NCBI GenBank assembly: GCA_947168885.1
Contig: CAMVNQ010000008.1
Span: 1-64,000 of the forward strand
Source of the DNA: an uncultured Clostridia bacterium
GTDB taxonomy: Bacteria > Bacillota > Clostridia > Oscillospirales > Ruminococcaceae
Reading direction: 5' to 3'
DNA: 64,000 bases
Shown: positions 1 to 64,000 of the stretch, in pieces
Layout: the number at the start of each line of letters is the position of its first letter
Numbering within the stretch: position 1 is the first letter of the stretch
Position numbers and translations under genes: made by a program
Notes under the pieces: generated by a model
Seen by the model: only the letters and a program-made list of their open reading frames with translations
The model's database searches: none
Told to the model about the DNA's origin: nothing

Positions 1-569
1 AGTATTTTTCCGAGCTCGGGGTTCTTCTTCGGCTCGGATTTTTCCTTGGGCTGATTAAGTGACTCGAACGGTGAAGCGGCGGGCTTCATGTCGCCGGCAT
101 TGTCGATCACTTTGTCAAGCTCGGGGTGCTTCGGGGTATCCTTTTTCTCCGGAGCAGGAGCCGGCTTCGGTTCTTCTTTCTTGACTTCGGGTGCGGGAGC
201 AGACTTAGGAGCCGCCGGTATATCTGACGGTTTTTCTGCTGCGGGCTTAGCTACACCGACCGACGGCATAGCATCGGACTCCGCCTTTATTTGCATCGGA
301 CCCATAGACGGTTGGTTACGGTTATAGCGCTGTGAGGGGTCAATGTGTCTTATTGCGCGCTTTTTTGCGGGTGCAGCAGGTTTGGCAGGCTGCACAGGTT
401 TGGGGGGCTGTTCGGGTCTGGGAGGCTGCGCCGGCTTGACCTCGGTCTGTGGTTTATTTCCGTTAAGGATGATCACTTCTGTGCCGCAAGCCGGGCACAC
501 TTTTGCACTGTCATCCAGTTTGTTTCCGCAATGTCTGCAAAACATATCCAAATTCCCTTCTTCGGACAT
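1..569 (-). CDS. Zinc-ribbon domain protein with Pro/Ala/Lys-rich tail (C-terminus cut by window edge)
   Basis: Minus-strand reading from ATG at 569: MSEEGNLDMFCRHCGNKLDDSAKVCPACGTEVIILNGNKPQTEVKPAQPPRPEQPPKP...; open to window edge, absent from ORF track. Confidence 0.85.
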   Translation of the reverse strand, partial: MSEEGNLDMFCRHCGNKLDDSAKVCPACGTEVIILNGNKPQTEVKPAQPPRPEQPPKPVQPAKPAAPAKKRAIRHIDPSQRYNRNQPSMGPMQIKAESDAMPSVGVAKPAAEKPSDIPAAPKSAPAPEVKKEEPKPAPAPEKKDTPKHPELDKVIDNAGDMKPAASPFESLNQPKEKSEPKKNPELGKI

Positions 570-751
570 TGTCCGAACGGTAATAGTACAGAAGGCGGTA
601 TCACACACTCCGCCGACCATAGTTATAATAAATAGTATATCATCATTGCGACGTTATGTCAAGGCAAAAACAGCACTGTTATGCGACAAAACGTCTTGCA
701 GAATTAACAAAGATTTTTTGATTTTTTGTATAATTTTCCGAGTGTGAAGCG

Positions 752-1219
752 TCAAAGTATCTTTTCCAGTCCTATTTTCTGTGGCTTCAGACCCATTTTT
801 TCATAGAAGCGCATAGCGCCTTCATTGCACGTCCAGACGTTGAGAGTAACGTTATAACAGCCCATTTCCCTCGCTTTTTCAAGGACGTACTCATATAAAG
901 ATTGCCCTATGTGCTTTCCGCGCTCGCTCTCATCAACGCACAGGTCGTCGATGTACAGTGTTTTTATGTCGGTCAGAATGTTGCTGTCAGGCTCGTGTTT
1001 CAGGATACAGAAAGCGTATCCGACGAGCTTGTTCCCGTCGAAAGCGGCATAGATCGGCCTTTGGCTGTCCGCGATGATATCTGCGAGTTCGCTGTCGGTG
1101 TATTTCTTGACACCGCCCTTGAAAATATCCGGGCGCCCCTCGTGATGCACTTCCAGCACCTGCCGAAGAAGCCTGTTGATCCCGTCTGTGTCGGCTGTTT
1201 CCGCGCGTCTTATCTCCAT
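752..1219 (-). CDS. GNAT family N-acetyltransferase
   Basis: MEIRRAETADTDGINRLLRQ...LYIDDLCVDESERGKHIGQSLYEYVLEKAREMGCYNVTLNVW; internal Met chosen as start. Confidence 0.9.
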   Translation of the reverse strand: MEIRRAETADTDGINRLLRQVLEVHHEGRPDIFKGGVKKYTDSELADIIADSQRPIYAAFDGNKLVGYAFCILKHEPDSNILTDIKTLYIDDLCVDESERGKHIGQSLYEYVLEKAREMGCYNVTLNVWTCNEGAMRFYEKMGLKPQKIGLEKIL

Positions 1220-1390
1220 ATCGTTTTTACCTCCTCGTACCGGCCGCATTCCTGTGGGGATACGCGCCGTGTTATTCAAAAACATTATACGCTCTGCGCT
1301 AAATTATGTCAAGCGCCACAATTCGACCAAAATCATTTGACAAGTCGTATCTTTTAGTATATAATATATATCACCTATCACTTGAAGTGT

Positions 1391-1418
1391 CCGCGGGTGA
1401 CATTGCCGCGGCTTTTTT
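1391..1418 (+). terminator. GC-rich hairpin followed by T-run (terminator/attenuator-like)
   Basis: CCGCGG-gtgacattg-CCGCGG-cTTTTTT just upstream of the SBP gene. Confidence 0.45.
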
Positions 1419-1445
1419 ACAGACAATAACATGGAGTGAAAAATC

Positions 1446-3809
1446 TTGAAAAAGTTCAGAAATATCATTGCAACCGTGATATGTGTGTCAATGCTTTCCG
1501 GGTGCTTCGGAAACGGCGGTGTGTCGTCGGACACGTCGGTCGCTGCGTCTGAGTCAACTGCACAGACCGCTGCTCCCGTTACGACGGAAGCAGCTACAGA
1601 GAGCCTGATGTCCGCAGCGGCTCTCGCGAGCGAGGACGAGCCTGACACGAAGAAGGAAGCCCGTCCGCTTATCGCGGCAGTTCCTCTGGTCGGTACTGAA
1701 TATACGCCGTTTTTGCCGGCGGACGATTTCACACGCATCGCGGACAAGCTGACCGGAGTGACGCTTATAAGCCGCACAAGAGGCGGAAACCCAGTCATGA
1801 CCGGAACGAATGTGACAACCGAGCGTTACGGAGGGAAAGCCTATACCTACAACGGCATTGCGGATGTATTGAAGAGATACGATGAAGAGAGCGATACCAC
1901 GGCGTACACCTTTTCGCTTCGCAGAGACGTAAGGTTTGCGGACGGAGAGACGCTTAACGCCGACGATATAATCTTTACGCTGTATCTGCACCTTGACCCC
2001 GCTTATTCTGGAAATCTCCCGCTTCAGGATTCGGGCATAATCGGTTCGATAAACTATCACTATGACAACTCTTCCGCCGACAACATCACAAGGGAGAAGA
2101 TAGACGAAGTTCTCGCATCGGAGGAGATAAAGCCGCTTATACGCGACAAGATAATCATACCGACGCTACGCGCGCAGTACGACGCGGTAAGGTCGATGTT
2201 CGACGACAGTTCATACTCGATCTATACATCGAAATACCCCACTCCCGTCGAGCTTTTCGCATTTTTCTACGCGATAAACCTGAGGGACGACAAAGCGGAG
2301 AAATATTCCGCGAAGGGCAAAGACGCGATAACCGTCATTTCAGAGGTCGCCGATCTTTATGACGGAAACTACCGTCAGCTCGCCAGCATAACCATGGGCG
2401 ACGAAACGGTTTTTGACGACGAGGCACTAAGCATCGCCGTAGGGTATATCGCAAAGGAAAACGGCGGTACTTCGGCGGTCGAGAGCGTTCGTTCGGCAAG
2501 CGGTATCGTTCGCAACAACCAGTATTCCGTCACAGTCACTGTGACAGGTGACGGTGCGGCGTTTGAGAAACTTCTCGGGGATATGACGATACTTCCGCTG
2601 CACTATTACGGCAGCGAGCCGCTTTATAGCTATGAGAGCTGTGTTTTCGGATTCATCAAGGGCAAGGCGGACGAGGTCATGCAGAGATTTGCCGACAAGC
2701 CGCTCGGCGCAGGTCCTTATAGATATGTCGGAACTCACAACGGCGCGGCGGAGTTCGAGGCAAATACATACTACTATAAAGGTGCGCCGCAGTCTCCGTC
2801 CCTGAGGCTTGTGGAAAAGGGATTACTGTCTGCGGCAGAGCTGATCGGTGACGGAACTGCCGATATATGTGATGACAACGGCTCCGTGGACAGCAGCACC
2901 GCAGTCGATGAAGCCAACCGTTCTATGGAGAAGATATATGCTTCAATAAGCGCTGAGCCGGGTTACGGTTACGTCGGCATCAATGCCAAGACCGTATGTA
3001 TCGGCGATTCGTTCTCGAACCAGAGCTATGCGCTGCGAAAGGCGCTCGGAACAGCTATCGCGGCTTTCCGCGATGAATCCGTAAGAAGCTATTTCGGTGC
3101 GTTCGGCAAGACCACCGATTATCCGGTCATTGAGGACGTTATCATTGACGAAAAGACCGAGGGATATGTTGTTCCTTATACGCACAACAAGAACGGCGAC
3201 CCGATATTCGCCTCCGGAATGAACGACGAAGAACGCAGCGAAGCTGTGAAAACGGCTTGTCTCGGATTTCTTGCGGACGCGGGATATACCATAACCGACG
3301 GCAAGGTGACAGCCGCGCCGTTCAACGCAAAAACCGAGTTCAGCGCACTTGTTGTCGGCGGAGGGAACGGCGGACATCCGTGCTATACAGCGTTGAAGAA
3401 AGCGTCCGGTCTGCTCCGGAGCATAGGGATAACGCTGAAAGTTACCGATCTTTCCGACGCCGGGGCTCTCTGGGAAGCACTTAACGACGGCACTAACGAG
3501 ATCTGGGCGGGCGCATGGAACACCGAAACACTCTCAACGATATATGTTGACAGCTATTACGGCGCGGATTCCACCAAGCTAAAGCTGCTTATAAGAGATG
3601 CGGAGGCTGCCTCCGGCGCGGACAGGAAGGCAGAGTTCATGAAGTGCTACGATAAGATACACAACACCTACGCGACTGAGATACCGATGTATCTCCGCAC
3701 GAGATGCACACTTTTCAGCACGCTTCGCATCGACGCCGAGACATATCCGACGGATATGTCGGACACTTACGGGTGGGTGGACGAAATAGCCAATATCCGA
3801 GTAAAGTAA
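1446..3809 (+). CDS. ABC transporter substrate-binding lipoprotein, peptide/SBP family 5-like
   Basis: Lipobox-like [38 protein letters not shown] motif typical of SBP_bac_5. Confidence 0.9.
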
Positions 3810-3871
3810 AAGCACCAATAAATGCAGAAAGCCCTGTTTTCAGCGGGGTACGGCATCGGACGGTTCATGAT

Positions 3872-4990
3872 ATGAAAACATACGTTCTTATCCTTGCGGG
3901 GGGAGAATCCCGCAGAATGGGCGGGATAAACAAGCAGTTCGCTCTTGTCGGCGGCGTTCCCGTCATAATAAAAAGTGCCCTCGCGTTTGAGAACTCGCCC
4001 GAGATCACCGATATAGTCATAGCGGCGCGCGAATGCGATATGGACAGGATACAGGCACTCTGCGCCGAGCACGGGATAACAAAGCTGCGGTGTATCGTTC
4101 CGGGAGGAAGTTCGCGCACAGATTCGGCAAGACACGCGTTCTCTGCTGCTGAAGATGCCGATATTATAATGGTACACGACGGAGCAAGACCCTATGTCAG
4201 CGGAGAACTAATCTCGCGGATTCTTCGGGACTGCATGACATACGGTGCGGCAATACCGTCGCTTCCGCTGAAAGATACCGTGAAGTTTACGGACTCGGAC
4301 GGATTTTCGGCAGGCACTCCCGACCGCGCGGCACTTTGCTCGGTACAGACACCGCAGGCGTTCCGTGCAGAGCTTTACAGAGACATGATGCTTTCGGGGA
4401 AGGAAGCGACCGACGACGCTGGACTTGCGGAACTTCTCGGGATAAAGGTGAAGCTCACCGAGGGCGATCCGGGGAATATCAAGATCACCACGGCAGACGA
4501 CCTGCCAAAGGAGGACTGCGCTATGTTTCGCATCGGTCACGGCTATGACGTGCATATCCTTGCGCCGGACAGAAAGCTCGTTATCGGCGGAGTCACGATA
4601 CCCTATGAGCTCGGGCTTCTTGGACATTCTGACGCGGACGTGCTCGTTCACGCGGTAATGGACGCTATGCTCGGGGCACTTGCGCTCGGAGATATCGGAA
4701 AGCACTTCCCCGACAGTGACCCTGCCTATAAAGGCGCGGACAGTATCGGGCTGCTGAAAAGGGTGAACGCGCTTATACGCGAAAAAGGGTATCGGGTATC
4801 GAACCTTGACTGTACGATAAACGCGGAAAGACCGAAGCTTGCGCCGTATATCATGCAGATGCGGGAGAGTATAGCGGCTGCCTGCGGGTGCGATGTTTCA
4901 TGTGTGAGCGTAAAAGCCACCACCGAAGAGGGGCTCGGGCTTGCCGGAAAGGGTATCGGAGCAGTGTGCGTATGCCTTCTGAGCAAATGA
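3872..4990 (+). CDS. ispDF: Bifunctional IspD-IspF (MEP cytidylyltransferase / MECDP synthase)
   Basis: IspD part [18 protein letters not shown]...[10 protein letters not shown]; IspF part [11 protein letters not shown]...[31 protein letters not shown] in one frame. Confidence 0.92.
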
Positions 4991-4998
4991 TTACATAA

Positions 4999-5281
4999 GG
5001 GAACCTCTAAAAACCCAATTTGAGAGAAAAAGAGCTATCCACTTTATGCCGCTTTGTATGCGCGCGTCCTGCGCGCTTTTGGCGGCAATACCACGGCTTC
5101 CTGCCGTGACCGTCTACTGCGTCAAACCTCCTAACCGGGCGTGGTCTCCCCGGCAGCGGGGAGGTGTCGAGCTTGCGAGACAGAGGGGCTGACCGACAGA
5201 CCAGCCCGGCTTCGTCGGCTTTCCTTGTATCCGACGCAGCTATCTCATTTTCTCTTTTCAAAGCGGTTTTTAGAGGTACCC
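4999..5281. mobile_element. Putative MITE-like element
   Basis: Terminal inverted repeats gggaacctctaaaaacc / ggtttttagaggtaccc (16/17 match) flanked by ATAA direct repeats; no credible coding content. Confidence 0.5.
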
Positions 5282-5336
5282 ATAAAAAAGTGGTATCGCC
5301 AAACAGCGATACCACAATTTTTATACTTATTTATAC

Positions 5337-6344
5337 TTATACTGATGAGTGGTTCTTGATGTACTCAACAACTTCTTCTGCGTTGCAGAACGCCATAGAA
5401 ACGCAGGTGTCCGCGCAGCCGTAGTAGATAGCGATACGTCCGGTGTCGCCGTCGCAGAGCGCAGCACACGGGAATGTAACATTCTGTACGTCGCCTACGC
5501 ACTCGTAAAGCTCACGCGGGTTGAGGAGATACTCGGAGCAGCGGTACTTTACTTTCCACGGCTTGTCGATGTCGAGAATGCAGGCGCCGAAGCTGTAAAC
5601 AAAGCCGTTGCAGCTCTCAAGAACACCGTGATAGAACACGAGCCAGCCTTCGCTTGTCTCGATCGGGATAGGACCGGCACCGATCTTCTTGGACTCCCAG
5701 CCTCTGAGCGGAGCCATTACGTGTCTGTGCTCGCCCCAGTACTTCATATCGGGTGACTGGGATATGTACATATCGCCGAACGGTGTATGACCGCTGTCGG
5801 ACGGGCGGCTGAACATAACGTACTTGCCGTTTATCTTTCTCGGGAAGAGCACGCCGTTTCTGTTGAAAGGAAGGAATGCGTTCTCACACTGGTGGAACTC
5901 CTTGAAATCCTTTGTCCAGCCCACGCCGATAGTGGGCTTCCAGCCGTAGGCGTTGCACCAGGTTATCCAGAATCTGTCCTCGATCCATACACAGCGCGGG
6001 TCATAGCCGTACTGCCAAGGGTTGGCTTCCTTTGTCTCGGGGTCGTCGTTTATCCATTCGATGCGCTTTTCTCCGAGTTCCCAATGGATACCGTCCTTGG
6101 AGAAGCCGCTGTGGATATTCATGTTTCTTTCTCTGTCGTCGATACGGAAAACACCGGCAAACTTGTATTCGCCGCATTCAAACGGGACAACGGCGCTGTT
6201 GAAGATCGAGTTTGCAGAGGGGATAAGGTCACGCGGGATAACGGGGTTTGCGTCGTATCTCCATACGACATCCTTGCAGCCTGCGGGCTTATCCTGCCAC
6301 GGGATATTCGGGAGTGAGGGCTGGTTCAGTACTTTTACGCTCAT
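5337..6344 (-). CDS. Glycoside phosphorylase, GH130-like (beta-mannoside phosphorylase)
   Basis: Single ORF with GH130-like sequence, e.g. [93 protein letters not shown]. Confidence 0.85.
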
Positions 6345-6692
6345 GATGATACCTCTTTCTTTCTGATTCTGTCATATTTTTTATTCAGAACGCAGCCGCG
6401 CTTTTGGCCACAGACCGCATTACCTTGTATTATCATTATATAATATCGACGTTCGGGTGTCAATACTAAACAGAGATAATGAGTAACAATTTTTTAGGAT
6501 TGTTTTAGGTAATTATTACCTATCAGTTACTTAAATAAAGCGCGGCGCTGCTTAAAATTAGGCGGCAATTTTGACTCATTAATTGATTAAATCGCTTAAA
6601 CTGTGGGCGAACGCAACTTATATGTAACCTGTATGTGGGTAATTTTTTATTTTTATACAAATTAGGACGCTAAAATTTGTAATTATACACTA

Positions 6693-6721
6693 TTGTGGTA
6701 TGATGAGTTTTATGATATAAT
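6693..6721 (+). promoter_or_regulatory. Putative sigma-A promoter of pil operon
   Basis: TTGTGG - 17 nt - TATAAT upstream of pilC. Confidence 0.5.
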
Positions 6722-6813
6722 CGTATTATATACAATTGTGCGTTTAGGGGGAAGGTGCGCCCTTTTTCTGCCGCACATTGAGTAAATTCATAGATCATGA
6801 ATGGAGGGTTTAC

Positions 6814-8007
6814 ATGGCATACTATTCCTATGTTGCCACAGATGTCAACGGTTCCACGGTCAAAGGTAAGGAGTATGCGGACGATTATCTTGACCTGTCC
6901 GAAAAACTCCGGCAGAAAAATCTTTTCTGTACCGAATATACCGAGATCGAGGAAAAACAGGCAGACGCCAAGTACAAGTTCAATACCAAGGATCTTGCGT
7001 TTATCTGCCGCCAGCTTTCTTCAATGCTTACCGCAGGTATAAGCCTTGTAAGATCGCTGCACATCCTTTACACTCAGGAAGAGAAGAAAAAGGCCAAGGC
7101 TGCGCTTCTTGAGATATATGAGGATGTTCAGAAGGGTCGTTCGTTCTCGGAGGCGATACAGGCGCGACCCGGTGTATTCCCGCTGCTGTTCGTCAGCATG
7201 GTCGCCGCGGGCGAGGCTTCCGGTAACCTCGACGTCATAATGACCCGAGTTGCGGACTATTACCTCAACCAGAACAAGATCAACAACCAGATCAAGGGTG
7301 CCATTACCTACCCTATCGTTCTGCTTTTCCTGCTCGTCGCCGTATTCTTCGGTCTGTTCATATTCATCATGCCGATGTTCCGACAACTTGCCGGTGACGA
7401 TCTGCCGCCTTTGTCGGCTGCGATGTTCGCGATAAGTGACTTCCTGATACCTTACTGGTGGACGATAATCCTCGGTGTCGGCGTACTTGTCCTCGTTATC
7501 CACTTCTTACGAAAGTCTCCCGCTTTCGGACTGAAGTTCGATGAGATCAAAGTAAAGATGCCTAAGGTCGGTCCCCTCCTTACTATTATATATACGGGAC
7601 GTTTCGCAAGAACTATGGCGAACCTTTACGCTTCCGGTCTTCAGATGGTCGATTGTATCGAGAAGTCGGCAGACACTCTTAACAATCAGTACATAGCAAA
7701 CCTCTTCCACGACAGCGTCGTAGAAGACGTAAAGCACGGTGAAGCTCTTTCGGCGGCAATTACCAAGATCGGCGTGTTCCCGGGCGTTTTCACTTCGATC
7801 ATCATGGTCGGTGAGGAATCCGGTGCACTCGACGATATCCTCAATAAGTCCGCGGACTACTATGAAGATGAATCCGCTACTGCTATCGCAAAGCTTGTAG
7901 GACTTTTGGAGCCGGTAATGATCATTTTCCTCGGTGTTATGATCGGTATGATCCTCGCCGGTATCTTCCCGATACTCTACGGTGGTATGGCAAACGTCGG
8001 CAAATAA
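6814..8007 (+). CDS. pilC: Type II secretion system F / PilC family inner-membrane platform protein
   Basis: MAYYSYVATDVNGSTVKGKEYADD...FICRQLSSMLTAGISLVRSL; two T2SSF repeats; GGAGG upstream of internal ATG. Confidence 0.92.
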   Translation: MAYYSYVATDVNGSTVKGKEYADDYLDLSEKLRQKNLFCTEYTEIEEKQADAKYKFNTKDLAFICRQLSSMLTAGISLVRSLHILYTQEEKKKAKAALLEIYEDVQKGRSFSEAIQARPGVFPLLFVSMVAAGEASGNLDVIMTRVADYYLNQNKINNQIKGAITYPIVLLFLLVAVFFGLFIFIMPMFRQLAGDDLPPLSAAMFAISDFLIPYWWTIILGVGVLVLVIHFLRKSPAFGLKFDEIKVKMPKVGPLLTIIYTGRFARTMANLYASGLQMVDCIEKSADTLNNQYIANLFHDSVVEDVKHGEALSAAITKIGVFPGVFTSIIMVGEESGALDDILNKSADYYEDESATAIAKLVGLLEPVMIIFLGVMIGMILAGIFPILYGGMANVGK

Positions 8008-8061
8008 GCCTGACAATAAAGACCCGGAAAGAATAAATAACTATTTTTAAAGAGGTGCTAT

Positions 8062-9603
8062 ATGTTATCAATTGATATTACCGATAAGCAGATAAGGCTT
8101 GTCAGAGGTGCGCTCAACGGCGCAAAGATCCGCGTACTTGAAGTTGAGACGCGTGATCTTACTGCAGGATGTGTAAGTAACGGTTACGTAACGGATATAC
8201 CCATGATCGCCGGTGAGATCACGGATATAATCGCTTCTAACAACATCAAGGATAAAGAGGCTATCGTCTGCATCAACTCTGGTTCGATACTCTATAAGGA
8301 CCTTACAGTCCCGAAACCGAAAAAGATCTCCAACTCCGCAGCTATCGAGTCGATGATACTCACGACAATGGGTATCACGAAAGAGTATAACATTTCATAC
8401 TCTGTTATAGGTGAGGATAAGGACGAAAACGATCAGCCTGTACTCAAGATCCTTGCTACTGCTGTTCCGCAGAGAATGGTTGACGGTTACATAAGACTGT
8501 TCACTCAGCTCGGTATCAAGCTCCAGCAGATCAACGTTTCTAACAACTGTATCACGCGTCTCATACTCAATACACCGAAGCTCGAATCTTCGATGCCCTT
8601 AATGCTCGTACAGATAGACAATGACTTCATCAATATCAACCTGTACGAAGACAATCAGCTCGTCATCTCAAGATATGTAAGAGTAGATCCCTACGATTAC
8701 AATAATGACGAGGACTATCTCAATCAGGCGGTTTACGATAACGTATTCCGTACCCTCCAGTTCACGAATCAGCGTAAGAACGCAAAGCCCCTTAAGGAGA
8801 TAATGTTCTACGGTCAGGTAAGAGACTTCATCTCCCTCTCCAATGCGGTTGCTTCGTTCAACGTTCCCTCTCATATTCTCAACATACCCAACAACATCGT
8901 TACATTCTGCGACTTCGACTTTGCGGAATACGCAAACGCGATAGGTGCGTTCTTCAAGGTAAGAAAAGACCTCGACCACGTCAACCTCCTCGACGCGGCT
9001 GCGGTAAAGGAAAAGAAGGGCACCAATATGTTCTTCGTAGGAATGGCTATCGCGGCGGTAGCTTCTATCGGCGTGGTATTCGGAGCGAAGATCGTGTGCG
9101 ACAATATTGCGTCAGACATAAAGAAGAAAGCGGACGCGGTTTATAACGACGTTCACAGTGAAGAGAACCAGAAGAAACTCGATCTTCTCGCTGAGAAGGA
9201 AGGCATCCTTCAGAGCATCTCGAAATATGCAGGCAACCTTCAGGAAGCACAGCGTCTGTTTGAAATGCAGCCCAAGGCTATCTCGGAAGTAAGAAAGATA
9301 CTTGAAGACACACTTGAAAAAGTCGATAAGAATGCTTTCTTTATGGATGAGATTGAGATGGAAGGCTACAACGTAACTGTAACGATTCGCTGCTACGATG
9401 ACGAAACGCCTACAAAGTACGTGAGAGCGCTTATAGATCAGGATTACTTCGATAACATCATTTACTCCGGATTTGCCGGTGAAGAGATCAAGGAAGAGGA
9501 CGAAGGAAAGGCTCTCAAGGTAGAAGAAAAGGCCGGCGATTACAGATACTCGTTCGTGCTGAATATGAGACTCAGAGGAGGCAACGCATATGAAGTTAAA
9601 TAA
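8062..9603 (+). CDS. PilM-PilN fusion type IV pilus assembly protein
   Basis: PilM-like actin-fold N-terminal region (LSIDITDKQIRLVRGA...), then TM (MFFVGMAIAAVASIGVVFGAKIV), coiled coil and PilN-like C-terminus. Confidence 0.78.
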   Translation: MLSIDITDKQIRLVRGALNGAKIRVLEVETRDLTAGCVSNGYVTDIPMIAGEITDIIASNNIKDKEAIVCINSGSILYKDLTVPKPKKISNSAAIESMILTTMGITKEYNISYSVIGEDKDENDQPVLKILATAVPQRMVDGYIRLFTQLGIKLQQINVSNNCITRLILNTPKLESSMPLMLVQIDNDFININLYEDNQLVISRYVRVDPYDYNNDEDYLNQAVYDNVFRTLQFTNQRKNAKPLKEIMFYGQVRDFISLSNAVASFNVPSHILNIPNNIVTFCDFDFAEYANAIGAFFKVRKDLDHVNLLDAAAVKEKKGTNMFFVGMAIAAVASIGVVFGAKIVCDNIASDIKKKADAVYNDVHSEENQKKLDLLAEKEGILQSISKYAGNLQEAQRLFEMQPKAISEVRKILEDTLEKVDKNAFFMDEIEMEGYNVTVTIRCYDDETPTKYVRALIDQDYFDNIIYSGFAGEEIKEEDEGKALKVEEKAGDYRYSFVLNMRLRGGNAYEVK

Positions 9604-10567
9604 GGTCGAAAAGATCATTCTGGTGGTTATACTGCTTGGTCTCATACTTGTCGGCGGCGCATTCATGTTCGTCGTACCGAGCTTTAACCAGATAGGCAAG
9701 AACGGCGAGGTTCTTTTGAAGAACCAGCAGGAAAAGGCAGAGCTTGATGACAGACTTGCCCGTCTCAACACGATAGATGCGGATATCGAAACCGAAAAGA
9801 ATTCCGCAAAAAAAGCAGAGGGCGGCTTCTATCCCGACCTTACAACCTATGAAGCTTCCGAACTTGCTATGGCATATCTCAAGAGCGCAAAGCTTGAAGC
9901 TCATGAGATAGATATCTCACAGCTTGCTACAAAGGATCTTTCGCTTGAATACTTCATCCCTGCCGAGGTAAAGTACGACCTCAAGGAAAGCGCTGCAGCA
10001 GCAAAGAGTACCAACAGCGATGATGTTCAGCTTGTTGAAGGCGAATTCATGGACGGCAACAAGAAGTACTCCATTTCAGCAACATCGGCTCTCAACGCGA
10101 CGATCAGAGACGAGAACGGCACGGAAATAGACCCAGCAAAGTACAGCGATACAATGAAGAAGGTCTATAAAGCAGCAGTCTGCAAGGCAGTTGCTACCGG
10201 CGGCATGAAGGAAACAGTAGCGTTTATCCAGGCGACTTACACAGTTAAGGGTGAATACCAGAATTACGCTAAATTCATTGACCACATTTACGGCCTCGAC
10301 AGAGCAACAATGTTCACAGCAGTAAAATACCCCGCAACAGTAACGATCAAAGAGGATAAGGATTCCGAGAATATATATATCGGCGAAAACGGAACAATAG
10401 CCCAGGGCTCTGAAGCAAACGGCAAGCAGACTATGGTAAAGCCTGACACAGTAATTGAAGAAGAGCTTACGATATTATTCCTGTGTGTTGAGCCTATGGA
10501 AGGCCTTAAGACTCTCGATGCGGATGGAACGAAAGTTGTTGTTGATCAGAGACCTATAATCTATTAA
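9590..10567 (+). CDS. PilO-like type IV pilus assembly protein
   Basis: N-terminal TM plus coiled coil (EKIILVVILLGLILVGGAFMFVVPSFNQIGKNGEVLLKNQQEKAELDDRLARL), position directly after pilMN. Confidence 0.72.
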   Translation: MKLNKVEKIILVVILLGLILVGGAFMFVVPSFNQIGKNGEVLLKNQQEKAELDDRLARLNTIDADIETEKNSAKKAEGGFYPDLTTYEASELAMAYLKSAKLEAHEIDISQLATKDLSLEYFIPAEVKYDLKESAAAAKSTNSDDVQLVEGEFMDGNKKYSISATSALNATIRDENGTEIDPAKYSDTMKKVYKAAVCKAVATGGMKETVAFIQATYTVKGEYQNYAKFIDHIYGLDRATMFTAVKYPATVTIKEDKDSENIYIGENGTIAQGSEANGKQTMVKPDTVIEEELTILFLCVEPMEGLKTLDADGTKVVVDQRPIIY

Positions 10568-10578
10568 GGAGGACGATC

Positions 10579-13206
10579 ATGCTGAAGTTTTTCTATCGGC
10601 TTAAACGGCGGCACGGTGTTGTACTGTTTGCGGTCATCGCTATAATGACCCTTCTCATAGCAATGGCGACTACAGCATATTTCACTGCGCGGGCATCGTA
10701 TCAGACCGTTGTAAGCAACTACGATTTTTCGCAGACGTACCTGTCGGCGATCTCGATAAGTGATATGCTTATCGAGGCAGTAACGCAGGATACGTCTCAT
10801 CCGGGCGCTGATAATAACTATACCGCCCTTAAAACGGCAGTCCAGAATCTCCGTGACAACAAGACCGCAGGCGCAGCGGACGCTGTGATAACCGGTTTCA
10901 CTGTTCATAACGGTGCCGCAGCGACAGATGCCAATATTCTTACAGAGGCGGCAAGCGACCCTGTTGAAGCAGGTATCTTTGACGCGGCAAAGGTCGAGAT
11001 CAGATATATCAAGAAAGAAGCCGACAAAAACCCGATTACAAATGTGGAGACAGGCCTTACAAGACACTACTTCACATTCACGACCACTGTTTATTACCGT
11101 GATACGACTATTACTGTTCAGGACACGATAATAAACAAGAACGGTACTATATCTTCGAGTGACGCGGCTCCGTTCAGCCGATTCTTCACAGGTACATCGC
11201 AGACCACAGGTGGTAAGGACGTCGGAGACAGCCGAGTTGTTATCATCGATACTAAGAATATTTCGGACGACTCCTACTTCGAGAATGGATATACGCTTAT
11301 AGGCTATAATGAGCATGCCGGCAATGCAATCGATGGTTCGCTCATTTCTTCCGGAAGTCTGGTTCTGTATCAGTTCAGCACAGCAGGTATGCCCGAGACC
11401 ACAGGAAGCAACAGAAACGACTGGTTCATAGGCAATGACCTTGTAATTACAAGAAACGCGTCCAACATCGACCTTAAGGGAAGCAACCTTTATATAGGCG
11501 GCGACCTTATCATAGGCAGAGACGGCGGCTCGAACATAATCAATGCCGCAAACATCTATGTAAGAGGCAATATCTATTACCTGAACGGCGCGTCCGGTTC
11601 CATTAACGGTAATGTTTACCTCGGCGGAAGTGTATTGGGCAATCCCGGAGAAGCAAACAACAGGATATCTCAGCTCGACGCTCTGCTCTCCAGTCAAGGT
11701 TTTACGTCAAACATATCACCATTCGGCACTGGTAACACGGGTGTATTCGGATATAACCAAGTAGGCACATGGGATGACTCGACACCCATAACTATTTCCA
11801 ACCAGGTAATCAGTTCTGACGGTCACAAGTATGAGGAAACACTTGTAGAAGGCATCACTCTCGGAGATGCGTTCGGCCAGAAGACCAAGAAATACGATTA
11901 CGCTACCTACACAGGAAAGGCGGAAACGTATGAGAATGAGCTCAACCTCAATCCGGGTGTTCTGAATATGGATACGTCGTCATTGATGACAGCATCTGAA
12001 CTGTTAGCAGATGATGGTCCAACAGGTGGTACTGGTGTGTTGACAACATCTTCAGTGTCAGGTGATGATTATCACGGAAAGGTGACAACGACGACAACGT
12101 TAACGGCAAATACAGATGGCACGGTAACCTGTGTTATTGAGAAATCCGGAGAGACAATAACACATACTTGGAATGGCGGCACTGAAACTGTCACTAATAC
12201 ACCGGTAAATTCAACTGAAACAAGCACCTATACAAAGAGCGGAAGCGAAATAACTTTCAATTATGACGACGGAAGCCAGATGACGCTTAACACGTCAACG
12301 AATACTGCGAGAGTAGACGCTCCCGAAGGTGGCGGTGCTACGATCAAAAAAGAAAATCCCTACGATAGCAACTCTAGAATTATAGTTGATGTCGATTACA
12401 CAGAGAATGGTTATCTCCTCGGCATTAACGACGTCAACAATGGTCTTATCACTTATAATTTCAACACCATGTCCGGCACGACTATGCCCGTAGTATTAAA
12501 GGCTAATGTTAAGGACGGTTCCGGTACAAAAGAAGATGCCAACGGCAACAACGCATTCTCATGGTGCGGCGACCTTACCGGACGCAGTGATGGTAAGAAG
12601 GATATCGTTCAGCTTATCCAGGGCGGCGGCGGTTACGGTAACGTAGCTTTTGAGATTGGAAACTATACCGAAACAGATGAAGGCGAGATAAAGTATGTTC
12701 CTGCTACACTCGCGGGCATCAAGTCAAACAAGATCACGACTGCAACTTATTATGAGACCGGTGAACTTATCATCGGAACAAAGGATCAGTGTGATTACCT
12801 TAAGGATAAGGATATCAAGAATAGCCCGAACCTTGAGGGAATGCTCCAGAGCGGAACAAGCTATCCGCAGGATCCTCAGTACAAGAATCACGTTATGCTG
12901 ATTTCCAACAAGGATAACGGCACAGCCATCACAGCAAATACGGCTAACGGTCGTGTACTCTGCGGTTATATCTACGCGCCCGATGGCGTTTACAAGACCT
13001 ATGATGACCAACAGAAGAAGACTATCTTCGGCGGAATGATCGTATCTATCTACGAGACAAAGATGACTTACTTCACATACGCTTCTCCTGACCCGACAGA
13101 TATCGCAAGCATACTCTCAAGTATGTCGAGTGAGGAATTCGGCGGTACGGATACCCCGACAGCGGGTGTATGGTCGCTTCAGGAAGGCAAGAACTATCTC
13201 GGTTAA
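10579..13206 (+). CDS. Very large pilin-like/GspK-like protein with beta-rich exodomain
   Basis: Leader MLKFFYRLKRRHG|VVLFAVIAIMTLLIAMATTAYFTARA resembles the prepilin at 14535 (MIKFFSRLKRRKG|FTLTE); repetitive Gly/Asn/Thr-rich beta-type exodomain. Confidence 0.65.
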   Translation: MLKFFYRLKRRHGVVLFAVIAIMTLLIAMATTAYFTARASYQTVVSNYDFSQTYLSAISISDMLIEAVTQDTSHPGADNNYTALKTAVQNLRDNKTAGAADAVITGFTVHNGAAATDANILTEAASDPVEAGIFDAAKVEIRYIKKEADKNPITNVETGLTRHYFTFTTTVYYRDTTITVQDTIINKNGTISSSDAAPFSRFFTGTSQTTGGKDVGDSRVVIIDTKNISDDSYFENGYTLIGYNEHAGNAIDGSLISSGSLVLYQFSTAGMPETTGSNRNDWFIGNDLVITRNASNIDLKGSNLYIGGDLIIGRDGGSNIINAANIYVRGNIYYLNGASGSINGNVYLGGSVLGNPGEANNRISQLDALLSSQGFTSNISPFGTGNTGVFGYNQVGTWDDSTPITISNQVISSDGHKYEETLVEGITLGDAFGQKTKKYDYATYTGKAETYENELNLNPGVLNMDTSSLMTASELLADDGPTGGTGVLTTSSVSGDDYHGKVTTTTTLTANTDGTVTCVIEKSGETITHTWNGGTETVTNTPVNSTETSTYTKSGSEITFNYDDGSQMTLNTSTNTARVDAPEGGGATIKKENPYDSNSRIIVDVDYTENGYLLGINDVNNGLITYNFNTMSGTTMPVVLKANVKDGSGTKEDANGNNAFSWCGDLTGRSDGKKDIVQLIQGGGGYGNVAFEIGNYTETDEGEIKYVPATLAGIKSNKITTATYYETGELIIGTKDQCDYLKDKDIKNSPNLEGMLQSGTSYPQDPQYKNHVMLISNKDNGTAITANTANGRVLCGYIYAPDGVYKTYDDQQKKTIFGGMIVSIYETKMTYFTYASPDPTDIASILSSMSSEEFGGTDTPTAGVWSLQEGKNYLG

Positions 13207-13259
13207 AACGGCAATCCCGTCCCGGAAGGGACGGGGACATCTGAAAGGACAGCATTGTT

Positions 13260-14516
13260 ATGAAAAAGCTAAAATTTAACATCCGCAAGGGTTTTACCCT
13301 TGTTGAATGTATCATTGCTATCGCCGTTTTTGCCATAATGACAAGTATGGTGCTCATGATAATGGCATCAACGGTAAAATTGTCCAAGAGGGCGTCGGAA
13401 TCCGAGTCCGGTCTTAACCAGCTCGTTCAGAACGTCGTTCAGGATAACTCAAACAAAACATACAGTACTCATGATTCAGAAACGCTCAATATGAAGTTTT
13501 CCGGCGCGTACAGCGCAGACTTCGCAATGAGCTACAGCAGAGTTGACGGCGCAAGAAATATGTTCAGATGCCCATCCTGTAGCTATGAATCAAACAGCAT
13601 GGAGTTCATGAGCTATATTTTTTCTAATGCCGACTATGTGGCTGCGTCTGATGCGGATAAGAAAAGGTTCAAGATAAGTCACTGGTTCGATCCGAGCGTT
13701 GCCAGCAGAAGCAATTATGTGTGTCCGGAGTGCGGAACTGCTACAAATGCCGCTTCAGTCAATATGATGTGCATATCCTGTGAGAGAACAGGCACAGCAA
13801 AGGATTCATTTATCTATGACAACATTAATGGCGGTTATTCCTGCCCTGCTTGTAACAGTGGTAAGGTCGTACAGCTTGATGCTACATCCGGTCAGCCGAT
13901 CAATCAGGACATGGTAAACACCAACTACGACTTCAAGATAAGCAGTATTCAGTCCAACGCGATCAGATATGCGCATATCGAAGAGCCTACTGCTGATGAC
14001 AGAAAGGATTTCCTGCATATTTCCGCTCCTGCTTCACCCGAAACAGATACATTCACCATGCAGCTTGACTATTCGGCGAGCACAGTAGCACAGGCGGTTG
14101 GTGTCTATACGCTTCGTATTTCGGGTATAAACAATTTTGAAAGCGGCGATATAGCTTCTGTCGTTATCTATCTTCCCGGCGGATATGTGTGCAACCTTCT
14201 TCCGACCAGCTCTACAAACGTTGCAGGTAAACCGGTCGTAGCCGGTAAACCGCTTGCATCGTGGACACAGCCTGACGAAGATGAATCCGGAAAGCGTTAT
14301 ACCAATACAAATCAGAAGTCAAAGATAAGTATAACCGGTATAGAAACAACAAACCAGAGCGATGCTATCATAAAGTTCACGCTTACGAATTACAAAAATA
14401 ACCATGATTTCGAAGACGACTTCAGCGAAGAAGGCGGTCTTATGAAGTTCTGGTTCGGACATAGCGGAAACACGATGTTATTCACGAATCCGCCTCCGGA
14501 ACCTGCGGGACCGTAA
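13260..14516 (+). CDS. Type IV prepilin-like protein with four CxxC knuckles
   Basis: IRKG|FTLVECIIAIAVFAIMTSMVLMIM class III signal; CPSC, CPEC, CISC, CPAC motifs between 13566 and 13857. Confidence 0.82.
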   Translation: MKKLKFNIRKGFTLVECIIAIAVFAIMTSMVLMIMASTVKLSKRASESESGLNQLVQNVVQDNSNKTYSTHDSETLNMKFSGAYSADFAMSYSRVDGARNMFRCPSCSYESNSMEFMSYIFSNADYVAASDADKKRFKISHWFDPSVASRSNYVCPECGTATNAASVNMMCISCERTGTAKDSFIYDNINGGYSCPACNSGKVVQLDATSGQPINQDMVNTNYDFKISSIQSNAIRYAHIEEPTADDRKDFLHISAPASPETDTFTMQLDYSASTVAQAVGVYTLRISGINNFESGDIASVVIYLPGGYVCNLLPTSSTNVAGKPVVAGKPLASWTQPDEDESGKRYTNTNQKSKISITGIETTNQSDAIIKFTLTNYKNNHDFEDDFSEEGGLMKFWFGHSGNTMLFTNPPPEPAGP

Positions 14517-14534
14517 GAGAGGAGGCTGCGACAG

Positions 14535-15476
14535 ATGATTAAATTTTTCAGCAGACTTAAACGCCGCAAGGGCTTCACTCTCACGGAAATGATCGTTGTT
14601 ACCGCGATAATCGGTATCATCATGGCTTCCGTAGTCGCTTTCTCGGGTCCTATGCGCAATTCCATCAAGAACACAGAAGCAAAAGCTGATGCTCTTACGA
14701 TAAATGAGGTTCTCGGAAATTATCTTGAGCACAATCTTGCTTATGCGTGCAGGATCGATGCTTTCGTGGGTTATACTTATGAGAACAGTGTTTCTGAGAT
14801 CCGTGAAGCGTATGATCCTACGGGAGGCGCCAGCAACGGTTATAAGGGATTAGCGGCCGAAGCTAACACAACCGTACGAATGTTTGTAGCGCATTTTGAT
14901 GATTCAGGCGAAAAGGGAACGATGAAGTTCTATGATGTAAAGCTCGACGGAGGCGGACTTCCGGCTCTTTCGTCCGTTACTACGAACGACAATCTCGTTT
15001 TCACTGAAGACTTTTTCGGCGACTATCAGTATTTCATGACGATAGACGATGACGACCTCGGAAAAAATACGAACTCGCGCACGAAGAAAGCGTATCTGAA
15101 CATTCGTCTTGATTCGTATAACTTCGGGCCGGATGATGCTTCCAATATGGATGAATCAACTGTACAGGGTTATTACAGATATGTTATAACAAATGGCGCC
15201 GGTACAAATCCTTTCGAGGATGCAGCAATTGTCAGCGAAAAGACAGGCAGTGAAATGATATCCTTTTCACTTGAAAATATCAAGGCTTCAGAAACGAACG
15301 TTTCCGGTATAAAGACCGATGAATTAGGAAATAAGCAGTATTACTCGAACGGAGCTCCGATTTTTGAGACATATCTGAGCGCCGGCGGTGCACAGATCCA
15401 TAAACCGTCTGCAGTAGCGCTTAACGGCAACGATCTCGTTATCCTTTACGCAGTAAAGAAGTACACAGTAGCTTAA
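14535..15476 (+). CDS. Type IV prepilin-like protein
   Basis: MIKFFSRLKRRKG|FTLTEMIVVTAIIGIIMASVVAFSGPMR class III signal peptide. Confidence 0.88.
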   Translation: MIKFFSRLKRRKGFTLTEMIVVTAIIGIIMASVVAFSGPMRNSIKNTEAKADALTINEVLGNYLEHNLAYACRIDAFVGYTYENSVSEIREAYDPTGGASNGYKGLAAEANTTVRMFVAHFDDSGEKGTMKFYDVKLDGGGLPALSSVTTNDNLVFTEDFFGDYQYFMTIDDDDLGKNTNSRTKKAYLNIRLDSYNFGPDDASNMDESTVQGYYRYVITNGAGTNPFEDAAIVSEKTGSEMISFSLENIKASETNVSGIKTDELGNKQYYSNGAPIFETYLSAGGAQIHKPSAVALNGNDLVILYAVKKYTVA

Positions 15477-15570
15477 AGCTGATCTCCCCGTGTTCCCACG
15501 GGGAGACAGTGACCTGCGCACAGTCCGACTGTACGCAGATCACTGTCTGATTTACAGCAGAAAAGAGCAT

Positions 15571-15596
15571 AAAAAAACCGGAGATCACTCTCCGGT
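15571..15596 (-). terminator. Rho-independent terminator of prepilin peptidase gene
   Basis: ACCGGAGA-gtga-TCTCCGGT followed by TTTTTT on minus strand. Confidence 0.8.
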
Positions 15597-15612
15597 AAAA
15601 TGATTTTTCGGT

Positions 15613-16701
15613 TCAGACGATACCCGATATCCCGAGATACCACGCTATGATGAGGTCTCCGAAAAGGTATGCCGTAAGGATACCGACTGAAAGGTACGGA
15701 CCGAAAACGACCTGACGCTTACAGGTGACTTTTGTTACCTTCTCATTCGTGAGGACTATCGAGATGCCGAACTTCGACACCTCAGTCAGTTCCGCATCAA
15801 GCATAGCGTTCAGCTCGTCGATGTCGGGTGTGCCGTTCCAGCACTTTGTATCCATGCATTCGGCTTCTATGTCTGACTTTCCCTTGAAGATGCTGCCATA
15901 AATCGCTTCGGTCTTTTCGGGAAGCACATATACGTCCTTCTCCTTCTGGTTGGCATACCATTTTTCCGCTATCTCGACCGACTTTTCCTTGGCAAGCTTG
16001 TTAACGTGTCTCGGAACACTTAAAAGTTCTGCACAGCCACCAATCGCGCCGAGGATAATGCCGATACCCGCGGCAGGGATTATGTTCTTCCACCCGAGCA
16101 GAAGTCCCGCAGCAGCCATAAGCTGAACATCACCGCCGCCCATGGCTCCGAACATCGCAAGTATCCCGAACGGAACAGCGACCGCAACGGCACCGATAAG
16201 GTGATCGTACCACGGCATATCGCCGATGAATACCGACATTATCGTAGTGATGATGCCGAGAACGGTTATCACGATACTGCAGGTGTAGGGTATCTCCATA
16301 CGGTCAATGTCAACTCCGCTTGCTACAACAAGCGCCGCGATAAGTACAAACGCTATCGCAAGCCATACCGTGAGTCCGAGGAATACGAGCGAGAGCGTGA
16401 AAGCGCATGCCGTCACAAGCTCAACTATCCAGTAGCGCGGAGAGATCTTCGCTTTGCAGTAACGGCACTTTCCGCCGAGGAAGATATAGCTGAATATCGG
16501 GACAAGGTCAAGTGTCCCGAGCTGGTGTCCGCAGCTCATACAGTGACTCCTGTTATGGGCGCCGGATATGGGTTCGTGTCTCGGTACACGGATAATGACC
16601 ACGTTCAGGAAGCTTCCTATAACAGCACCGAGTGTAAACGCGAGAACAACGAAGATTACGGGATAGACGACAGGAAATGTTCCGTCGAATATATTGCTCA
16701 T
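15613..16701 (-). CDS. pilD: Prepilin peptidase (A24 family) with large C-terminal insertion
   Basis: CMSCGHQL...CRYCKAKISPRYWIVEL N-terminal motif, GVDIDRMEIPY and GAMGGGDVQLMAAAGLLLGW motifs. Confidence 0.9.
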   Translation of the reverse strand: MSNIFDGTFPVVYPVIFVVLAFTLGAVIGSFLNVVIIRVPRHEPISGAHNRSHCMSCGHQLGTLDLVPIFSYIFLGGKCRYCKAKISPRYWIVELVTACAFTLSLVFLGLTVWLAIAFVLIAALVVASGVDIDRMEIPYTCSIVITVLGIITTIMSVFIGDMPWYDHLIGAVAVAVPFGILAMFGAMGGGDVQLMAAAGLLLGWKNIIPAAGIGIILGAIGGCAELLSVPRHVNKLAKEKSVEIAEKWYANQKEKDVYVLPEKTEAIYGSIFKGKSDIEAECMDTKCWNGTPDIDELNAMLDAELTEVSKFGISIVLTNEKVTKVTCKRQVVFGPYLSVGILTAYLFGDLIIAWYLGISGIV

Positions 16702-16841
16702 TTTGCATCTTTCCTTTCAATGGATTGTCTTTAATACATTCTATCATAAATCGGACTCAATATCAACCATAAAATGAAAAAATATCGGGCACGCCGCAAA
16801 ACTCTGTGGCTGCGCGATCAAATAAATCCGGAGGTCAGCAA

Positions 16842-18530
16842 ATGAAAAACATACCCATAGGTCAGATACTGCTTGAAAGCGGTTATATCACCAAGCAGCA
16901 TCTGGAAGACGCTCTTGTGAAGCAGAAAGAGACAGGCAAAAAGCTTGGTGATATGCTGCTCGATCTCGGCTACGTTTCCGAGACACAGCTTGCTCAGGCG
17001 CTCTCACAGAGACTGAAAGTCCCGTTTATCGACCTTACGACAACAAAGATCGAGACTGAGGCTGTCAAGAAGATACCGGAGGCGGTAGCAAAGAAGAACT
17101 GTGTTATCGCGTACAGGATCAACAACGGACGACTTTATGTAGCAACGAACGATCCGGTAAACTTCTACATTTTTGAAGAGCTGAAGATCCAGACGGGTAT
17201 GGAAATAAATGCCCAGCTCGCCACACGTTCGTCCATAACCGAGGCAATCGGCAGAGTTTACTCAGCCGCTACGGTTTCCAACGTTATGGGTGATATCGAT
17301 AAAGAGTACGATGCCAATGCCGCTCTTATGCAGGATCAGCAGAACGATTCCGAAGAGCGTATCGATAACGCGCCTGTCGTTAAGCTTGTTAACACGATCA
17401 TTGAGTCCGCTTACCGCGACAGAGCTTCCGATATTCATATAGAGCCTTTCAAGGACAGAACCAGAATACGTTACCGTATAGACGGCGAGTGCGTTGAGAA
17501 AATGGCGGTAAAGCCCGCAGTCCACAGCTCGCTCATCACCCGTATAAAGATCCTCGGCGGTATGAACATCGCCGAAAAGCGTATACCGCTTGACGGCCGT
17601 TCCTCGGCAGTTATTGACGGCGTAACGCAGGACCTTCGTATTTCGACCATACCGACCGTTTACGGCGAGAAATGCGTTATCCGACTTCTCGCGACCGGCG
17701 ACGAGAAGGCAAGAAAGATCACCGACCTCGGTATGACCGACTACAACTATGAGATGTTCAGACAGATCATACGCTGCCCCAACGGCGTTATGCTCGTTAC
17801 AGGACCTACCGGTTCGGGTAAGTCCACCACCCTGTATGCTACGCTCGGTGAGCTTTCAAAGCCGAACGTAAATATAGTTACCGCAGAAGACCCTGTCGAA
17901 AAGAAGATCGACGGCGTTAACCAGTGTCAGATGAACGAAAAGGCGGGCATGACCTTCGCCGCAGCACTTCGTTCCATCCTCCGTCAGGACCCCGATATAG
18001 TAATGGTCGGTGAGATCCGTGACGGTGAGACAGCCGATATAGCTATCCGTGCAGCGATCACAGGACACTTGGTTCTTTCGACACTGCATACGAACGATGC
18101 TGCATCGACGATCCTCCGTCTTGTTGATATGGGAGTTCAGCCTTACATGGTCGCTTCATCGCTCGTCGGCGTTATTGCACAGCGACTTGTCAAGCTTCTC
18201 TGTCCGGACTGCCGCGAGAAGATAGTTCTAGACGATCCCGCAGACTTAAAGCTTGTCGGCAAGGATCATCCGGTAGAGATATACCAGCATCACATTGGCG
18301 GCTGCCACACCTGTCACCATACGGGATTCAAGGGCAGAACCGCTATCCATGAGATCATCGTTTCGACGAACGACATCAAGGAGCTCATCGCCGCAAACGC
18401 GACCGCAGAGCAGATCGGTATTCAGGCACGCAAGAACGGTACAAGACTCCTTCGTGACAACGTTACAGACATGGTGCTCGACGGAAGAACAACCATGGAT
18501 GAGCTTGTAAAGGCAACATACTCGGTATAA
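16842..18530 (+). CDS. pilB: Type IV pilus assembly ATPase PilB/GspE family
   Basis: GPTGSGKSTTLYATL Walker A, VTAEDPVEKKIDGVNQCQMN, CPDCREK...CHTCHHTGFKGRTAIHEI zinc motif. Confidence 0.95.
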   Translation: MKNIPIGQILLESGYITKQHLEDALVKQKETGKKLGDMLLDLGYVSETQLAQALSQRLKVPFIDLTTTKIETEAVKKIPEAVAKKNCVIAYRINNGRLYVATNDPVNFYIFEELKIQTGMEINAQLATRSSITEAIGRVYSAATVSNVMGDIDKEYDANAALMQDQQNDSEERIDNAPVVKLVNTIIESAYRDRASDIHIEPFKDRTRIRYRIDGECVEKMAVKPAVHSSLITRIKILGGMNIAEKRIPLDGRSSAVIDGVTQDLRISTIPTVYGEKCVIRLLATGDEKARKITDLGMTDYNYEMFRQIIRCPNGVMLVTGPTGSGKSTTLYATLGELSKPNVNIVTAEDPVEKKIDGVNQCQMNEKAGMTFAAALRSILRQDPDIVMVGEIRDGETADIAIRAAITGHLVLSTLHTNDAASTILRLVDMGVQPYMVASSLVGVIAQRLVKLLCPDCREKIVLDDPADLKLVGKDHPVEIYQHHIGGCHTCHHTGFKGRTAIHEIIVSTNDIKELIAANATAEQIGIQARKNGTRLLRDNVTDMVLDGRTTMDELVKATYSV

Positions 18531-18553
18531 TATTACAGGATTGGAGAAAAATA

Positions 18554-19633
18554 ATGAGCAACAACAACACTATCGATATCAATCAGATCCTTGATGAAAC
18601 AAGAGCAATGGGTGCTTCCGACCTTCATTTTACCGCAGGTCTTCCGCCTATCGTAAGACTTCACGGTAATATAAAGAAGGTATCGGGCTATCCGGACTGC
18701 ACAGAGCCGATAATCGTTAACGTTATCAACCAGATAACATCCATAAAGCATAAGCAGACCATTCAGAAGGGTCTTGACGCCGACTTCTCATACGTTTCCA
18801 GCTCCGGCCACAGACACCGTGTAAACGTATATAGACAGAGAGGTTACCATGCAGTAGCGATGCGTCTTCTCCGTAATGACATACCGACACTTAAAGACCT
18901 TTACCTTCCCGACATTCTCGGTGATTTCGCGCTCAAGCCCCGTGGACTTGTGCTCGTAACAGGACCTACCGGTTCCGGTAAATCGACAACTCTCGCGGCA
19001 ATGATAGACCATATCAACCGTCAGAAGAACTGCCACATCATCACTATCGAGGATCCTATCGAGTATCTGCACAACCACAAGCAGTCGATGCTCAACCAGC
19101 GTGAGATAGGCGTCGATGTTGACAGCTTCGCAGGCGCGCTCCGTGCGGCTCTTCGTGAAGACCCGGACGTTATCCTCGTCGGAGAGATGCGTGACTTTGA
19201 GACGATCAACGCGGCGGTAACCGCGGCAGAAACAGGACATCTCGTTCTTTCGACACTTCATACAACGGGTGCAGCAGATACCCTCGACCGTATCATCGAC
19301 GTTTACCCGCCTCACTCACAGGGTCAGATACGTTCTCAGCTCGCGAACTCGATGGTCGGTGTTGTATCGCAGACACTCTGTGCTACTACAGACGGCAAGG
19401 GACGTGTAGCGGCACTTGAGATAATGGCGGCAACAGACCCGATACGTGCGATGATCCGTGAAGGTAAGATATTCCAGATCCCGAGCTCTATTGCAACAGG
19501 ACGTAAAGACGGAATGTTCTCGCTTGACCAGGATCTTGCAAGACTCGTTCGTAACGGCCGTATCTCCAATGAGCTCGCGCTCTCGAGATGCCAGGATCCG
19601 TCCGAGTACAAGAGATTCTTACAGATGACATAA
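18554..19633 (+). CDS. pilT: Type IV pilus twitching ATPase PilT
   Basis: GASDLHFTAGLPPIVRLHG; GPTGSGKSTTLAAMID; EDPIEYLHNHKQSMLNQREIGVD; ALREDPDVILVGEMRD. Confidence 0.95.
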   Translation: MSNNNTIDINQILDETRAMGASDLHFTAGLPPIVRLHGNIKKVSGYPDCTEPIIVNVINQITSIKHKQTIQKGLDADFSYVSSSGHRHRVNVYRQRGYHAVAMRLLRNDIPTLKDLYLPDILGDFALKPRGLVLVTGPTGSGKSTTLAAMIDHINRQKNCHIITIEDPIEYLHNHKQSMLNQREIGVDVDSFAGALRAALREDPDVILVGEMRDFETINAAVTAAETGHLVLSTLHTTGAADTLDRIIDVYPPHSQGQIRSQLANSMVGVVSQTLCATTDGKGRVAALEIMAATDPIRAMIREGKIFQIPSSIATGRKDGMFSLDQDLARLVRNGRISNELALSRCQDPSEYKRFLQMT

Positions 19634-19642
19634 GATTTATGA

Positions 19643-19682
19643 TTTGGGGGAAAACTTTTCTTAACAAAAGTTTTCCCCCAAA
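19643..19682. terminator. 17-bp perfect inverted repeat downstream of pilT
   Basis: TTTGGGGGAAAACTTTT-cttaac-AAAAGTTTTCCCCCAAA; no immediate T-tract beyond stem. Confidence 0.55.
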
Positions 19683-20029
19683 CTCCTTTTCAAAAGACTT
19701 CAGGCGCTTCGCTAAGAACGGCAGACCTGAGTGAGCAGTTGCTCCGGTCGGCTTTCGGATCCAGCATCGCGCTGACGCGCCGGACAATCTGCACAAATCC
19801 ATGGCTGATTGCAAACTGCGATTGTATATTTTTACAAAAAATCATAAAAAAGCAAAATTTCTTCAAAAAACGTGTCACCTTTTGGTCCGATAAAACGTTT
19901 TATATTACAGAAGCACAAAAATGTCACCCCCTACAAATTGACATCAGCTTTATCTCATTGCCGTCCGTGTTCCGATCGGGCACGGGCGGCCCCTCCAAAA
20001 CAAATACTATGGAAAGGAAGTAAAATACT

Positions 20030-22192
20030 ATGAAACTCAGACGATTGGGAGCAGGAGTCCTCGCTGCGGCATTATCCGCGACCTCTGTCGGCATATGCGC
20101 TTATGCGGAGGAAGATGCAGCTATGAAGCAGGCTCTTACTTATGTCAAGCAGCGACTTGATATTCCCGAGGAGCTTACCGAGTTCCAGCACCGCACATCT
20201 ACCGAGCAGAACAACACCCGATATACATTCTCATGGAACGACAAGAATGGAAGCAAGAGCATGAATGTTCAGATAACCGGACGTGTTATCAAGAATATAA
20301 ACATTTATAAGGACTGGGACGAGGACGACTATAAAACATCATTCGCGAAGCTTTCGGACGAGAAGCTCACTGAGATCGCGAAAAAGTACATAAAGGAGAT
20401 CAACCCGACTGTCTTTGACAAGATCGAAATAGACAACGAGATCAGCATTTCCCTCTATGGTCCCGAAGCGATACTCGCATTCAGCCGCGTCGAGAACGGA
20501 ATACCTGTAACAAATCAGACCGGTTATGTCTGCATAAACAAGAATACCGGCGAACTTCTGAGATACAACTTCAACTGGATAAACGGCGCGACATTCTCCG
20601 ACGCGAAGGGCGCAATCTCACTCAAAGACGCGCAGAAAGCATACAAAAAGCTTTTCCCTGTAGAGAAGGTATATACTCTCGAATACAACTGGGAGAAGGA
20701 TGAATACATACCCCACCTTATTTATCGCCAGACCGCTGCCGGCCAGATAAACGCGTTCACCGGCGAGCTTTCGACTTTTGAGGATTACAGAAGCTATGAC
20801 ATGGAAAATGGCGACGATGATGCTGCAATGGCAGAAGATGCCGCCTTAACCAACGATGCCAACCCCGGAATGGGCGCTAAGGAAATAACGTTCACCGAAG
20901 CGGAGATTGCGAAGCTTGAAGAAGAAAGTAAGCTGATAAGCGCAGAAAAGGAGCTGAAGGATCTGCAGAAGCTCGGAATATTCTATATCCCGAAGCAGAG
21001 CGAGGTAAGCTCACAGGACTGCCGCTATGACGAGAAGAGCAAGTCCTACATCAGAAACGTGTCGTTCAACGGTGAGACCGACAGATACGTCGATCTCAAC
21101 GGTGATATTATCATTCCGCTTGAAGACGTAAAGAGAAGCAGCGATACATACAGATTCTACGGTTACTTCTCGTACAACGCGGAGACCGGCGAGCTGCTCA
21201 GCTTCAACTGCTCGTCTCCCGATGTCGGCACAAATATGGATACCGCCAAGTACACCAAGAAGGCGGACGAGATCACGAAAAAGCTTCTCGGCGATAAGGC
21301 GGAGAAGTTCGGCAAGCTTGAAAACACATATTCGAACAAGTCCTACTCGAAGTACGACCCCGAAACCGGAAAAGCTATCGGTGAGCCGCGCATCACTTCT
21401 ATGGCGTTCAACGCGAACAGGGTCGAGAACGGTATCACCTGCGTTAATGAAAGCGTATATCTCCGCATCGGCAATATCGGCTATGTAACAGATTATAATG
21501 TTCACTTCAACGCAGACATAACATATCCGAAGCCCGAAAAGATAATCTCCGCGAACAGAGCTTACGCACAGTTCTTCAAGCAGGTCGAGCTCGGACTTAA
21601 ATACCGCTGCGCGTACAAGACCGACGAAAAGAAGGTCGTAAGTGCTCTCGTTTACGCGACCAACAAGAATCTTTATATAGACGCGTTCACCGGTAAGCTC
21701 ACGACTTCCTCCGGTTCTGAGATCTTCGTTGTAGAAGACTCCGGCGACTATACCGACCTCGAAAACAGCGAGTACAAGACCTATGCCGAGAAGCTTAAGA
21801 AGTACGGCATCACCCTCATGGATAAGCAGAACAGACTTAACGGTAATGACCCTATAACAGCCCTTGATTTCAGCAACGTTATGTCCTCTGCGGGTATAAA
21901 CATACGTGCCGACGAAAAGGACAGCAAGATCATAAACGAGGACACAATTGTGACCCGTCAGCTTGCGGCTTACCTTCTTGTTTACGGCAAGTACGGCAAC
22001 GGGATCGCAGAGATGACTTCGATATTCAAGTCGAAGTTCAGCGATGTCAAGGAAGGAAGCAAGTATGTAGGTTTCATCATGATAGCAGATGAGTCGGGAC
22101 TTCTCAAGGGGAACGGCAGCAAGTTCTCTCCCAAGGCAGAGATGACCAGAGGCGAGACACTCAAGCTCATCTACGACTATCTCTCCAAATAA
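20030..22192 (+). CDS. Secreted YcdB/PepSY-like repeat protein with C-terminal SLH-like region
   Basis: Signal peptide; repeats such as GIPVTNQTGYVCINKNTGELLRYNFNW; C-terminal FSDVKEGSKYVGFIMIADESGLLKGNGSKFSPKAEMTRGETLKLIYDYL. Confidence 0.8.
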   Translation: MKLRRLGAGVLAAALSATSVGICAYAEEDAAMKQALTYVKQRLDIPEELTEFQHRTSTEQNNTRYTFSWNDKNGSKSMNVQITGRVIKNINIYKDWDEDDYKTSFAKLSDEKLTEIAKKYIKEINPTVFDKIEIDNEISISLYGPEAILAFSRVENGIPVTNQTGYVCINKNTGELLRYNFNWINGATFSDAKGAISLKDAQKAYKKLFPVEKVYTLEYNWEKDEYIPHLIYRQTAAGQINAFTGELSTFEDYRSYDMENGDDDAAMAEDAALTNDANPGMGAKEITFTEAEIAKLEEESKLISAEKELKDLQKLGIFYIPKQSEVSSQDCRYDEKSKSYIRNVSFNGETDRYVDLNGDIIIPLEDVKRSSDTYRFYGYFSYNAETGELLSFNCSSPDVGTNMDTAKYTKKADEITKKLLGDKAEKFGKLENTYSNKSYSKYDPETGKAIGEPRITSMAFNANRVENGITCVNESVYLRIGNIGYVTDYNVHFNADITYPKPEKIISANRAYAQFFKQVELGLKYRCAYKTDEKKVVSALVYATNKNLYIDAFTGKLTTSSGSEIFVVEDSGDYTDLENSEYKTYAEKLKKYGITLMDKQNRLNGNDPITALDFSNVMSSAGINIRADEKDSKIINEDTIVTRQLAAYLLVYGKYGNGIAEMTSIFKSKFSDVKEGSKYVGFIMIADESGLLKGNGSKFSPKAEMTRGETLKLIYDYLSK

Positions 22193-22228
22193 GCCACACC
22201 TCTCATAAAATATCTCTATCTCAACCGG

Positions 22229-22266
22229 CAGCAGCGCGGGAGCTCGTCTCCTGCGCTGCTGTCTTT
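22229..22266 (+). terminator. Putative terminator
   Basis: CAGCAGCGC...GCGCTGCTG followed by TCTTT downstream of the 20030 CDS. Confidence 0.6.
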
Positions 22267-22571
22267 ATGCCGCCGCTCTGGAATACGAAGAAAACCGGAA
22301 AAGCTCCGTGCACGCATTACTGTGTACTCGGAGCTTTCCCGGTTTGGATATATTTCAGAGGTTTCGGCAAATTTATCATGGAAATATCCACTAAAAGTAT
22401 AATATCATAAACAATAGCAAATGTAAATAGCAAATTAAATAAAATTTTTGTAAAGCCATGCAAATTCGTTCATATTTGAATTTAGTATGAAAATTATTGC
22501 AGGATCGGTATATTCCGGACAATTCCCGAATAAAATCAAGTAAAAGATGTTTTACGAAAGGATATATCGTT

Positions 22572-23750
22572 ATGGTAATATACACTATGACAAAAAAGCA
22601 GATACTTCGTATTACCGCGCTCGTTCTCACTGCTGTCATCGCAGTACTCATCATCATATTTGCGGTGACAGGCTCGGTGACTGCTTCCGCCCAATCCGGG
22701 AAAATGCCGGTTTGCAGTGTCGGACGCGGTGACAACAAGATAGCTCTGACTTTCAACTGTGCCTGGGACGCTTCCGATATAGAAGCACTTCTTGATACGC
22801 TCGGGAAGAATGATGCAAAAGCCACATTCTTTGTAACCGGAGAGTTCTGTGATACCCATCCCGAAGCTGTCCGCAGAATGAGTGAGGGCGGTCACTCGGT
22901 ACAGAGCTGCACAGATAAGAACATACATATCAAGGGAATTAACATAAACGACCTTATAGCCGATACTAAAGCCGTTTCGCAGAAGATAAGGACTCTGACG
23001 GGCAAGGAGCCGAAGTTCTGCCGCGCTCCGTTCGGCGACTTTGATGACAAGGCTCTGACCACGCTTGAAGGCATGGGGCTAATTCCCGTTCAGTGGTCCG
23101 TTGACAGCAAAGATCTTGATGACCCCGACGCGCTTTCGGTAAAGAAACGCGTTCTCGATAACACCGCGTCGGGGTCGATCCTCCTGTTCCATAATGAAAG
23201 CTCCGTTAACGGCGAGGCGCTCTCGCAGATCATAACCGGGCTGAAGCAGAAAGGCTTTGAGCCGGTTTGCGCCGAGGAAATCCTTTTTGCCGATAACTAC
23301 ATTATCGACGAGAACGGTGTTCAGCAGTACCGTCCAGCTGTTTCAGCCTCTCTGCCTATAATTTACGCTGAGAACAATGACGCTCTCGACGCGGCTTTCG
23401 AGAAGCTGCGCGAAAACCTCACCCTGCAGGAGATATACGACCTGTCCTCTGTTGGCAGGGTAGGCATGGTCGATAAGATCAAAGACTTTCTGAACGCACG
23501 CGAGGAATACGCTGTCCGCGAAGCTACTTACGAGGAGCTTATGGACTGCTATCTTGTGCTCGTATATGCTGCGGAGCATTACGGCTGCGGAGGAACGTAC
23601 ACCGAGCCGATGTATGAGGAGATACCGCAGATAACTCCGCCTGAGGATGACGAGGACATTCCCGTTATACCGGAAGAATACACCGACGAGCCGGACATTG
23701 GCAAAGACGGACAGACCGAAGACAAGGACGGCGCGGAAACAGTCAAATAA
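22572..23750 (+). CDS. Polysaccharide deacetylase (NodB-like), membrane-anchored
   Basis: KIALTFNCAWDASDIEALLDTLGKNDAKATFFVTGEFCDTHPEAVRRMSEGGHSVQS...FCRAPFGDFDDKALTTLEGMGLIPVQWSVDS. Confidence 0.9.
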   Translation: MVIYTMTKKQILRITALVLTAVIAVLIIIFAVTGSVTASAQSGKMPVCSVGRGDNKIALTFNCAWDASDIEALLDTLGKNDAKATFFVTGEFCDTHPEAVRRMSEGGHSVQSCTDKNIHIKGININDLIADTKAVSQKIRTLTGKEPKFCRAPFGDFDDKALTTLEGMGLIPVQWSVDSKDLDDPDALSVKKRVLDNTASGSILLFHNESSVNGEALSQIITGLKQKGFEPVCAEEILFADNYIIDENGVQQYRPAVSASLPIIYAENNDALDAAFEKLRENLTLQEIYDLSSVGRVGMVDKIKDFLNAREEYAVREATYEELMDCYLVLVYAAEHYGCGGTYTEPMYEEIPQITPPEDDEDIPVIPEEYTDEPDIGKDGQTEDKDGAETVK

Positions 23751-23753
23751 ACA

Positions 23754-23779
23754 AAAGCTCCCGGATTTCCGGGAGCTTT
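23754..23779. terminator. Bidirectional hairpin terminator between convergent genes
   Basis: AAAGCTCCCGG-attt-CCGGGAGCTTT. Confidence 0.75.
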
Positions 23780-23806
23780 ACTGTTCTTTTCAAAGAGAAG
23801 GAGCTG

Positions 23807-24541
23807 TCATTCAGCATCTTCCCAGTTGTGCCATACGTTCTGGACGTCGTCGTTGTCGTCGAGAGCATCGAGGAGAAGTCCCATCTTCTTGATGTGATCT
23901 TCGTCGGTGAGTGTCGTGTATGTTGACGGTATTTTCGCGGGTTCTGCGGAAAGTACCTTGTAGCCCTTTGCTTCGAGAGCCTTGCCGACTTCGGTTACAT
24001 TATTCGGGTCGGTGGTTATCTCAACGCAGCCGTCCTCGAATGTGAAGTCGTCGCCGCCTGCTTCGAGAATGTCTTCCATAGCCTTGTCCTCGTCAATGTC
24101 CTCGTCCTCGTTATCGAGAACAACGATGCCCTTTGTCGAGAAAAGGAACGATACACAGCCGGATGTGCCGAGGTTGCCGCCGAACTTATCAAAGTAATGA
24201 CGCACTTCACCGGCAGTACGGTTGCGGTTGTCGGTAAGGCACTCAACGATGACTGCAACGCCGTTGGGACCGTATCCTTCGTAAACGCACTCTTCATAGT
24301 TCGTCTTTTCTCCGTCGCCGCTTGCCTTCTTTATAAGACGGTCGATGTTGTCGTTCGGGATATTGTTTGATTTAGCTTTCTGAACGAGCTGTGCGAGCTT
24401 TGAGTTGCTGTTCGGGTCACCGCCGCCTTCACGCACAGCTACGATGATCTCACGGCTTATCTTGGTGAAGACCTTAGCTCTTGCGCCGTCCTTTTCACCT
24501 TTTTTTCTCTTGATAGTGCTCCATTTGGAATGTCCTGACAT
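23807..24541 (-). CDS. yebC: YebC/PmpR family protein
   Basis: MSGHSKWSTIKRKKGEKDGARAKVFTKISREIIVAVREGGGDPNSNSKLAQLVQKAKSNNIPNDNIDRLIKK. Confidence 0.97.
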   Translation of the reverse strand: MSGHSKWSTIKRKKGEKDGARAKVFTKISREIIVAVREGGGDPNSNSKLAQLVQKAKSNNIPNDNIDRLIKKASGDGEKTNYEECVYEGYGPNGVAVIVECLTDNRNRTAGEVRHYFDKFGGNLGTSGCVSFLFSTKGIVVLDNEDEDIDEDKAMEDILEAGGDDFTFEDGCVEITTDPNNVTEVGKALEAKGYKVLSAEPAKIPSTYTTLTDEDHIKKMGLLLDALDDNDDVQNVWHNWEDAE

Positions 24542-24561
24542 AGTTTTTCTCCTCCGTTTTG

Positions 24562-26478
24562 TTATGCAGTCTCTTTTGTATCGTTTTCTTTCGTATCATC
24601 GGCAGGTGCGTCCGCTGCGGCATCCGGATTTTCGGTGCCGTCTTCTGCGCTGCCTTCTTCACCGTTTTCTTCGCCGCCCTCGGCATCACCGGCATCGGCA
24701 TCACCGGCATCGGTCTGCGCCTCCGGTTCGGTTTTCGGACGAAGGCTTGGCGGGTTCTCTTTATATTCGATTATGGTATCGAAATTCTTCCAGAACAGAT
24801 AATATCCGTCAAGGAAGTGCTGAATATCATCGATCCTTATGCGGAAGTTATCCTCGCGTATTGCCATGCTGTTAACGACAGTCGAAGGATCCTTGAAGTA
24901 CATTGCGCACTCGGGGAACATAAAGAAGTTGAAACCGAACTCCGCACGGCGTATAGATGCCTTTACCGCCTGGACATCATCGAACGTTTCGAGATATTTG
25001 CACTCAACGCCGTCATCTATCATGCGCTGATACATCTCAAGAGAAGCATTCAGAGTTTCTGCCGCTACGTTCGAGCTGCCCTTTGAAGCGTAAGCGTTGA
25101 CGCTGAAATTATCTGCGTCTATGTTTTTGAGGCCGAACTCGTAATACCGCTCATAAGGCAGATATTTTGTTATCTCGTTGAACACATAGGACATCCAATG
25201 GCTGTGCAGTGACGCATAATCTTTCTTCACGAAGTAGTCACAAGCCTTGCTTGCGGCGGTAAGATACTTCTTGTCGCCGAGTATGCCGTAGGCTTTGAGT
25301 ATTCCGTAAGCCGCTTCACCGTCGTAGTAGATTATTATGTATTCTTCCGCGGTCTTGTATGTCTTCTTGTCAAGCGTGTGGATGTAGCTTCCGTCCTTCT
25401 TCTGCATCTTTATGATGCCGTTTGCGAGCTGACGGATAAGCGCATTATGTTTGGTGGAGCCGAACACTTCTGCATAAGTCGTAAGCGCAAGCAGCGCGAG
25501 ACCGTTGCCGCCGACATTAAGTCTGGAGCCGTCCGCCACATAAGCAGTCTGGCTGTTCTGATTATGTATGTTCTTTTTCAGATATTCTATCGCAGAGTCG
25601 ATAACAGGGACGAGACCTTCGTCGCGGCACATATCGTACTGCATGATAAGGCTCCATATCGTTCCGGCATGACGTAGTATATTATACCCCTCAAGCTCCT
25701 GATTGTCAATAGGGTAATAGCCGTAGATGAATTTTCCTTTCTTGTCGATGATACCGCTTAAGTATTCCGATGTTTTGCGTGCGAGCTCCTCGATAGTCCT
25801 GCGGTCAACGGTTATCTTTCTGCGCCCGTTGTTATGGCTTCCGTTCGCAAGCTTATGTACGTATGCTCTGTTCTCGGCAAAATACCCCTGTGTCGTGAAA
25901 AGACGGAGTGTGTCCGGTATCGAAGCGAGCTTCTTTTTTCCCATAGCCTTGAGCTCATCGTTGACCTTTTTGAGGTCGAACTCACCGGTCTCATAGTTCA
26001 GAAGGCCGCTGCTGTTTATCTGCGCTTCGAGAAGTGCGGTGCCATAGTATGAAGTGAATGCCACGCCTTTTCTCATGTTGCTGTTGCGGAGCTGCATATT
26101 ATCATCGACGAAATCGAGATACGATTTTTCCTCGTCTGAGACAACGACATCAAGCTTGAACCACTTCGGGAACATCCCCGATTTCTTAGCTTTCTCGAAA
26201 GCTTCCGTGAGTGCTTTGCTCAGGTCGGGAGACTGGGAAAGAAAGACTTTTGCTTTCTTTTTGCCGTCTGAAACGGAGATGAACACGACCGAGCGTCCGA
26301 AGTCCTTTATGGCCTTCATGGTCTCTTCATCATTTTTCAGAGCGCGCACCGTGAGATTGTACTTTGCGGTGTACTCTCTGTTGGAGACATTTGAAGCCTC
26401 CGCCGGGAGCGAGAATACGGCTCCCGCTGCGATAACAGCAGTCAGAAAGACCGAAACAAGTTTTTTGATGACAGACAT
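24562..26478 (-). CDS. Secreted protein of unknown function, possible alpha/alpha-toroid fold, acidic C-terminal tail
   Basis: Signal peptide MSVIKKLVSVFLTAVIAAGAVFSLPAEA; toroid-like helices (GLALLALTTYAEVFG..., EAAYGILKAYGILGDKKYLTAASKACDYF); tail DAGDADAGDAEGGEENGEEGSAEDGT. Confidence 0.7.
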   Translation of the reverse strand: MSVIKKLVSVFLTAVIAAGAVFSLPAEASNVSNREYTAKYNLTVRALKNDEETMKAIKDFGRSVVFISVSDGKKKAKVFLSQSPDLSKALTEAFEKAKKSGMFPKWFKLDVVVSDEEKSYLDFVDDNMQLRNSNMRKGVAFTSYYGTALLEAQINSSGLLNYETGEFDLKKVNDELKAMGKKKLASIPDTLRLFTTQGYFAENRAYVHKLANGSHNNGRRKITVDRRTIEELARKTSEYLSGIIDKKGKFIYGYYPIDNQELEGYNILRHAGTIWSLIMQYDMCRDEGLVPVIDSAIEYLKKNIHNQNSQTAYVADGSRLNVGGNGLALLALTTYAEVFGSTKHNALIRQLANGIIKMQKKDGSYIHTLDKKTYKTAEEYIIIYYDGEAAYGILKAYGILGDKKYLTAASKACDYFVKKDYASLHSHWMSYVFNEITKYLPYERYYEFGLKNIDADNFSVNAYASKGSSNVAAETLNASLEMYQRMIDDGVECKYLETFDDVQAVKASIRRAEFGFNFFMFPECAMYFKDPSTVVNSMAIREDNFRIRIDDIQHFLDGYYLFWKNFDTIIEYKENPPSLRPKTEPEAQTDAGDADAGDAEGGEENGEEGSAEDGTENPDAAADAPADDTKENDTKETA

Positions 26479-26481
26479 AAC

Positions 26482-26877
26482 TTATCCTTTCGATTGGGTG
26501 AGAATTATATTGAACAGCTCCTCTATACGCTTGTCCGCACCCGTGAGAGACAGGTAACCGAAAAGTGCTTCGACAGCCGTTGCTTTATGGTATTCGGCGG
26601 AATTGCTCGACTTGGGCGCGTTCAGCCCTGTAGCGTTTCTGCCGCGGCGGAGTATCTCCGCTTCGTCCTCGTCGAGAACGGAGGTGAGTATCTCGAAAGC
26701 TGCCGCCTGAAACGACGCTCTCGCCATTTTCACCGACATATTATGGAGCTCGCCGGACGGTCTGTCGCCGAGCTCGGTGATGTGCCTGCGGACATAAAGC
26801 TCGTACACGCTGTCGCCGTAGAATGCGAGAGTGGTCGGGCTGAGCCGCTTGGCATCGGGTCTTGATAAAATCTTCAT
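26482..26877 (-). CDS. mrnC: Mini-ribonuclease III
   Basis: LSPTTLAFYGDSVYELYVRRHI...RRGRNATGLNAPKSSNSAEYHKATAVEALFGYLSLTG. Confidence 0.93.
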   Translation of the reverse strand: MKILSRPDAKRLSPTTLAFYGDSVYELYVRRHITELGDRPSGELHNMSVKMARASFQAAAFEILTSVLDEDEAEILRRGRNATGLNAPKSSNSAEYHKATAVEALFGYLSLTGADKRIEELFNIILTQSKG

Positions 26878-27182
26878 ATTGCCTTCTAGTGTATGTTTTT
26901 GCGGGTTTAAGCGTCGCCCTGACCTCGTCGATGTCTTCGCTGTTTAAACCAGATGCTTGATTCTGACTTACGGTTTTGTACAGTAGCAACAAAGCCGAAG
27001 AATATATGCAACGCAGAGATGTGCGGATAGGGCAGCCGCCGTTGCAGAGATCCTAAGTCTGTACAAACTGCTGGCGGCTATTGGGTGCAGCGTCACGCTG
27101 CCGCTGGACCCATGCCGTTCCGCGGAGATTCGATACTATCTTACAAAATGGTAAGAAACTGATATGCCAGAGACTTGTGGGT

Positions 27183-28460
27183 TTAATTAACAAAGCTGAA
27201 CTCAAAGTCGAAGATAGAGACAGTATCTTCCTCTTCTATGCCTGCTTCAAGCAGAGCGTCGATGATACCGCTGTAACGCAGCACACGCTGGAAATACTGC
27301 AGGCTTTCATAGTCGTCCATGTTGACGGTAGAAAGTATCGGCGCAAGCCAATCGGCTTCTACTGAGTAGAAGTGCGCGTCCTCTTTCTTTATCGTGAATG
27401 CGTGTTTTTCCTTTGCCTGCTGTTCAAGCTCTTCTATCGTGAGCGGCTTTGCTTCATAGCGCACTATCGGCGGTAGCTTTTCAAGTTCACCCGCTATTGC
27501 CGCGACAAGCTCCTTCGTGCCCTGTGCAGAAGCTGCAGAGATAACAAAGAACGGAAGTCCCTTGTCCGCGATGAATTTGCGGAATTCCTCGATCTGTTCG
27601 GGCGTTGCTATATCCGACTTGTTCGCCGCAACGATCTGCGGACGCTCTGAAAGTTCGGCAGAGAAGCTGGCGAGTTCATGGTTTATCTTCTCGAAGTCGT
27701 CCTTCGGGTCACGGCCTTCGCTTCCCGAAACATCGACAACGTGCACGATAAGTCGGCAGCGTTCGACGTGTCGCAGAAATGCGTGTCCGAGACCGACGCC
27801 TTCGCTCGCGCCCTCGATGAGTCCGGGTATATCTGCCATAACGAACGATTTTTCGTCGTACTTTACAACGCCGAGCACGGGTGTTATCGTTGTGAAGTGA
27901 TAGTTCGCGATCTCCGGTTTTGCAGCGCTTACAACGCTTATAAGGCTTGATTTTCCGACGTTCGGAAATCCCACGAGTCCGACGTCCGCGAGTAACTTAA
28001 GTTCAAGCGTAACGTCGAACTTCTCGCCCGGATAGCCCGGTTTTGCGAAGCGCGGTATCTGGCGCGTCGGGGTCGCGAAGTTCATATTGCCCTTGCCGCC
28101 TTTTCCGCCGCGCGCGACTATCACAGGCTCGTTGTCGGAAACGTCCGCGAGTATGCGTCCCGTTTCGGTGTCTTTGACTACCGTGCCGCGGGGCACTTTT
28201 ATAACGGTGTCGGGAGCGGACTTGCCGGAGCTGCGTCTGCTTCCTCCGGGAGCACCGTTCTGTGCCGTGTATTTTTTCTTGTATCTGAAATCTATCAGCG
28301 TTGATAAACTGTCGTCGGCCTGAAACACGATGTCTCCGCCCTTACCGCCGTTTCCGCCGTCGGGGCCTCCCGCCGCGACGTACTTTTCGCGGTGGAACGA
28401 GACAGCGCCGTTTCCGCCGTCACCAGCTTTTATTGAAATCTTAACTATATCAACAAACAT
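27183..28460 (-). CDS. obg: GTPase Obg/CgtA
   Basis: MFVDIVKISIKAGDGGNGAVSFHREKYVAAGGPDGGNGGKGGDIVF; GFPNVGKSSLISVVSAAKPEIANYHFTT; C-terminal OCT domain. Confidence 0.98.
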   Translation of the reverse strand: MFVDIVKISIKAGDGGNGAVSFHREKYVAAGGPDGGNGGKGGDIVFQADDSLSTLIDFRYKKKYTAQNGAPGGSRRSSGKSAPDTVIKVPRGTVVKDTETGRILADVSDNEPVIVARGGKGGKGNMNFATPTRQIPRFAKPGYPGEKFDVTLELKLLADVGLVGFPNVGKSSLISVVSAAKPEIANYHFTTITPVLGVVKYDEKSFVMADIPGLIEGASEGVGLGHAFLRHVERCRLIVHVVDVSGSEGRDPKDDFEKINHELASFSAELSERPQIVAANKSDIATPEQIEEFRKFIADKGLPFFVISAASAQGTKELVAAIAGELEKLPPIVRYEAKPLTIEELEQQAKEKHAFTIKKEDAHFYSVEADWLAPILSTVNMDDYESLQYFQRVLRYSGIIDALLEAGIEEEDTVSIFDFEFSFVN

Positions 28461-28468
28461 ATATCCTC

Positions 28469-29176
28469 TTATCTGAAAAAGCCCGGTCTTTGTTCTCTCG
28501 AAGCGTCCTTGTTTATAAGCACAGCCTCATCCTCGTGCGCAAGACCGATACGCTCGCGGATTATATTGAACGGTGTTTCGGCGATCCCGTTCGCTTTTGA
28601 CATGGGCGTATGTATGCATCTGAACGTGAACTCGCCCATTTTGGTCTGTATCGTTACGTCAAGACATTTCGGAGCGAACAGAAACCGCCACTCTTCGCTG
28701 TATATCCCGATGATGTAGTCGTACTCGATAGTGAGCGTCTGACCGATCTTTTCGGGGTAAATAACGGTGAACTTCGTTTCATCGGCCTTGAACTTATACG
28801 TCTGCCCGGCGCGCATTGTCGTGATTATGATCAGAAACGCGATCACAGCGATAAGAAGCAGGAATATGCCGAAAGAGATACTCACAACGGCAAGACCGAA
28901 TCCTGCAAGCCCACCGCCTGCCGCAGCATCGCCGGTAAGTCCCTGCCCCGAGATAAAGCCGGTTATAAGCGATGTGAGCTGCGCCGAAGCCATACCGGGG
29001 ACATCCTTCATACGCACAACAACATATACGACGCTTATAACGGTAAGTGCAAAGACGACACCTATCGTGATGAGTCCGGCGAGGATCAGCGTTCTGGTAT
29101 TTTTGTATGCACACTTGAACGCGCCGCCTGTGCTGAAGCCGAAGCGATCCTGTATTTTATCGAATGATGTGTACAT
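28469..29176 (-). CDS. Uncharacterised two-TM membrane protein
   Basis: Hydrophobic segments LILAGLITIGVVFALTVISVVYVVV and FGIFLLLIAVIAFLIIITTM. Confidence 0.8.
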   Translation of the reverse strand: MYTSFDKIQDRFGFSTGGAFKCAYKNTRTLILAGLITIGVVFALTVISVVYVVVRMKDVPGMASAQLTSLITGFISGQGLTGDAAAGGGLAGFGLAVVSISFGIFLLLIAVIAFLIIITTMRAGQTYKFKADETKFTVIYPEKIGQTLTIEYDYIIGIYSEEWRFLFAPKCLDVTIQTKMGEFTFRCIHTPMSKANGIAETPFNIIRERIGLAHEDEAVLINKDASREQRPGFFR

Positions 29177-29238
29177 ATCCCCACTCCCTTATACAAAAGA
29201 AGGACGGAATTTCTCCCGTCCTGTCTTAACTGTTACGC

Positions 29239-29520
29239 TCATTCAGCGGGGTAAACACTTACCTGCTTGCGATCCTTGCCGAGACGCTCATATCTTACCT
29301 GACCGTCGATCTTGGCAAATAATGTATCATCGGAGCCTCTGCCGACATTCTTGCCGGGGTGGATGTGAGTTCCTCTCTGTCTGTAGAGGATATTGCCGGC
29401 GAGAACATACTGTCCGTCAGCTCTCTTTGCGCCGAGGCGCTGAGCGTTGGAGTCTCTGCCGTTCTTAGTGGAGCCCATACCTTTTTTATGAGCGAAGTAC
29501 TGCATACTGATTATTAACAT
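29239..29520 (-). CDS. rpmA: 50S ribosomal protein L27 with N-terminal extension
   Basis: [56 protein letters not shown]. Confidence 0.98.
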
Positions 29521-29536
29521 ATCGATCTTCCTTTCG

Positions 29537-29875
29537 TCATTTACGGGGTCGCATCTCCCGTATGCTTACGTTTATCTTGCCTTTGCTGTCTTTAGCCAAC
29601 AGGTACATATGATTGTGGAATGACGCTATGACCTGTTTTGCGGCGATAGCCATTGCAGAATCGGGATCTTTAAGGACGAGCATTATCTTGTTGCCCTGGT
29701 CTTTAACATCTGCTTTGCAGAAGAGATAGTCCGTAATGGTATTCGCGGTGAGCATAACGGCAGAAGAAACTGCCGCACAAACTATGTCGCGGCCGAAAAC
29801 GCCCGCATCCGCGTGTCCCGAAACGGAGAACCCGACGAGACCTCCGCCGTAGCTTAAAAACTCTGCGTCTATCAT
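29537..29875 (-). CDS. prp: Ribosomal-processing cysteine protease Prp
   Basis: [31 protein letters not shown] (His/Cys motif); located between rplU and rpmA. Confidence 0.93.
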
Positions 29876-29880
29876 TGTGT

Positions 29881-30189
29881 TTACGCGTTGATAGCTTCGA
29901 TCTTTACCTTGCTGTACGGCTGTCTGTGACCCTTAGCCACTTTTTCGCCTTTCTTGGGCTTATAGGTGAATACTCTTACCTTCTTGCCCTTACCGTTCTT
30001 GATGAGTGTTGCCTTTACGGAAGCACCTGATACATAAGGAGCACCTGCGGTGATACCGCTGTCGCTGCCGATGAGGAGGACCTTATCGAATGTAACGTCG
30101 CCTTCTTCAACTCCGAGCTTCTCTACGAAGATCTCGTCGCCCTCTTTTACCTGATACTGCTTTCCGCCTGTTTCAATAATTGCGTACAT
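29881..30189 (-). CDS. rplU: 50S ribosomal protein L21
   Basis: [31 protein letters not shown]...[24 protein letters not shown]. Confidence 0.97.
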
Positions 30190-30300
30190 TTTAATACCTC
30201 GTTTCACGATCTCGCTGCAGCCGGCGCCGTCACCCTATGTGACAGACTTAAAAAGAGCCACCTGCAAGCGGCTTAATTATTTTACCATACCGGGCCCCTT
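30190..30300 (-). ncRNA. Candidate L21 (rplU) leader / structured 5' UTR
   Basis: Intergenic leader before rplU with short inverted repeats (agcc...ggct, tgtcac...gtgac on the minus strand); position fits Firmicutes L21 leaders; not scored with a covariance model. Confidence 0.4.
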
Positions 30301-30314
30301 TTGTCAATAGTTTT

Positions 30315-30434
30315 TTAAGCTTTTTTTCGATTTTGTGGATTTCTGCCGTGCTTCATGGGGTATCCGCAGTGCGGACAGCTTACGGCCATGTCGCTTACAG
30401 GAAGCCTGCATTCTATGCATTCAATGAGCATCAT
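30315..30434 (-). CDS. 39-aa zinc-ribbon microprotein
   Basis: MMLIECIECRLPVSDMAVSCPHCGYPMKHGRNPQNRKKA*, preceded by GGGAGGaaacg; below ORF-track cutoff. Confidence 0.75.
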   Translation of the reverse strand: MMLIECIECRLPVSDMAVSCPHCGYPMKHGRNPQNRKKA

Positions 30435-30525
30435 TCGTTTCCTCCCTTGTCATATCGTCAATAACAAAGCTCCCGCTCTTCCGCGTTATACGGGAAAGCA
30501 GGAGCCGATGCTGTTGATACTGATT

Positions 30526-33500
30526 TTATTCTTCCACGGTAAGCTCGCTCTCTGCGACCTTCGTGTCGGTTATCACGAAAAGTTTTCCGTTTCTTATCGC
30601 TGCGCAGAGCACCGATGATTTCTCGTCATAGGTGATATACTCGCCGCACACGGTGAACAGAGTACCGTCCCAGTGCAGCACCACAACACGCTCGACCTCG
30701 GAATATCCGTCGAAGTATATCGTCGGCACCGCGAAAAGCGTTCCGTCTTCGTTTGTTCCGATGAATGTCGGTAGTGTTTCGGCGGGGCTGCTCAGGTATT
30801 TAAGGTTCTCACGAGGGGTCTGCTTGTCAAGCTCGATTATCGAATAAGCGGTTTCTTTAAGTGCGCCGTTGTATTCATACATCGAGATGCGAAGTCCTGC
30901 TCTCTCACCGTCCGGAGCGGGTTCTGCGCGGAGCCCGACAAGATTGTCTCCGGCTTTTATAAGCTTGTCTGTGTAGATGTCTGTTGCCGCGATCTGCGCG
31001 CTTTCGGGGCTGTCGCCGCTCATGGCGAAACCGTAGAGCATCTTCTGACCGCCGTTCTGTTCGGTAACAACGTAAGCTGTGCCGTTATCTGACCATGCTA
31101 CCGAAGCCGCTTTCTCGTCCGGAACGGTCACAGACTTTCCGTTCTTATAAGCACATATCCCGTTTTCGGTCTGACCGATCATGCCGCCCTGTCCGATACA
31201 GTCCGCGCTGAACGCATCTCCCGCATACGCATTTGCGGAAACGATACTGAGATCTTTCGATATTTCCATGCCGTAGGTCGTTCCACCGTCCGGTACGGCA
31301 AGAGTCATCCCCTGTCCGCCGAATTTCACGAAACCGGCGTTTCCGCCGAAAACCGCGAGAGCGTCTCCGCCGACGGTATAGAGTATATTCACGGCGTTAT
31401 GCTTTGCGCCGTCTATTGCGTAAATATCGGACGCGTCTATCTCACAAAGCTTGCCGCTGCTGATGCAGTACGGGTGCTTCGAGACGGACAGACCGCTGTT
31501 GTATGCCTCTGTGTAGCCGTTTACGCTGCCTGCTGTGGCTATAGTGAGCTTTCCGTCAACTATCCCTGCGCCGGTGAATATGCCGCCGACGGAATATTCG
31601 GCTTTCTTCGACATATCCTTGCCGTAAACGAGCACCTGTGTCTCGTAAAGTTCTGTTCCCTTCGTGTCAGCCTTTCCGCAGACGATATACAGGTCGCCGT
31701 CTATCGCGGTGAAAGCGTGCATAAGTGATCCGTCCACACGGGCGGTATCCGCATCTGCTTCTGTTTCTTCTGTCGGTTCTTCCGGAGCGACGGAGTCGTC
31801 GGTGTCAGTATCGACAGTTTCTTCCGCGAGTTCGGCATCCGGCTGCTCGTCCGGCACCTGCTCGCCTATCGGAACGGCGCGGAACGTGCAGTCGTTCTGC
31901 ACCGAATAAATATACGCCGTGTCGTCCGTGAACAGCACGCTTGCGGGGGCTCCGCCGAATACTATGTCCGACGGAAAAGGCTCGGCCGACGCGCGAAGGT
32001 AGCCGATAGTGTCTGCTGCACGTATTTCCGCGGCCTCGTAGCTGCCCGCGCTCATATCGTCGTAGGATGAGAGCTTTGTGAGCGTTGCTTCTTCGGGGAC
32101 GATGTGGTGCTCGGGAACGCTTGTTTCGGTTATTTCGGCAGCGGGAGCCGTCGTTTCCTCGGTAATAGAGGTGTCGTTTGTCTCCGGCTCGTTTCTGTCG
32201 GAAGCGAAAGGCAGGTACTTCATACCCGCACTTCCTGCCGCGAGAAGAACCGCCAGCACTGCGCAAGTGATGATCTTTCCGCGATTCACGCCCTCATAGT
32301 ATTCATTGTCGTCGATGAAATATTCGTTGCCTTTATAGCGCTTTCTTCCTGTGTCCTCATCGCCGAAGCCGCCGTCATCGTCATTTTGCGCGCTCTTGTG
32401 CGGCTTTTCTGCGGGATCATCGTCTTTCGGCTCTGCTGCGGCATCTTCGGCGTGTCTGGGCTGATGCCGTTCTCTCTGGTGCTTTGCGGAAGCGCTGTTA
32501 TCATCGTCCGCGTCGTCCTTGTCGTCGAACGAGAAACTCAGATCGTCCGGCGCATAGCTGTCCATAGCGTCGCTTGCCGCATCGAGCGCAAGTCCGACGT
32601 CCGGGGCGAATCCGGCGGATCCGGAAGGTGCCTGTACGGGCTGCGCCAATCGGCTTATCCTTGGCTCATACGGTTCGGGATCGCGTACCTTCGGCTCATA
32701 AACCTTCACTTCCGAGATCTTTTTAGGCGCGTTCGGCTCAGGTTCGTTCACCTTCGGGGCATACGGCTCAGATTCGACAGCGCGTTCGGCTTCTTCGTCT
32801 GAGACGTTCTCTCCTATTGCGTAATCACTTATTATTTGTGTTACGGACACGCCGTTCTGTATCGGTGATGTGGTGATAGTTTCTTCGCTGTCACTGTTCT
32901 GTTCAAATTCCCGGAGCGGCTCGGCAGCTATCGCTTCGAGTACTTTCACGGCAGTATCGTCTTCCTGCCCGGGATTGTTTTCCTTATAAGCTTCGCCGAA
33001 CTCCGGTACAGCTTCGTCAACGGAAAATCCCTGCTCGTCATCGTTGCCGAGCGACGCAGATGCTTCATCTGTCGCTTCGTAATCCGGTATTATGCCTCCG
33101 GATACCGCATCAAACGGTCTTGTGTCGGAGACTGCCGCAGACTGCGGCGTTTCTAATTCCGTTGTTGCGAAAAGAGCACGATCGTCGTCATCAACGTCCG
33201 CGTCCTCAATGTCTTCGGGCTCATCACGACGGATGTCTATGCGTTCCGGCAAGGACTGCTTACCCGCAGCATTCGCGTTTATTGCGGCGTAGGGATCCAC
33301 CGGTTCGTAATCGTTATCGTCAAAAAGCTCATGCAGCGCGGCATGGCTCATCGGATCCACAGCATCATATCCGTCGTTGCGGGCACCTATCATTGAGCCG
33401 AGATCTATGTCCTTGATCTGCTTTTCCGGATGTCTGCGCTCATTGAGCAGCTTCTGCTGCTCGAATTTTCCGGTAGAATTCCGGAGCTGGAAGTCTGTCT

Positions 33501-34935
33501 CGTCCTCCGCGATCGAGCTTTCCTCAAATGTGAGAGGACGTTCGGGCTTGACCGACTTGTTTATACCTATCGCAAGTTCAAGATCGGTCTTTGGCTTTTC
33601 GCGGCGTTTTCTCCTGTATTTTTCACGGCGTGAACCGTCATACAGTCCCGCACGTTCAAGTGCCAGACGGTTCTCTTCCTTCGCATCGAGTACCTCGCGT
33701 CTTTCCTTTACCGCTGTAAGCAGTTTATAATAGTCGGATTCGGTGAGCGGAGATTCTTCAAGAAGCTCAATCAGGCGCTTTTTCGTAAGGCGCGGATTCT
33801 GCTCTATTTCGCGGTAGGCACTGTTGCTTATGCGGGTATTACCGATAAGACGCAGGAACTCGCGGCCTTTCATCTTTTCGGCGGAAACGACGGCGATAAA
33901 TGTTTCAGCGTTGAGCTTTATGGGTGTTTCTTCCTGTGTTTCTCCGAGTTCGCTGAAAACAAGTTCGTTGTCGTCGATACCGTCATCGGCTTCATCGTTA
34001 TCGTCATAATATTCGGGCTCTTCCTCTGTTTCCTCGTCAAATCCGGGCTTGTCGGAAGGCTCGTTGCCGGCGTTCTTGTCTTCGTCTGTCTCTTCTGCGG
34101 CGATCTTGTCGCCGGACTCGTCCGTGAGAGGCTCGTCATAGGTGAAGGCTGATTCGTCTTCACCTGACTGTTCATCCGGCTCGACAGGCTGTGAGTCAGT
34201 CGGTTCAACGGGCTGTTGCTCTTCGGACTGCTGTTCATCAGGTTGCTGCTCCGTGGGCTGCTGTTCATCCGGCTCGACAGGCTGTGAGTCAGTCGGTTCA
34301 ACGGCCTCTTGCTCTTCGGGCTGCTGCTCCGTAGGCTGTTGTTCAGCAGATAGCTGCTCTGCGGGTTTCTGTTCCTCGGGGGACGGAATATAGCTGGCCG
34401 CGGCTTCGTCGAAGCCGGTGTAACGGTCGCGCAGAGCGTCGGGCGCACGGAAAGTTCCGGCGCTGGCGCAGATGCTGCCGTAAGCTGCGCCGAGGCGCTT
34501 TTTGGCGGAACCGAGCTTGTCGGATATTGTATCTTCCGACATACCGGTAAGCACCGAGATCTCTCTTGCTCCGTAACCGAAAACGCAAGCCATGGAGAAA
34601 ACAAGTCTTTCGACATCTGGCATTTTTCCTGTATCTGCGAAAACACCGTTCGCTGTGTGTGTGATCCCGCTGGCTTTGAACTCCTTCAGTCTGTCCACTG
34701 CGTTCTTCGTGAGTTCGTGAACGAGCCACGAACGCAGGTGACGCTCGTCACGGATACGGGATATGCCTGCGTAACCGTCGTTTATTGCGGATATGACTGC
34801 GGCCTTTGCAGTCTTTTCATCTTTGAGCGCTATTATCGCTGCCGTGTACAGCCCGTCAACCGAGCTCAGGCAAAGCGATTCGTATGCGGCGCGGCTTCCC
34901 GTGCGGGCTCTGTCGAGCTTTTCCTCAAATGTCAT
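30526..34935 (-). CDS. ECF-sigma-like domain fused to acidic linker, one TM and predicted extracellular beta-propeller
   Basis: N-term MTFEEKLDRARTGSRAAYESLCL...(region-2-like) and MPDVERLVFSMACVFGYGAREISVLTGMSEDTISDKLGSAKKRLGAAY (region-4-like); TM GKIITCAVLAVLLAAGSAGMKYLPF; beta-rich C-terminus; SD ccAGGAGatgaaacgATG. Confidence 0.82.
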   Translation of the reverse strand: MTFEEKLDRARTGSRAAYESLCLSSVDGLYTAAIIALKDEKTAKAAVISAINDGYAGISRIRDERHLRSWLVHELTKNAVDRLKEFKASGITHTANGVFADTGKMPDVERLVFSMACVFGYGAREISVLTGMSEDTISDKLGSAKKRLGAAYGSICASAGTFRAPDALRDRYTGFDEAAASYIPSPEEQKPAEQLSAEQQPTEQQPEEQEAVEPTDSQPVEPDEQQPTEQQPDEQQSEEQQPVEPTDSQPVEPDEQSGEDESAFTYDEPLTDESGDKIAAEETDEDKNAGNEPSDKPGFDEETEEEPEYYDDNDEADDGIDDNELVFSELGETQEETPIKLNAETFIAVVSAEKMKGREFLRLIGNTRISNSAYREIEQNPRLTKKRLIELLEESPLTESDYYKLLTAVKERREVLDAKEENRLALERAGLYDGSRREKYRRKRREKPKTDLELAIGINKSVKPERPLTFEESSIAEDETDFQLRNSTGKFEQQKLLNERRHPEKQIKDIDLGSMIGARNDGYDAVDPMSHAALHELFDDNDYEPVDPYAAINANAAGKQSLPERIDIRRDEPEDIEDADVDDDDRALFATTELETPQSAAVSDTRPFDAVSGGIIPDYEATDEASASLGNDDEQGFSVDEAVPEFGEAYKENNPGQEDDTAVKVLEAIAAEPLREFEQNSDSEETITTSPIQNGVSVTQIISDYAIGENVSDEEAERAVESEPYAPKVNEPEPNAPKKISEVKVYEPKVRDPEPYEPRISRLAQPVQAPSGSAGFAPDVGLALDAASDAMDSYAPDDLSFSFDDKDDADDDNSASAKHQRERHQPRHAEDAAAEPKDDDPAEKPHKSAQNDDDGGFGDEDTGRKRYKGNEYFIDDNEYYEGVNRGKIITCAVLAVLLAAGSAGMKYLPFASDRNEPETNDTSITEETTAPAAEITETSVPEHHIVPEEATLTKLSSYDDMSAGSYEAAEIRAADTIGYLRASAEPFPSDIVFGGAPASVLFTDDTAYIYSVQNDCTFRAVPIGEQVPDEQPDAELAEETVDTDTDDSVAPEEPTEETEADADTARVDGSLMHAFTAIDGDLYIVCGKADTKGTELYETQVLVYGKDMSKKAEYSVGGIFTGAGIVDGKLTIATAGSVNGYTEAYNSGLSVSKHPYCISSGKLCEIDASDIYAIDGAKHNAVNILYTVGGDALAVFGGNAGFVKFGGQGMTLAVPDGGTTYGMEISKDLSIVSANAYAGDAFSADCIGQGGMIGQTENGICAYKNGKSVTVPDEKAASVAWSDNGTAYVVTEQNGGQKMLYGFAMSGDSPESAQIAATDIYTDKLIKAGDNLVGLRAEPAPDGERAGLRISMYEYNGALKETAYSIIELDKQTPRENLKYLSSPAETLPTFIGTNEDGTLFAVPTIYFDGYSEVERVVVLHWDGTLFTVCGEYITYDEKSSVLCAAIRNGKLFVITDTKVAESELTVEE
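34168..34354. repeat. 93-bp direct repeat in linker-coding sequence
   Basis: ctgttcatccggctcgacaggctgtgagtcagtcggttcaacgg starts at 34168 and at 34261; encodes the EPTDSQPVEPDEQ... unit. Confidence 0.85.
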
Positions 34936-35138
34936 CGTTTCATCTCCTGGGTATATGGGTCGGCAGAATGCCGGATAATTCATAATACAGCCAATAACGG
35001 CCGAAAAATATCAATAACTATATTATTATATCACAGTTTACGCAAAAAGAAAAGATATTTTTTCAAAAAAACACATTTTTCGGGTCACGAAGCATCGGTA
35101 AGAACATAAAACGGTATATAATCATATAATGGAAAAAA

Positions 35139-35265
35139 GCGGAAAACACCGGAGTAGCGCGTGATGCGCGTCCGTCGGGAGTGCGTCACGCGCTCGCGAA
35201 CAGCTCCGGTGTGCCTTCTGTCCCGGGACCGGAACCGGCAATTCCGCTTTTATATAGTTTTCCGC
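35139..35265. ncRNA. Nested inverted-repeat / possible structured RNA
   Basis: ACACCGGAG (35146) / CTCCGGTGT (35204); inner AGCGCGTGA (35156) / TCACGCGCT (35186); outer GCGGAAAAC (35139) / GTTTTCCGC (35257). Confidence 0.4.
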
Positions 35266-35285
35266 GCAGAAGTGCGGGAATCAGA

Positions 35286-35318
35286 AAGGCAGACAGCGGA
35301 AAATCCGTCGTCTGCCTT
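35286..35318 (-). terminator. Putative terminator hairpin downstream of the 35322 CDS
   Basis: AAGGCAGAC...GTCTGCCTT inverted repeat, weak T-run. Confidence 0.4.
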
Positions 35319-35321
35319 GTT

Positions 35322-36365
35322 TTATCGGGCACCTTCGTTTTTAAGGACATCATCGAGTTCCTCGATGAGCACAAGCTCAAACCGGTTCTCGCCGGCGCTT
35401 GCGGTCTTATACGCCCTGTCGAGGTAATACCGTGCCTTCTGCGGGTCATGCAGCACCGCGTAACAGTAGTATGCAAGCGCTCGTTTAGTTCCCGCGCCGG
35501 TATCTGTCGCGAGAGCAGTTCCCGCCTTGTCATAGAATTTTCTTGCGTACTCCTCGTCGGGCTCAAGCCATGAATAATAGTATATCAGCATGGCATAGGA
35601 ATTGACGCAGTTACGCATGAATTCCCCCGAACGCAGTATATCGGTAAGCTTATGCATCGGCTCGGGCAGTCTTTCGGCCTGTCCGCTCGCAAGCAGATGC
35701 GTACCGTAATAATACAGATACGTTACAGTATCCGTCGTCGAAGGCTCGTCGGGAAACTGCATCTCATCAAGCGGACGCAGATCCAGTCCCGCGGGATCGG
35801 CACCGTTTTCGAGTGCCCTTGTTATCTGCTGCACATATCCTCCGAGAGTATTCTTTTCGCCCGCGGCAGAACGGATAAGCGCTACAACGTCACCCATCAC
35901 AGCAAAATACGAGATAATGCATAAGAATGCCGCGAAGACAGCCCAGTCCGTGTCCGGCTCGAACGAAAGCTCATCCGGCGGCGGAGCAGCCAATATCGCC
36001 TCCCACGCGGGCAGCGACAGCACCGTTATTATAACCGACAGAAACGTTTTTGCAAGCAGCCTGCACAGTATAAAACGCGTATGCGACGCGCTGGGATCCG
36101 TGCTGCCGTTTCCGGTAAACGTGTATCTCACGAACGGCGCATATTTGTCGTCACCTTTGAGCCAGCGTCCGTTCACGCGCCTGAACGAGAAAAAGCCGAC
36201 CGTGATCTTGTCACATTCAAGTCCGAACATCGGGAGCACAAAGAGAAGGAACAATATGTGCAGACCCTCGAACATAACAAGTCCCAGCAGAACGCCGAGC
36301 AGAATATACAGGATCTTCCCGTTAATTATTGAATAGATCAGCGCCCTTGCGCTTCTGAACCTCAT
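35322..36365 (-). CDS. Uncharacterised membrane protein
   Basis: Several TM segments, then a soluble helical C-terminus (possible TPR-like). Confidence 0.78.
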   Translation of the reverse strand: MRFRSARALIYSIINGKILYILLGVLLGLVMFEGLHILFLLFVLPMFGLECDKITVGFFSFRRVNGRWLKGDDKYAPFVRYTFTGNGSTDPSASHTRFILCRLLAKTFLSVIITVLSLPAWEAILAAPPPDELSFEPDTDWAVFAAFLCIISYFAVMGDVVALIRSAAGEKNTLGGYVQQITRALENGADPAGLDLRPLDEMQFPDEPSTTDTVTYLYYYGTHLLASGQAERLPEPMHKLTDILRSGEFMRNCVNSYAMLIYYYSWLEPDEEYARKFYDKAGTALATDTGAGTKRALAYYCYAVLHDPQKARYYLDRAYKTASAGENRFELVLIEELDDVLKNEGAR

Positions 36366-36518
36366 ATTCCTCTCCTCCGGTCATCTTTATGAGTCTCCGA
36401 AAACTCATTATTATGGCTATCCCGCACAAATAAGGATTTTCTGTTCGGAATGACGGGATATTATGCAGGCAAGAGCAGCGATACAAAAACCGCGTGCGAC
36501 TGTTTATACGACATTGCC

Positions 36519-36671
36519 CTAAACATTTTCCTTGTCGTTTTTCCTGTTGTCAAGCATTCTGTAGATCCCGTAGCCGAACCAGAATATCCACGTCCACTGC
36601 CATGCGCCGAAAGCTATGCTGACCGCAAGATAAACGACAGCCGCACAAGTTGCTATGGTCCATTGCTTCAA
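36519..36671 (-). CDS. 50-aa small membrane protein, TTG start
   Basis: (TTG)KQWTIATCAAVVYLAVSIAFGAWQWTWIFWFGYGIYRMLDNRKNDKENV*, SD GAGGTG 7 nt upstream, directly downstream of the HTH gene. Confidence 0.6.
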   Translation of the reverse strand: MKQWTIATCAAVVYLAVSIAFGAWQWTWIFWFGYGIYRMLDNRKNDKENV

Positions 36672-36703
36672 GACCGTTCACCTCAATAACATGAACCGAC
36701 GCG

Positions 36704-37231
36704 TCACAGCTTTTCCGAAAGCTCGTCATAAAGGAGCACAGCCGAAGCCTTGATCTCGCGCTTTGCAAAGATGCCCTTGCCCGCATAGGAAAGGGCTTTG
36801 TTCGCGTAAGCCATACCCTCTTTCGGGTCTTTGGCGGTCTTTGCAAGTTCGAGATAAGACATGGCGAGCACTGCACAAGCCTCGTCATAGACGATATTTC
36901 CGCCTTCGGAGAGCGGAAGTGCAAGCGTGACCGATTCGGTATAATCGCCGCGCTTGAATGCATTTTTCATTTTTATGAGAGCTTCGAGATCCTTATCTGC
37001 AGCGTTCTCGCTGTCATCGAACGTTTCAAGCTCGTCCGGAAGCAGGTAATTCACGGGGAGCTGTAGCACTTTCGCGAGATATGTGAGAGTCTTTACCGAC
37101 GGGTTGGCGGTGCCGCTCTCTATCTGGCTCAGCATATTTCGCGTTATGAAATCACCAACGACATCCGCCTGCGTCATCTTCCTCGCGAGCCGCGCTTCTT
37201 TTATTCTTTTTCCGAGTTCTGCCGAGTCCAT
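36704..37231 (-). CDS. XRE-family HTH transcriptional regulator
   Basis: MDSAELGKRIKEARLARKMTQADVVGDFITRNMLSQIESGTANPSVKTLTYLAKVLQLPVNYLL. Confidence 0.93.
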   Translation of the reverse strand: MDSAELGKRIKEARLARKMTQADVVGDFITRNMLSQIESGTANPSVKTLTYLAKVLQLPVNYLLPDELETFDDSENAADKDLEALIKMKNAFKRGDYTESVTLALPLSEGGNIVYDEACAVLAMSYLELAKTAKDPKEGMAYANKALSYAGKGIFAKREIKASAVLLYDELSEKL

Positions 37232-37302
37232 ACTGCACACCCTCCTCTCTTCTTTTGTCGTTTTGTCGTATTTTTGCTGTATCCGCAAGGCCGGTGCAAG
37301 CG

Positions 37303-37626
37303 TTACTCCGGTCTCCTGATTATTTTTACCGCCGTACCGTAAGCCATGACCTCTGCCGCGCTCTGCATTACTGCTGATGTTGCGTATCTTACACCGATAA
37401 CGGCATCCGCGCCCTTTGCCTGTGCTTCGAAAAGCATTCTGTCGGTAGCTATCTGACGCGCGTCGTCCATCATCTGGGTATAGTGCTTGAGTTCGCCGCC
37501 GACAATGGTTTTCAGTCCCGCGCCGAAATCCTTGAAGGCGTTGACGGTCTGGATAGTACTTCCTTTAACAAGTCCGAGCACCTGTATCTCTGCGCCCGGG
37601 AGATATTCTGTTGTGACAAATAACAT
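37303..37626 (-). CDS. YbjQ/heavy-metal-binding domain family protein
   Basis: LPGAEIQVLGLVKGSTIQTVNAFKDFGAGLKTIVGGELKHYTQMMDDARQIATDRMLFEAQAKGADAVIGVRYATSAVMQSAAEVMAYGTAVKI. Confidence 0.93.
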   Translation of the reverse strand: MLFVTTEYLPGAEIQVLGLVKGSTIQTVNAFKDFGAGLKTIVGGELKHYTQMMDDARQIATDRMLFEAQAKGADAVIGVRYATSAVMQSAAEVMAYGTAVKIIRRPE

Positions 37627-37815
37627 AATAACACACTCCTTTTCTTCTATGAAAGTGAAAGCTCTGAACGTAAATCTTATTTACTTACGATTTTAACATA
37701 CAAATCCTGAAATTGCAATAGCTTTCCGGATATTTTTTGATTTTCGGCACTTTGCTCAAATCATAGTGCGCTTCTTGTGCAGTATCACGATTTTGAAAAA
37801 TCGTTCGCGGGATTA

Positions 37816-37843
37816 TTGACAACGGCGGAAAATGTGGTATAAT
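37816..37843 (+). promoter_or_regulatory. Sigma-A-type promoter
   Basis: TTGACA - 16 nt - TATAAT upstream of the NfeD-like gene. Confidence 0.75.
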
Positions 37844-37994
37844 TGTAGTAAATAGAATTTACACAACGATCCATTATCCTTTGCTGGACCGGCGGACCGG
37901 AAAGCGGCAGTCTGTTCCCTCTCCCGCTTCGGCGAGCGAGAGAACAGAAAGCATATCTGTACGGCCTCCGCTTAATAAGAAAGGAAGTGTTTAT

Positions 37995-38720
37995 ATGGAA
38001 TGGTTCACAGAATGGTGGGGCAGCCTTGATACAATGAGCCAGGTGCTCTTCTGCGTTGCGCTTCCCTCAACGGTTATACTGCTTATCCAGACTATAATGA
38101 TAATACTCGGTTTCGGCCATGACGGAGCCGGTGTGAACCCGAGCGACACCTCGGGCTTTGACGGAAGTACGGACATCGACATAAGCACAGACGTGGATAT
38201 AAGTCTTGATGCCGACGGATCGGGAGCAGACATTGATTCTTCCGGCGGAACGGAGTTCGAGACCGATGTTACCGACGTGAATTACGGTGACGGAAGCAGC
38301 CACGGCGACATCGGAACGATGAACTTTTTCACCGTCCAGGGCGTGATCACATTCTTCTGCGTTTTCGGCTGGGCGGCTCTTGTTACATACACGCTGTCGA
38401 AGATCGCAGTGCTTGCTGTAATAGTAGGACTTGTGCTCGGACTCGCGGCTATGTTCGGTGTGGCCAAGATACTTCAGCTCTCGAAGAAGCTCGCACAGAA
38501 CGGCACGCTGAATATCCGCAATCTCCTCGGCGCTTCCGGAACGGTTTATCTTGTGATACCCGCGGACGGCGAGGGAAAAGGAAAGGTAAACGTTACGAGC
38601 GGCGAAAGGCTTGTTGAGTTCGACGCGATAACCGACGAAAAAGAATCTCTTCCCGACGGAACTTCCGTAAGAGTGGTTGATATTCGCAGCGGCAATGTCC
38701 TTGTTGTCGAGAAAGTGTGA
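37995..38720 (+). CDS. NfeD-like membrane protein with C-terminal OB-fold-like domain
   Basis: TM segments plus LLGASGTVYLVIPADGEGKGKVNVTSGERLVEFDAITDEKESLPDGTSVRVVDIRSGNVLVVEKV; two genes upstream of flotillin. Confidence 0.75.
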   Translation: MEWFTEWWGSLDTMSQVLFCVALPSTVILLIQTIMIILGFGHDGAGVNPSDTSGFDGSTDIDISTDVDISLDADGSGADIDSSGGTEFETDVTDVNYGDGSSHGDIGTMNFFTVQGVITFFCVFGWAALVTYTLSKIAVLAVIVGLVLGLAAMFGVAKILQLSKKLAQNGTLNIRNLLGASGTVYLVIPADGEGKGKVNVTSGERLVEFDAITDEKESLPDGTSVRVVDIRSGNVLVVEKV

Positions 38721-38729
38721 CGGTGCTGT

Positions 38730-39287
38730 ATGGAATCAATTGATCTTCTTTTCTGGGGGTTTATTGCACTTGTCGTTGTCGGCGGTATCGTCTGTCTGCT
38801 AGTGTTTCTTCCGAAGGAACATGACTATGAGGACAACAAGAACGATTGTTACCGCATACAATACCGCGACGGAAACTACACGGTGTCGAAGAAGAAGCCG
38901 TCATACGGCGAGAACCGGTACTCTCTTCGTTCAAAATTCTTCTATATAAAGAAGATACCGTTTGAGATCGACGCGTTCTGCGATGAGGGAGAAGCTCCGG
39001 ACGGCAAAAGCTACCGGGCAGTCACATCGGTGAAGATGTGTTTCCCCGAAGACAGGCTTCAGACATTCGCGCCGACATTCCACGGCGTTTCTCATGAGAG
39101 TATCACCGAAACGATCGAAGAAGCTCTCGCGGCGGCAATGAAGGACGCTATCGCGAAATATGACGCGGCGGCTGGCGAGGAAGCTTTCAGGGAAGTGTTC
39201 AAGGAATGCGCTCAGAAAAAGCTTGATATCTTCGGACTGTACATAATGGCGGTCGGGAATATCAGAATAAACGAGAATGCAGTATGA
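38730..39287 (+). CDS. Uncharacterised membrane protein in NfeD/flotillin operon
   Basis: N-terminal TM, soluble domain; stop overlaps next ATG (ATGA at 39284). Confidence 0.8.
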   Translation: MESIDLLFWGFIALVVVGGIVCLLVFLPKEHDYEDNKNDCYRIQYRDGNYTVSKKKPSYGENRYSLRSKFFYIKKIPFEIDAFCDEGEAPDGKSYRAVTSVKMCFPEDRLQTFAPTFHGVSHESITETIEEALAAAMKDAIAKYDAAAGEEAFREVFKECAQKKLDIFGLYIMAVGNIRINENAV

Positions 39288-39465
39288 TCGGTATGATAAA
39301 GATGAGCGACAAATGCCAAAAACAGTATGATTTCGCTGAAAAGAAATGCCCGTCTGCGGTAAAAAGCTGAAGAAAGCATATACCAAAGAAGAAACGGAAA
39401 AAATAAAAAAGAAGAAGAGGACACAATGGCCGTCCTCAACACGATGTTTTTTATGTAAACCTTGA
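39284..39465 (+). pseudogene. Apparently frameshifted small zinc-ribbon protein
   Basis: MIGMIKMSDKCQKQYDFAEKKCP then frame shift into VCGKKLKKAYTKEETEKIKKKKRTQWPSSTRCFLCKP*; break at about 39345-39357. Confidence 0.5.
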
Positions 39466-39498
39466 GACGCTGTCTCATTGAAATAAGGAGGAATTATT

Positions 39499-41112
39499 AT
39501 GGATCCTATCATCATTACCGCGATAGTTGTCGGCGCAATAGTTGTTTTCGCCCTTTTCGCGGGAATACTTTCACGTTACCGCAAATGCCCGTCCGACAAG
39601 ATACTCGTTATCTACGGTAAAGTCGGAAGCGACAAAAGCGGTCAGGCAAGAAGCGCACGATGCATCCACGGCGGCGCGGCGTTCATAGTACCTATCATTC
39701 AGTCTTATCAGTACATGGACCTTACGCCTATCTCGATCAACGTCGATCTGCGCAACGCACTTTCAAAGCAGAATATCCGTGTTGATGTACCGTCGAGCTT
39801 TACGGTCGGCATCTCTACGGAGCCCGGTGTAATGCAGAATGCGGCAGAGAGACTCCTCGGCCTCAAGATGGGTCAGGTTCAGGAGCTTGCGAAGGATATA
39901 ATCTTCGGTCAGCTTCGTCTCGTAATCGCAACAATGGAGATCGAGGAAATAAACACCGACCGTGACAAGTTCCTTATCGCGGTATCGAAGAACGTTGAGA
40001 TAGAACTCCGCAAGATCGGTCTTCGTCTCATCAACGTAAACGTAACCGATATCCGTGACGAGTCCGGATATATCGAGGCTCTTGGTAAGGAAGCTGCTGC
40101 GAAGGCTATCAACGACGCGAAGAAATCCGTTGCTGAAAAGAACCGTGACGGTGCTATCGGTGAAGCTAATGCGAACCGTGACCAGCGTATCCAGGTAGCT
40201 GCTGCGAACGCAAGCGCTATCGACGGTGAAAACGCTGCGAAGGTAGAGATCGCACAGTCCGAGGCGTCAAGAAGATTCCGCGAGGCGGAAGCTGACGCAA
40301 AGGCACAGAACAACGCGAAGATCGCTATAGCGCAGACCGGCAGAGACGGTGAGATCGGACAGGCGAACGCTATGCGCGAACAGCGTGTCGAAGTCGCAGC
40401 CGCAAACGCGAAGGCTGTTGAGGGTGAAAACGCCGCGAAGATCGCAGTTGCTCAGTCAGACGCTATGAGACGTGAAAAGGAAGCGGAAGCGTTAAAGCTC
40501 GCTACCGCAGCAGAAGCTGTACAGGCTGCAAAAGCGCGTGAGGAAGCTTACGCTGCTCAGAAGGTAGCAGAGCAGGAGCGTGCACAGCTCGAAATGGCTA
40601 CCCAGCAGGCTGACGTTATCGTAAAGGCTCAGATCGCCAAGGAACAGGCACAGATCGCAGCAGAGGCAGAAGCGGAAGTAATGCGCCGCAAGGCAAAGGG
40701 TGAAGCGGACGCTATATTCGCGAAAATGGAAGCGCAGGCAAACGGTATGCGTGAGATACTCCAGAAGCAGGCAGAAGGTATGCGTGAACTCGTCAATACG
40801 GCGGGTACGGCTGATGATGCTGTAAAACTCATACTCGCGGACAAGATGGAAGACCTTATGCGCATTCAGGTCGATGCTATCAAGAACATAAAGATAGACA
40901 AGGTAACAGTCTGGGACGGCGGCTCAAAAGGCAAGGACGGCAAAAGTTCGACCGCAGATTTCATAAGCGGTCTGTTCAAGTCGGTTCCTCCGCTTGGTGA
41001 GATGTTCGATCAGGCGGGAATGAAGCTTCCTGAGTACCTCGGTTCTCCGATAGAGATGCCGAAGGAGACGATAGCCGAAAGCACAAAAACAGAGAATACA
41101 GACGAGCTGTAA
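39499..41112 (+). CDS. floT: Flotillin-like protein
   Basis: Band-7 domain (DKILVIYGKVGSDKSGQARSARCIHGGAAFIVPIIQSYQYMDLTPISINVDL...) plus Ala/Glu-rich coiled coil. Confidence 0.93.
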   Translation: MDPIIITAIVVGAIVVFALFAGILSRYRKCPSDKILVIYGKVGSDKSGQARSARCIHGGAAFIVPIIQSYQYMDLTPISINVDLRNALSKQNIRVDVPSSFTVGISTEPGVMQNAAERLLGLKMGQVQELAKDIIFGQLRLVIATMEIEEINTDRDKFLIAVSKNVEIELRKIGLRLINVNVTDIRDESGYIEALGKEAAAKAINDAKKSVAEKNRDGAIGEANANRDQRIQVAAANASAIDGENAAKVEIAQSEASRRFREAEADAKAQNNAKIAIAQTGRDGEIGQANAMREQRVEVAAANAKAVEGENAAKIAVAQSDAMRREKEAEALKLATAAEAVQAAKAREEAYAAQKVAEQERAQLEMATQQADVIVKAQIAKEQAQIAAEAEAEVMRRKAKGEADAIFAKMEAQANGMREILQKQAEGMRELVNTAGTADDAVKLILADKMEDLMRIQVDAIKNIKIDKVTVWDGGSKGKDGKSSTADFISGLFKSVPPLGEMFDQAGMKLPEYLGSPIEMPKETIAESTKTENTDEL

Positions 41113-41128
41113 TGGCTTGTAAAAAGCG

Positions 41129-41157
41129 AAAGCTCCTGCCGAAAAGCGGGAGCTTTT
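41129..41157 (+). terminator. Rho-independent terminator
   Basis: AAAGCTCC...GGGAGCTTTT downstream of flotillin gene. Confidence 0.7.
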
Positions 41158-41333
41158 GCTGTCTTCTGAATCCGGGAAATAGACAATAGCAACGGAAGCC
41201 GAGTATCTGGGTTGATGTAATTTTGCTACAAAAATATAAACTAAATTTAAGATAATACGCCGAATAATATGTACATATTTACCGAAATATTATTACAATA
41301 CAAGAAATGCGGCAAATATTTTAGAAAAACCTC

Positions 41334-41362
41334 TTTACAAATCGATGATCTTGTGATATTAT
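41334..41362 (+). promoter_or_regulatory. Putative sigma-A promoter
   Basis: TTTACA - 17 nt - TATTAT upstream of the FecR-like gene. Confidence 0.55.
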
Positions 41363-41414
41363 ACTAATATAGTGCAATTCACAAATCAACATATTTTCCG
41401 GATCGGGGGACACT

Positions 41415-43682
41415 ATGTCAAGTACAGGCAAAACAAAGAAGATCATCATAATAGCCGCGGTGGCGCTTGTTGTCATCGCAGCTGCTGTTATCGTCATCGT
41501 TATGATGCTTAACAAGGGCAACGATGGCTATATTTCCATCGGCGTCCAGGAGATCGTCGGCGATGTCACCGTAGAGAACAACGGCGACATATATAAGGCA
41601 TACCCTAATATGCATCTTACCGACGGCTTCGCTATGACAACCGCCAAGGCGAGCTTTACCCGTCTGGTGCTCGATGAGGATAAGTACGCCAAGCTTGAGG
41701 AAGAGAGCCGTGCGAAATTCGACGCAATGGGCACGGGCGGTAAATCGACATCTATCAAGCTTGAATACGGTCAGCTCACCAACGAGGTCTCCCGTCCGCT
41801 CAAACAGGGCGAGGAATACAGGGTCTCGACGCCTAATGCTGTTCTTTCCGTTATCGGTACGCTCTTTATTACAAGAGCGCGTCAGGACGAAAACGGGAAA
41901 TGGTACACAGATGTTTATACATTCGGCGGTTCGGTAGTAAGCCACCGTATTCTTCCCGACGGAACGAACGTTGATGAACAGATACTTATCAATGCGGGTT
42001 ACAAGACGACCATATATATGGACGATACGACCACGATCTACATACAGGAGGTCGATGACGAGCCCGGCGACAACGTTGATCCTATCGATATAAACGACAT
42101 CGACACCGAGATACTTGTCGAGGTCTATGCCGCAGCAAAGGCAGGTCACCAGGTATGCTTCACCACAAAAGAAATGGAAGAAGTGTTTGAAGAGCGCGGT
42201 GTCGATCTGAGCAAGTATATTTCCTACCGCACCGGTGAGCCTCTCGGAACAGCGGCGACAACAACTGCTCAGGTGCCAGAAGATACAACACCCGAAGAGA
42301 CAACGACCGAAGCAACTACGCCCGAGGAGACGACTACTGAGGATACGACTCCGGAGAACACATCGGCAGATGAAACTACTCCCGAGGAAACGACCACTAC
42401 ACCTCAGGAGACAACGACGTCAAACGATGACACGACGGTTCCGCCGACGACAACGACCACACCGGGAACCACGACCGGCGAAGTTACAACACCGTCAAAG
42501 ACGACCACCACACCGGAGACAACAACAGAGGCTACAACGACACCTGAGGAGACAACAACAGAGGCTACAACGACACCCGAGGAGGAGACAACGACAACTC
42601 CGGAGACAACAACAGAGGCTACAACAATACCCGAGGAGACAACGACAACTCCGGAAGTAACGACAACACCTGATACTCCCGATCAGACGACACCTCCGTA
42701 TACTTCACCGTGGGGCGGTAACGTAACCACGACCGAACAGACGACAGAGGAAACGACAACTACCACTACCACGAACGTGGTTACCGATCCCGATGATTCC
42801 ACTGTCTGCGAGCACGAGGTGCATAAGTACAGCAGTATCAGTTATATCTACGGTTCTGGAGGAGGCGCGTCATTCAATGCTATATATGTCTGTGCCGTAT
42901 GTAAACAGCACACAATAACAAAGCTAGTGAGTGCTTCCAGCTGTGACAGGGATTCAGATCCTAATAATTACATATTCAGTTTCCATATTCCTATGACTTA
43001 TTTTGATTCGACTACAAGCGAAACGGTATCGAAATCAGTGCCGAGGACACAAATAGTAGAAACATGCTCTCACCCGACGGCATATCGTGAAGAGAGGAAG
43101 ACGGCAGATGCTAACTGCGAGCATGGAGAGCTATATGAGGAATATTGCGCGGCGTGTGGTACAGTTACAGCTGATGAACTGGAGCGCGGAAGCAGTGACC
43201 CCAATAAGCATACTTGCTCACTTACGAACATCAGGATCGTGGAAGGTGATATGGTTTTGGCTGATATTGTCTGTGATAATTGCGGCGAAACAATCGTGCA
43301 AGAAGAAGAATGCGAAAAGGTTAAATCTTATGATTCCGCGACAGACGAGACTGTTTACAGCGTTTCTGTCAGCTATATGGGGCAAACTTTGACAGGTGAA
43401 AAACGCTTAACTCACGCACATTCTTTCTATGGCGCTACGCCGGTTATTACTTATGTAACCGGATCCGGAGTCGGTGCTGAGTTCTCTGTTACATTTGCAT
43501 GTACATATAGCGGATGTTCGGGAACACATACATTGACCGGCACTGCAACTGCCTGTGAAGATACTACAGAAGGCGGCGTAAGCGGTAAATCGTTCACTGT
43601 TGCATGGTCGGCGGATTATTCCCGCGGAATTAGTAGTGGAAGCACTACGAAGTTTGTTCCCGATGATCAGATTGCTGATTAA
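41415..43682 (+). CDS. Membrane-anchored FecR-like protein with Thr-rich stalk and Cys-rich C-terminus
   Basis: N-terminal TM; GVQEIVGDVTVENNGDIYKAYPNMHLTDGFAMTTAKASFTRLVLDEDKYAKL... FecR-like; TTPEETTTEATTTPEE stalk; CAVC, CAAC, CDNC motifs. Confidence 0.8.
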   Translation: MSSTGKTKKIIIIAAVALVVIAAAVIVIVMMLNKGNDGYISIGVQEIVGDVTVENNGDIYKAYPNMHLTDGFAMTTAKASFTRLVLDEDKYAKLEEESRAKFDAMGTGGKSTSIKLEYGQLTNEVSRPLKQGEEYRVSTPNAVLSVIGTLFITRARQDENGKWYTDVYTFGGSVVSHRILPDGTNVDEQILINAGYKTTIYMDDTTTIYIQEVDDEPGDNVDPIDINDIDTEILVEVYAAAKAGHQVCFTTKEMEEVFEERGVDLSKYISYRTGEPLGTAATTTAQVPEDTTPEETTTEATTPEETTTEDTTPENTSADETTPEETTTTPQETTTSNDDTTVPPTTTTTPGTTTGEVTTPSKTTTTPETTTEATTTPEETTTEATTTPEEETTTTPETTTEATTIPEETTTTPEVTTTPDTPDQTTPPYTSPWGGNVTTTEQTTEETTTTTTTNVVTDPDDSTVCEHEVHKYSSISYIYGSGGGASFNAIYVCAVCKQHTITKLVSASSCDRDSDPNNYIFSFHIPMTYFDSTTSETVSKSVPRTQIVETCSHPTAYREERKTADANCEHGELYEEYCAACGTVTADELERGSSDPNKHTCSLTNIRIVEGDMVLADIVCDNCGETIVQEEECEKVKSYDSATDETVYSVSVSYMGQTLTGEKRLTHAHSFYGATPVITYVTGSGVGAEFSVTFACTYSGCSGTHTLTGTATACEDTTEGGVSGKSFTVAWSADYSRGISSGSTTKFVPDDQIAD
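42250..42780. repeat. Low-complexity Thr/Glu/Pro-encoding repeats
   Basis: Recurring gagacaacaacagaggctacaacgacacc(t/c)gagga. Confidence 0.85.
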
Positions 43683-43753
43683 TAAGCAAAAACATAGAAA
43701 ATATGACGTATCAGGGAGCTTTGTCTCCTTGATACCTGTCTGACGGAGAAAAA

Positions 43754-45580
43754 ATGAACAAATCCAAAAAGATCCGGCTTATCGCCGGAACGGTTATATG
43801 CTTTGCACTCGCGTTCGTCGTGTCGTTCACCGACTTGTTCGGCGTGCTTGACATGAACGCCAGGGATCTGCTCTATCAGCAGCCCCGCGGCGTTTCGGAC
43901 AAGATAAAAATAATCGCGATAGATGAATCGGATGAGTCCCGCGCTGCGCTCGGGAACTTCGGTTCGTGGAAGCGCGACGTTTACGCGAAAGTTATTGAGA
44001 CCCTCGGTGAATACCCGGCCGTTATCGCGATAGATGTGCTTGTGCTCGGAGAGCTCGACGCGGAGACCGACGCACGGCTCATCGAAGCGTGCAGAAACAG
44101 CGGCAGGGTAGTTATGGCGGACTACATAAACTACGTTGCGAAATATGAGATCGATGCTGACGGCACGGGCTTCATGAACTATGCCCATATCGATTCGGTA
44201 AGCGAGCCGATAACGCTCGGAAGTGCAGATCTCGGCTTCGTCAATGTCTCGGTGTCCGATGCCGACGGAAAGGTGAGAAGCATAAAACTTACCGAGGAAT
44301 ATGACGGCAGGACTATGCAGAACTTCGCTTATCGCACATATTCGCGGTACTGCGAACTCACCGGAACTCCGCAGTACACGCCTGCGCTTGACACAAAGGG
44401 CTGTATGTGGATAGATTACGCCGGTCGTGCACGCGATTACGAATATATCCCGATAACGAGCGTTCTGAACGGCTCTGTTGACCCCCGCGCCTTCCGCGAC
44501 AGCATAGTGCTTGTCGGAGCTTACGCGCTGGGACTGCGTGACGAATACGATGTTCCGGGCAGCAACGACCAGATGTTCGGTGTCGAGATCAACGCGAATA
44601 TCATTCAGGCACTTATGGACGGACGCTCGCCCGTTCCCGCGGACAGACTCGTGGCTTCACTGCTATGCGCTCTTATCGCGGCGGCAGTGTTCTTTGTCGC
44701 GGGTATTGCGAAGGTAAAGATAAGCACTCCCGTGTTCGTCGCGGCAGTTGTGCTGTGGTGCGTTGCCTGCTTCCTGCTCTGGCGGGCGGGAAGTATCATG
44801 CCTCTGATATACACTCCGATATTCGCAGCGCTCGCGTACATTGTCGAGCTCGTTATAAACTATATTGAGGAAACACTCGAAAAGAGCAGGATAATGAGCG
44901 CGTTCAGAAAATACGTCGCTCCGCAGGTAGTAGAGAATATAGCGAAAAGCGGCAATTACAAGATAAACCTCGGCGGCGAGCGCAAGCACATAGCGGTGCT
45001 TTTCGTCGATATACGCGGTTTCACCACGATGTCCGAGAGTCTTGAGCCGGAACAGGTCGTTGATATAGTAAACACCTACCTGAACCTCACGACGAACTCG
45101 ATCTTCGCGAATGAGGGAACGCTCGACAAGTTTGTCGGAGACGCGACTATGGCTGTGTTCAACGCACCGTTCGATCTTGACGACTATGTTTTCCGTGCTG
45201 TAAAGACAGCGATGGATATAGTCGCGGGAAGCGCGGCGATAGAAGAGAAATTCATGGCGAAGTACGGTAAGAGCGTGGGCTTCGGTGTCGGCGTGAACTG
45301 CGGAGATGCGGTCGTCGGCAATATGGGATGCGACTTCCGTATGGACTATACCGCTATGGGTGATACGGTCAACACTGCGGCGCGTCTCGAAGCGAATGCG
45401 AAGCGCGGACAGATACTCATAAGCAGCGAAGTATATGAGCGCCTGAAAGACCGCATCACGGTAGAACCGATAGGTGAGATACCGCTTAAAGGAAAATCCG
45501 TAGGTGTGTTCGTTTACTCGGTGACCGGACTGAAAGAGAATGCAGGCACTGCCGCAACGGCGACAGAAGAACAGAAATAA
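43754..45580 (+). CDS. CHASE2-domain class III adenylate/guanylate cyclase
   Basis: CHASE2 (IKIIAIDESDESRAALGNFGSWKRDVYAKVIE...), TMs, cyclase domain KHIAVLFVDIRGFTTMSESLEPEQVVDIVNTYL...VGDATMAVFNAP...MDYTAMGDTVNTAARLE. Confidence 0.95.
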   Translation: MNKSKKIRLIAGTVICFALAFVVSFTDLFGVLDMNARDLLYQQPRGVSDKIKIIAIDESDESRAALGNFGSWKRDVYAKVIETLGEYPAVIAIDVLVLGELDAETDARLIEACRNSGRVVMADYINYVAKYEIDADGTGFMNYAHIDSVSEPITLGSADLGFVNVSVSDADGKVRSIKLTEEYDGRTMQNFAYRTYSRYCELTGTPQYTPALDTKGCMWIDYAGRARDYEYIPITSVLNGSVDPRAFRDSIVLVGAYALGLRDEYDVPGSNDQMFGVEINANIIQALMDGRSPVPADRLVASLLCALIAAAVFFVAGIAKVKISTPVFVAAVVLWCVACFLLWRAGSIMPLIYTPIFAALAYIVELVINYIEETLEKSRIMSAFRKYVAPQVVENIAKSGNYKINLGGERKHIAVLFVDIRGFTTMSESLEPEQVVDIVNTYLNLTTNSIFANEGTLDKFVGDATMAVFNAPFDLDDYVFRAVKTAMDIVAGSAAIEEKFMAKYGKSVGFGVGVNCGDAVVGNMGCDFRMDYTAMGDTVNTAARLEANAKRGQILISSEVYERLKDRITVEPIGEIPLKGKSVGVFVYSVTGLKENAGTAATATEEQK

Positions 45581-45586
45581 AAAATG

Positions 45587-45620
45587 ACCCGCAGACCGTG
45601 AAGATCTGCGGGTTTGTTTC
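45587..45620. terminator. Hairpin terminator between convergent genes
   Basis: ACCCGCAGA...TCTGCGGGT TTGTTT. Confidence 0.65.
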
Positions 45621-46326
45621 ATTTATACAGAGGGGCTGCAAGAGCGCCGGAACCTTCCGCAATGTCGAATATCGTCCCGGGTTGGTCGAGATGCATGAGA
45701 TACAGGTGTATATCAAGTCCCCTGACCTTTTCGAGAAGCTCTGAAATGCCGATATGCACACGGCTCCCGCTCGCGGAGGAGTCGGAATAAAGATATGTTC
45801 CGGCGGTGAGATAGGGCAGGAACGGTTCTATCACCGCGGTGTCGCCGGTATAGACAACGTTGTTCCCTTCGACGAGAAGATTATAGCCGAAGCATCTTCC
45901 GGCGAGCTGCGGTGTATGGATCGTCGGTATCACACCGATCAGCCACGGACGTTCCGCTTTATCAGCCGTGATAAGCTCATATCCTGCGGGGTCGCAGCCT
46001 TCTATCCGCTCTATGAGATATTTCAGATCGGCTGCAACTTCATCGGACGGAGCTATGACAGTAATTTTGCGGTGCATTATATAGAATGCGTAGTGTATGA
46101 GCGTGGCAACGCCGCCTGCGTGATCGCCGTGCGTGTGGGTTATGATCACGGTCAGATCCGCGTTCTTTACACCTGCAAGCTTATCTGCTCCGATACGGCG
46201 CATCTTAGTGAATGATGAAAGCGGAAAATCAATGAGAACGAGCTCTTTCCCGTTAACGAAAAACGCACTGTTGTTTTCGTCGGCGAATGCCGATCCTCTG
46301 CCGAGGAACTGAAGCATTTTACCCAT
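45619..46326 (-). CDS. MBL-fold metallohydrolase (RNase Z-like)
   Basis: MGKMLQFLGRGSAF...TVIITHTHGDHAGGVATL (HxHxDH)...YTGDTAVIEPFLPYL. Confidence 0.9.
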   Translation of the reverse strand: MGKMLQFLGRGSAFADENNSAFFVNGKELVLIDFPLSSFTKMRRIGADKLAGVKNADLTVIITHTHGDHAGGVATLIHYAFYIMHRKITVIAPSDEVAADLKYLIERIEGCDPAGYELITADKAERPWLIGVIPTIHTPQLAGRCFGYNLLVEGNNVVYTGDTAVIEPFLPYLTAGTYLYSDSSASGSRVHIGISELLEKVRGLDIHLYLMHLDQPGTIFDIAEGSGALAAPLYK

Positions 46327-46327
46327 A

Positions 46328-47329
46328 TCAGAAGACCACCTTGTTTCTTCCTGTTTCCTTCGCGGTGTAGAGATGTTCGTCTGCCTTACTGATGTTTTCT
46401 TCAATGGTAAGTGCGGGGTCAAAGATGTGGCAGCCAAAGCTCATCGTAACGTTGAGCGTATTGCCGTCCGCGTTTACTTCCGTAGCAGCGATGTGCTCTC
46501 TTATCGAGTTCGCTATATTCACGCTCTCTTCGAGCTTAGTGTCGGGCATGAGCATAATGAACTCTTCGCCGCCCCACCGGTAGATGCTGTCGTTTTCACG
46601 GCATGAGCCTGCGAGTATTCCGGCTACGAACGAAAGAACATCGTCGCCGGCGTTATGTCCGTATGTATCGTTGACACGCTTGAACTTATCAATATCGCTT
46701 ATAAACATCGAGAGCGGAGTTCCCGCGTCAAGCAATTTCTGGTACTTCTTCGAGAAGTCGCTGTAGAAGCCCATTCTGTTTTTGAGTTTTGTAAGCTTGT
46801 CGTGGTGCGATTCCTCAAGGAAAGTTTCTGATTCAAGCGCAATTCCGCAGATAAGAGCGGCGAGAGAAAGCTTTCGGGTATCTTCTTCGTTAAAACCGTC
46901 GTCGCTGAACTTGTTGATTATCTGGAAAGCTCCGATATATGTACCATTCAGGTCGGCAACAGGCATTACGAGCACGGATTTTGTGACGTAGCCGGTCTTT
47001 TTATCTACCGACGGATTGAAGTCGGGGTCGCTGTACGGGTCGTTGGTTATGACGATACGCTTTTCACGCATGGCTTTGCCGACAAGTCCGGTCCCGTCGG
47101 GTATCTCTATCTTGCCGGTACCCGTTGCGGACATAGTCCATAGAGTGTTCTTTCTTTTATCCCATTTCCAGAAGCTTGCTCTGTCCGCACCGACAAGGGT
47201 CTTGCCGAGCTCTGTGAGATATGAGAACAATACCGAGTGGTCGTTGTTCTGGTTGTTGCACATATCGGTGTAAAGCCTGTCGCAGATGTCGTAGATAGCT
47301 TCAAGGTTCTTTTCGCTGTTCTGGCTCAT
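46328..47329 (-). CDS. GAF-GGDEF diguanylate cyclase
   Basis: GAF region then DKLTKLKNRMGFY...DIDKFKRVNDTYGHNAGDDVL...YRWGGEEFIMLMP (GGEEF). Confidence 0.95.
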   Translation of the reverse strand: MSQNSEKNLEAIYDICDRLYTDMCNNQNNDHSVLFSYLTELGKTLVGADRASFWKWDKRKNTLWTMSATGTGKIEIPDGTGLVGKAMREKRIVITNDPYSDPDFNPSVDKKTGYVTKSVLVMPVADLNGTYIGAFQIINKFSDDGFNEEDTRKLSLAALICGIALESETFLEESHHDKLTKLKNRMGFYSDFSKKYQKLLDAGTPLSMFISDIDKFKRVNDTYGHNAGDDVLSFVAGILAGSCRENDSIYRWGGEEFIMLMPDTKLEESVNIANSIREHIAATEVNADGNTLNVTMSFGCHIFDPALTIEENISKADEHLYTAKETGRNKVVF

Positions 47330-47419
47330 AATGCTGATCCTCCTGAATGTTGCCGGTCGTTTTTATTAATTATACTACATTTCGGCGGGAATATCAAGTG
47401 TTTATTTGCGGGATTGCAC

Positions 47420-47449
47420 AAAAAAACAGCGCTCCTTCCGGAACGCTGT
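47420..47449 (-). terminator. Rho-independent terminator of tsf
   Basis: ACAGCGTTCCGGAAGGAGCGCTGTTTTTTTG on minus strand. Confidence 0.7.
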
Positions 47450-47465
47450 TCTTGATATCGGTAAA

Positions 47466-48386
47466 TTACTTGACCATAGAAGCAACTTCTGCTGCGAAAT
47501 CGTCTTCCTTCTTCTGGATGCCTTCGCCCTTTTCGAGACGTGCGAACTCAATTACCTTGATGTTCTTGCCTGCGTTTGCGATATACTTTGCAACTGTGAT
47601 CGAAGGATCCTTAACGAAAGGCTGATCGAGGAGGCAGATCTCTTCTGCGAACTTTCTCATTCTTCCTTCAACGATCTTCTCGAGAACGTTATCGGGCTTC
47701 GGCTTCTTGGACTCAGCGTTCTCCTTCTTTACGAGTTCAAGCTGAACTTCCTTCTCTGCGTCGATAACGGACTGGGGAACGTCGGACTGTGCAACGTACT
47801 GGGGAGCGCTTGCTGTGATCTGGAGAAGCAGATCCTTTGCAACAGCCTTTACTGCGTCGTCTGCGCCGTTGTCGGATTCGAGCTTGATGATCGAACCGAT
47901 GATCGAGCCGCCGCCGTTGTGAACGTAGCTGTAAACATCGCCTGTCATTCTTACGAAACGTCTGATCTGGATGTTCTCGCTTATTGTAGCGACTGCGTCT
48001 GTGAGGACTTCGGAGATCTTCTCGCTTGTGCCGCTTGCTGTTGTATCCTTGAGAGCGTCAACGTCCTTGACATCGTTGTCGATTATAGTCTGAAGCACTG
48101 TATCGCAGAGTGCCTTGAACTTATCGGAGTTAGCCGCGAAGTCTGTCTCGGAGTTGATCTCAACTACCGCACCGATCTTCTTTGCGTCATCTATCTTTGC
48201 AACAACAAGACCCTCTGCTGCGATTCTGCCGGCCTTCTTTGCCTGCTTTGCGAGACCCTGCTCACGAAGGTACTTTACAGCTTCGTCAACGTTGCCGTTT
48301 GTTGCTTCGAGAGCACGCTTGCAGTCCATCATACCGCAGTTTGTGAGTTCCTTGAGCTGCTTTACGTCCTGTGCTGAAATAGCCAT
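47466..48386 (-). CDS. tsf: Elongation factor Ts
   Basis: MAISAQDVKQLKELTNCGMMDCKRALEATNGNVDEAVKYLREQGLAKQAKKAGRIAAEG. Confidence 0.98.
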   Translation of the reverse strand: MAISAQDVKQLKELTNCGMMDCKRALEATNGNVDEAVKYLREQGLAKQAKKAGRIAAEGLVVAKIDDAKKIGAVVEINSETDFAANSDKFKALCDTVLQTIIDNDVKDVDALKDTTASGTSEKISEVLTDAVATISENIQIRRFVRMTGDVYSYVHNGGGSIIGSIIKLESDNGADDAVKAVAKDLLLQITASAPQYVAQSDVPQSVIDAEKEVQLELVKKENAESKKPKPDNVLEKIVEGRMRKFAEEICLLDQPFVKDPSITVAKYIANAGKNIKVIEFARLEKGEGIQKKEDDFAAEVASMVK

Positions 48387-48433
48387 TTTTATTTCTCCTT
48401 CTTAAATCTTTGATTATTGTCGTTATTTTTTAT

Positions 48434-48458
48434 TATCCCCCGCCACAGGCGGGGGATA
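48434..48458. terminator. Intercistronic hairpin between rpsB and tsf
   Basis: TATCCCCCGCC-aca-GGCGGGGGATA. Confidence 0.5.
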
Positions 48459-48512
48459 TAGTGTTTCATGTTCTTGCCCGCTATAATGCGGGATAACGGT
48501 ACTTAGCGCCGA

Positions 48513-49259
48513 TTATTCAGCAGCTTCTTCGGAAGTCTCTTCCTCTGCTGCGTCCTTATCCTCAACTGCGCCTTCAGCACCCTGCTTTGCAGCGAGCACA
48601 GCGTCAGCCATAGCGCCTGCGATGAGCTTTACCGCACGGATAGCGTCGTCGTTTCCGGGGATTACGTAGTCGATCTCATCAGGGTCGCAGTTCGTATCAA
48701 CGATAGCAACTACCGGGATACCGAGCTTTCTTGCTTCTGCAACGGCGATCTTTTCCTTGCGGGGGTCAACTACGAAGAGAGCGCCGGGGAGCTTCTTCAT
48801 GTTCTTGATACCGCCGAGGAACTTTTCGAGCTTTTCGATCTCAAGACCGAGCTTGCTTACTTCCTTCTTCGGGAGAAGGTCGAAAGTGCCGTCTGTCTCC
48901 ATAGCGTGGAGCTGTTCGAGTCTCTTGATACGGTTCTGGATGGTCTTGAAGTTTGTCATCATACCGCCGAGCCAACGAGCGTTTACGAAGTGTGCGCCTG
49001 CTCTCTCAGCTTCTTCCTTGATAGAATCCGCAGCCTGCTTCTTTGTGCCTACGAAGAGGATCTCGCCGCCGTTGGAAGCAACTTCAAATACGAAGTTATA
49101 AGCCTCGTCGAGCTTCTTGACTGTCTTCTGAAGGTCGATGATGTAGATTCCGTTTCTTTCTGTGAAAATGTACGGTGCCATTTTCGGGTTCCAGCGTCTT
49201 GTCTGATGTCCGAAGTGAACACCGGCTTCAAGAAGCTGTTTCATTGATACAACTGCCAT
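48513..49259 (-). CDS. rpsB: 30S ribosomal protein S2
   Basis: [57 protein letters not shown]. Confidence 0.98.
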
Positions 49260-49440
49260 TGTGTGTATCCTCCTTAAAATTTGTTGGTTTCCTCTGCGAA
49301 CCGAACACGCCGGACAGCGCCGGAACGTTCCGCGCCGCACAGCCGTCGTTTATGGTGCGCATGTGGATTTGCAGCCGCTTTGAGGGCTGCCTAAATATTA
49401 TAGCACAGATTACATATATTTACAACAATTTTCTTTTCGG

Positions 49441-49728
49441 TTATTTGAACAAATTTTTGAAAACACCGCCGTTCTTTTTTGTGCGCATAGGCATATTGCA
49501 GCTAACGAGTATTGCGTCTTCGCCGATCACTTCGATGTCGCTCCAGCATATCGTGAAGTCTTCCTCGCGCCCGAGAAGACCGAAGAGCTTTGCCTTCCCG
49601 AATATTATGAGTTTGCATATCTTTGCCGTACAGGTGTCAAACTCAACGTCGTCGGGATAACCCATTTTTACCCCGCTTTTTATGTTTATTATCTCTTTGT
49701 TCCTGATGTCGTCGAAAGTACAGATCAT
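49441..49728 (-). CDS. YlmC/YmxH-type PRC-barrel-like protein (sporulation-associated family)
   Basis: MICTFDDIRNKEIINIKSGVKMGYPDDVEFDTCTAKICKLIIFG; SD AGGAGGctctt. Confidence 0.8.
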   Translation of the reverse strand: MICTFDDIRNKEIINIKSGVKMGYPDDVEFDTCTAKICKLIIFGKAKLFGLLGREEDFTICWSDIEVIGEDAILVSCNMPMRTKKNGGVFKNLFK

Positions 49729-49977
49729 AAGAGCCTCCTGTGACAGAAAGTATCCGTTCAATAAAATATATTCGGAAATGTCCGTATAATTCATTTTCCG
49801 CCTTTTTTACCGTGCTGTATGAATAACTGTCCGTCAAAATGTGTATAATATATAGCAAATGCCATAGTGAGGCACAATATACAGTGTTTTTATAGTATAT
49901 ATCTACCTAATCTGACACTCGCGATAATTTCTTTTTTAACAAATTGCACTAATTTGCAAAAAATTGTTTGTTTTTGC

Positions 49978-50006
49978 TTGAAATTGGAATTTATTTATGA
50001 TATAAT
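49978..50006 (+). promoter_or_regulatory. Putative sigma-A promoter
   Basis: TTGAAA - 17 nt - TATAAT upstream of the SCP2-like gene. Confidence 0.65.
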
Positions 50007-50074
50007 AACCACGATAAATCAAGCGGTGCTTTTGCCCGTTTTAAATCAATCGACCGAAAAGGAAGGAAAACAAG

Positions 50075-50614
50075 ATGGCTAAATCAGCTTACGAAAAGGT
50101 TTATGAAAGTTTAAAGAAGTCAATTCAGAAAACCGATGTTTCGAACTTCAAAGGTTCTTTCGCGTTCCAGTTTGATGTAACGGGTGATGCCGCAGGATCT
50201 TTCTATGTTGAGTTCAAAGACGGTTACACAAAATTTGTTGTAGAGAATTTCAGCTACGATGATCACACCGCTGTTTTCAAGGCAGATGCGGACACATTCA
50301 CAGCTCTTGTTGAGGGTAAGACCACTCCCGCCAAGGCTATCAAGTCCGGCAAGCTTGTTGTTGAAGACAACGAGCCCGGCTGTGCTGACATCTTCAATGC
50401 CATAGCTCCCAAGAAGGCTGCCGCTGTAAAGAAGGCTCCCGCTAAGGCTGCTGCCGAAAAGAAGCCTGCTGCAAAGAAGGCTGCTGCTCCCAAGGCTGCA
50501 AAGGCTGCTGCTCCTAAGGCTGCTCCTGCTGTAAAGACAGAGGCTAAGCCCGCTGCTCCTGCTGCAAAGCCTGCTGCTCCTGCTGCAAAGCCCGCTGCTC
50601 CCAAGAAGAAGTAA
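50075..50614 (+). CDS. SCP2-like domain protein with Lys/Ala/Pro-rich tail
   Basis: SFAFQFDVTGDAAGSFYVEFKDG...VVEDNEPGCADIFNAI then APKKAAAVKKAPAKAAAEKKPAAKKAAAPKAAK...PAAPKKK. Confidence 0.8.
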   Translation: MAKSAYEKVYESLKKSIQKTDVSNFKGSFAFQFDVTGDAAGSFYVEFKDGYTKFVVENFSYDDHTAVFKADADTFTALVEGKTTPAKAIKSGKLVVEDNEPGCADIFNAIAPKKAAAVKKAPAKAAAEKKPAAKKAAAPKAAKAAAPKAAPAVKTEAKPAAPAAKPAAPAAKPAAPKKK

Positions 50615-50632
50615 TTACAATAAAAAGACACT

Positions 50633-50666
50633 GCGCGTATGTGAAAACATACGCGCTTTTGTTTTT
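50633..50666 (+). terminator. Rho-independent terminator
   Basis: GCGCGTATGT-gaaa-ACATACGCGC TTTTGTTTTT. Confidence 0.88.
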
Positions 50667-51066
50667 ATGCCTGTGCTGATGCAGGCTTTTTCTTTGCCTG
50701 CTTTTTCTTTGTCGTTCTGCGGTGGAACAGCTCGCGGATCCCGACTGCTGTTATGAGCACCGCAAAGACTTTTCCGAGAAGCGACGGATCTATTCTGTCC
50801 GCGATCATAAGTCCCACGACAGCGCCGATCGAACCCGCCGCAGCTGCGTACGGTAACACTGAGCTGTCGATGAGACCGTTCCGTTTGTTTATCAGCATCG
50901 AAACGAGCGCTGTCGGAATAAAGAACATGAGGTTGGCGGCGCGTGCTTCCGGAGCGGAGATCCCGACCCACGAAAGGTAGAGTATCAGAACAAACCCGCC
51001 GCCGAGTCCCATTGCTCCTGCGGCACCGGCGAGAAATCCTGCCGCGAGCGGTATAAAGCCGTTCAT
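50665..51066 (-). CDS. TSUP (TauE/SafE) half-length permease protein
   Basis: MNGFIPLAAGFLAGAAGAMGLGGGFVLILYLSWVGISAPEARAANLMFFIPTALVSMLI. Confidence 0.85.
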   Translation of the reverse strand: MNGFIPLAAGFLAGAAGAMGLGGGFVLILYLSWVGISAPEARAANLMFFIPTALVSMLINKRNGLIDSSVLPYAAAAGSIGAVVGLMIADRIDPSLLGKVFAVLITAVGIRELFHRRTTKKKQAKKKPASAQA

Positions 51067-51422
51067 TGCGTTAGTATCCTCCCTCCTGACCAGATCAGAA
51101 ACACACCGAATATACGGCGAAGTAAGTCGTTATCCACTTTTTTCAGAGCTGCCGCACCGACAGAAGCTCCGAGAATGCCTGCCGGAAGCAGTTCCTTGAC
51201 AGTATCCAAAGGGAAATATCCAAGGAATATATTACCGACGGTAGATACGATGCTCAGAAAAAACATTATCGCTACGGACATAGCGTGGCATTTCTTTGCG
51301 TCGTTCCCGCCCCATTCGAGTATCGGCACCGCTGCCGAGCCTCCGCCGGAACCGAAAGCACCGTTCAGTAATCCTCCTGCGAGCCCTGCTGCCGCAGCTT
51401 GTGGCTTTGATATTTCGTTCAT
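51063..51422 (-). CDS. TSUP (TauE/SafE) half-length permease protein
   Basis: MNEISKPQAAAAGLAGGLLNGAFGSGGGSAAVPILEWGGNDAKKCHAMSVAIMFFLSIVSTVGNIFLGYF; overlaps partner by 4 nt. Confidence 0.85.
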   Translation of the reverse strand: MNEISKPQAAAAGLAGGLLNGAFGSGGGSAAVPILEWGGNDAKKCHAMSVAIMFFLSIVSTVGNIFLGYFPLDTVKELLPAGILGASVGAAALKKVDNDLLRRIFGVFLIWSGGRILTQ

Positions 51423-51553
51423 ACCGAACACCCCCAGTGAACTTGTATTTATACTATATGTATAAAACGACGAAAATTGACACAATATAACGTATTTTTG
51501 AGAAAAATAACCACAAAATCTGCAAAAAAGCCAAAAATATTCTTGTTCACATA

Positions 51554-51582
51554 TTGACAAAATGTGAATAATGCTCTATAAT
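51554..51582 (+). promoter_or_regulatory. Perfect consensus sigma-A promoter
   Basis: TTGACA - 17 nt - TATAAT upstream of BY-kinase gene. Confidence 0.85.
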
Positions 51583-51644
51583 ATATGGTGTAATATGCCG
51601 CGGTGCGCTCTTTACGCATCACTTCTGAAAGGGGAAACTACAAC

Positions 51645-52385
51645 TTGCAGGGCTTTGATTCCATAACAAGACAGTTCATCCTCAACGAGAATACACCGTT
51701 TATTATTACCGAATCTTATTCAAAAATACGCACAAATCTGACTGCCGCACTTGAAGACAGACCGTATAAGTCTGTTGTGATAACAAGCCAGAACCGCGAT
51801 GAGGGAAAAACGACCACCGCGATAAATCTCGCTCTTATGTTCAGCAGGCTTGACAAGCGCGTTCTGCTCATAGACGCGGATCTCCGGCGCTCCGGAGTAC
51901 ACGATATGCTCCGGCTCAAGAACCGTTTCGGGCTGAGTACGGTGCTTACCGGCGAGACCGATGTGTACAGCGGTATCAGTATAAATGTCCGCAATAACTT
52001 TCACGTCATGCCTGCGGGTCCCGACACCGCCAATCCCTCCGACCTGCTCGGCGGCGCGGAAACCGAACGGCTTGTGCGGCTTCTTTACGATTACTACGAT
52101 TATATTGTTATTGATACGCCTCCGCTTTGCATCGCGAACGACTCGCTTCTCTTCGGGGGATATACCGGCGGCACGGCGCTCGTGCTACGCGAGAACAAGA
52201 CAACTCATTCCGAGCTTCAGGCTGCGCTTTCGACAATATCGCTCTCAAAAGCAAAGTTTTTCGGCGTGATAAAGACCTATTGTTCGATAAAATACGACAA
52301 GAGCAGCGATTACAAGAGCTCGATAGAAGAAAATGCCGACCTCCCCGGAGACAGAGAGGGAGAGCGTGCATATGATGATATGTGA
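51645..52385 (+). CDS. CpsD/CapB-family tyrosine kinase (BY-kinase), probable TTG start
   Basis: VVITSQNRDEGKTTTAINLALMFSRLDKRVLLIDADLRRSGVHDML...YDYIVIDTPPL; Tyr-containing C-terminus; AAGGGG SD before TTG. Confidence 0.9.
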   Translation: MQGFDSITRQFILNENTPFIITESYSKIRTNLTAALEDRPYKSVVITSQNRDEGKTTTAINLALMFSRLDKRVLLIDADLRRSGVHDMLRLKNRFGLSTVLTGETDVYSGISINVRNNFHVMPAGPDTANPSDLLGGAETERLVRLLYDYYDYIVIDTPPLCIANDSLLFGGYTGGTALVLRENKTTHSELQAALSTISLSKAKFFGVIKTYCSIKYDKSSDYKSSIEENADLPGDREGERAYDDM

Positions 52386-52388
52386 ACC

Positions 52389-53468
52389 ATGATTATTCTG
52401 ATCGGTGTCCCGGTTTTTATACGCATTTTCGGCGCGATATGCGCGAAAGCGAACAGAAAGGCTTTGTTCTGCGCTGCTTTCGGCTTTTCGGTATTTGCGA
52501 TCATAGGACTCGGCTCGTTCGGCGGGCTTATCGGCGCCGATTCCGTAAGATACAGCCTTTTAAGCACGATGATCGGCGCGGTGCAGTTTGATGCGCTTGG
52601 CGGCATAGATGCGTCACCCGCCTTTCTGTTTATAATGAAGATATGCTCGGTATTCAGCACGGAATCATTTGTTTTTCCGCTCGTTATTGCTGTTATACAG
52701 GCATTGCTCGCGGGTTACGCGGTATATACGCGCTGTGATGAGCCGTATTCCGGCGCGGGAGTACTTCTCTTCTGCTTTATTCCTGCCTATTTCGCGGGTT
52801 CGCCGGCATTTACCGCAGCGCTTATCGCACTTATAGCTTCGCGCTGTATCGAAGAAAGACGTTTTTTCAGGTTTGCAGTTCTGATGCTTGTTGCAGCGCT
52901 GTTCGATATGTCGGCGCTGATACTTATACCGATATATTTTATCTTTCTCATACCGAACGTCTATATTTCAGCAGGCGCTTCGGCGATGCTTGCCGCTCTC
53001 GCGGCGGTATTCCCCGACGCCGTCACCGGAGTTTTCGGTTTTCTCGGAAGCGGGAAATGCACATCTGCGGAATTTCCGGTTCCGTGCGCTGTCATAGCCT
53101 GTGTTGCCGCACTTATCGGCGTGCTGATGTATGCCATGTTCAGGAATCGGCATAACGACTGCGAAAAGCTCGTGTCCGTGCTTTTGTGCGGAGCGGCACT
53201 TTCCGTGGCATCGGTGTTTGAACCGCGGCTTTTCGCGCTTACGCAGATGCTTCTTATGATGTCGGCACCGGTGCTTGCTTCCGAAGCTTTCGCGATAGGC
53301 GTAAAGTTCGTTGAGATAATTTTCCCGGAAAACAAAAGCACATCACGCATCGTGTTCTTTGCTGTATGTGTTCTCGCGGAAGCGGGAATATGTGCTTATC
53401 TTGTCATCGGGAACGTTTTCGGCGCGGCAGTTTATGATTCCGCGTTTTTATCGGGGGTGAACCTGTGA
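52389..53468 (+). CDS. EpsG-like polytopic membrane protein
   Basis: Polytopic, adjacent to BY-kinase; FIMKICSVFSTESFVFPLVIAVIQALL resembles EpsG. Confidence 0.65.
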   Translation: MIILIGVPVFIRIFGAICAKANRKALFCAAFGFSVFAIIGLGSFGGLIGADSVRYSLLSTMIGAVQFDALGGIDASPAFLFIMKICSVFSTESFVFPLVIAVIQALLAGYAVYTRCDEPYSGAGVLLFCFIPAYFAGSPAFTAALIALIASRCIEERRFFRFAVLMLVAALFDMSALILIPIYFIFLIPNVYISAGASAMLAALAAVFPDAVTGVFGFLGSGKCTSAEFPVPCAVIACVAALIGVLMYAMFRNRHNDCEKLVSVLLCGAALSVASVFEPRLFALTQMLLMMSAPVLASEAFAIGVKFVEIIFPENKSTSRIVFFAVCVLAEAGICAYLVIGNVFGAAVYDSAFLSGVNL

Positions 53469-54013
53469 TAAGCAGAACGGTGGACAGTCTCACGTCGAAT
53501 CATCCCAAAGCAGCAGAGTACTGCAGAAAACGCATCGAACTCTTCTTTGATACATCCGACGGAAAAAATATCGTCGTTTTTCTCATAGCGGGCATTGCCG
53601 CGGGCATTTTCGCCGGCTGCCCGAATGATATAATGAAATACGCCGCGCTGGGACTTACTGCGGTGGTATGGATACAGACATCTGTGCTTGCGGGATTTCT
53701 CAGGCAATGGTTTTTCCTGTTCTTTACGGCTGTTTACTTCATGCTCCCTTACATTTTTGTTATTAAGCCGGAGACCGCGGAAGCCGCGCAGGCGAGTGAG
53801 CTTCAGTATATGCTCTCCGATCTGCTGCGGACTGTACCTTTGCGCCCGATGTATCTTATCGCCGGAGACGGCGACCCGCAGCTCGTATCGACGATACTGC
53901 TGCTTGTATGTATAGTATTGTTTTTCATCGGCTTTCGTATCCGCTCGGGTGCGAAACGATCGGATTTTTATTGCAGGACAAGGCTTGAACAGCTCAAAGA
54001 GGACAGCCGGTGA
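53465..54013 (+). CDS. Uncharacterised membrane protein
   Basis: Several TM segments; overlaps previous CDS by 4 nt. Confidence 0.75.
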   Translation: MISRTVDSLTSNHPKAAEYCRKRIELFFDTSDGKNIVVFLIAGIAAGIFAGCPNDIMKYAALGLTAVVWIQTSVLAGFLRQWFFLFFTAVYFMLPYIFVIKPETAEAAQASELQYMLSDLLRTVPLRPMYLIAGDGDPQLVSTILLLVCIVLFFIGFRIRSGAKRSDFYCRTRLEQLKEDSR

Positions 54014-54073
54014 ACGGCTGTGGGTAATGCTTTATGGCAGCCCGTATGTCTATGAAAGGACGGCATTTTAAAA

Positions 54074-56305
54074 ATGAAGTTAGGAAAGATCGTATCGTTC
54101 ATGATCACCACCGCAGCTGCGGCGGTCTGCGGAGCAGCTCTGCTCTCGGTAAGCGCCGGTGCTGTAAAAGTGCCTGCGGGTTACACTTATACTACCGACG
54201 GAGGAACGACCTTCAATGAGATAACAACTCTCGATCAGTATTTGTACCGCTATGGTCAGCTTTACGATGTGAATCATAACTATGTCGGACCTGAGAGCAG
54301 CGAACTTACACTCGACGCGAGTGACGGCGATGCGTCGCTTACCGGTGTGCAGCTCGGGTATTTATCCGGCAAGGGGCTTTCTAAAGTCATCATAGAAGTA
54401 GTGAGCGAAGGATATTCCTATAATGTTATTCTAAAGGACAAGAACGTCAACTTCTTCTCGGGAAGTACATTTACAAATGGTGCTGATTTCGGTCTTTTGG
54501 CAGATACGAGCAGCAAAGGCACATTGAAGCTTTATACGGGAAACTCCGTTTATACTTCCGGTCACCCGTTTATTATCCAGGTGTACGGTGATCTTAACGG
54601 CGATGGACTTTTCCGCAGGCTCCTGAACGAAGCTGCGGTCGATATGTCGGACAGGCTCAGAGTCTATACATACGACAATCCCGACGGCTCACAGAAGGAA
54701 AAGAACATAAAGGTCATTTACAGCAAATATGCGGACTATGATCTCAACCTTACTTTCGGCAACGGCGTAAACAATTACTACTACACGAAGTATGACAAGA
54801 ACGTGCTTCACCTCTATAATCAGTCGAACATACAGGCATACATCGAGCAGAAGGTCGCAGAGCTTTCGGGCATGACGCTTGAACAGGCTTACTACGACAG
54901 CGCGGTAAGAAGCCGTATGGAAAGTGTGAAGAAGTCTGTAATCGGCAGGTTCTTCAAATGGGATCCCGAGACCAACGACTGGGCAAAGGATGAAACGGTA
55001 TATCTGACAGCAGCCGACATAGACCCGCTTATAAATGAATATTTCGGCGGCACCGGAGCGAGCGTCAACACTACCGTCAACGCGCAGCAGCAACAACTCA
55101 GCGAGCTTATAAAAGTCCTCGTTGCTTCCGGCGATAATGACAGAATGATCGAAAACGCTCTCTATAACGTTTTCGGCTGGGATATAAACAGCGTAACGGC
55201 AAACGAGCTCAAGGCCGAGATCGTTGATACCATCACCGGCAAGCTTATCGGCGCGGGTGCGAATGCAGATAACTACAAGACCCTTGCACAGTATTTCATC
55301 AACGACTGGGCAACAGAGGAATACAGAGTATTAAAGGCAGGGTTTGAGGAAGTAAAGACTATTCTCGACAGCACTAACACCAAGTACGCTTCTCTTTCCG
55401 CAGTGATGCAGGAAGTAAGCGCGATAAGATCCTTGCTTGGCAGAAACCCCTCAACCAACGCAACTTATACGCTCGCCGAGACGATACAGCTGATAAAGAC
55501 CAACAGCAGCAGAGTGTCCTCTCTTTTAAGCTCGACGGCGACAGTCACAACCAACGATATTGCCAACATCTTAGTCGGTACGCAGACGACTGTTCCCGTT
55601 ACATATAACAACTACAACCCGGGTACCGAAACTTATGTGACAGGACAGGCTTATGCGACGAAGAGCGAGCTTACGAACTATATCAATTCCCTCAACTCGA
55701 CGATAAATGATCTCCAGAACCAGATAAACAGCTTAAAGAACAGTGTAAACAGCACCTCGAATAGCATAAGCGTTTACGACTGGATAAAGACTACTCCCTA
55801 CGGTGATGTGGATACGTTCATGAATGCAGTCGCCGATCTCGTGGCAAAGAAGATAGGAAGCGGCGAATCCGCCTATGAAATCGCGGTAAGAAACGGTTTC
55901 CAGGGCACAGAAAAGGCGTGGCTCAACTCCCTTGTTGGAGAATCCGCTTATGAGATAGCTCTCGATAACGGTTTCCAGGGCACAGAAAAGGCATGGCTCA
56001 ACTCTCTGAAGGCTGACGGTATAACGGACGATGACAAGGTAGTGTATTTCTACGAGCAGAAGTTCAACAGTGCAGCTCCCGCAGAGACTGATGACGAGGA
56101 AGTGGTCATTTCCGAAGGTGACGAAACAGTAAGCGCGATTCCGCTGAATATGACAACGGAAACGAACTTCAATGTTTCTGACACAAAGCCAACGAGCACC
56201 AGAAACCCCTCTACCGGCGTTGTCGCGGGAATACTTATACCCGCCGGCGCGGCAGCCTGCATTTTCCTTATAAAGAAGGACAAGCGCAGAAGAGGCAGAA
56301 AATAA
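54074..56305 (+). CDS. Secreted surface protein with possible NPSTG-type sorting signal
   Basis: Signal peptide; coiled-coil (LTNYINSLNSTINDLQNQINSLKNSVNSTSNS); 25-aa repeats; C-term NPSTGVVAGILIPAGAAACIFLIKKDKRRRGRK. Confidence 0.8.
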   Translation: MKLGKIVSFMITTAAAAVCGAALLSVSAGAVKVPAGYTYTTDGGTTFNEITTLDQYLYRYGQLYDVNHNYVGPESSELTLDASDGDASLTGVQLGYLSGKGLSKVIIEVVSEGYSYNVILKDKNVNFFSGSTFTNGADFGLLADTSSKGTLKLYTGNSVYTSGHPFIIQVYGDLNGDGLFRRLLNEAAVDMSDRLRVYTYDNPDGSQKEKNIKVIYSKYADYDLNLTFGNGVNNYYYTKYDKNVLHLYNQSNIQAYIEQKVAELSGMTLEQAYYDSAVRSRMESVKKSVIGRFFKWDPETNDWAKDETVYLTAADIDPLINEYFGGTGASVNTTVNAQQQQLSELIKVLVASGDNDRMIENALYNVFGWDINSVTANELKAEIVDTITGKLIGAGANADNYKTLAQYFINDWATEEYRVLKAGFEEVKTILDSTNTKYASLSAVMQEVSAIRSLLGRNPSTNATYTLAETIQLIKTNSSRVSSLLSSTATVTTNDIANILVGTQTTVPVTYNNYNPGTETYVTGQAYATKSELTNYINSLNSTINDLQNQINSLKNSVNSTSNSISVYDWIKTTPYGDVDTFMNAVADLVAKKIGSGESAYEIAVRNGFQGTEKAWLNSLVGESAYEIALDNGFQGTEKAWLNSLKADGITDDDKVVYFYEQKFNSAAPAETDDEEVVISEGDETVSAIPLNMTTETNFNVSDTKPTSTRNPSTGVVAGILIPAGAAACIFLIKKDKRRRGRK
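55865..56012. repeat. 75-bp (25-aa) tandem repeat
   Basis: GESAYEIAVRNGFQGTEKAWLNSLV / GESAYEIALDNGFQGTEKAWLNSLK. Confidence 0.9.
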
Positions 56306-56316
56306 TACAATGCAGC

Positions 56317-56349
56317 AGCCCGTCAGTCTTAAGACTGACGGGCTTTTTT
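56317..56349 (+). terminator. Rho-independent terminator
   Basis: AGCCCGTCAGTCTTAAGACTGACGGGCTTTTTT. Confidence 0.92.
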
Positions 56350-56419
56350 CACACTTTTTCTCCGGAAATCATATTATATTTCAGCGGGCAGATAAGACCC
56401 GCCGATCGGAGGAAACACA

Positions 56420-57277
56420 ATGAAAGACCAAAGCATTGTTTTTATAGGCGGGGATATGCGTATGCTATATGCCGCAGAAAAGCTTGCAGTCAGATACGAC
56501 TGTGCTCTTTCGGGGTTTGAAGGGCTTACAACGCGTCTGCCGTCCGCTTCTGCGGGGGCGGGATATGACATCGCTGTTCTGCCGGTATTTGCGGGAGGTG
56601 CGCAGGAAATACGCTGTCCGTTCGCAAACAGGGCTTATGATATAAATATACTCACACTGCATTTAAAGCGGGGTGGAGTCGTATTTGCGGGGAAAGTATT
56701 TCCTGGGTTCGAAAGGTTCTGCGAGGAAAACGGGTACGTGCTTTATGACTACCTTGATCGCGAGGAGCTCGCTGTGCTGAACGCGGAGCTCACAGCCGAG
56801 GGCGCGGTAAGCATAGCGATAAATGAGACGGATCGCGCTCTTCTTGGCACCCGGGTCGCCGTGCTCGGGTTCGGGAGGATAGCAAAGTTCTGCGCACAAT
56901 ATCTTTCAGCCCTCGGCGCGGACATAACCGTCTGTGCACGGAAAAAGCGCGATCTTGCATGGGCGGCGGCGCTCGGTTACGGAAACGCGGATATGAACGA
57001 TGAGCCCGAGTTCCGTGATGCGCTCGCATACGCAGACCTTGTTGTAAACACTGTTCCGGCAAAGCTCATGACCCGCGGACGCGCCGCAGTGATAAAAAAA
57101 GACGCTCTGCTCATAGAGCTTGCGTCAGTACCGTGTACCGAGGGTGACACGCCGTTTCGCGTCATAAATGCGGGAGGACTCCCAGGGAAGACGGCTCCCA
57201 TATCCGCCGGTGAGATAATTGCGGACACGATCGAAAATATCCTTACGGAAAGGAGCAATAAGAATGGAGGAGCTTAA
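56420..57277 (+). CDS. dpaA: Dipicolinate synthase subunit A
   Basis: FIGGDMRMLYAAEKLA...RVAVLGFGRIAKFCAQYLSALGADITVCARKKRDLAWAAALGY. Confidence 0.93.
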   Translation: MKDQSIVFIGGDMRMLYAAEKLAVRYDCALSGFEGLTTRLPSASAGAGYDIAVLPVFAGGAQEIRCPFANRAYDINILTLHLKRGGVVFAGKVFPGFERFCEENGYVLYDYLDREELAVLNAELTAEGAVSIAINETDRALLGTRVAVLGFGRIAKFCAQYLSALGADITVCARKKRDLAWAAALGYGNADMNDEPEFRDALAYADLVVNTVPAKLMTRGRAAVIKKDALLIELASVPCTEGDTPFRVINAGGLPGKTAPISAGEIIADTIENILTERSNKNGGA

Positions 57278-57851
57278 AGGTAAACGGGTCGGGTTTGCGA
57301 TGTGTGGTTCGTTCTGTACATTCGCATCATGCTTTACGGCTCTTGAACGGCTCATAGAGCTTGGCTGTGAGCCGGTGCCGATAATGTCGTTCAACGCTTA
57401 TGAGACAGATACGCGCTTCGGGAATGCCGCAGAACATGCTGCAAGGCTTGAACGGCTGTGCGGGAAAAAGGTGATACACACCATAGCGGAAGCCGAACCG
57501 TTAGGTCCGAAGAATATGATGGATATAATGCTTGTTGCGAACTGCACCGGAAATACCCTCGCGAAGCTAGCGGCGAGCATAACCGACACGCCCGTGACTA
57601 TGGCGGTCAAGAGCCACCTTAGAGGAAGCAAGCCCGTGGTGCTCAATATAGCGACGAATGATGCTCTCGCAGGGTCGGCGAAAAACATATTTACGCTGAT
57701 AAATTACAAGAACTACTACTTTGTGCCGCTCGCACAGGACGATCATATAAAGAAGCCGTTCTCGCTCATGAGCGATTTCTCACTCATTCCCGCCGCGCTT
57801 GTTTCGGCGCTTGGGCACAGGCAGCTTCAGCCTGTTGTCGGTACAACATAA
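57264..57851 (+). CDS. dpaB: Dipicolinate synthase subunit B
   Basis: MEELKGKRVGFAMCGSFCTFASCFTALERLIELGCEPVPIMSFNAYETDTRFG...PKNMMDIMLVANCTGNTLAKLA. Confidence 0.95.
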   Translation: MEELKGKRVGFAMCGSFCTFASCFTALERLIELGCEPVPIMSFNAYETDTRFGNAAEHAARLERLCGKKVIHTIAEAEPLGPKNMMDIMLVANCTGNTLAKLAASITDTPVTMAVKSHLRGSKPVVLNIATNDALAGSAKNIFTLINYKNYYFVPLAQDDHIKKPFSLMSDFSLIPAALVSALGHRQLQPVVGTT

Positions 57852-57857
57852 GCAAGC

Positions 57858-57895
57858 TGCCCCCTGCATTCGGGAGTTTCCGGATGCAGGGGGCA
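57858..57895 (+). terminator. Putative terminator downstream of dpaB
   Basis: TGCCCCCTGCAT...ATGCAGGGGGCA 12-bp stem. Confidence 0.6.
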
Positions 57896-57903
57896 AATAC
57901 CTG

Positions 57904-58026
57904 TTATTTAATGTCTGCTGTAATCCGGTATCACAGGATTACGGGCAGTTGTTGAGGACACATTATTTAATGTCTGCTCATCAGCCAATAACTGCCAAAA
58001 GGCAGTTATTGAGGACACATTATTTA
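57904..58026. repeat. Two tandem hairpin repeats plus truncated third start
   Basis: Units ttatttaatgtctgct...ggcagttRttgaggacaca at 57904-57962 and 57963-58019, then ttattta; second unit carries CAATAACTGCC-aaaa-GGCAGTTATTG. Confidence 0.8.
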
Positions 58027-59006
58027 TACAGCTTTATAAATGTTATAACAAGGATAACGGCAGCCGCAACCAGAAAAACGGGGTCTGCGAATATCACTGC
58101 GAGCCGTTTCGGGAGCGTTGAGCCGCCGTTGTCGTTAAGCCGGTACAGCCGCAGTATAAGCACTGCCGCCGTTATGGGTATCGCGGCGATCATTATGTAC
58201 GGCGTTGCCGATTCGATCGCAGTCAGAACGCTTTTTAAAATCGAGCCGGAAGGGTCGTTCCCGAGAGTTTCGGGGAGATAACTGCTTATCCCTGCGGTCA
58301 GATTGTTTACGATGTGGCAGATAACGCACGGCAAGACCGAGCGGCTCCTTATCGCTATCACCGCGAGGAAATATCCGAATGCGAAAGTATAAAGAAACTG
58401 AGAGAAATTGAAGTGTGAAAGTGCGAAAAGAAGCGAAGTCACAAGTGCAGCCGCGCTGTCACTGTATTTCCTCATCGGTGTGAGCAGCAGCTTACGGTAT
58501 ATAAGCTCCTCACACACCGGCGCGATAACGCAGGTGCAGACAGCGAACACGGTGAACATGAACGCGTCTTTCGGCATAGCAGAGGAAAACGCGATCTTTG
58601 TCTGCGGGACCGAAAAAAGCGTTCCGAGGAAAGCCGAGATATGCGATGTGATGTACGCTCCGGCCAGAGCGAAGGTCCAGCCCGCGACGAAAAGCAGCGG
58701 TGTTTCACCGAAGAACCGCTTGTATCCCGAAGCCGCGGGTTCTGTTTTACAGTCGCGGAAAATGAACGCATATACCGTTATCGGGAAAGCGTAGGCACAG
58801 ATCTCGTTGAAGAACATAAAGATCAGATACCCTGAGTCTGTGCTTCTGTCTGCAAGCTCTGCCGCGTTCGGGAAAAACGATATGATCGCCGAAACGAGAA
58901 ATGACAGCAAATACGCGAAGACGTAGTTGTTCGCGATAAGTGCTATCGCCGCAATACCGTATCTGCGCGCAAGCCCTTTCTCTGTGATGCTTTCAGGTGT
59001 GCTCAC
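58020..59006 (-). CDS. CPBP-family intramembrane glutamic protease
   Basis: PVCEELIYRKLLL (EExxxR), ALSHFNFSQFLYTF, CHIVNN. Confidence 0.92.
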   Translation of the reverse strand: MSTPESITEKGLARRYGIAAIALIANNYVFAYLLSFLVSAIISFFPNAAELADRSTDSGYLIFMFFNEICAYAFPITVYAFIFRDCKTEPAASGYKRFFGETPLLFVAGWTFALAGAYITSHISAFLGTLFSVPQTKIAFSSAMPKDAFMFTVFAVCTCVIAPVCEELIYRKLLLTPMRKYSDSAAALVTSLLFALSHFNFSQFLYTFAFGYFLAVIAIRSRSVLPCVICHIVNNLTAGISSYLPETLGNDPSGSILKSVLTAIESATPYIMIAAIPITAAVLILRLYRLNDNGGSTLPKRLAVIFADPVFLVAAAVILVITFIKLYK

Positions 59007-60085
59007 CCTGCGTCACCGCCGTATATGATCGATGTTATCAGCGACCGTGAAAAACCGCCGTAGGTATCTATTATCATAAGCATCGAAATAATTGCGGGAA
59101 CGGTACAGAGAAGTATGCCGACTTTTCTGCCGTTTTTTACTTCTCCCCAGACTTTCGGTGTCCGGTAACGCTTTATCTGCCTTATTTTCATTATTGCCGT
59201 GATAAAGCCGACAAAAATGAGGATAAGCACGCTTACCATGAAGATGCCGTAAAACGCGACCCATATCATGTCGCTGTCGGGTATCTCCGCCTGATCGCCG
59301 TGAAGAATGAACCGCTGTACGCTGTCCGTGTTCATAAGCAGTACCGTCACCGCGGCGATGCCGTTGGTTATCATGTGTATGATCGTTGTCGGGAAGATAG
59401 AATTTGTTACATTTGCGATATATCCGAGTGCTATACCGAACGCTGTTGTATAGAAGCACTGCTGGAAATTGCCGTGGAATATGCCGAACAGGATACCGCT
59501 CACGAAAATGGACAAGCCGTTTCCGTAGGGTTTGAGCTCATTGAGGATCAGCCCGCGGAACATGAATTCCTCGAATATGGGCGCTATCACAACGAGCAGG
59601 AATGCCGTCATCAGCGCGCCGCCCATACCGTATGACGTTTCGTCGGCAACTGTGTTGAGCTGCTTGGAAAAGTCAAATATGCTCGTTAAGAAATAAGTCA
59701 CGACTATTGTTATAAGATTGAAGATATGTGCGAAGCCGTACACCGCGGTGAAGTTGCCTATGGCGCGGGTGTTGCTCTTCGGTATAGTATAGAAGCTCTT
59801 TATGCTTCGCCCTTCATTTCCGATATATCTGAACATGAATGCTCCGATGACGGACGGAAGTATCTGAAGGAACAAAGCGGACATCGAGAGCTGGGTGATA
59901 TAATTAACGGTCGCGTCCGCGCGCGCGCTGTCCATTGCTTTGTCAACAAGCGTTATGACGATCACAGCAGCATAACGCAGCAGGAATATCAGCATTACGT
60001 ATGACCCGATCAGCAGTGCGGTCTTTTTGTACGCGGGAAGGATCGGGTCTTCCCGCATTCCGGTATTTATCGTTTCTTCCGGCAT
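59003..60085 (-). CDS. CPBP-family intramembrane glutamic protease
   Basis: PIFEEFMFRGLIL (EExxxR), GIFHGNFQQCFYTTAFG, IHMITN. Confidence 0.92.
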   Translation of the reverse strand: MPEETINTGMREDPILPAYKKTALLIGSYVMLIFLLRYAAVIVITLVDKAMDSARADATVNYITQLSMSALFLQILPSVIGAFMFRYIGNEGRSIKSFYTIPKSNTRAIGNFTAVYGFAHIFNLITIVVTYFLTSIFDFSKQLNTVADETSYGMGGALMTAFLLVVIAPIFEEFMFRGLILNELKPYGNGLSIFVSGILFGIFHGNFQQCFYTTAFGIALGYIANVTNSIFPTTIIHMITNGIAAVTVLLMNTDSVQRFILHGDQAEIPDSDMIWVAFYGIFMVSVLILIFVGFITAIMKIRQIKRYRTPKVWGEVKNGRKVGILLCTVPAIISMLMIIDTYGGFSRSLITSIIYGGDAG

Positions 60086-60201
60086 TTTTTACCTCCGAGG
60101 AATGACAATGATTATATAAGAGATTTTCCGAACGACAGGACGTCTTAAAGAAGGTTTCCAAAGCGCTGCAAGGACGCAGCGCATAAAAGAAACCTTCGGA
60201 A

Positions 60202-61590
60202 TCATGCTTTTTTTATTCTCTGGAAATTCTTTTCCCAGTTTTCTACGATCTTTGTCTGTGCGCGCTCAACGGCAAGACTGTCCGGCGGCACGTCGCTCGT
60301 TATCGTCGAACCCGCGCCTGTGCAGGCGTTTTCTCCTATCTCGACGGGTGCGATAAGGTTCGTGTTACAGCCTATGAAAGCATAGTCACCTATCTTTGTA
60401 CGGTATTTCTTAACGCCGTCATAGTTTGCGGTGACACATCCGCAGCCGAAGTTCACGCCTTTGCCGACATCGCTGTCGCCGAGATAAGTAAGGTGTGCCA
60501 CTGCCGTGTTCACGCCGATCTCCGAGTTCTTTATCTCCACGAAATCGCCGATCTTGACACCGTCGTGGAGCACTGTACCCGGTCGGAGCTGGACGAACGG
60601 ACCGGCTTTCACGCGGTCGCTGATACGGGATTCATAAGCCTGAACAGAATTGAGCGTTACGCTGTTGCCTATCTTACAGTTTTCGATGAGCGTGTTCGGC
60701 CCTATGACGCATTTCTCGCCTATGACGGTATCGCCGCGGATTATCGTTCCGGGGAGTATGGATGTATCACGTCCGATCTTCACGTTTCTGCCGATGATGA
60801 TGCCGTCGGTGGAAACGAACTCGACACCCTCGTCGAGGAGACGTTCGATAACGTTCATCTTCGCGATGATGTTCAGGCGAAGAAGGTCGGAACGGCTGTT
60901 TGCGGCGAGAACTATGTCGGTGTTTCCGGCGGAATATGTTCCTGCTTTGCCGCCGCCGGAAATTATGAGGCTTACGGTGTCGGTGAGGTAGTATTCGCCC
61001 GCCGCGTTGTCACAGCCGAGTCCGTCAAGCGCTTTGAGCAGCACATCCGAGCGGAACCATGCGATGCCGGAATTGACCTCTGTGATGCCGAGCTGTACGA
61101 GAGAACAGTCTTTCTGCTCGACAATGGCGGAAAAGTTTCCGGTGTCGCTGCGTATTATCCTGCCGTAGTCGGTTGGATCGGGAAGGTCTGCGGTAACGAC
61201 GGTGACATCATTTCTGCGGTGGATATGTTCGTTGAGTGCGGCGGTTATGGTGTCGCCGTCGATGAACGGCGCGTCTCCGTTGAGCACAAGGACATTCTCG
61301 CTGTCTGCGATGAGCTCCTTTGCCTGAATTACGGCGTGACCTGTGCCTTTGCGTTCGGGCTGGACAAAAGTCAGATTGCTGCCTCTTTCGCCGAGGTAGT
61401 CTTTTACAGCACCCGAGCTGCTGGCGATAACGACACCTGTGCAGTCTTCGGGTATGCCCGCGTCATTGACGCTGTCGAGCACCCAGCCGAGTATCGGGTC
61501 GCCGAGGACTTTACACATTACTTTCGGGACAGACGATCTCATTCTTCTTTCGTCGCCTGCCGCGAGTATTATAGCGCAATAGCTGTTCAT
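60202..61590 (-). CDS. glmU: Bifunctional GlmU
   Basis: MNSYCAIILAAGDERRMRSSVPKVMCKVLG; left-handed beta-helix C-terminus; HLTYLGDSDVGKGVNFGCGCVTANYDGVKKYRTKIGDYAFIGCNTNLIAPV. Confidence 0.96.
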   Translation of the reverse strand: MNSYCAIILAAGDERRMRSSVPKVMCKVLGDPILGWVLDSVNDAGIPEDCTGVVIASSSGAVKDYLGERGSNLTFVQPERKGTGHAVIQAKELIADSENVLVLNGDAPFIDGDTITAALNEHIHRRNDVTVVTADLPDPTDYGRIIRSDTGNFSAIVEQKDCSLVQLGITEVNSGIAWFRSDVLLKALDGLGCDNAAGEYYLTDTVSLIISGGGKAGTYSAGNTDIVLAANSRSDLLRLNIIAKMNVIERLLDEGVEFVSTDGIIIGRNVKIGRDTSILPGTIIRGDTVIGEKCVIGPNTLIENCKIGNSVTLNSVQAYESRISDRVKAGPFVQLRPGTVLHDGVKIGDFVEIKNSEIGVNTAVAHLTYLGDSDVGKGVNFGCGCVTANYDGVKKYRTKIGDYAFIGCNTNLIAPVEIGENACTGAGSTITSDVPPDSLAVERAQTKIVENWEKNFQRIKKA

Positions 61591-61830
61591 TTTTATATCA
61601 AGTCTCCTCTCGTTATACGGATTGAAAACGTACTGACAGTTGAAAGATCAACTGTTACCATTATCGCACATTTTGCGGAAATAATCAATAGGTTTTGTTG
61701 ATTTTATTGTCGGTTTGTGATATACTTGAAAAAAGTGCGCAGATCAGCTGTGATAAGCTCGAAAACAGGAAGCGTGCGTCTGTTTGTGCAGTATTGCCAT
61801 AACATCAAACCCACTGCGGGAGGAACATAA

Positions 61831-64000
61831 ATGCTCAGAATTATATGTGGAGAAGCCGGAACAGGAAAATCGGCCCTTCTCCGCGAAAAGCTCAGAAACG
61901 CCGCCTTGAGCGGAAAAAAGACCGTCTATCTCGTCCCGGACCAGTTCTCGTTCGAGGCTGAAAAGCTGATATACAAGAGCGTTCCGCATGAGTTTTCGCG
62001 CAACTGTCGGGTCACCGCGTTCTCGCGTGAGGCGCAGAACATACTGCATCTTTACGGTGAGACCAAAGAGTACGCCGACGACATCGCAAAGCGCGTCGTT
62101 ATCCGTCTCGCGCTTGAGGAAGCGAAACGTTCCGGCGAGCTTGAATACTATCACGGACAGGTGCAGAAGCAAGGGTTTCCCGAGTTCGCGCTCGGTATGA
62201 TAAGAGATATGCGCGGCGCGGGAATGTCACCGTCCGCACTTCGCGGAATGATCGCGGCAGACGATACCATGAGCGAGCCGCTTACCAGAAAACTGAGCGA
62301 CATAGCGGTGATCTATTCTGCTTACGACCGGATACTTACGCAGAACTTTGATGACAAGCTCGACGATATACGCCGTGCGGCAGAGATAATACTGCGAACC
62401 GATATTTTTGACAACACCGAGATATTTATAGACGAATTTGACAGCTTTTCCGGAGACCAGCAAGGCTTCATAAAAGCCCTGATCGACAAGGCGGATAATG
62501 TCACTATAGCTCTGACCTGCGACTATCCGGAGCGGAAAGAGCGTAAATTCGAAGCTGTGTGCAGGCTCATAGACCGCATAGCAGGGGATAGTGCGCCTGA
62601 GGTCACGGTCTGCGGTACGGTGTATCGAAGACCGAAAACACTGCGTGTCATAGAAGCCCGCGACCGCTGGCAGGAGTGCGACTGGATATGCGCCGAGATA
62701 CGTGCTCTTACCGACAGCGGCGTTCGATGCCGCGAGATAGCCGTTATTGCGCCCGACGCGGGGAGCACCCGTATTCTCGACAGTGCTCTCCGGCGCTATG
62801 AAATACCTGCGTTTGCCGACATTCCCGAGCCTCTAATGACAAGGTCGTTCGTGCGGTTCTGTATCTACACTCTGAAGGCGCTCTCGTTTCAGACCGAGGA
62901 CTTACTGCGCTATATCAAGAGCGGATTCGTGCGCGGCGCGGACAAAAAGCTTATAACAAACGAATATATCGACCTGCTTGAAATGCTGTGCCGGCAGTAC
63001 GACCTTCGCAGGAAAGACTGGCTTAAGCCCTTCCCGGCCGAACTTGACGGGCTTGGTCTGCTAAAAGGCAGGGGTGTGAAGCGCGATGAGCTTGAGACTG
63101 TCCGGAAAAGTATCATTGACCCGCTTACAGAGCTTAAAAGCGCGCTTGACGACGCAGACGGCGCGGAAATGACAAAGCTTCTCTGCGATTTCGTCTGCAA
63201 CACTATGGACGTGCGTAACGCGCTCTACGGAAAGTGCGTCATAAAGCACAGCGAAACCGGCAAGCCTATATACGACCCGCGTCTCCTTGACGAGTACAGC
63301 GGGCTCTGGGACGATACCATGACCGTGTTTGAATCCGCGTTCAAGGCGCTTCACGGGCATAAAATATCGCTCGACGAGTTTACCCGGATCCTTTCGGACG
63401 TTTTTACGGTGACAACTATCGCAAAGCCGCCGCAGACGCTTGACGCTGTGACTGTCGGCGATTCGTCAAGAAGCCGCTTTGTCGGCGTGAAGCATCTGTT
63501 CATTTGTGGGTTCAGCCGAGGTGTCATGCCGCCGCCCGCTAAAGTCTCCGATGTGTTCACTCCGTCAGAGAGTGAGCAGCTCACAAGGCTCGGCGTTCCA
63601 GTCGTTTCGGACAGGCTGTCGCGCTATTCACAGGAGCTCTTTACGGTGTATCGATGTGTGAATATCCCGTCGGAGAGTCTCTATATCACCTATCCGATAA
63701 TGAAGGAGGACGGCGGTATCCTTGAGCCGTCACCGGACATCGCGGAGATAAAAGAAGCCTACGGAGCGTCGGTCGAGGGCGCTGACAACTTCGGCGCAGA
63801 GCATTACTGCCGGACGGAAAGCTCGGCAGAACGCTATCTCGCTCATATTTACCGTGACCCGTCCAGACTTGCGGAACGAAAAGTGCTGATGAACGCAGTC
63901 CCGGGATGGTACGCGGCGATGCTGCGCTCGGCGTCGGGAGAAAAGCCCGACCGTGACCGCCACAGACTTCCGGAGGATAAAGCGGCAAAACTGCTCACTC
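61831..64000 (+). CDS. addB: ATP-dependent nuclease subunit B, AddB (3' end cut by window)
   Basis: MLRIICGEAGTGKSALLREKLRNAALSGKKTVYLVPDQFSFEAEKLIYKS...; open to the window edge, missing from ORF track; SD GGGAGG. Confidence 0.9.
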   Translation, partial: MLRIICGEAGTGKSALLREKLRNAALSGKKTVYLVPDQFSFEAEKLIYKSVPHEFSRNCRVTAFSREAQNILHLYGETKEYADDIAKRVVIRLALEEAKRSGELEYYHGQVQKQGFPEFALGMIRDMRGAGMSPSALRGMIAADDTMSEPLTRKLSDIAVIYSAYDRILTQNFDDKLDDIRRAAEIILRTDIFDNTEIFIDEFDSFSGDQQGFIKALIDKADNVTIALTCDYPERKERKFEAVCRLIDRIAGDSAPEVTVCGTVYRRPKTLRVIEARDRWQECDWICAEIRALTDSGVRCREIAVIAPDAGSTRILDSALRRYEIPAFADIPEPLMTRSFVRFCIYTLKALSFQTEDLLRYIKSGFVRGADKKLITNEYIDLLEMLCRQYDLRRKDWLKPFPAELDGLGLLKGRGVKRDELETVRKSIIDPLTELKSALDDADGAEMTKLLCDFVCNTMDVRNALYGKCVIKHSETGKPIYDPRLLDEYSGLWDDTMTVFESAFKALHGHKISLDEFTRILSDVFTVTTIAKPPQTLDAVTVGDSSRSRFVGVKHLFICGFSRGVMPPPAKVSDVFTPSESEQLTRLGVPVVSDRLSRYSQELFTVYRCVNIPSESLYITYPIMKEDGGILEPSPDIAEIKEAYGASVEGADNFGAEHYCRTESSAERYLAHIYRDPSRLAERKVLMNAVPGWYAAMLRSASGEKPDRDRHRLPEDKAAKLLT

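Follow-up and report, generated by a model that had tools for sequence, protein, structure and literature searches.

An ECF-derived sigma-like domain fused to a membrane beta-propeller in Ruminococcaceae may serve as a docking or mimic module

ECF sigma factors have been described within larger polypeptides in several bacteria. IutY of Pseudomonas putida (ECF243) joins a sigma factor and its anti-sigma in one chain (PMC5411451), and the sigma is freed by Prc and RseP (PMC8999054, PMC5411451). Groups ECF52 (SCO4117), ECF48, ECF53 and ECF36 consist of ECFs fused to membrane parts, and ECF57 carries a WD40-like extension (PMC8999054). A different use of the fold occurs in PhyR, whose sigma-like domain has degenerate promoter and RNA polymerase (RNAP) regions and titrates an anti-sigma (PMC8103513). 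Sigma mimicry is best known from this one system, and fused sigma/anti-sigma proteins are known from a handful.

In this study, we examine a gene encoded in a 64,000-nucleotide stretch of DNA (the window) from an uncultured Clostridia bacterium of the Ruminococcaceae. A preliminary description had read the gene as a single open reading frame with an ECF-sigma-like N-terminus, one transmembrane (TM) helix and a beta-propeller, and had proposed either a one-protein signaling device in which the sigma domain is tethered or released by proteolysis, or a repurposed sigma fold. Profile searches, a TM scan and AlphaFold2 models confirmed the single-chain layout and support the idea of sensor, TM helix and sigma domain in one protein. 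The evidence favors the repurposed fold over a tethered active sigma. We conclude, with a probability of roughly 0.68, that the product is a single-pass membrane receptor-like protein in which an ECF-derived sigma has taken on a new role as a docking or mimic module. This reading is preferred because a property of PhyR is joined here to the layout of IutY and ECF52.

The gene lies on the minus strand, where an open frame of 1485 codons runs from 34983 to 30526. Its ATG at 34935, the start already favored in the preliminary description, is residue 17 of the frame. This start is preferred because it is preceded at 7 nt by a Shine-Dalgarno sequence, AGGAGA (34943-34948, minus strand), and aligns with the MTF/MNF start of fused relatives, giving a most likely length of 1469 aa (30526-34935). 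Residue numbers below refer to the 1485-aa frame, in which the first Met is residue 17, and all features are on the minus strand. A sigma-like (pseudo-sigma) domain (34426-34935, residues 17-186), with sigma2 and sigma4 helices and a very short linker between them, is followed by an acidic Pro/Glu/Gln-rich linker (33928-34425, residues 187-352) that is predicted to be disordered after about residue 205 and has a net charge of -54 across residues 186-350. Next come a "mid" domain of five predicted helices and a basic stretch (33604-33927, residues 353-460), and a second, poorly conserved acidic linker with 43% identity to the nearest relative (32374-33603, residues 461-870). The remainder comprises a juxtamembrane stretch with the conserved motif KRYKGNEYFIDDNEYYEGVNRG (32278-32373, residues 871-902), the single TM helix (32221-32277, residues ~903-921) and an extracytoplasmic beta-propeller, PF09826-type by its homologues (30529-32058, residues ~976-1485). 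The one acidic linker of ~800 aa that had been proposed for this region is thus acidic and of low conservation over long stretches, but it is interrupted by the conserved mid domain.

Profile comparisons demonstrate, at the sequence level, that the sigma-like domain shares common descent with ECF sigma factors. The N-terminus, as the preliminary description had supposed, is ECF-like: TIGR02954 matched it at 4.5e-9, Sigma70_r4_2 matched the single sequence at 1.1e-5, just under the Pfam cut-off, and a profile of the family matched SigW in the PDB at 7.5e-13, together with many other ECFs. AlphaFold2 modeled the domain with a pLDDT of ~95-98. In a Foldseek search with the whole model, the best matches were SigW structures in complex with RsiW (probability 1.00; TM-score on target 0.74-0.78), followed by CnrH/CnrY; none of the matches fell below an E-value of 0.001, which we put down to the large part of the model that is disordered. 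The SigW profile match and Foldseek both indicate the sigma2 plus sigma4 fold without sigma3 that characterizes an ECF (group 4). The PhyR sigma-like domain (2lfw) matched with a TM-score of 0.61 and RNAP-bound SigH with a TM-score on target of 0.35, and the predicted compact shape would therefore resemble anti-sigma-bound ECFs and PhyR rather than SigH on RNAP.

Descent from ECFs does not mean retention of their function. As a control, 20 real ECFs encoded by this genome were aligned with 30 family members, a few near-identical pairs among the latter, and compared at the region 2.2 motif ..ED(I/L)xQE.F, whose alignment sites we take to correspond to D403, Q406 and E407 of sigma70. An acid occupied the D403-equivalent in 10 of 30 family members versus 20 of 20 real ECFs, a glutamine the Q406-equivalent in 3 versus 12, and an acid the E407-equivalent in 3 versus 17. 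Contact with the clamp helices is made through sigma regions 2.1 and 2.2 (PMC7406223). The beta-prime clamp-contact residues of region 2.2 expected of an ECF are mostly not maintained in the family. Nor is the long sigma2-sigma4 linker: between the same landmarks it measured 25-33 residues in the family and 40-60 in the real ECFs, with no overlap, and in the AlphaFold2 model only ~7 non-helical residues (model residues 90-96) separate the two halves. The region 4.2 recognition helix, positive in the real ECFs (net charge +2 to +4), ranged from -3 to +2 in the family and was +1 in the fused protein. From these alignments, the family has largely given up its region 2.2 contact residues, along with the long linker and the positive charge of the recognition helix, and the domain no longer appears able to act as a sigma factor. 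The preliminary description had named loss of RNAP- and DNA-contacting residues in orthologues as evidence against its proposal; such loss is largely what was found, with remnants.

One such remnant, the acid still present at the D403-equivalent in a third of the members (10/30), was counted against the lost-sigma reading, as was the recognizable region 4 HTH that the fused clade retains.

The HTH also bears on whether the protein is a true, divergent ECF that is tethered to the membrane through an anti-sigma region of its own until regulated proteolysis frees it, in the manner of IutY and ECF52. This was the starting idea, and it agrees with the layout of IutY (sigma, one TM helix, outer domain) and with the presence in the genome of an M50 site-2 protease. 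It was set aside on the comparison of residues, charge and linker, the losses being spread across the family. In addition, the predicted linker of ~7 residues would be too short to span the two RNAP sites, Pfam recognized no anti-sigma domain, and the unit of mid domain, TM helix and propeller is conserved in genomes that have no sigma-like gene. We consider proteolytic release of a functional sigma improbable.

The domain is nonetheless under strong purifying selection and is no relic. Against three fused relatives, dN/dS was 0.08-0.11 for the sigma-like domain and 0.03-0.07 for the mid domain, ratios that are rough because dS is near saturation. The linkers are far less conserved than either domain, and mid residues 353-460, with 92% identity and a dN/dS of 0.03 against the nearest relative, form the best conserved part of the protein. 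These values weigh against chance or decay, by which a leftover sigma pseudogene would have been fused through loss of a stop codon or the fusion would be an assembly artefact. Such an origin could accommodate the weak matches to sigma models and the single fusion event. However, the fusion is in frame in 17 genomes, dN/dS is ~0.1, and members of the main fused clade retain 53-77% identity in the sigma-like domain, falling to ~40% for the deepest ones; on the in-frame fusions and dN/dS, artefact or decay was rejected as extremely improbable.

The distribution of the family suggests how the fusion arose. We read 63 loci of the same genus, many of them from metagenome assemblies, with relatives named as Ruminiclostridium, Ruminococcus, Ruminococcaceae and uncultured Clostridia. 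The orthologue search for the same architecture, called for in the preliminary description, returned 17 loci fused in frame, the studied gene among them. Separate genes were found in 25 loci, where the sigma-like gene lies directly upstream of a mid+TM+propeller gene on the same strand, and the sigma-like part was not seen in the remaining 21, several of which are cut by contig ends. In a maximum-likelihood tree computed from 57 mid+TM+propeller rows, all fused forms made up one fully supported clade, all forms without sigma one further clade, and the split forms two clades. The single fusion clade indicates one fusion event, and one fusion plus one loss (or one gain under another root) would explain the pattern. 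A further member of the fused clade, G004, is probably fused too: its mid part starts at a contig end, and a sigma-like part from that genome sits at the end of another contig. No conserved neighbor was common to all clades in the loci examined; only in nine split-clade loci is the pair followed by an HD-domain gene. The relatives read showed no synteny with the rplU-ObgE cluster of the window, and nothing was found that links the CPBP proteases of the window to the fused protein.

A possible ancestral arrangement was seen in a distantly related genome from the class (locus L172), where the gene for a TM helix and PF09826 is overlapped at its start by a real ECF whose DADDILQEVF motif is intact. 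The family may derive from a sigma/membrane-partner pair of this kind, although this is a single case and not proof of descent. Most PF09826 proteins sampled in the class have a signal-peptide-like start, and no sigma was found beside most of their genes in the short flanks read.

The mid domain lies inside the supposed linker as a conserved helical domain of ~80-110 aa, the core of which folds in AlphaFold2 at a pLDDT of ~91-98. Of the 71 genomes from the genus, 65 carry it (39 of 41 among those of high quality), effectively as a single copy, and in an order-wide sample it was confined to this genus (1 of 126 genera). Searches of Pfam, NCBIfam and the PDB gave no convincing match, and thus no recognizable anti-sigma domain of the kind expected from IutY or ECF52. 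The domain is conserved also in genomes without the sigma-like domain, and a single position (E39 to K) tracks its absence; for these two reasons the mid domain is not clearly sigma-binding. Its identification as a dedicated anti-sigma domain was likewise left unsupported by this conservation and by the lack of a known-domain match. Weak matches of the propeller and the mid domain to unrelated families were taken as chance.

The same observations bear on whether the sigma-like domain only keeps the mid domain (or linker) in place, as an intramolecular partner or as a subunit, and so is a structural part with no outside target. It is encoded beside, and then fused to, the mid-domain protein, and the model has a pTM of 0.52 despite ~190 disordered residues, which may be slightly above what independent placement of the domains would give. 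With the mid domain conserved where the sigma-like domain is missing and only one position changing in step, we regard a purely structural role as rather unlikely. It would be a specific form of the repurposed-sigma reading, as would the strict PhyR-like switch considered below.

At the C-terminus, a hydrophobic TM-like stretch separates mid domain and propeller in all 57 relatives scanned. AlphaFold2 modeled the C-terminus as a beta-propeller (mean pLDDT 88.3, pTM 0.87), and Foldseek returned mostly propellers, at low TM-scores. PF09826 Beta_propel was matched by 10 of 25 aligned family members (best 2.9e-30), and the fused protein itself had no PF09826 match above the cut-off in the profile search. 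The type of outer domain suggests that the TM helix is oriented with the propeller outside.

A membrane receptor with a docking or mimic module could have arisen and could work as follows. An ECF-sigma/membrane-partner gene pair is the most likely origin; the sigma would have shed its RNAP and promoter contacts and been kept by selection, and the two genes would have merged into one in one clade. The propeller would sense a cue at the cell surface, its state would be relayed inward by the TM helix together with the juxtamembrane motif, and the sigma-like domain would bind or release a cytoplasmic partner, as the PhyR sigma-like domain does with NepR. Both the existence and the identity of such a partner are our inference. 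In a strict PhyR-like switch, the partner would be the anti-sigma of another ECF, titrated once the propeller is triggered. PhyR likewise uses a degenerate sigma-like domain, the predicted compact form matches that of anti-sigma-bound ECFs and of PhyR, and the genome holds 33 matches to sigma-70 region 2 and therefore likely many anti-sigmas. On the other hand, no receiver domain was matched in the open reading frame, no conserved ECF or anti-sigma neighbor accompanies it, and PhyR is known from Alphaproteobacteria; in this strict form the switch seems unlikely.

With two-gene, one-gene and sigma-less states present in one genus, the route from gene pair to receptor can be followed. The loci also warn that automated tallies of ECF sigma factors may contain domains that have ceased to initiate transcription.

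Among known systems, IutY is similar in having a sigma domain, a single TM helix and an outer regulatory domain in one polypeptide. Its sigma, however, is active after cleavage by Prc and RseP, whereas here the RNAP and DNA determinants appear lost, and the fused protein has an extra mid domain and a beta-propeller as its outer part. ECF52, ECF48, ECF53, ECF36 and ECF57 resemble it in that an ECF is joined to TM segments plus a repeat or extracytoplasmic domain. ECF48, ECF52 and ECF53 carry a zinc-finger anti-sigma domain, and none was recognized in the fused protein; the sigma of these groups is also taken to be functional, unlike the sigma-like domain here. The PF09826 proteins of Clostridia belong to the same propeller family by homologues, and most of those sampled differ in their signal-peptide-like start and in having no sigma found alongside. 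PhyR shares an ECF-fold domain with degenerate RNAP and promoter regions and a similar predicted compact form, although by profile the nearest solved relative of the sigma-like domain is SigW and not PhyR. PhyR, a response regulator, carries a receiver domain, whereas the putative mimic described here is tied to a membrane propeller. We tentatively suggest that the family could represent a second, independent case of sigma mimicry, in Firmicutes, in which a captive pseudo-sigma controlled by a propeller switches partners at the membrane, and to which a new cytoplasmic domain has been added.

The mid domain of the fused gene (33604-33927), a helical segment of about 80-110 aa, is present in one copy and is near-universal within a single genus. 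It was not found in the other genera sampled from the order, and neither Pfam nor the PDB gave a convincing relative.

Immediately 5' of the fused gene lies the gene for a 347-aa membrane protein (35322-36365), which had no match in Pfam and which the nearest relative retains at 70% identity. Adjoining NfeD-like and flotillin-like genes occupy 37881-41112 on the plus strand, and such genes are likewise close to the fused gene at two loci of relatives, L001 and L004. A ribosomal-protein/ObgE-like cluster on the same strand as the fused gene (26482-30207) neighbours it and comprises genes resembling rplU, a Prp-like protease, ObgE and a Mini-III-like RNase; none of the relatives whose loci were read showed this cluster close to the fused gene.

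Among relatives with split genes, one clade has a gene for an HD-domain protein (PF01966; 161-175 aa) 3' of the membrane protein gene, at a spacing of tens of bases at most or with an overlap. It follows the pair at L054:4704-5186 and L058:4749-5237, and at loci L051, L065, L066, L070, L073, L076 and L078.

In a distant genome of the same class, a real ECF sigma gene overlaps a gene encoding a TM segment and a PF09826 beta-propeller (L172:594-3000). PF09826, the family matched by homologues of the fused gene's propeller, is possibly an anti-sigma sensor domain.
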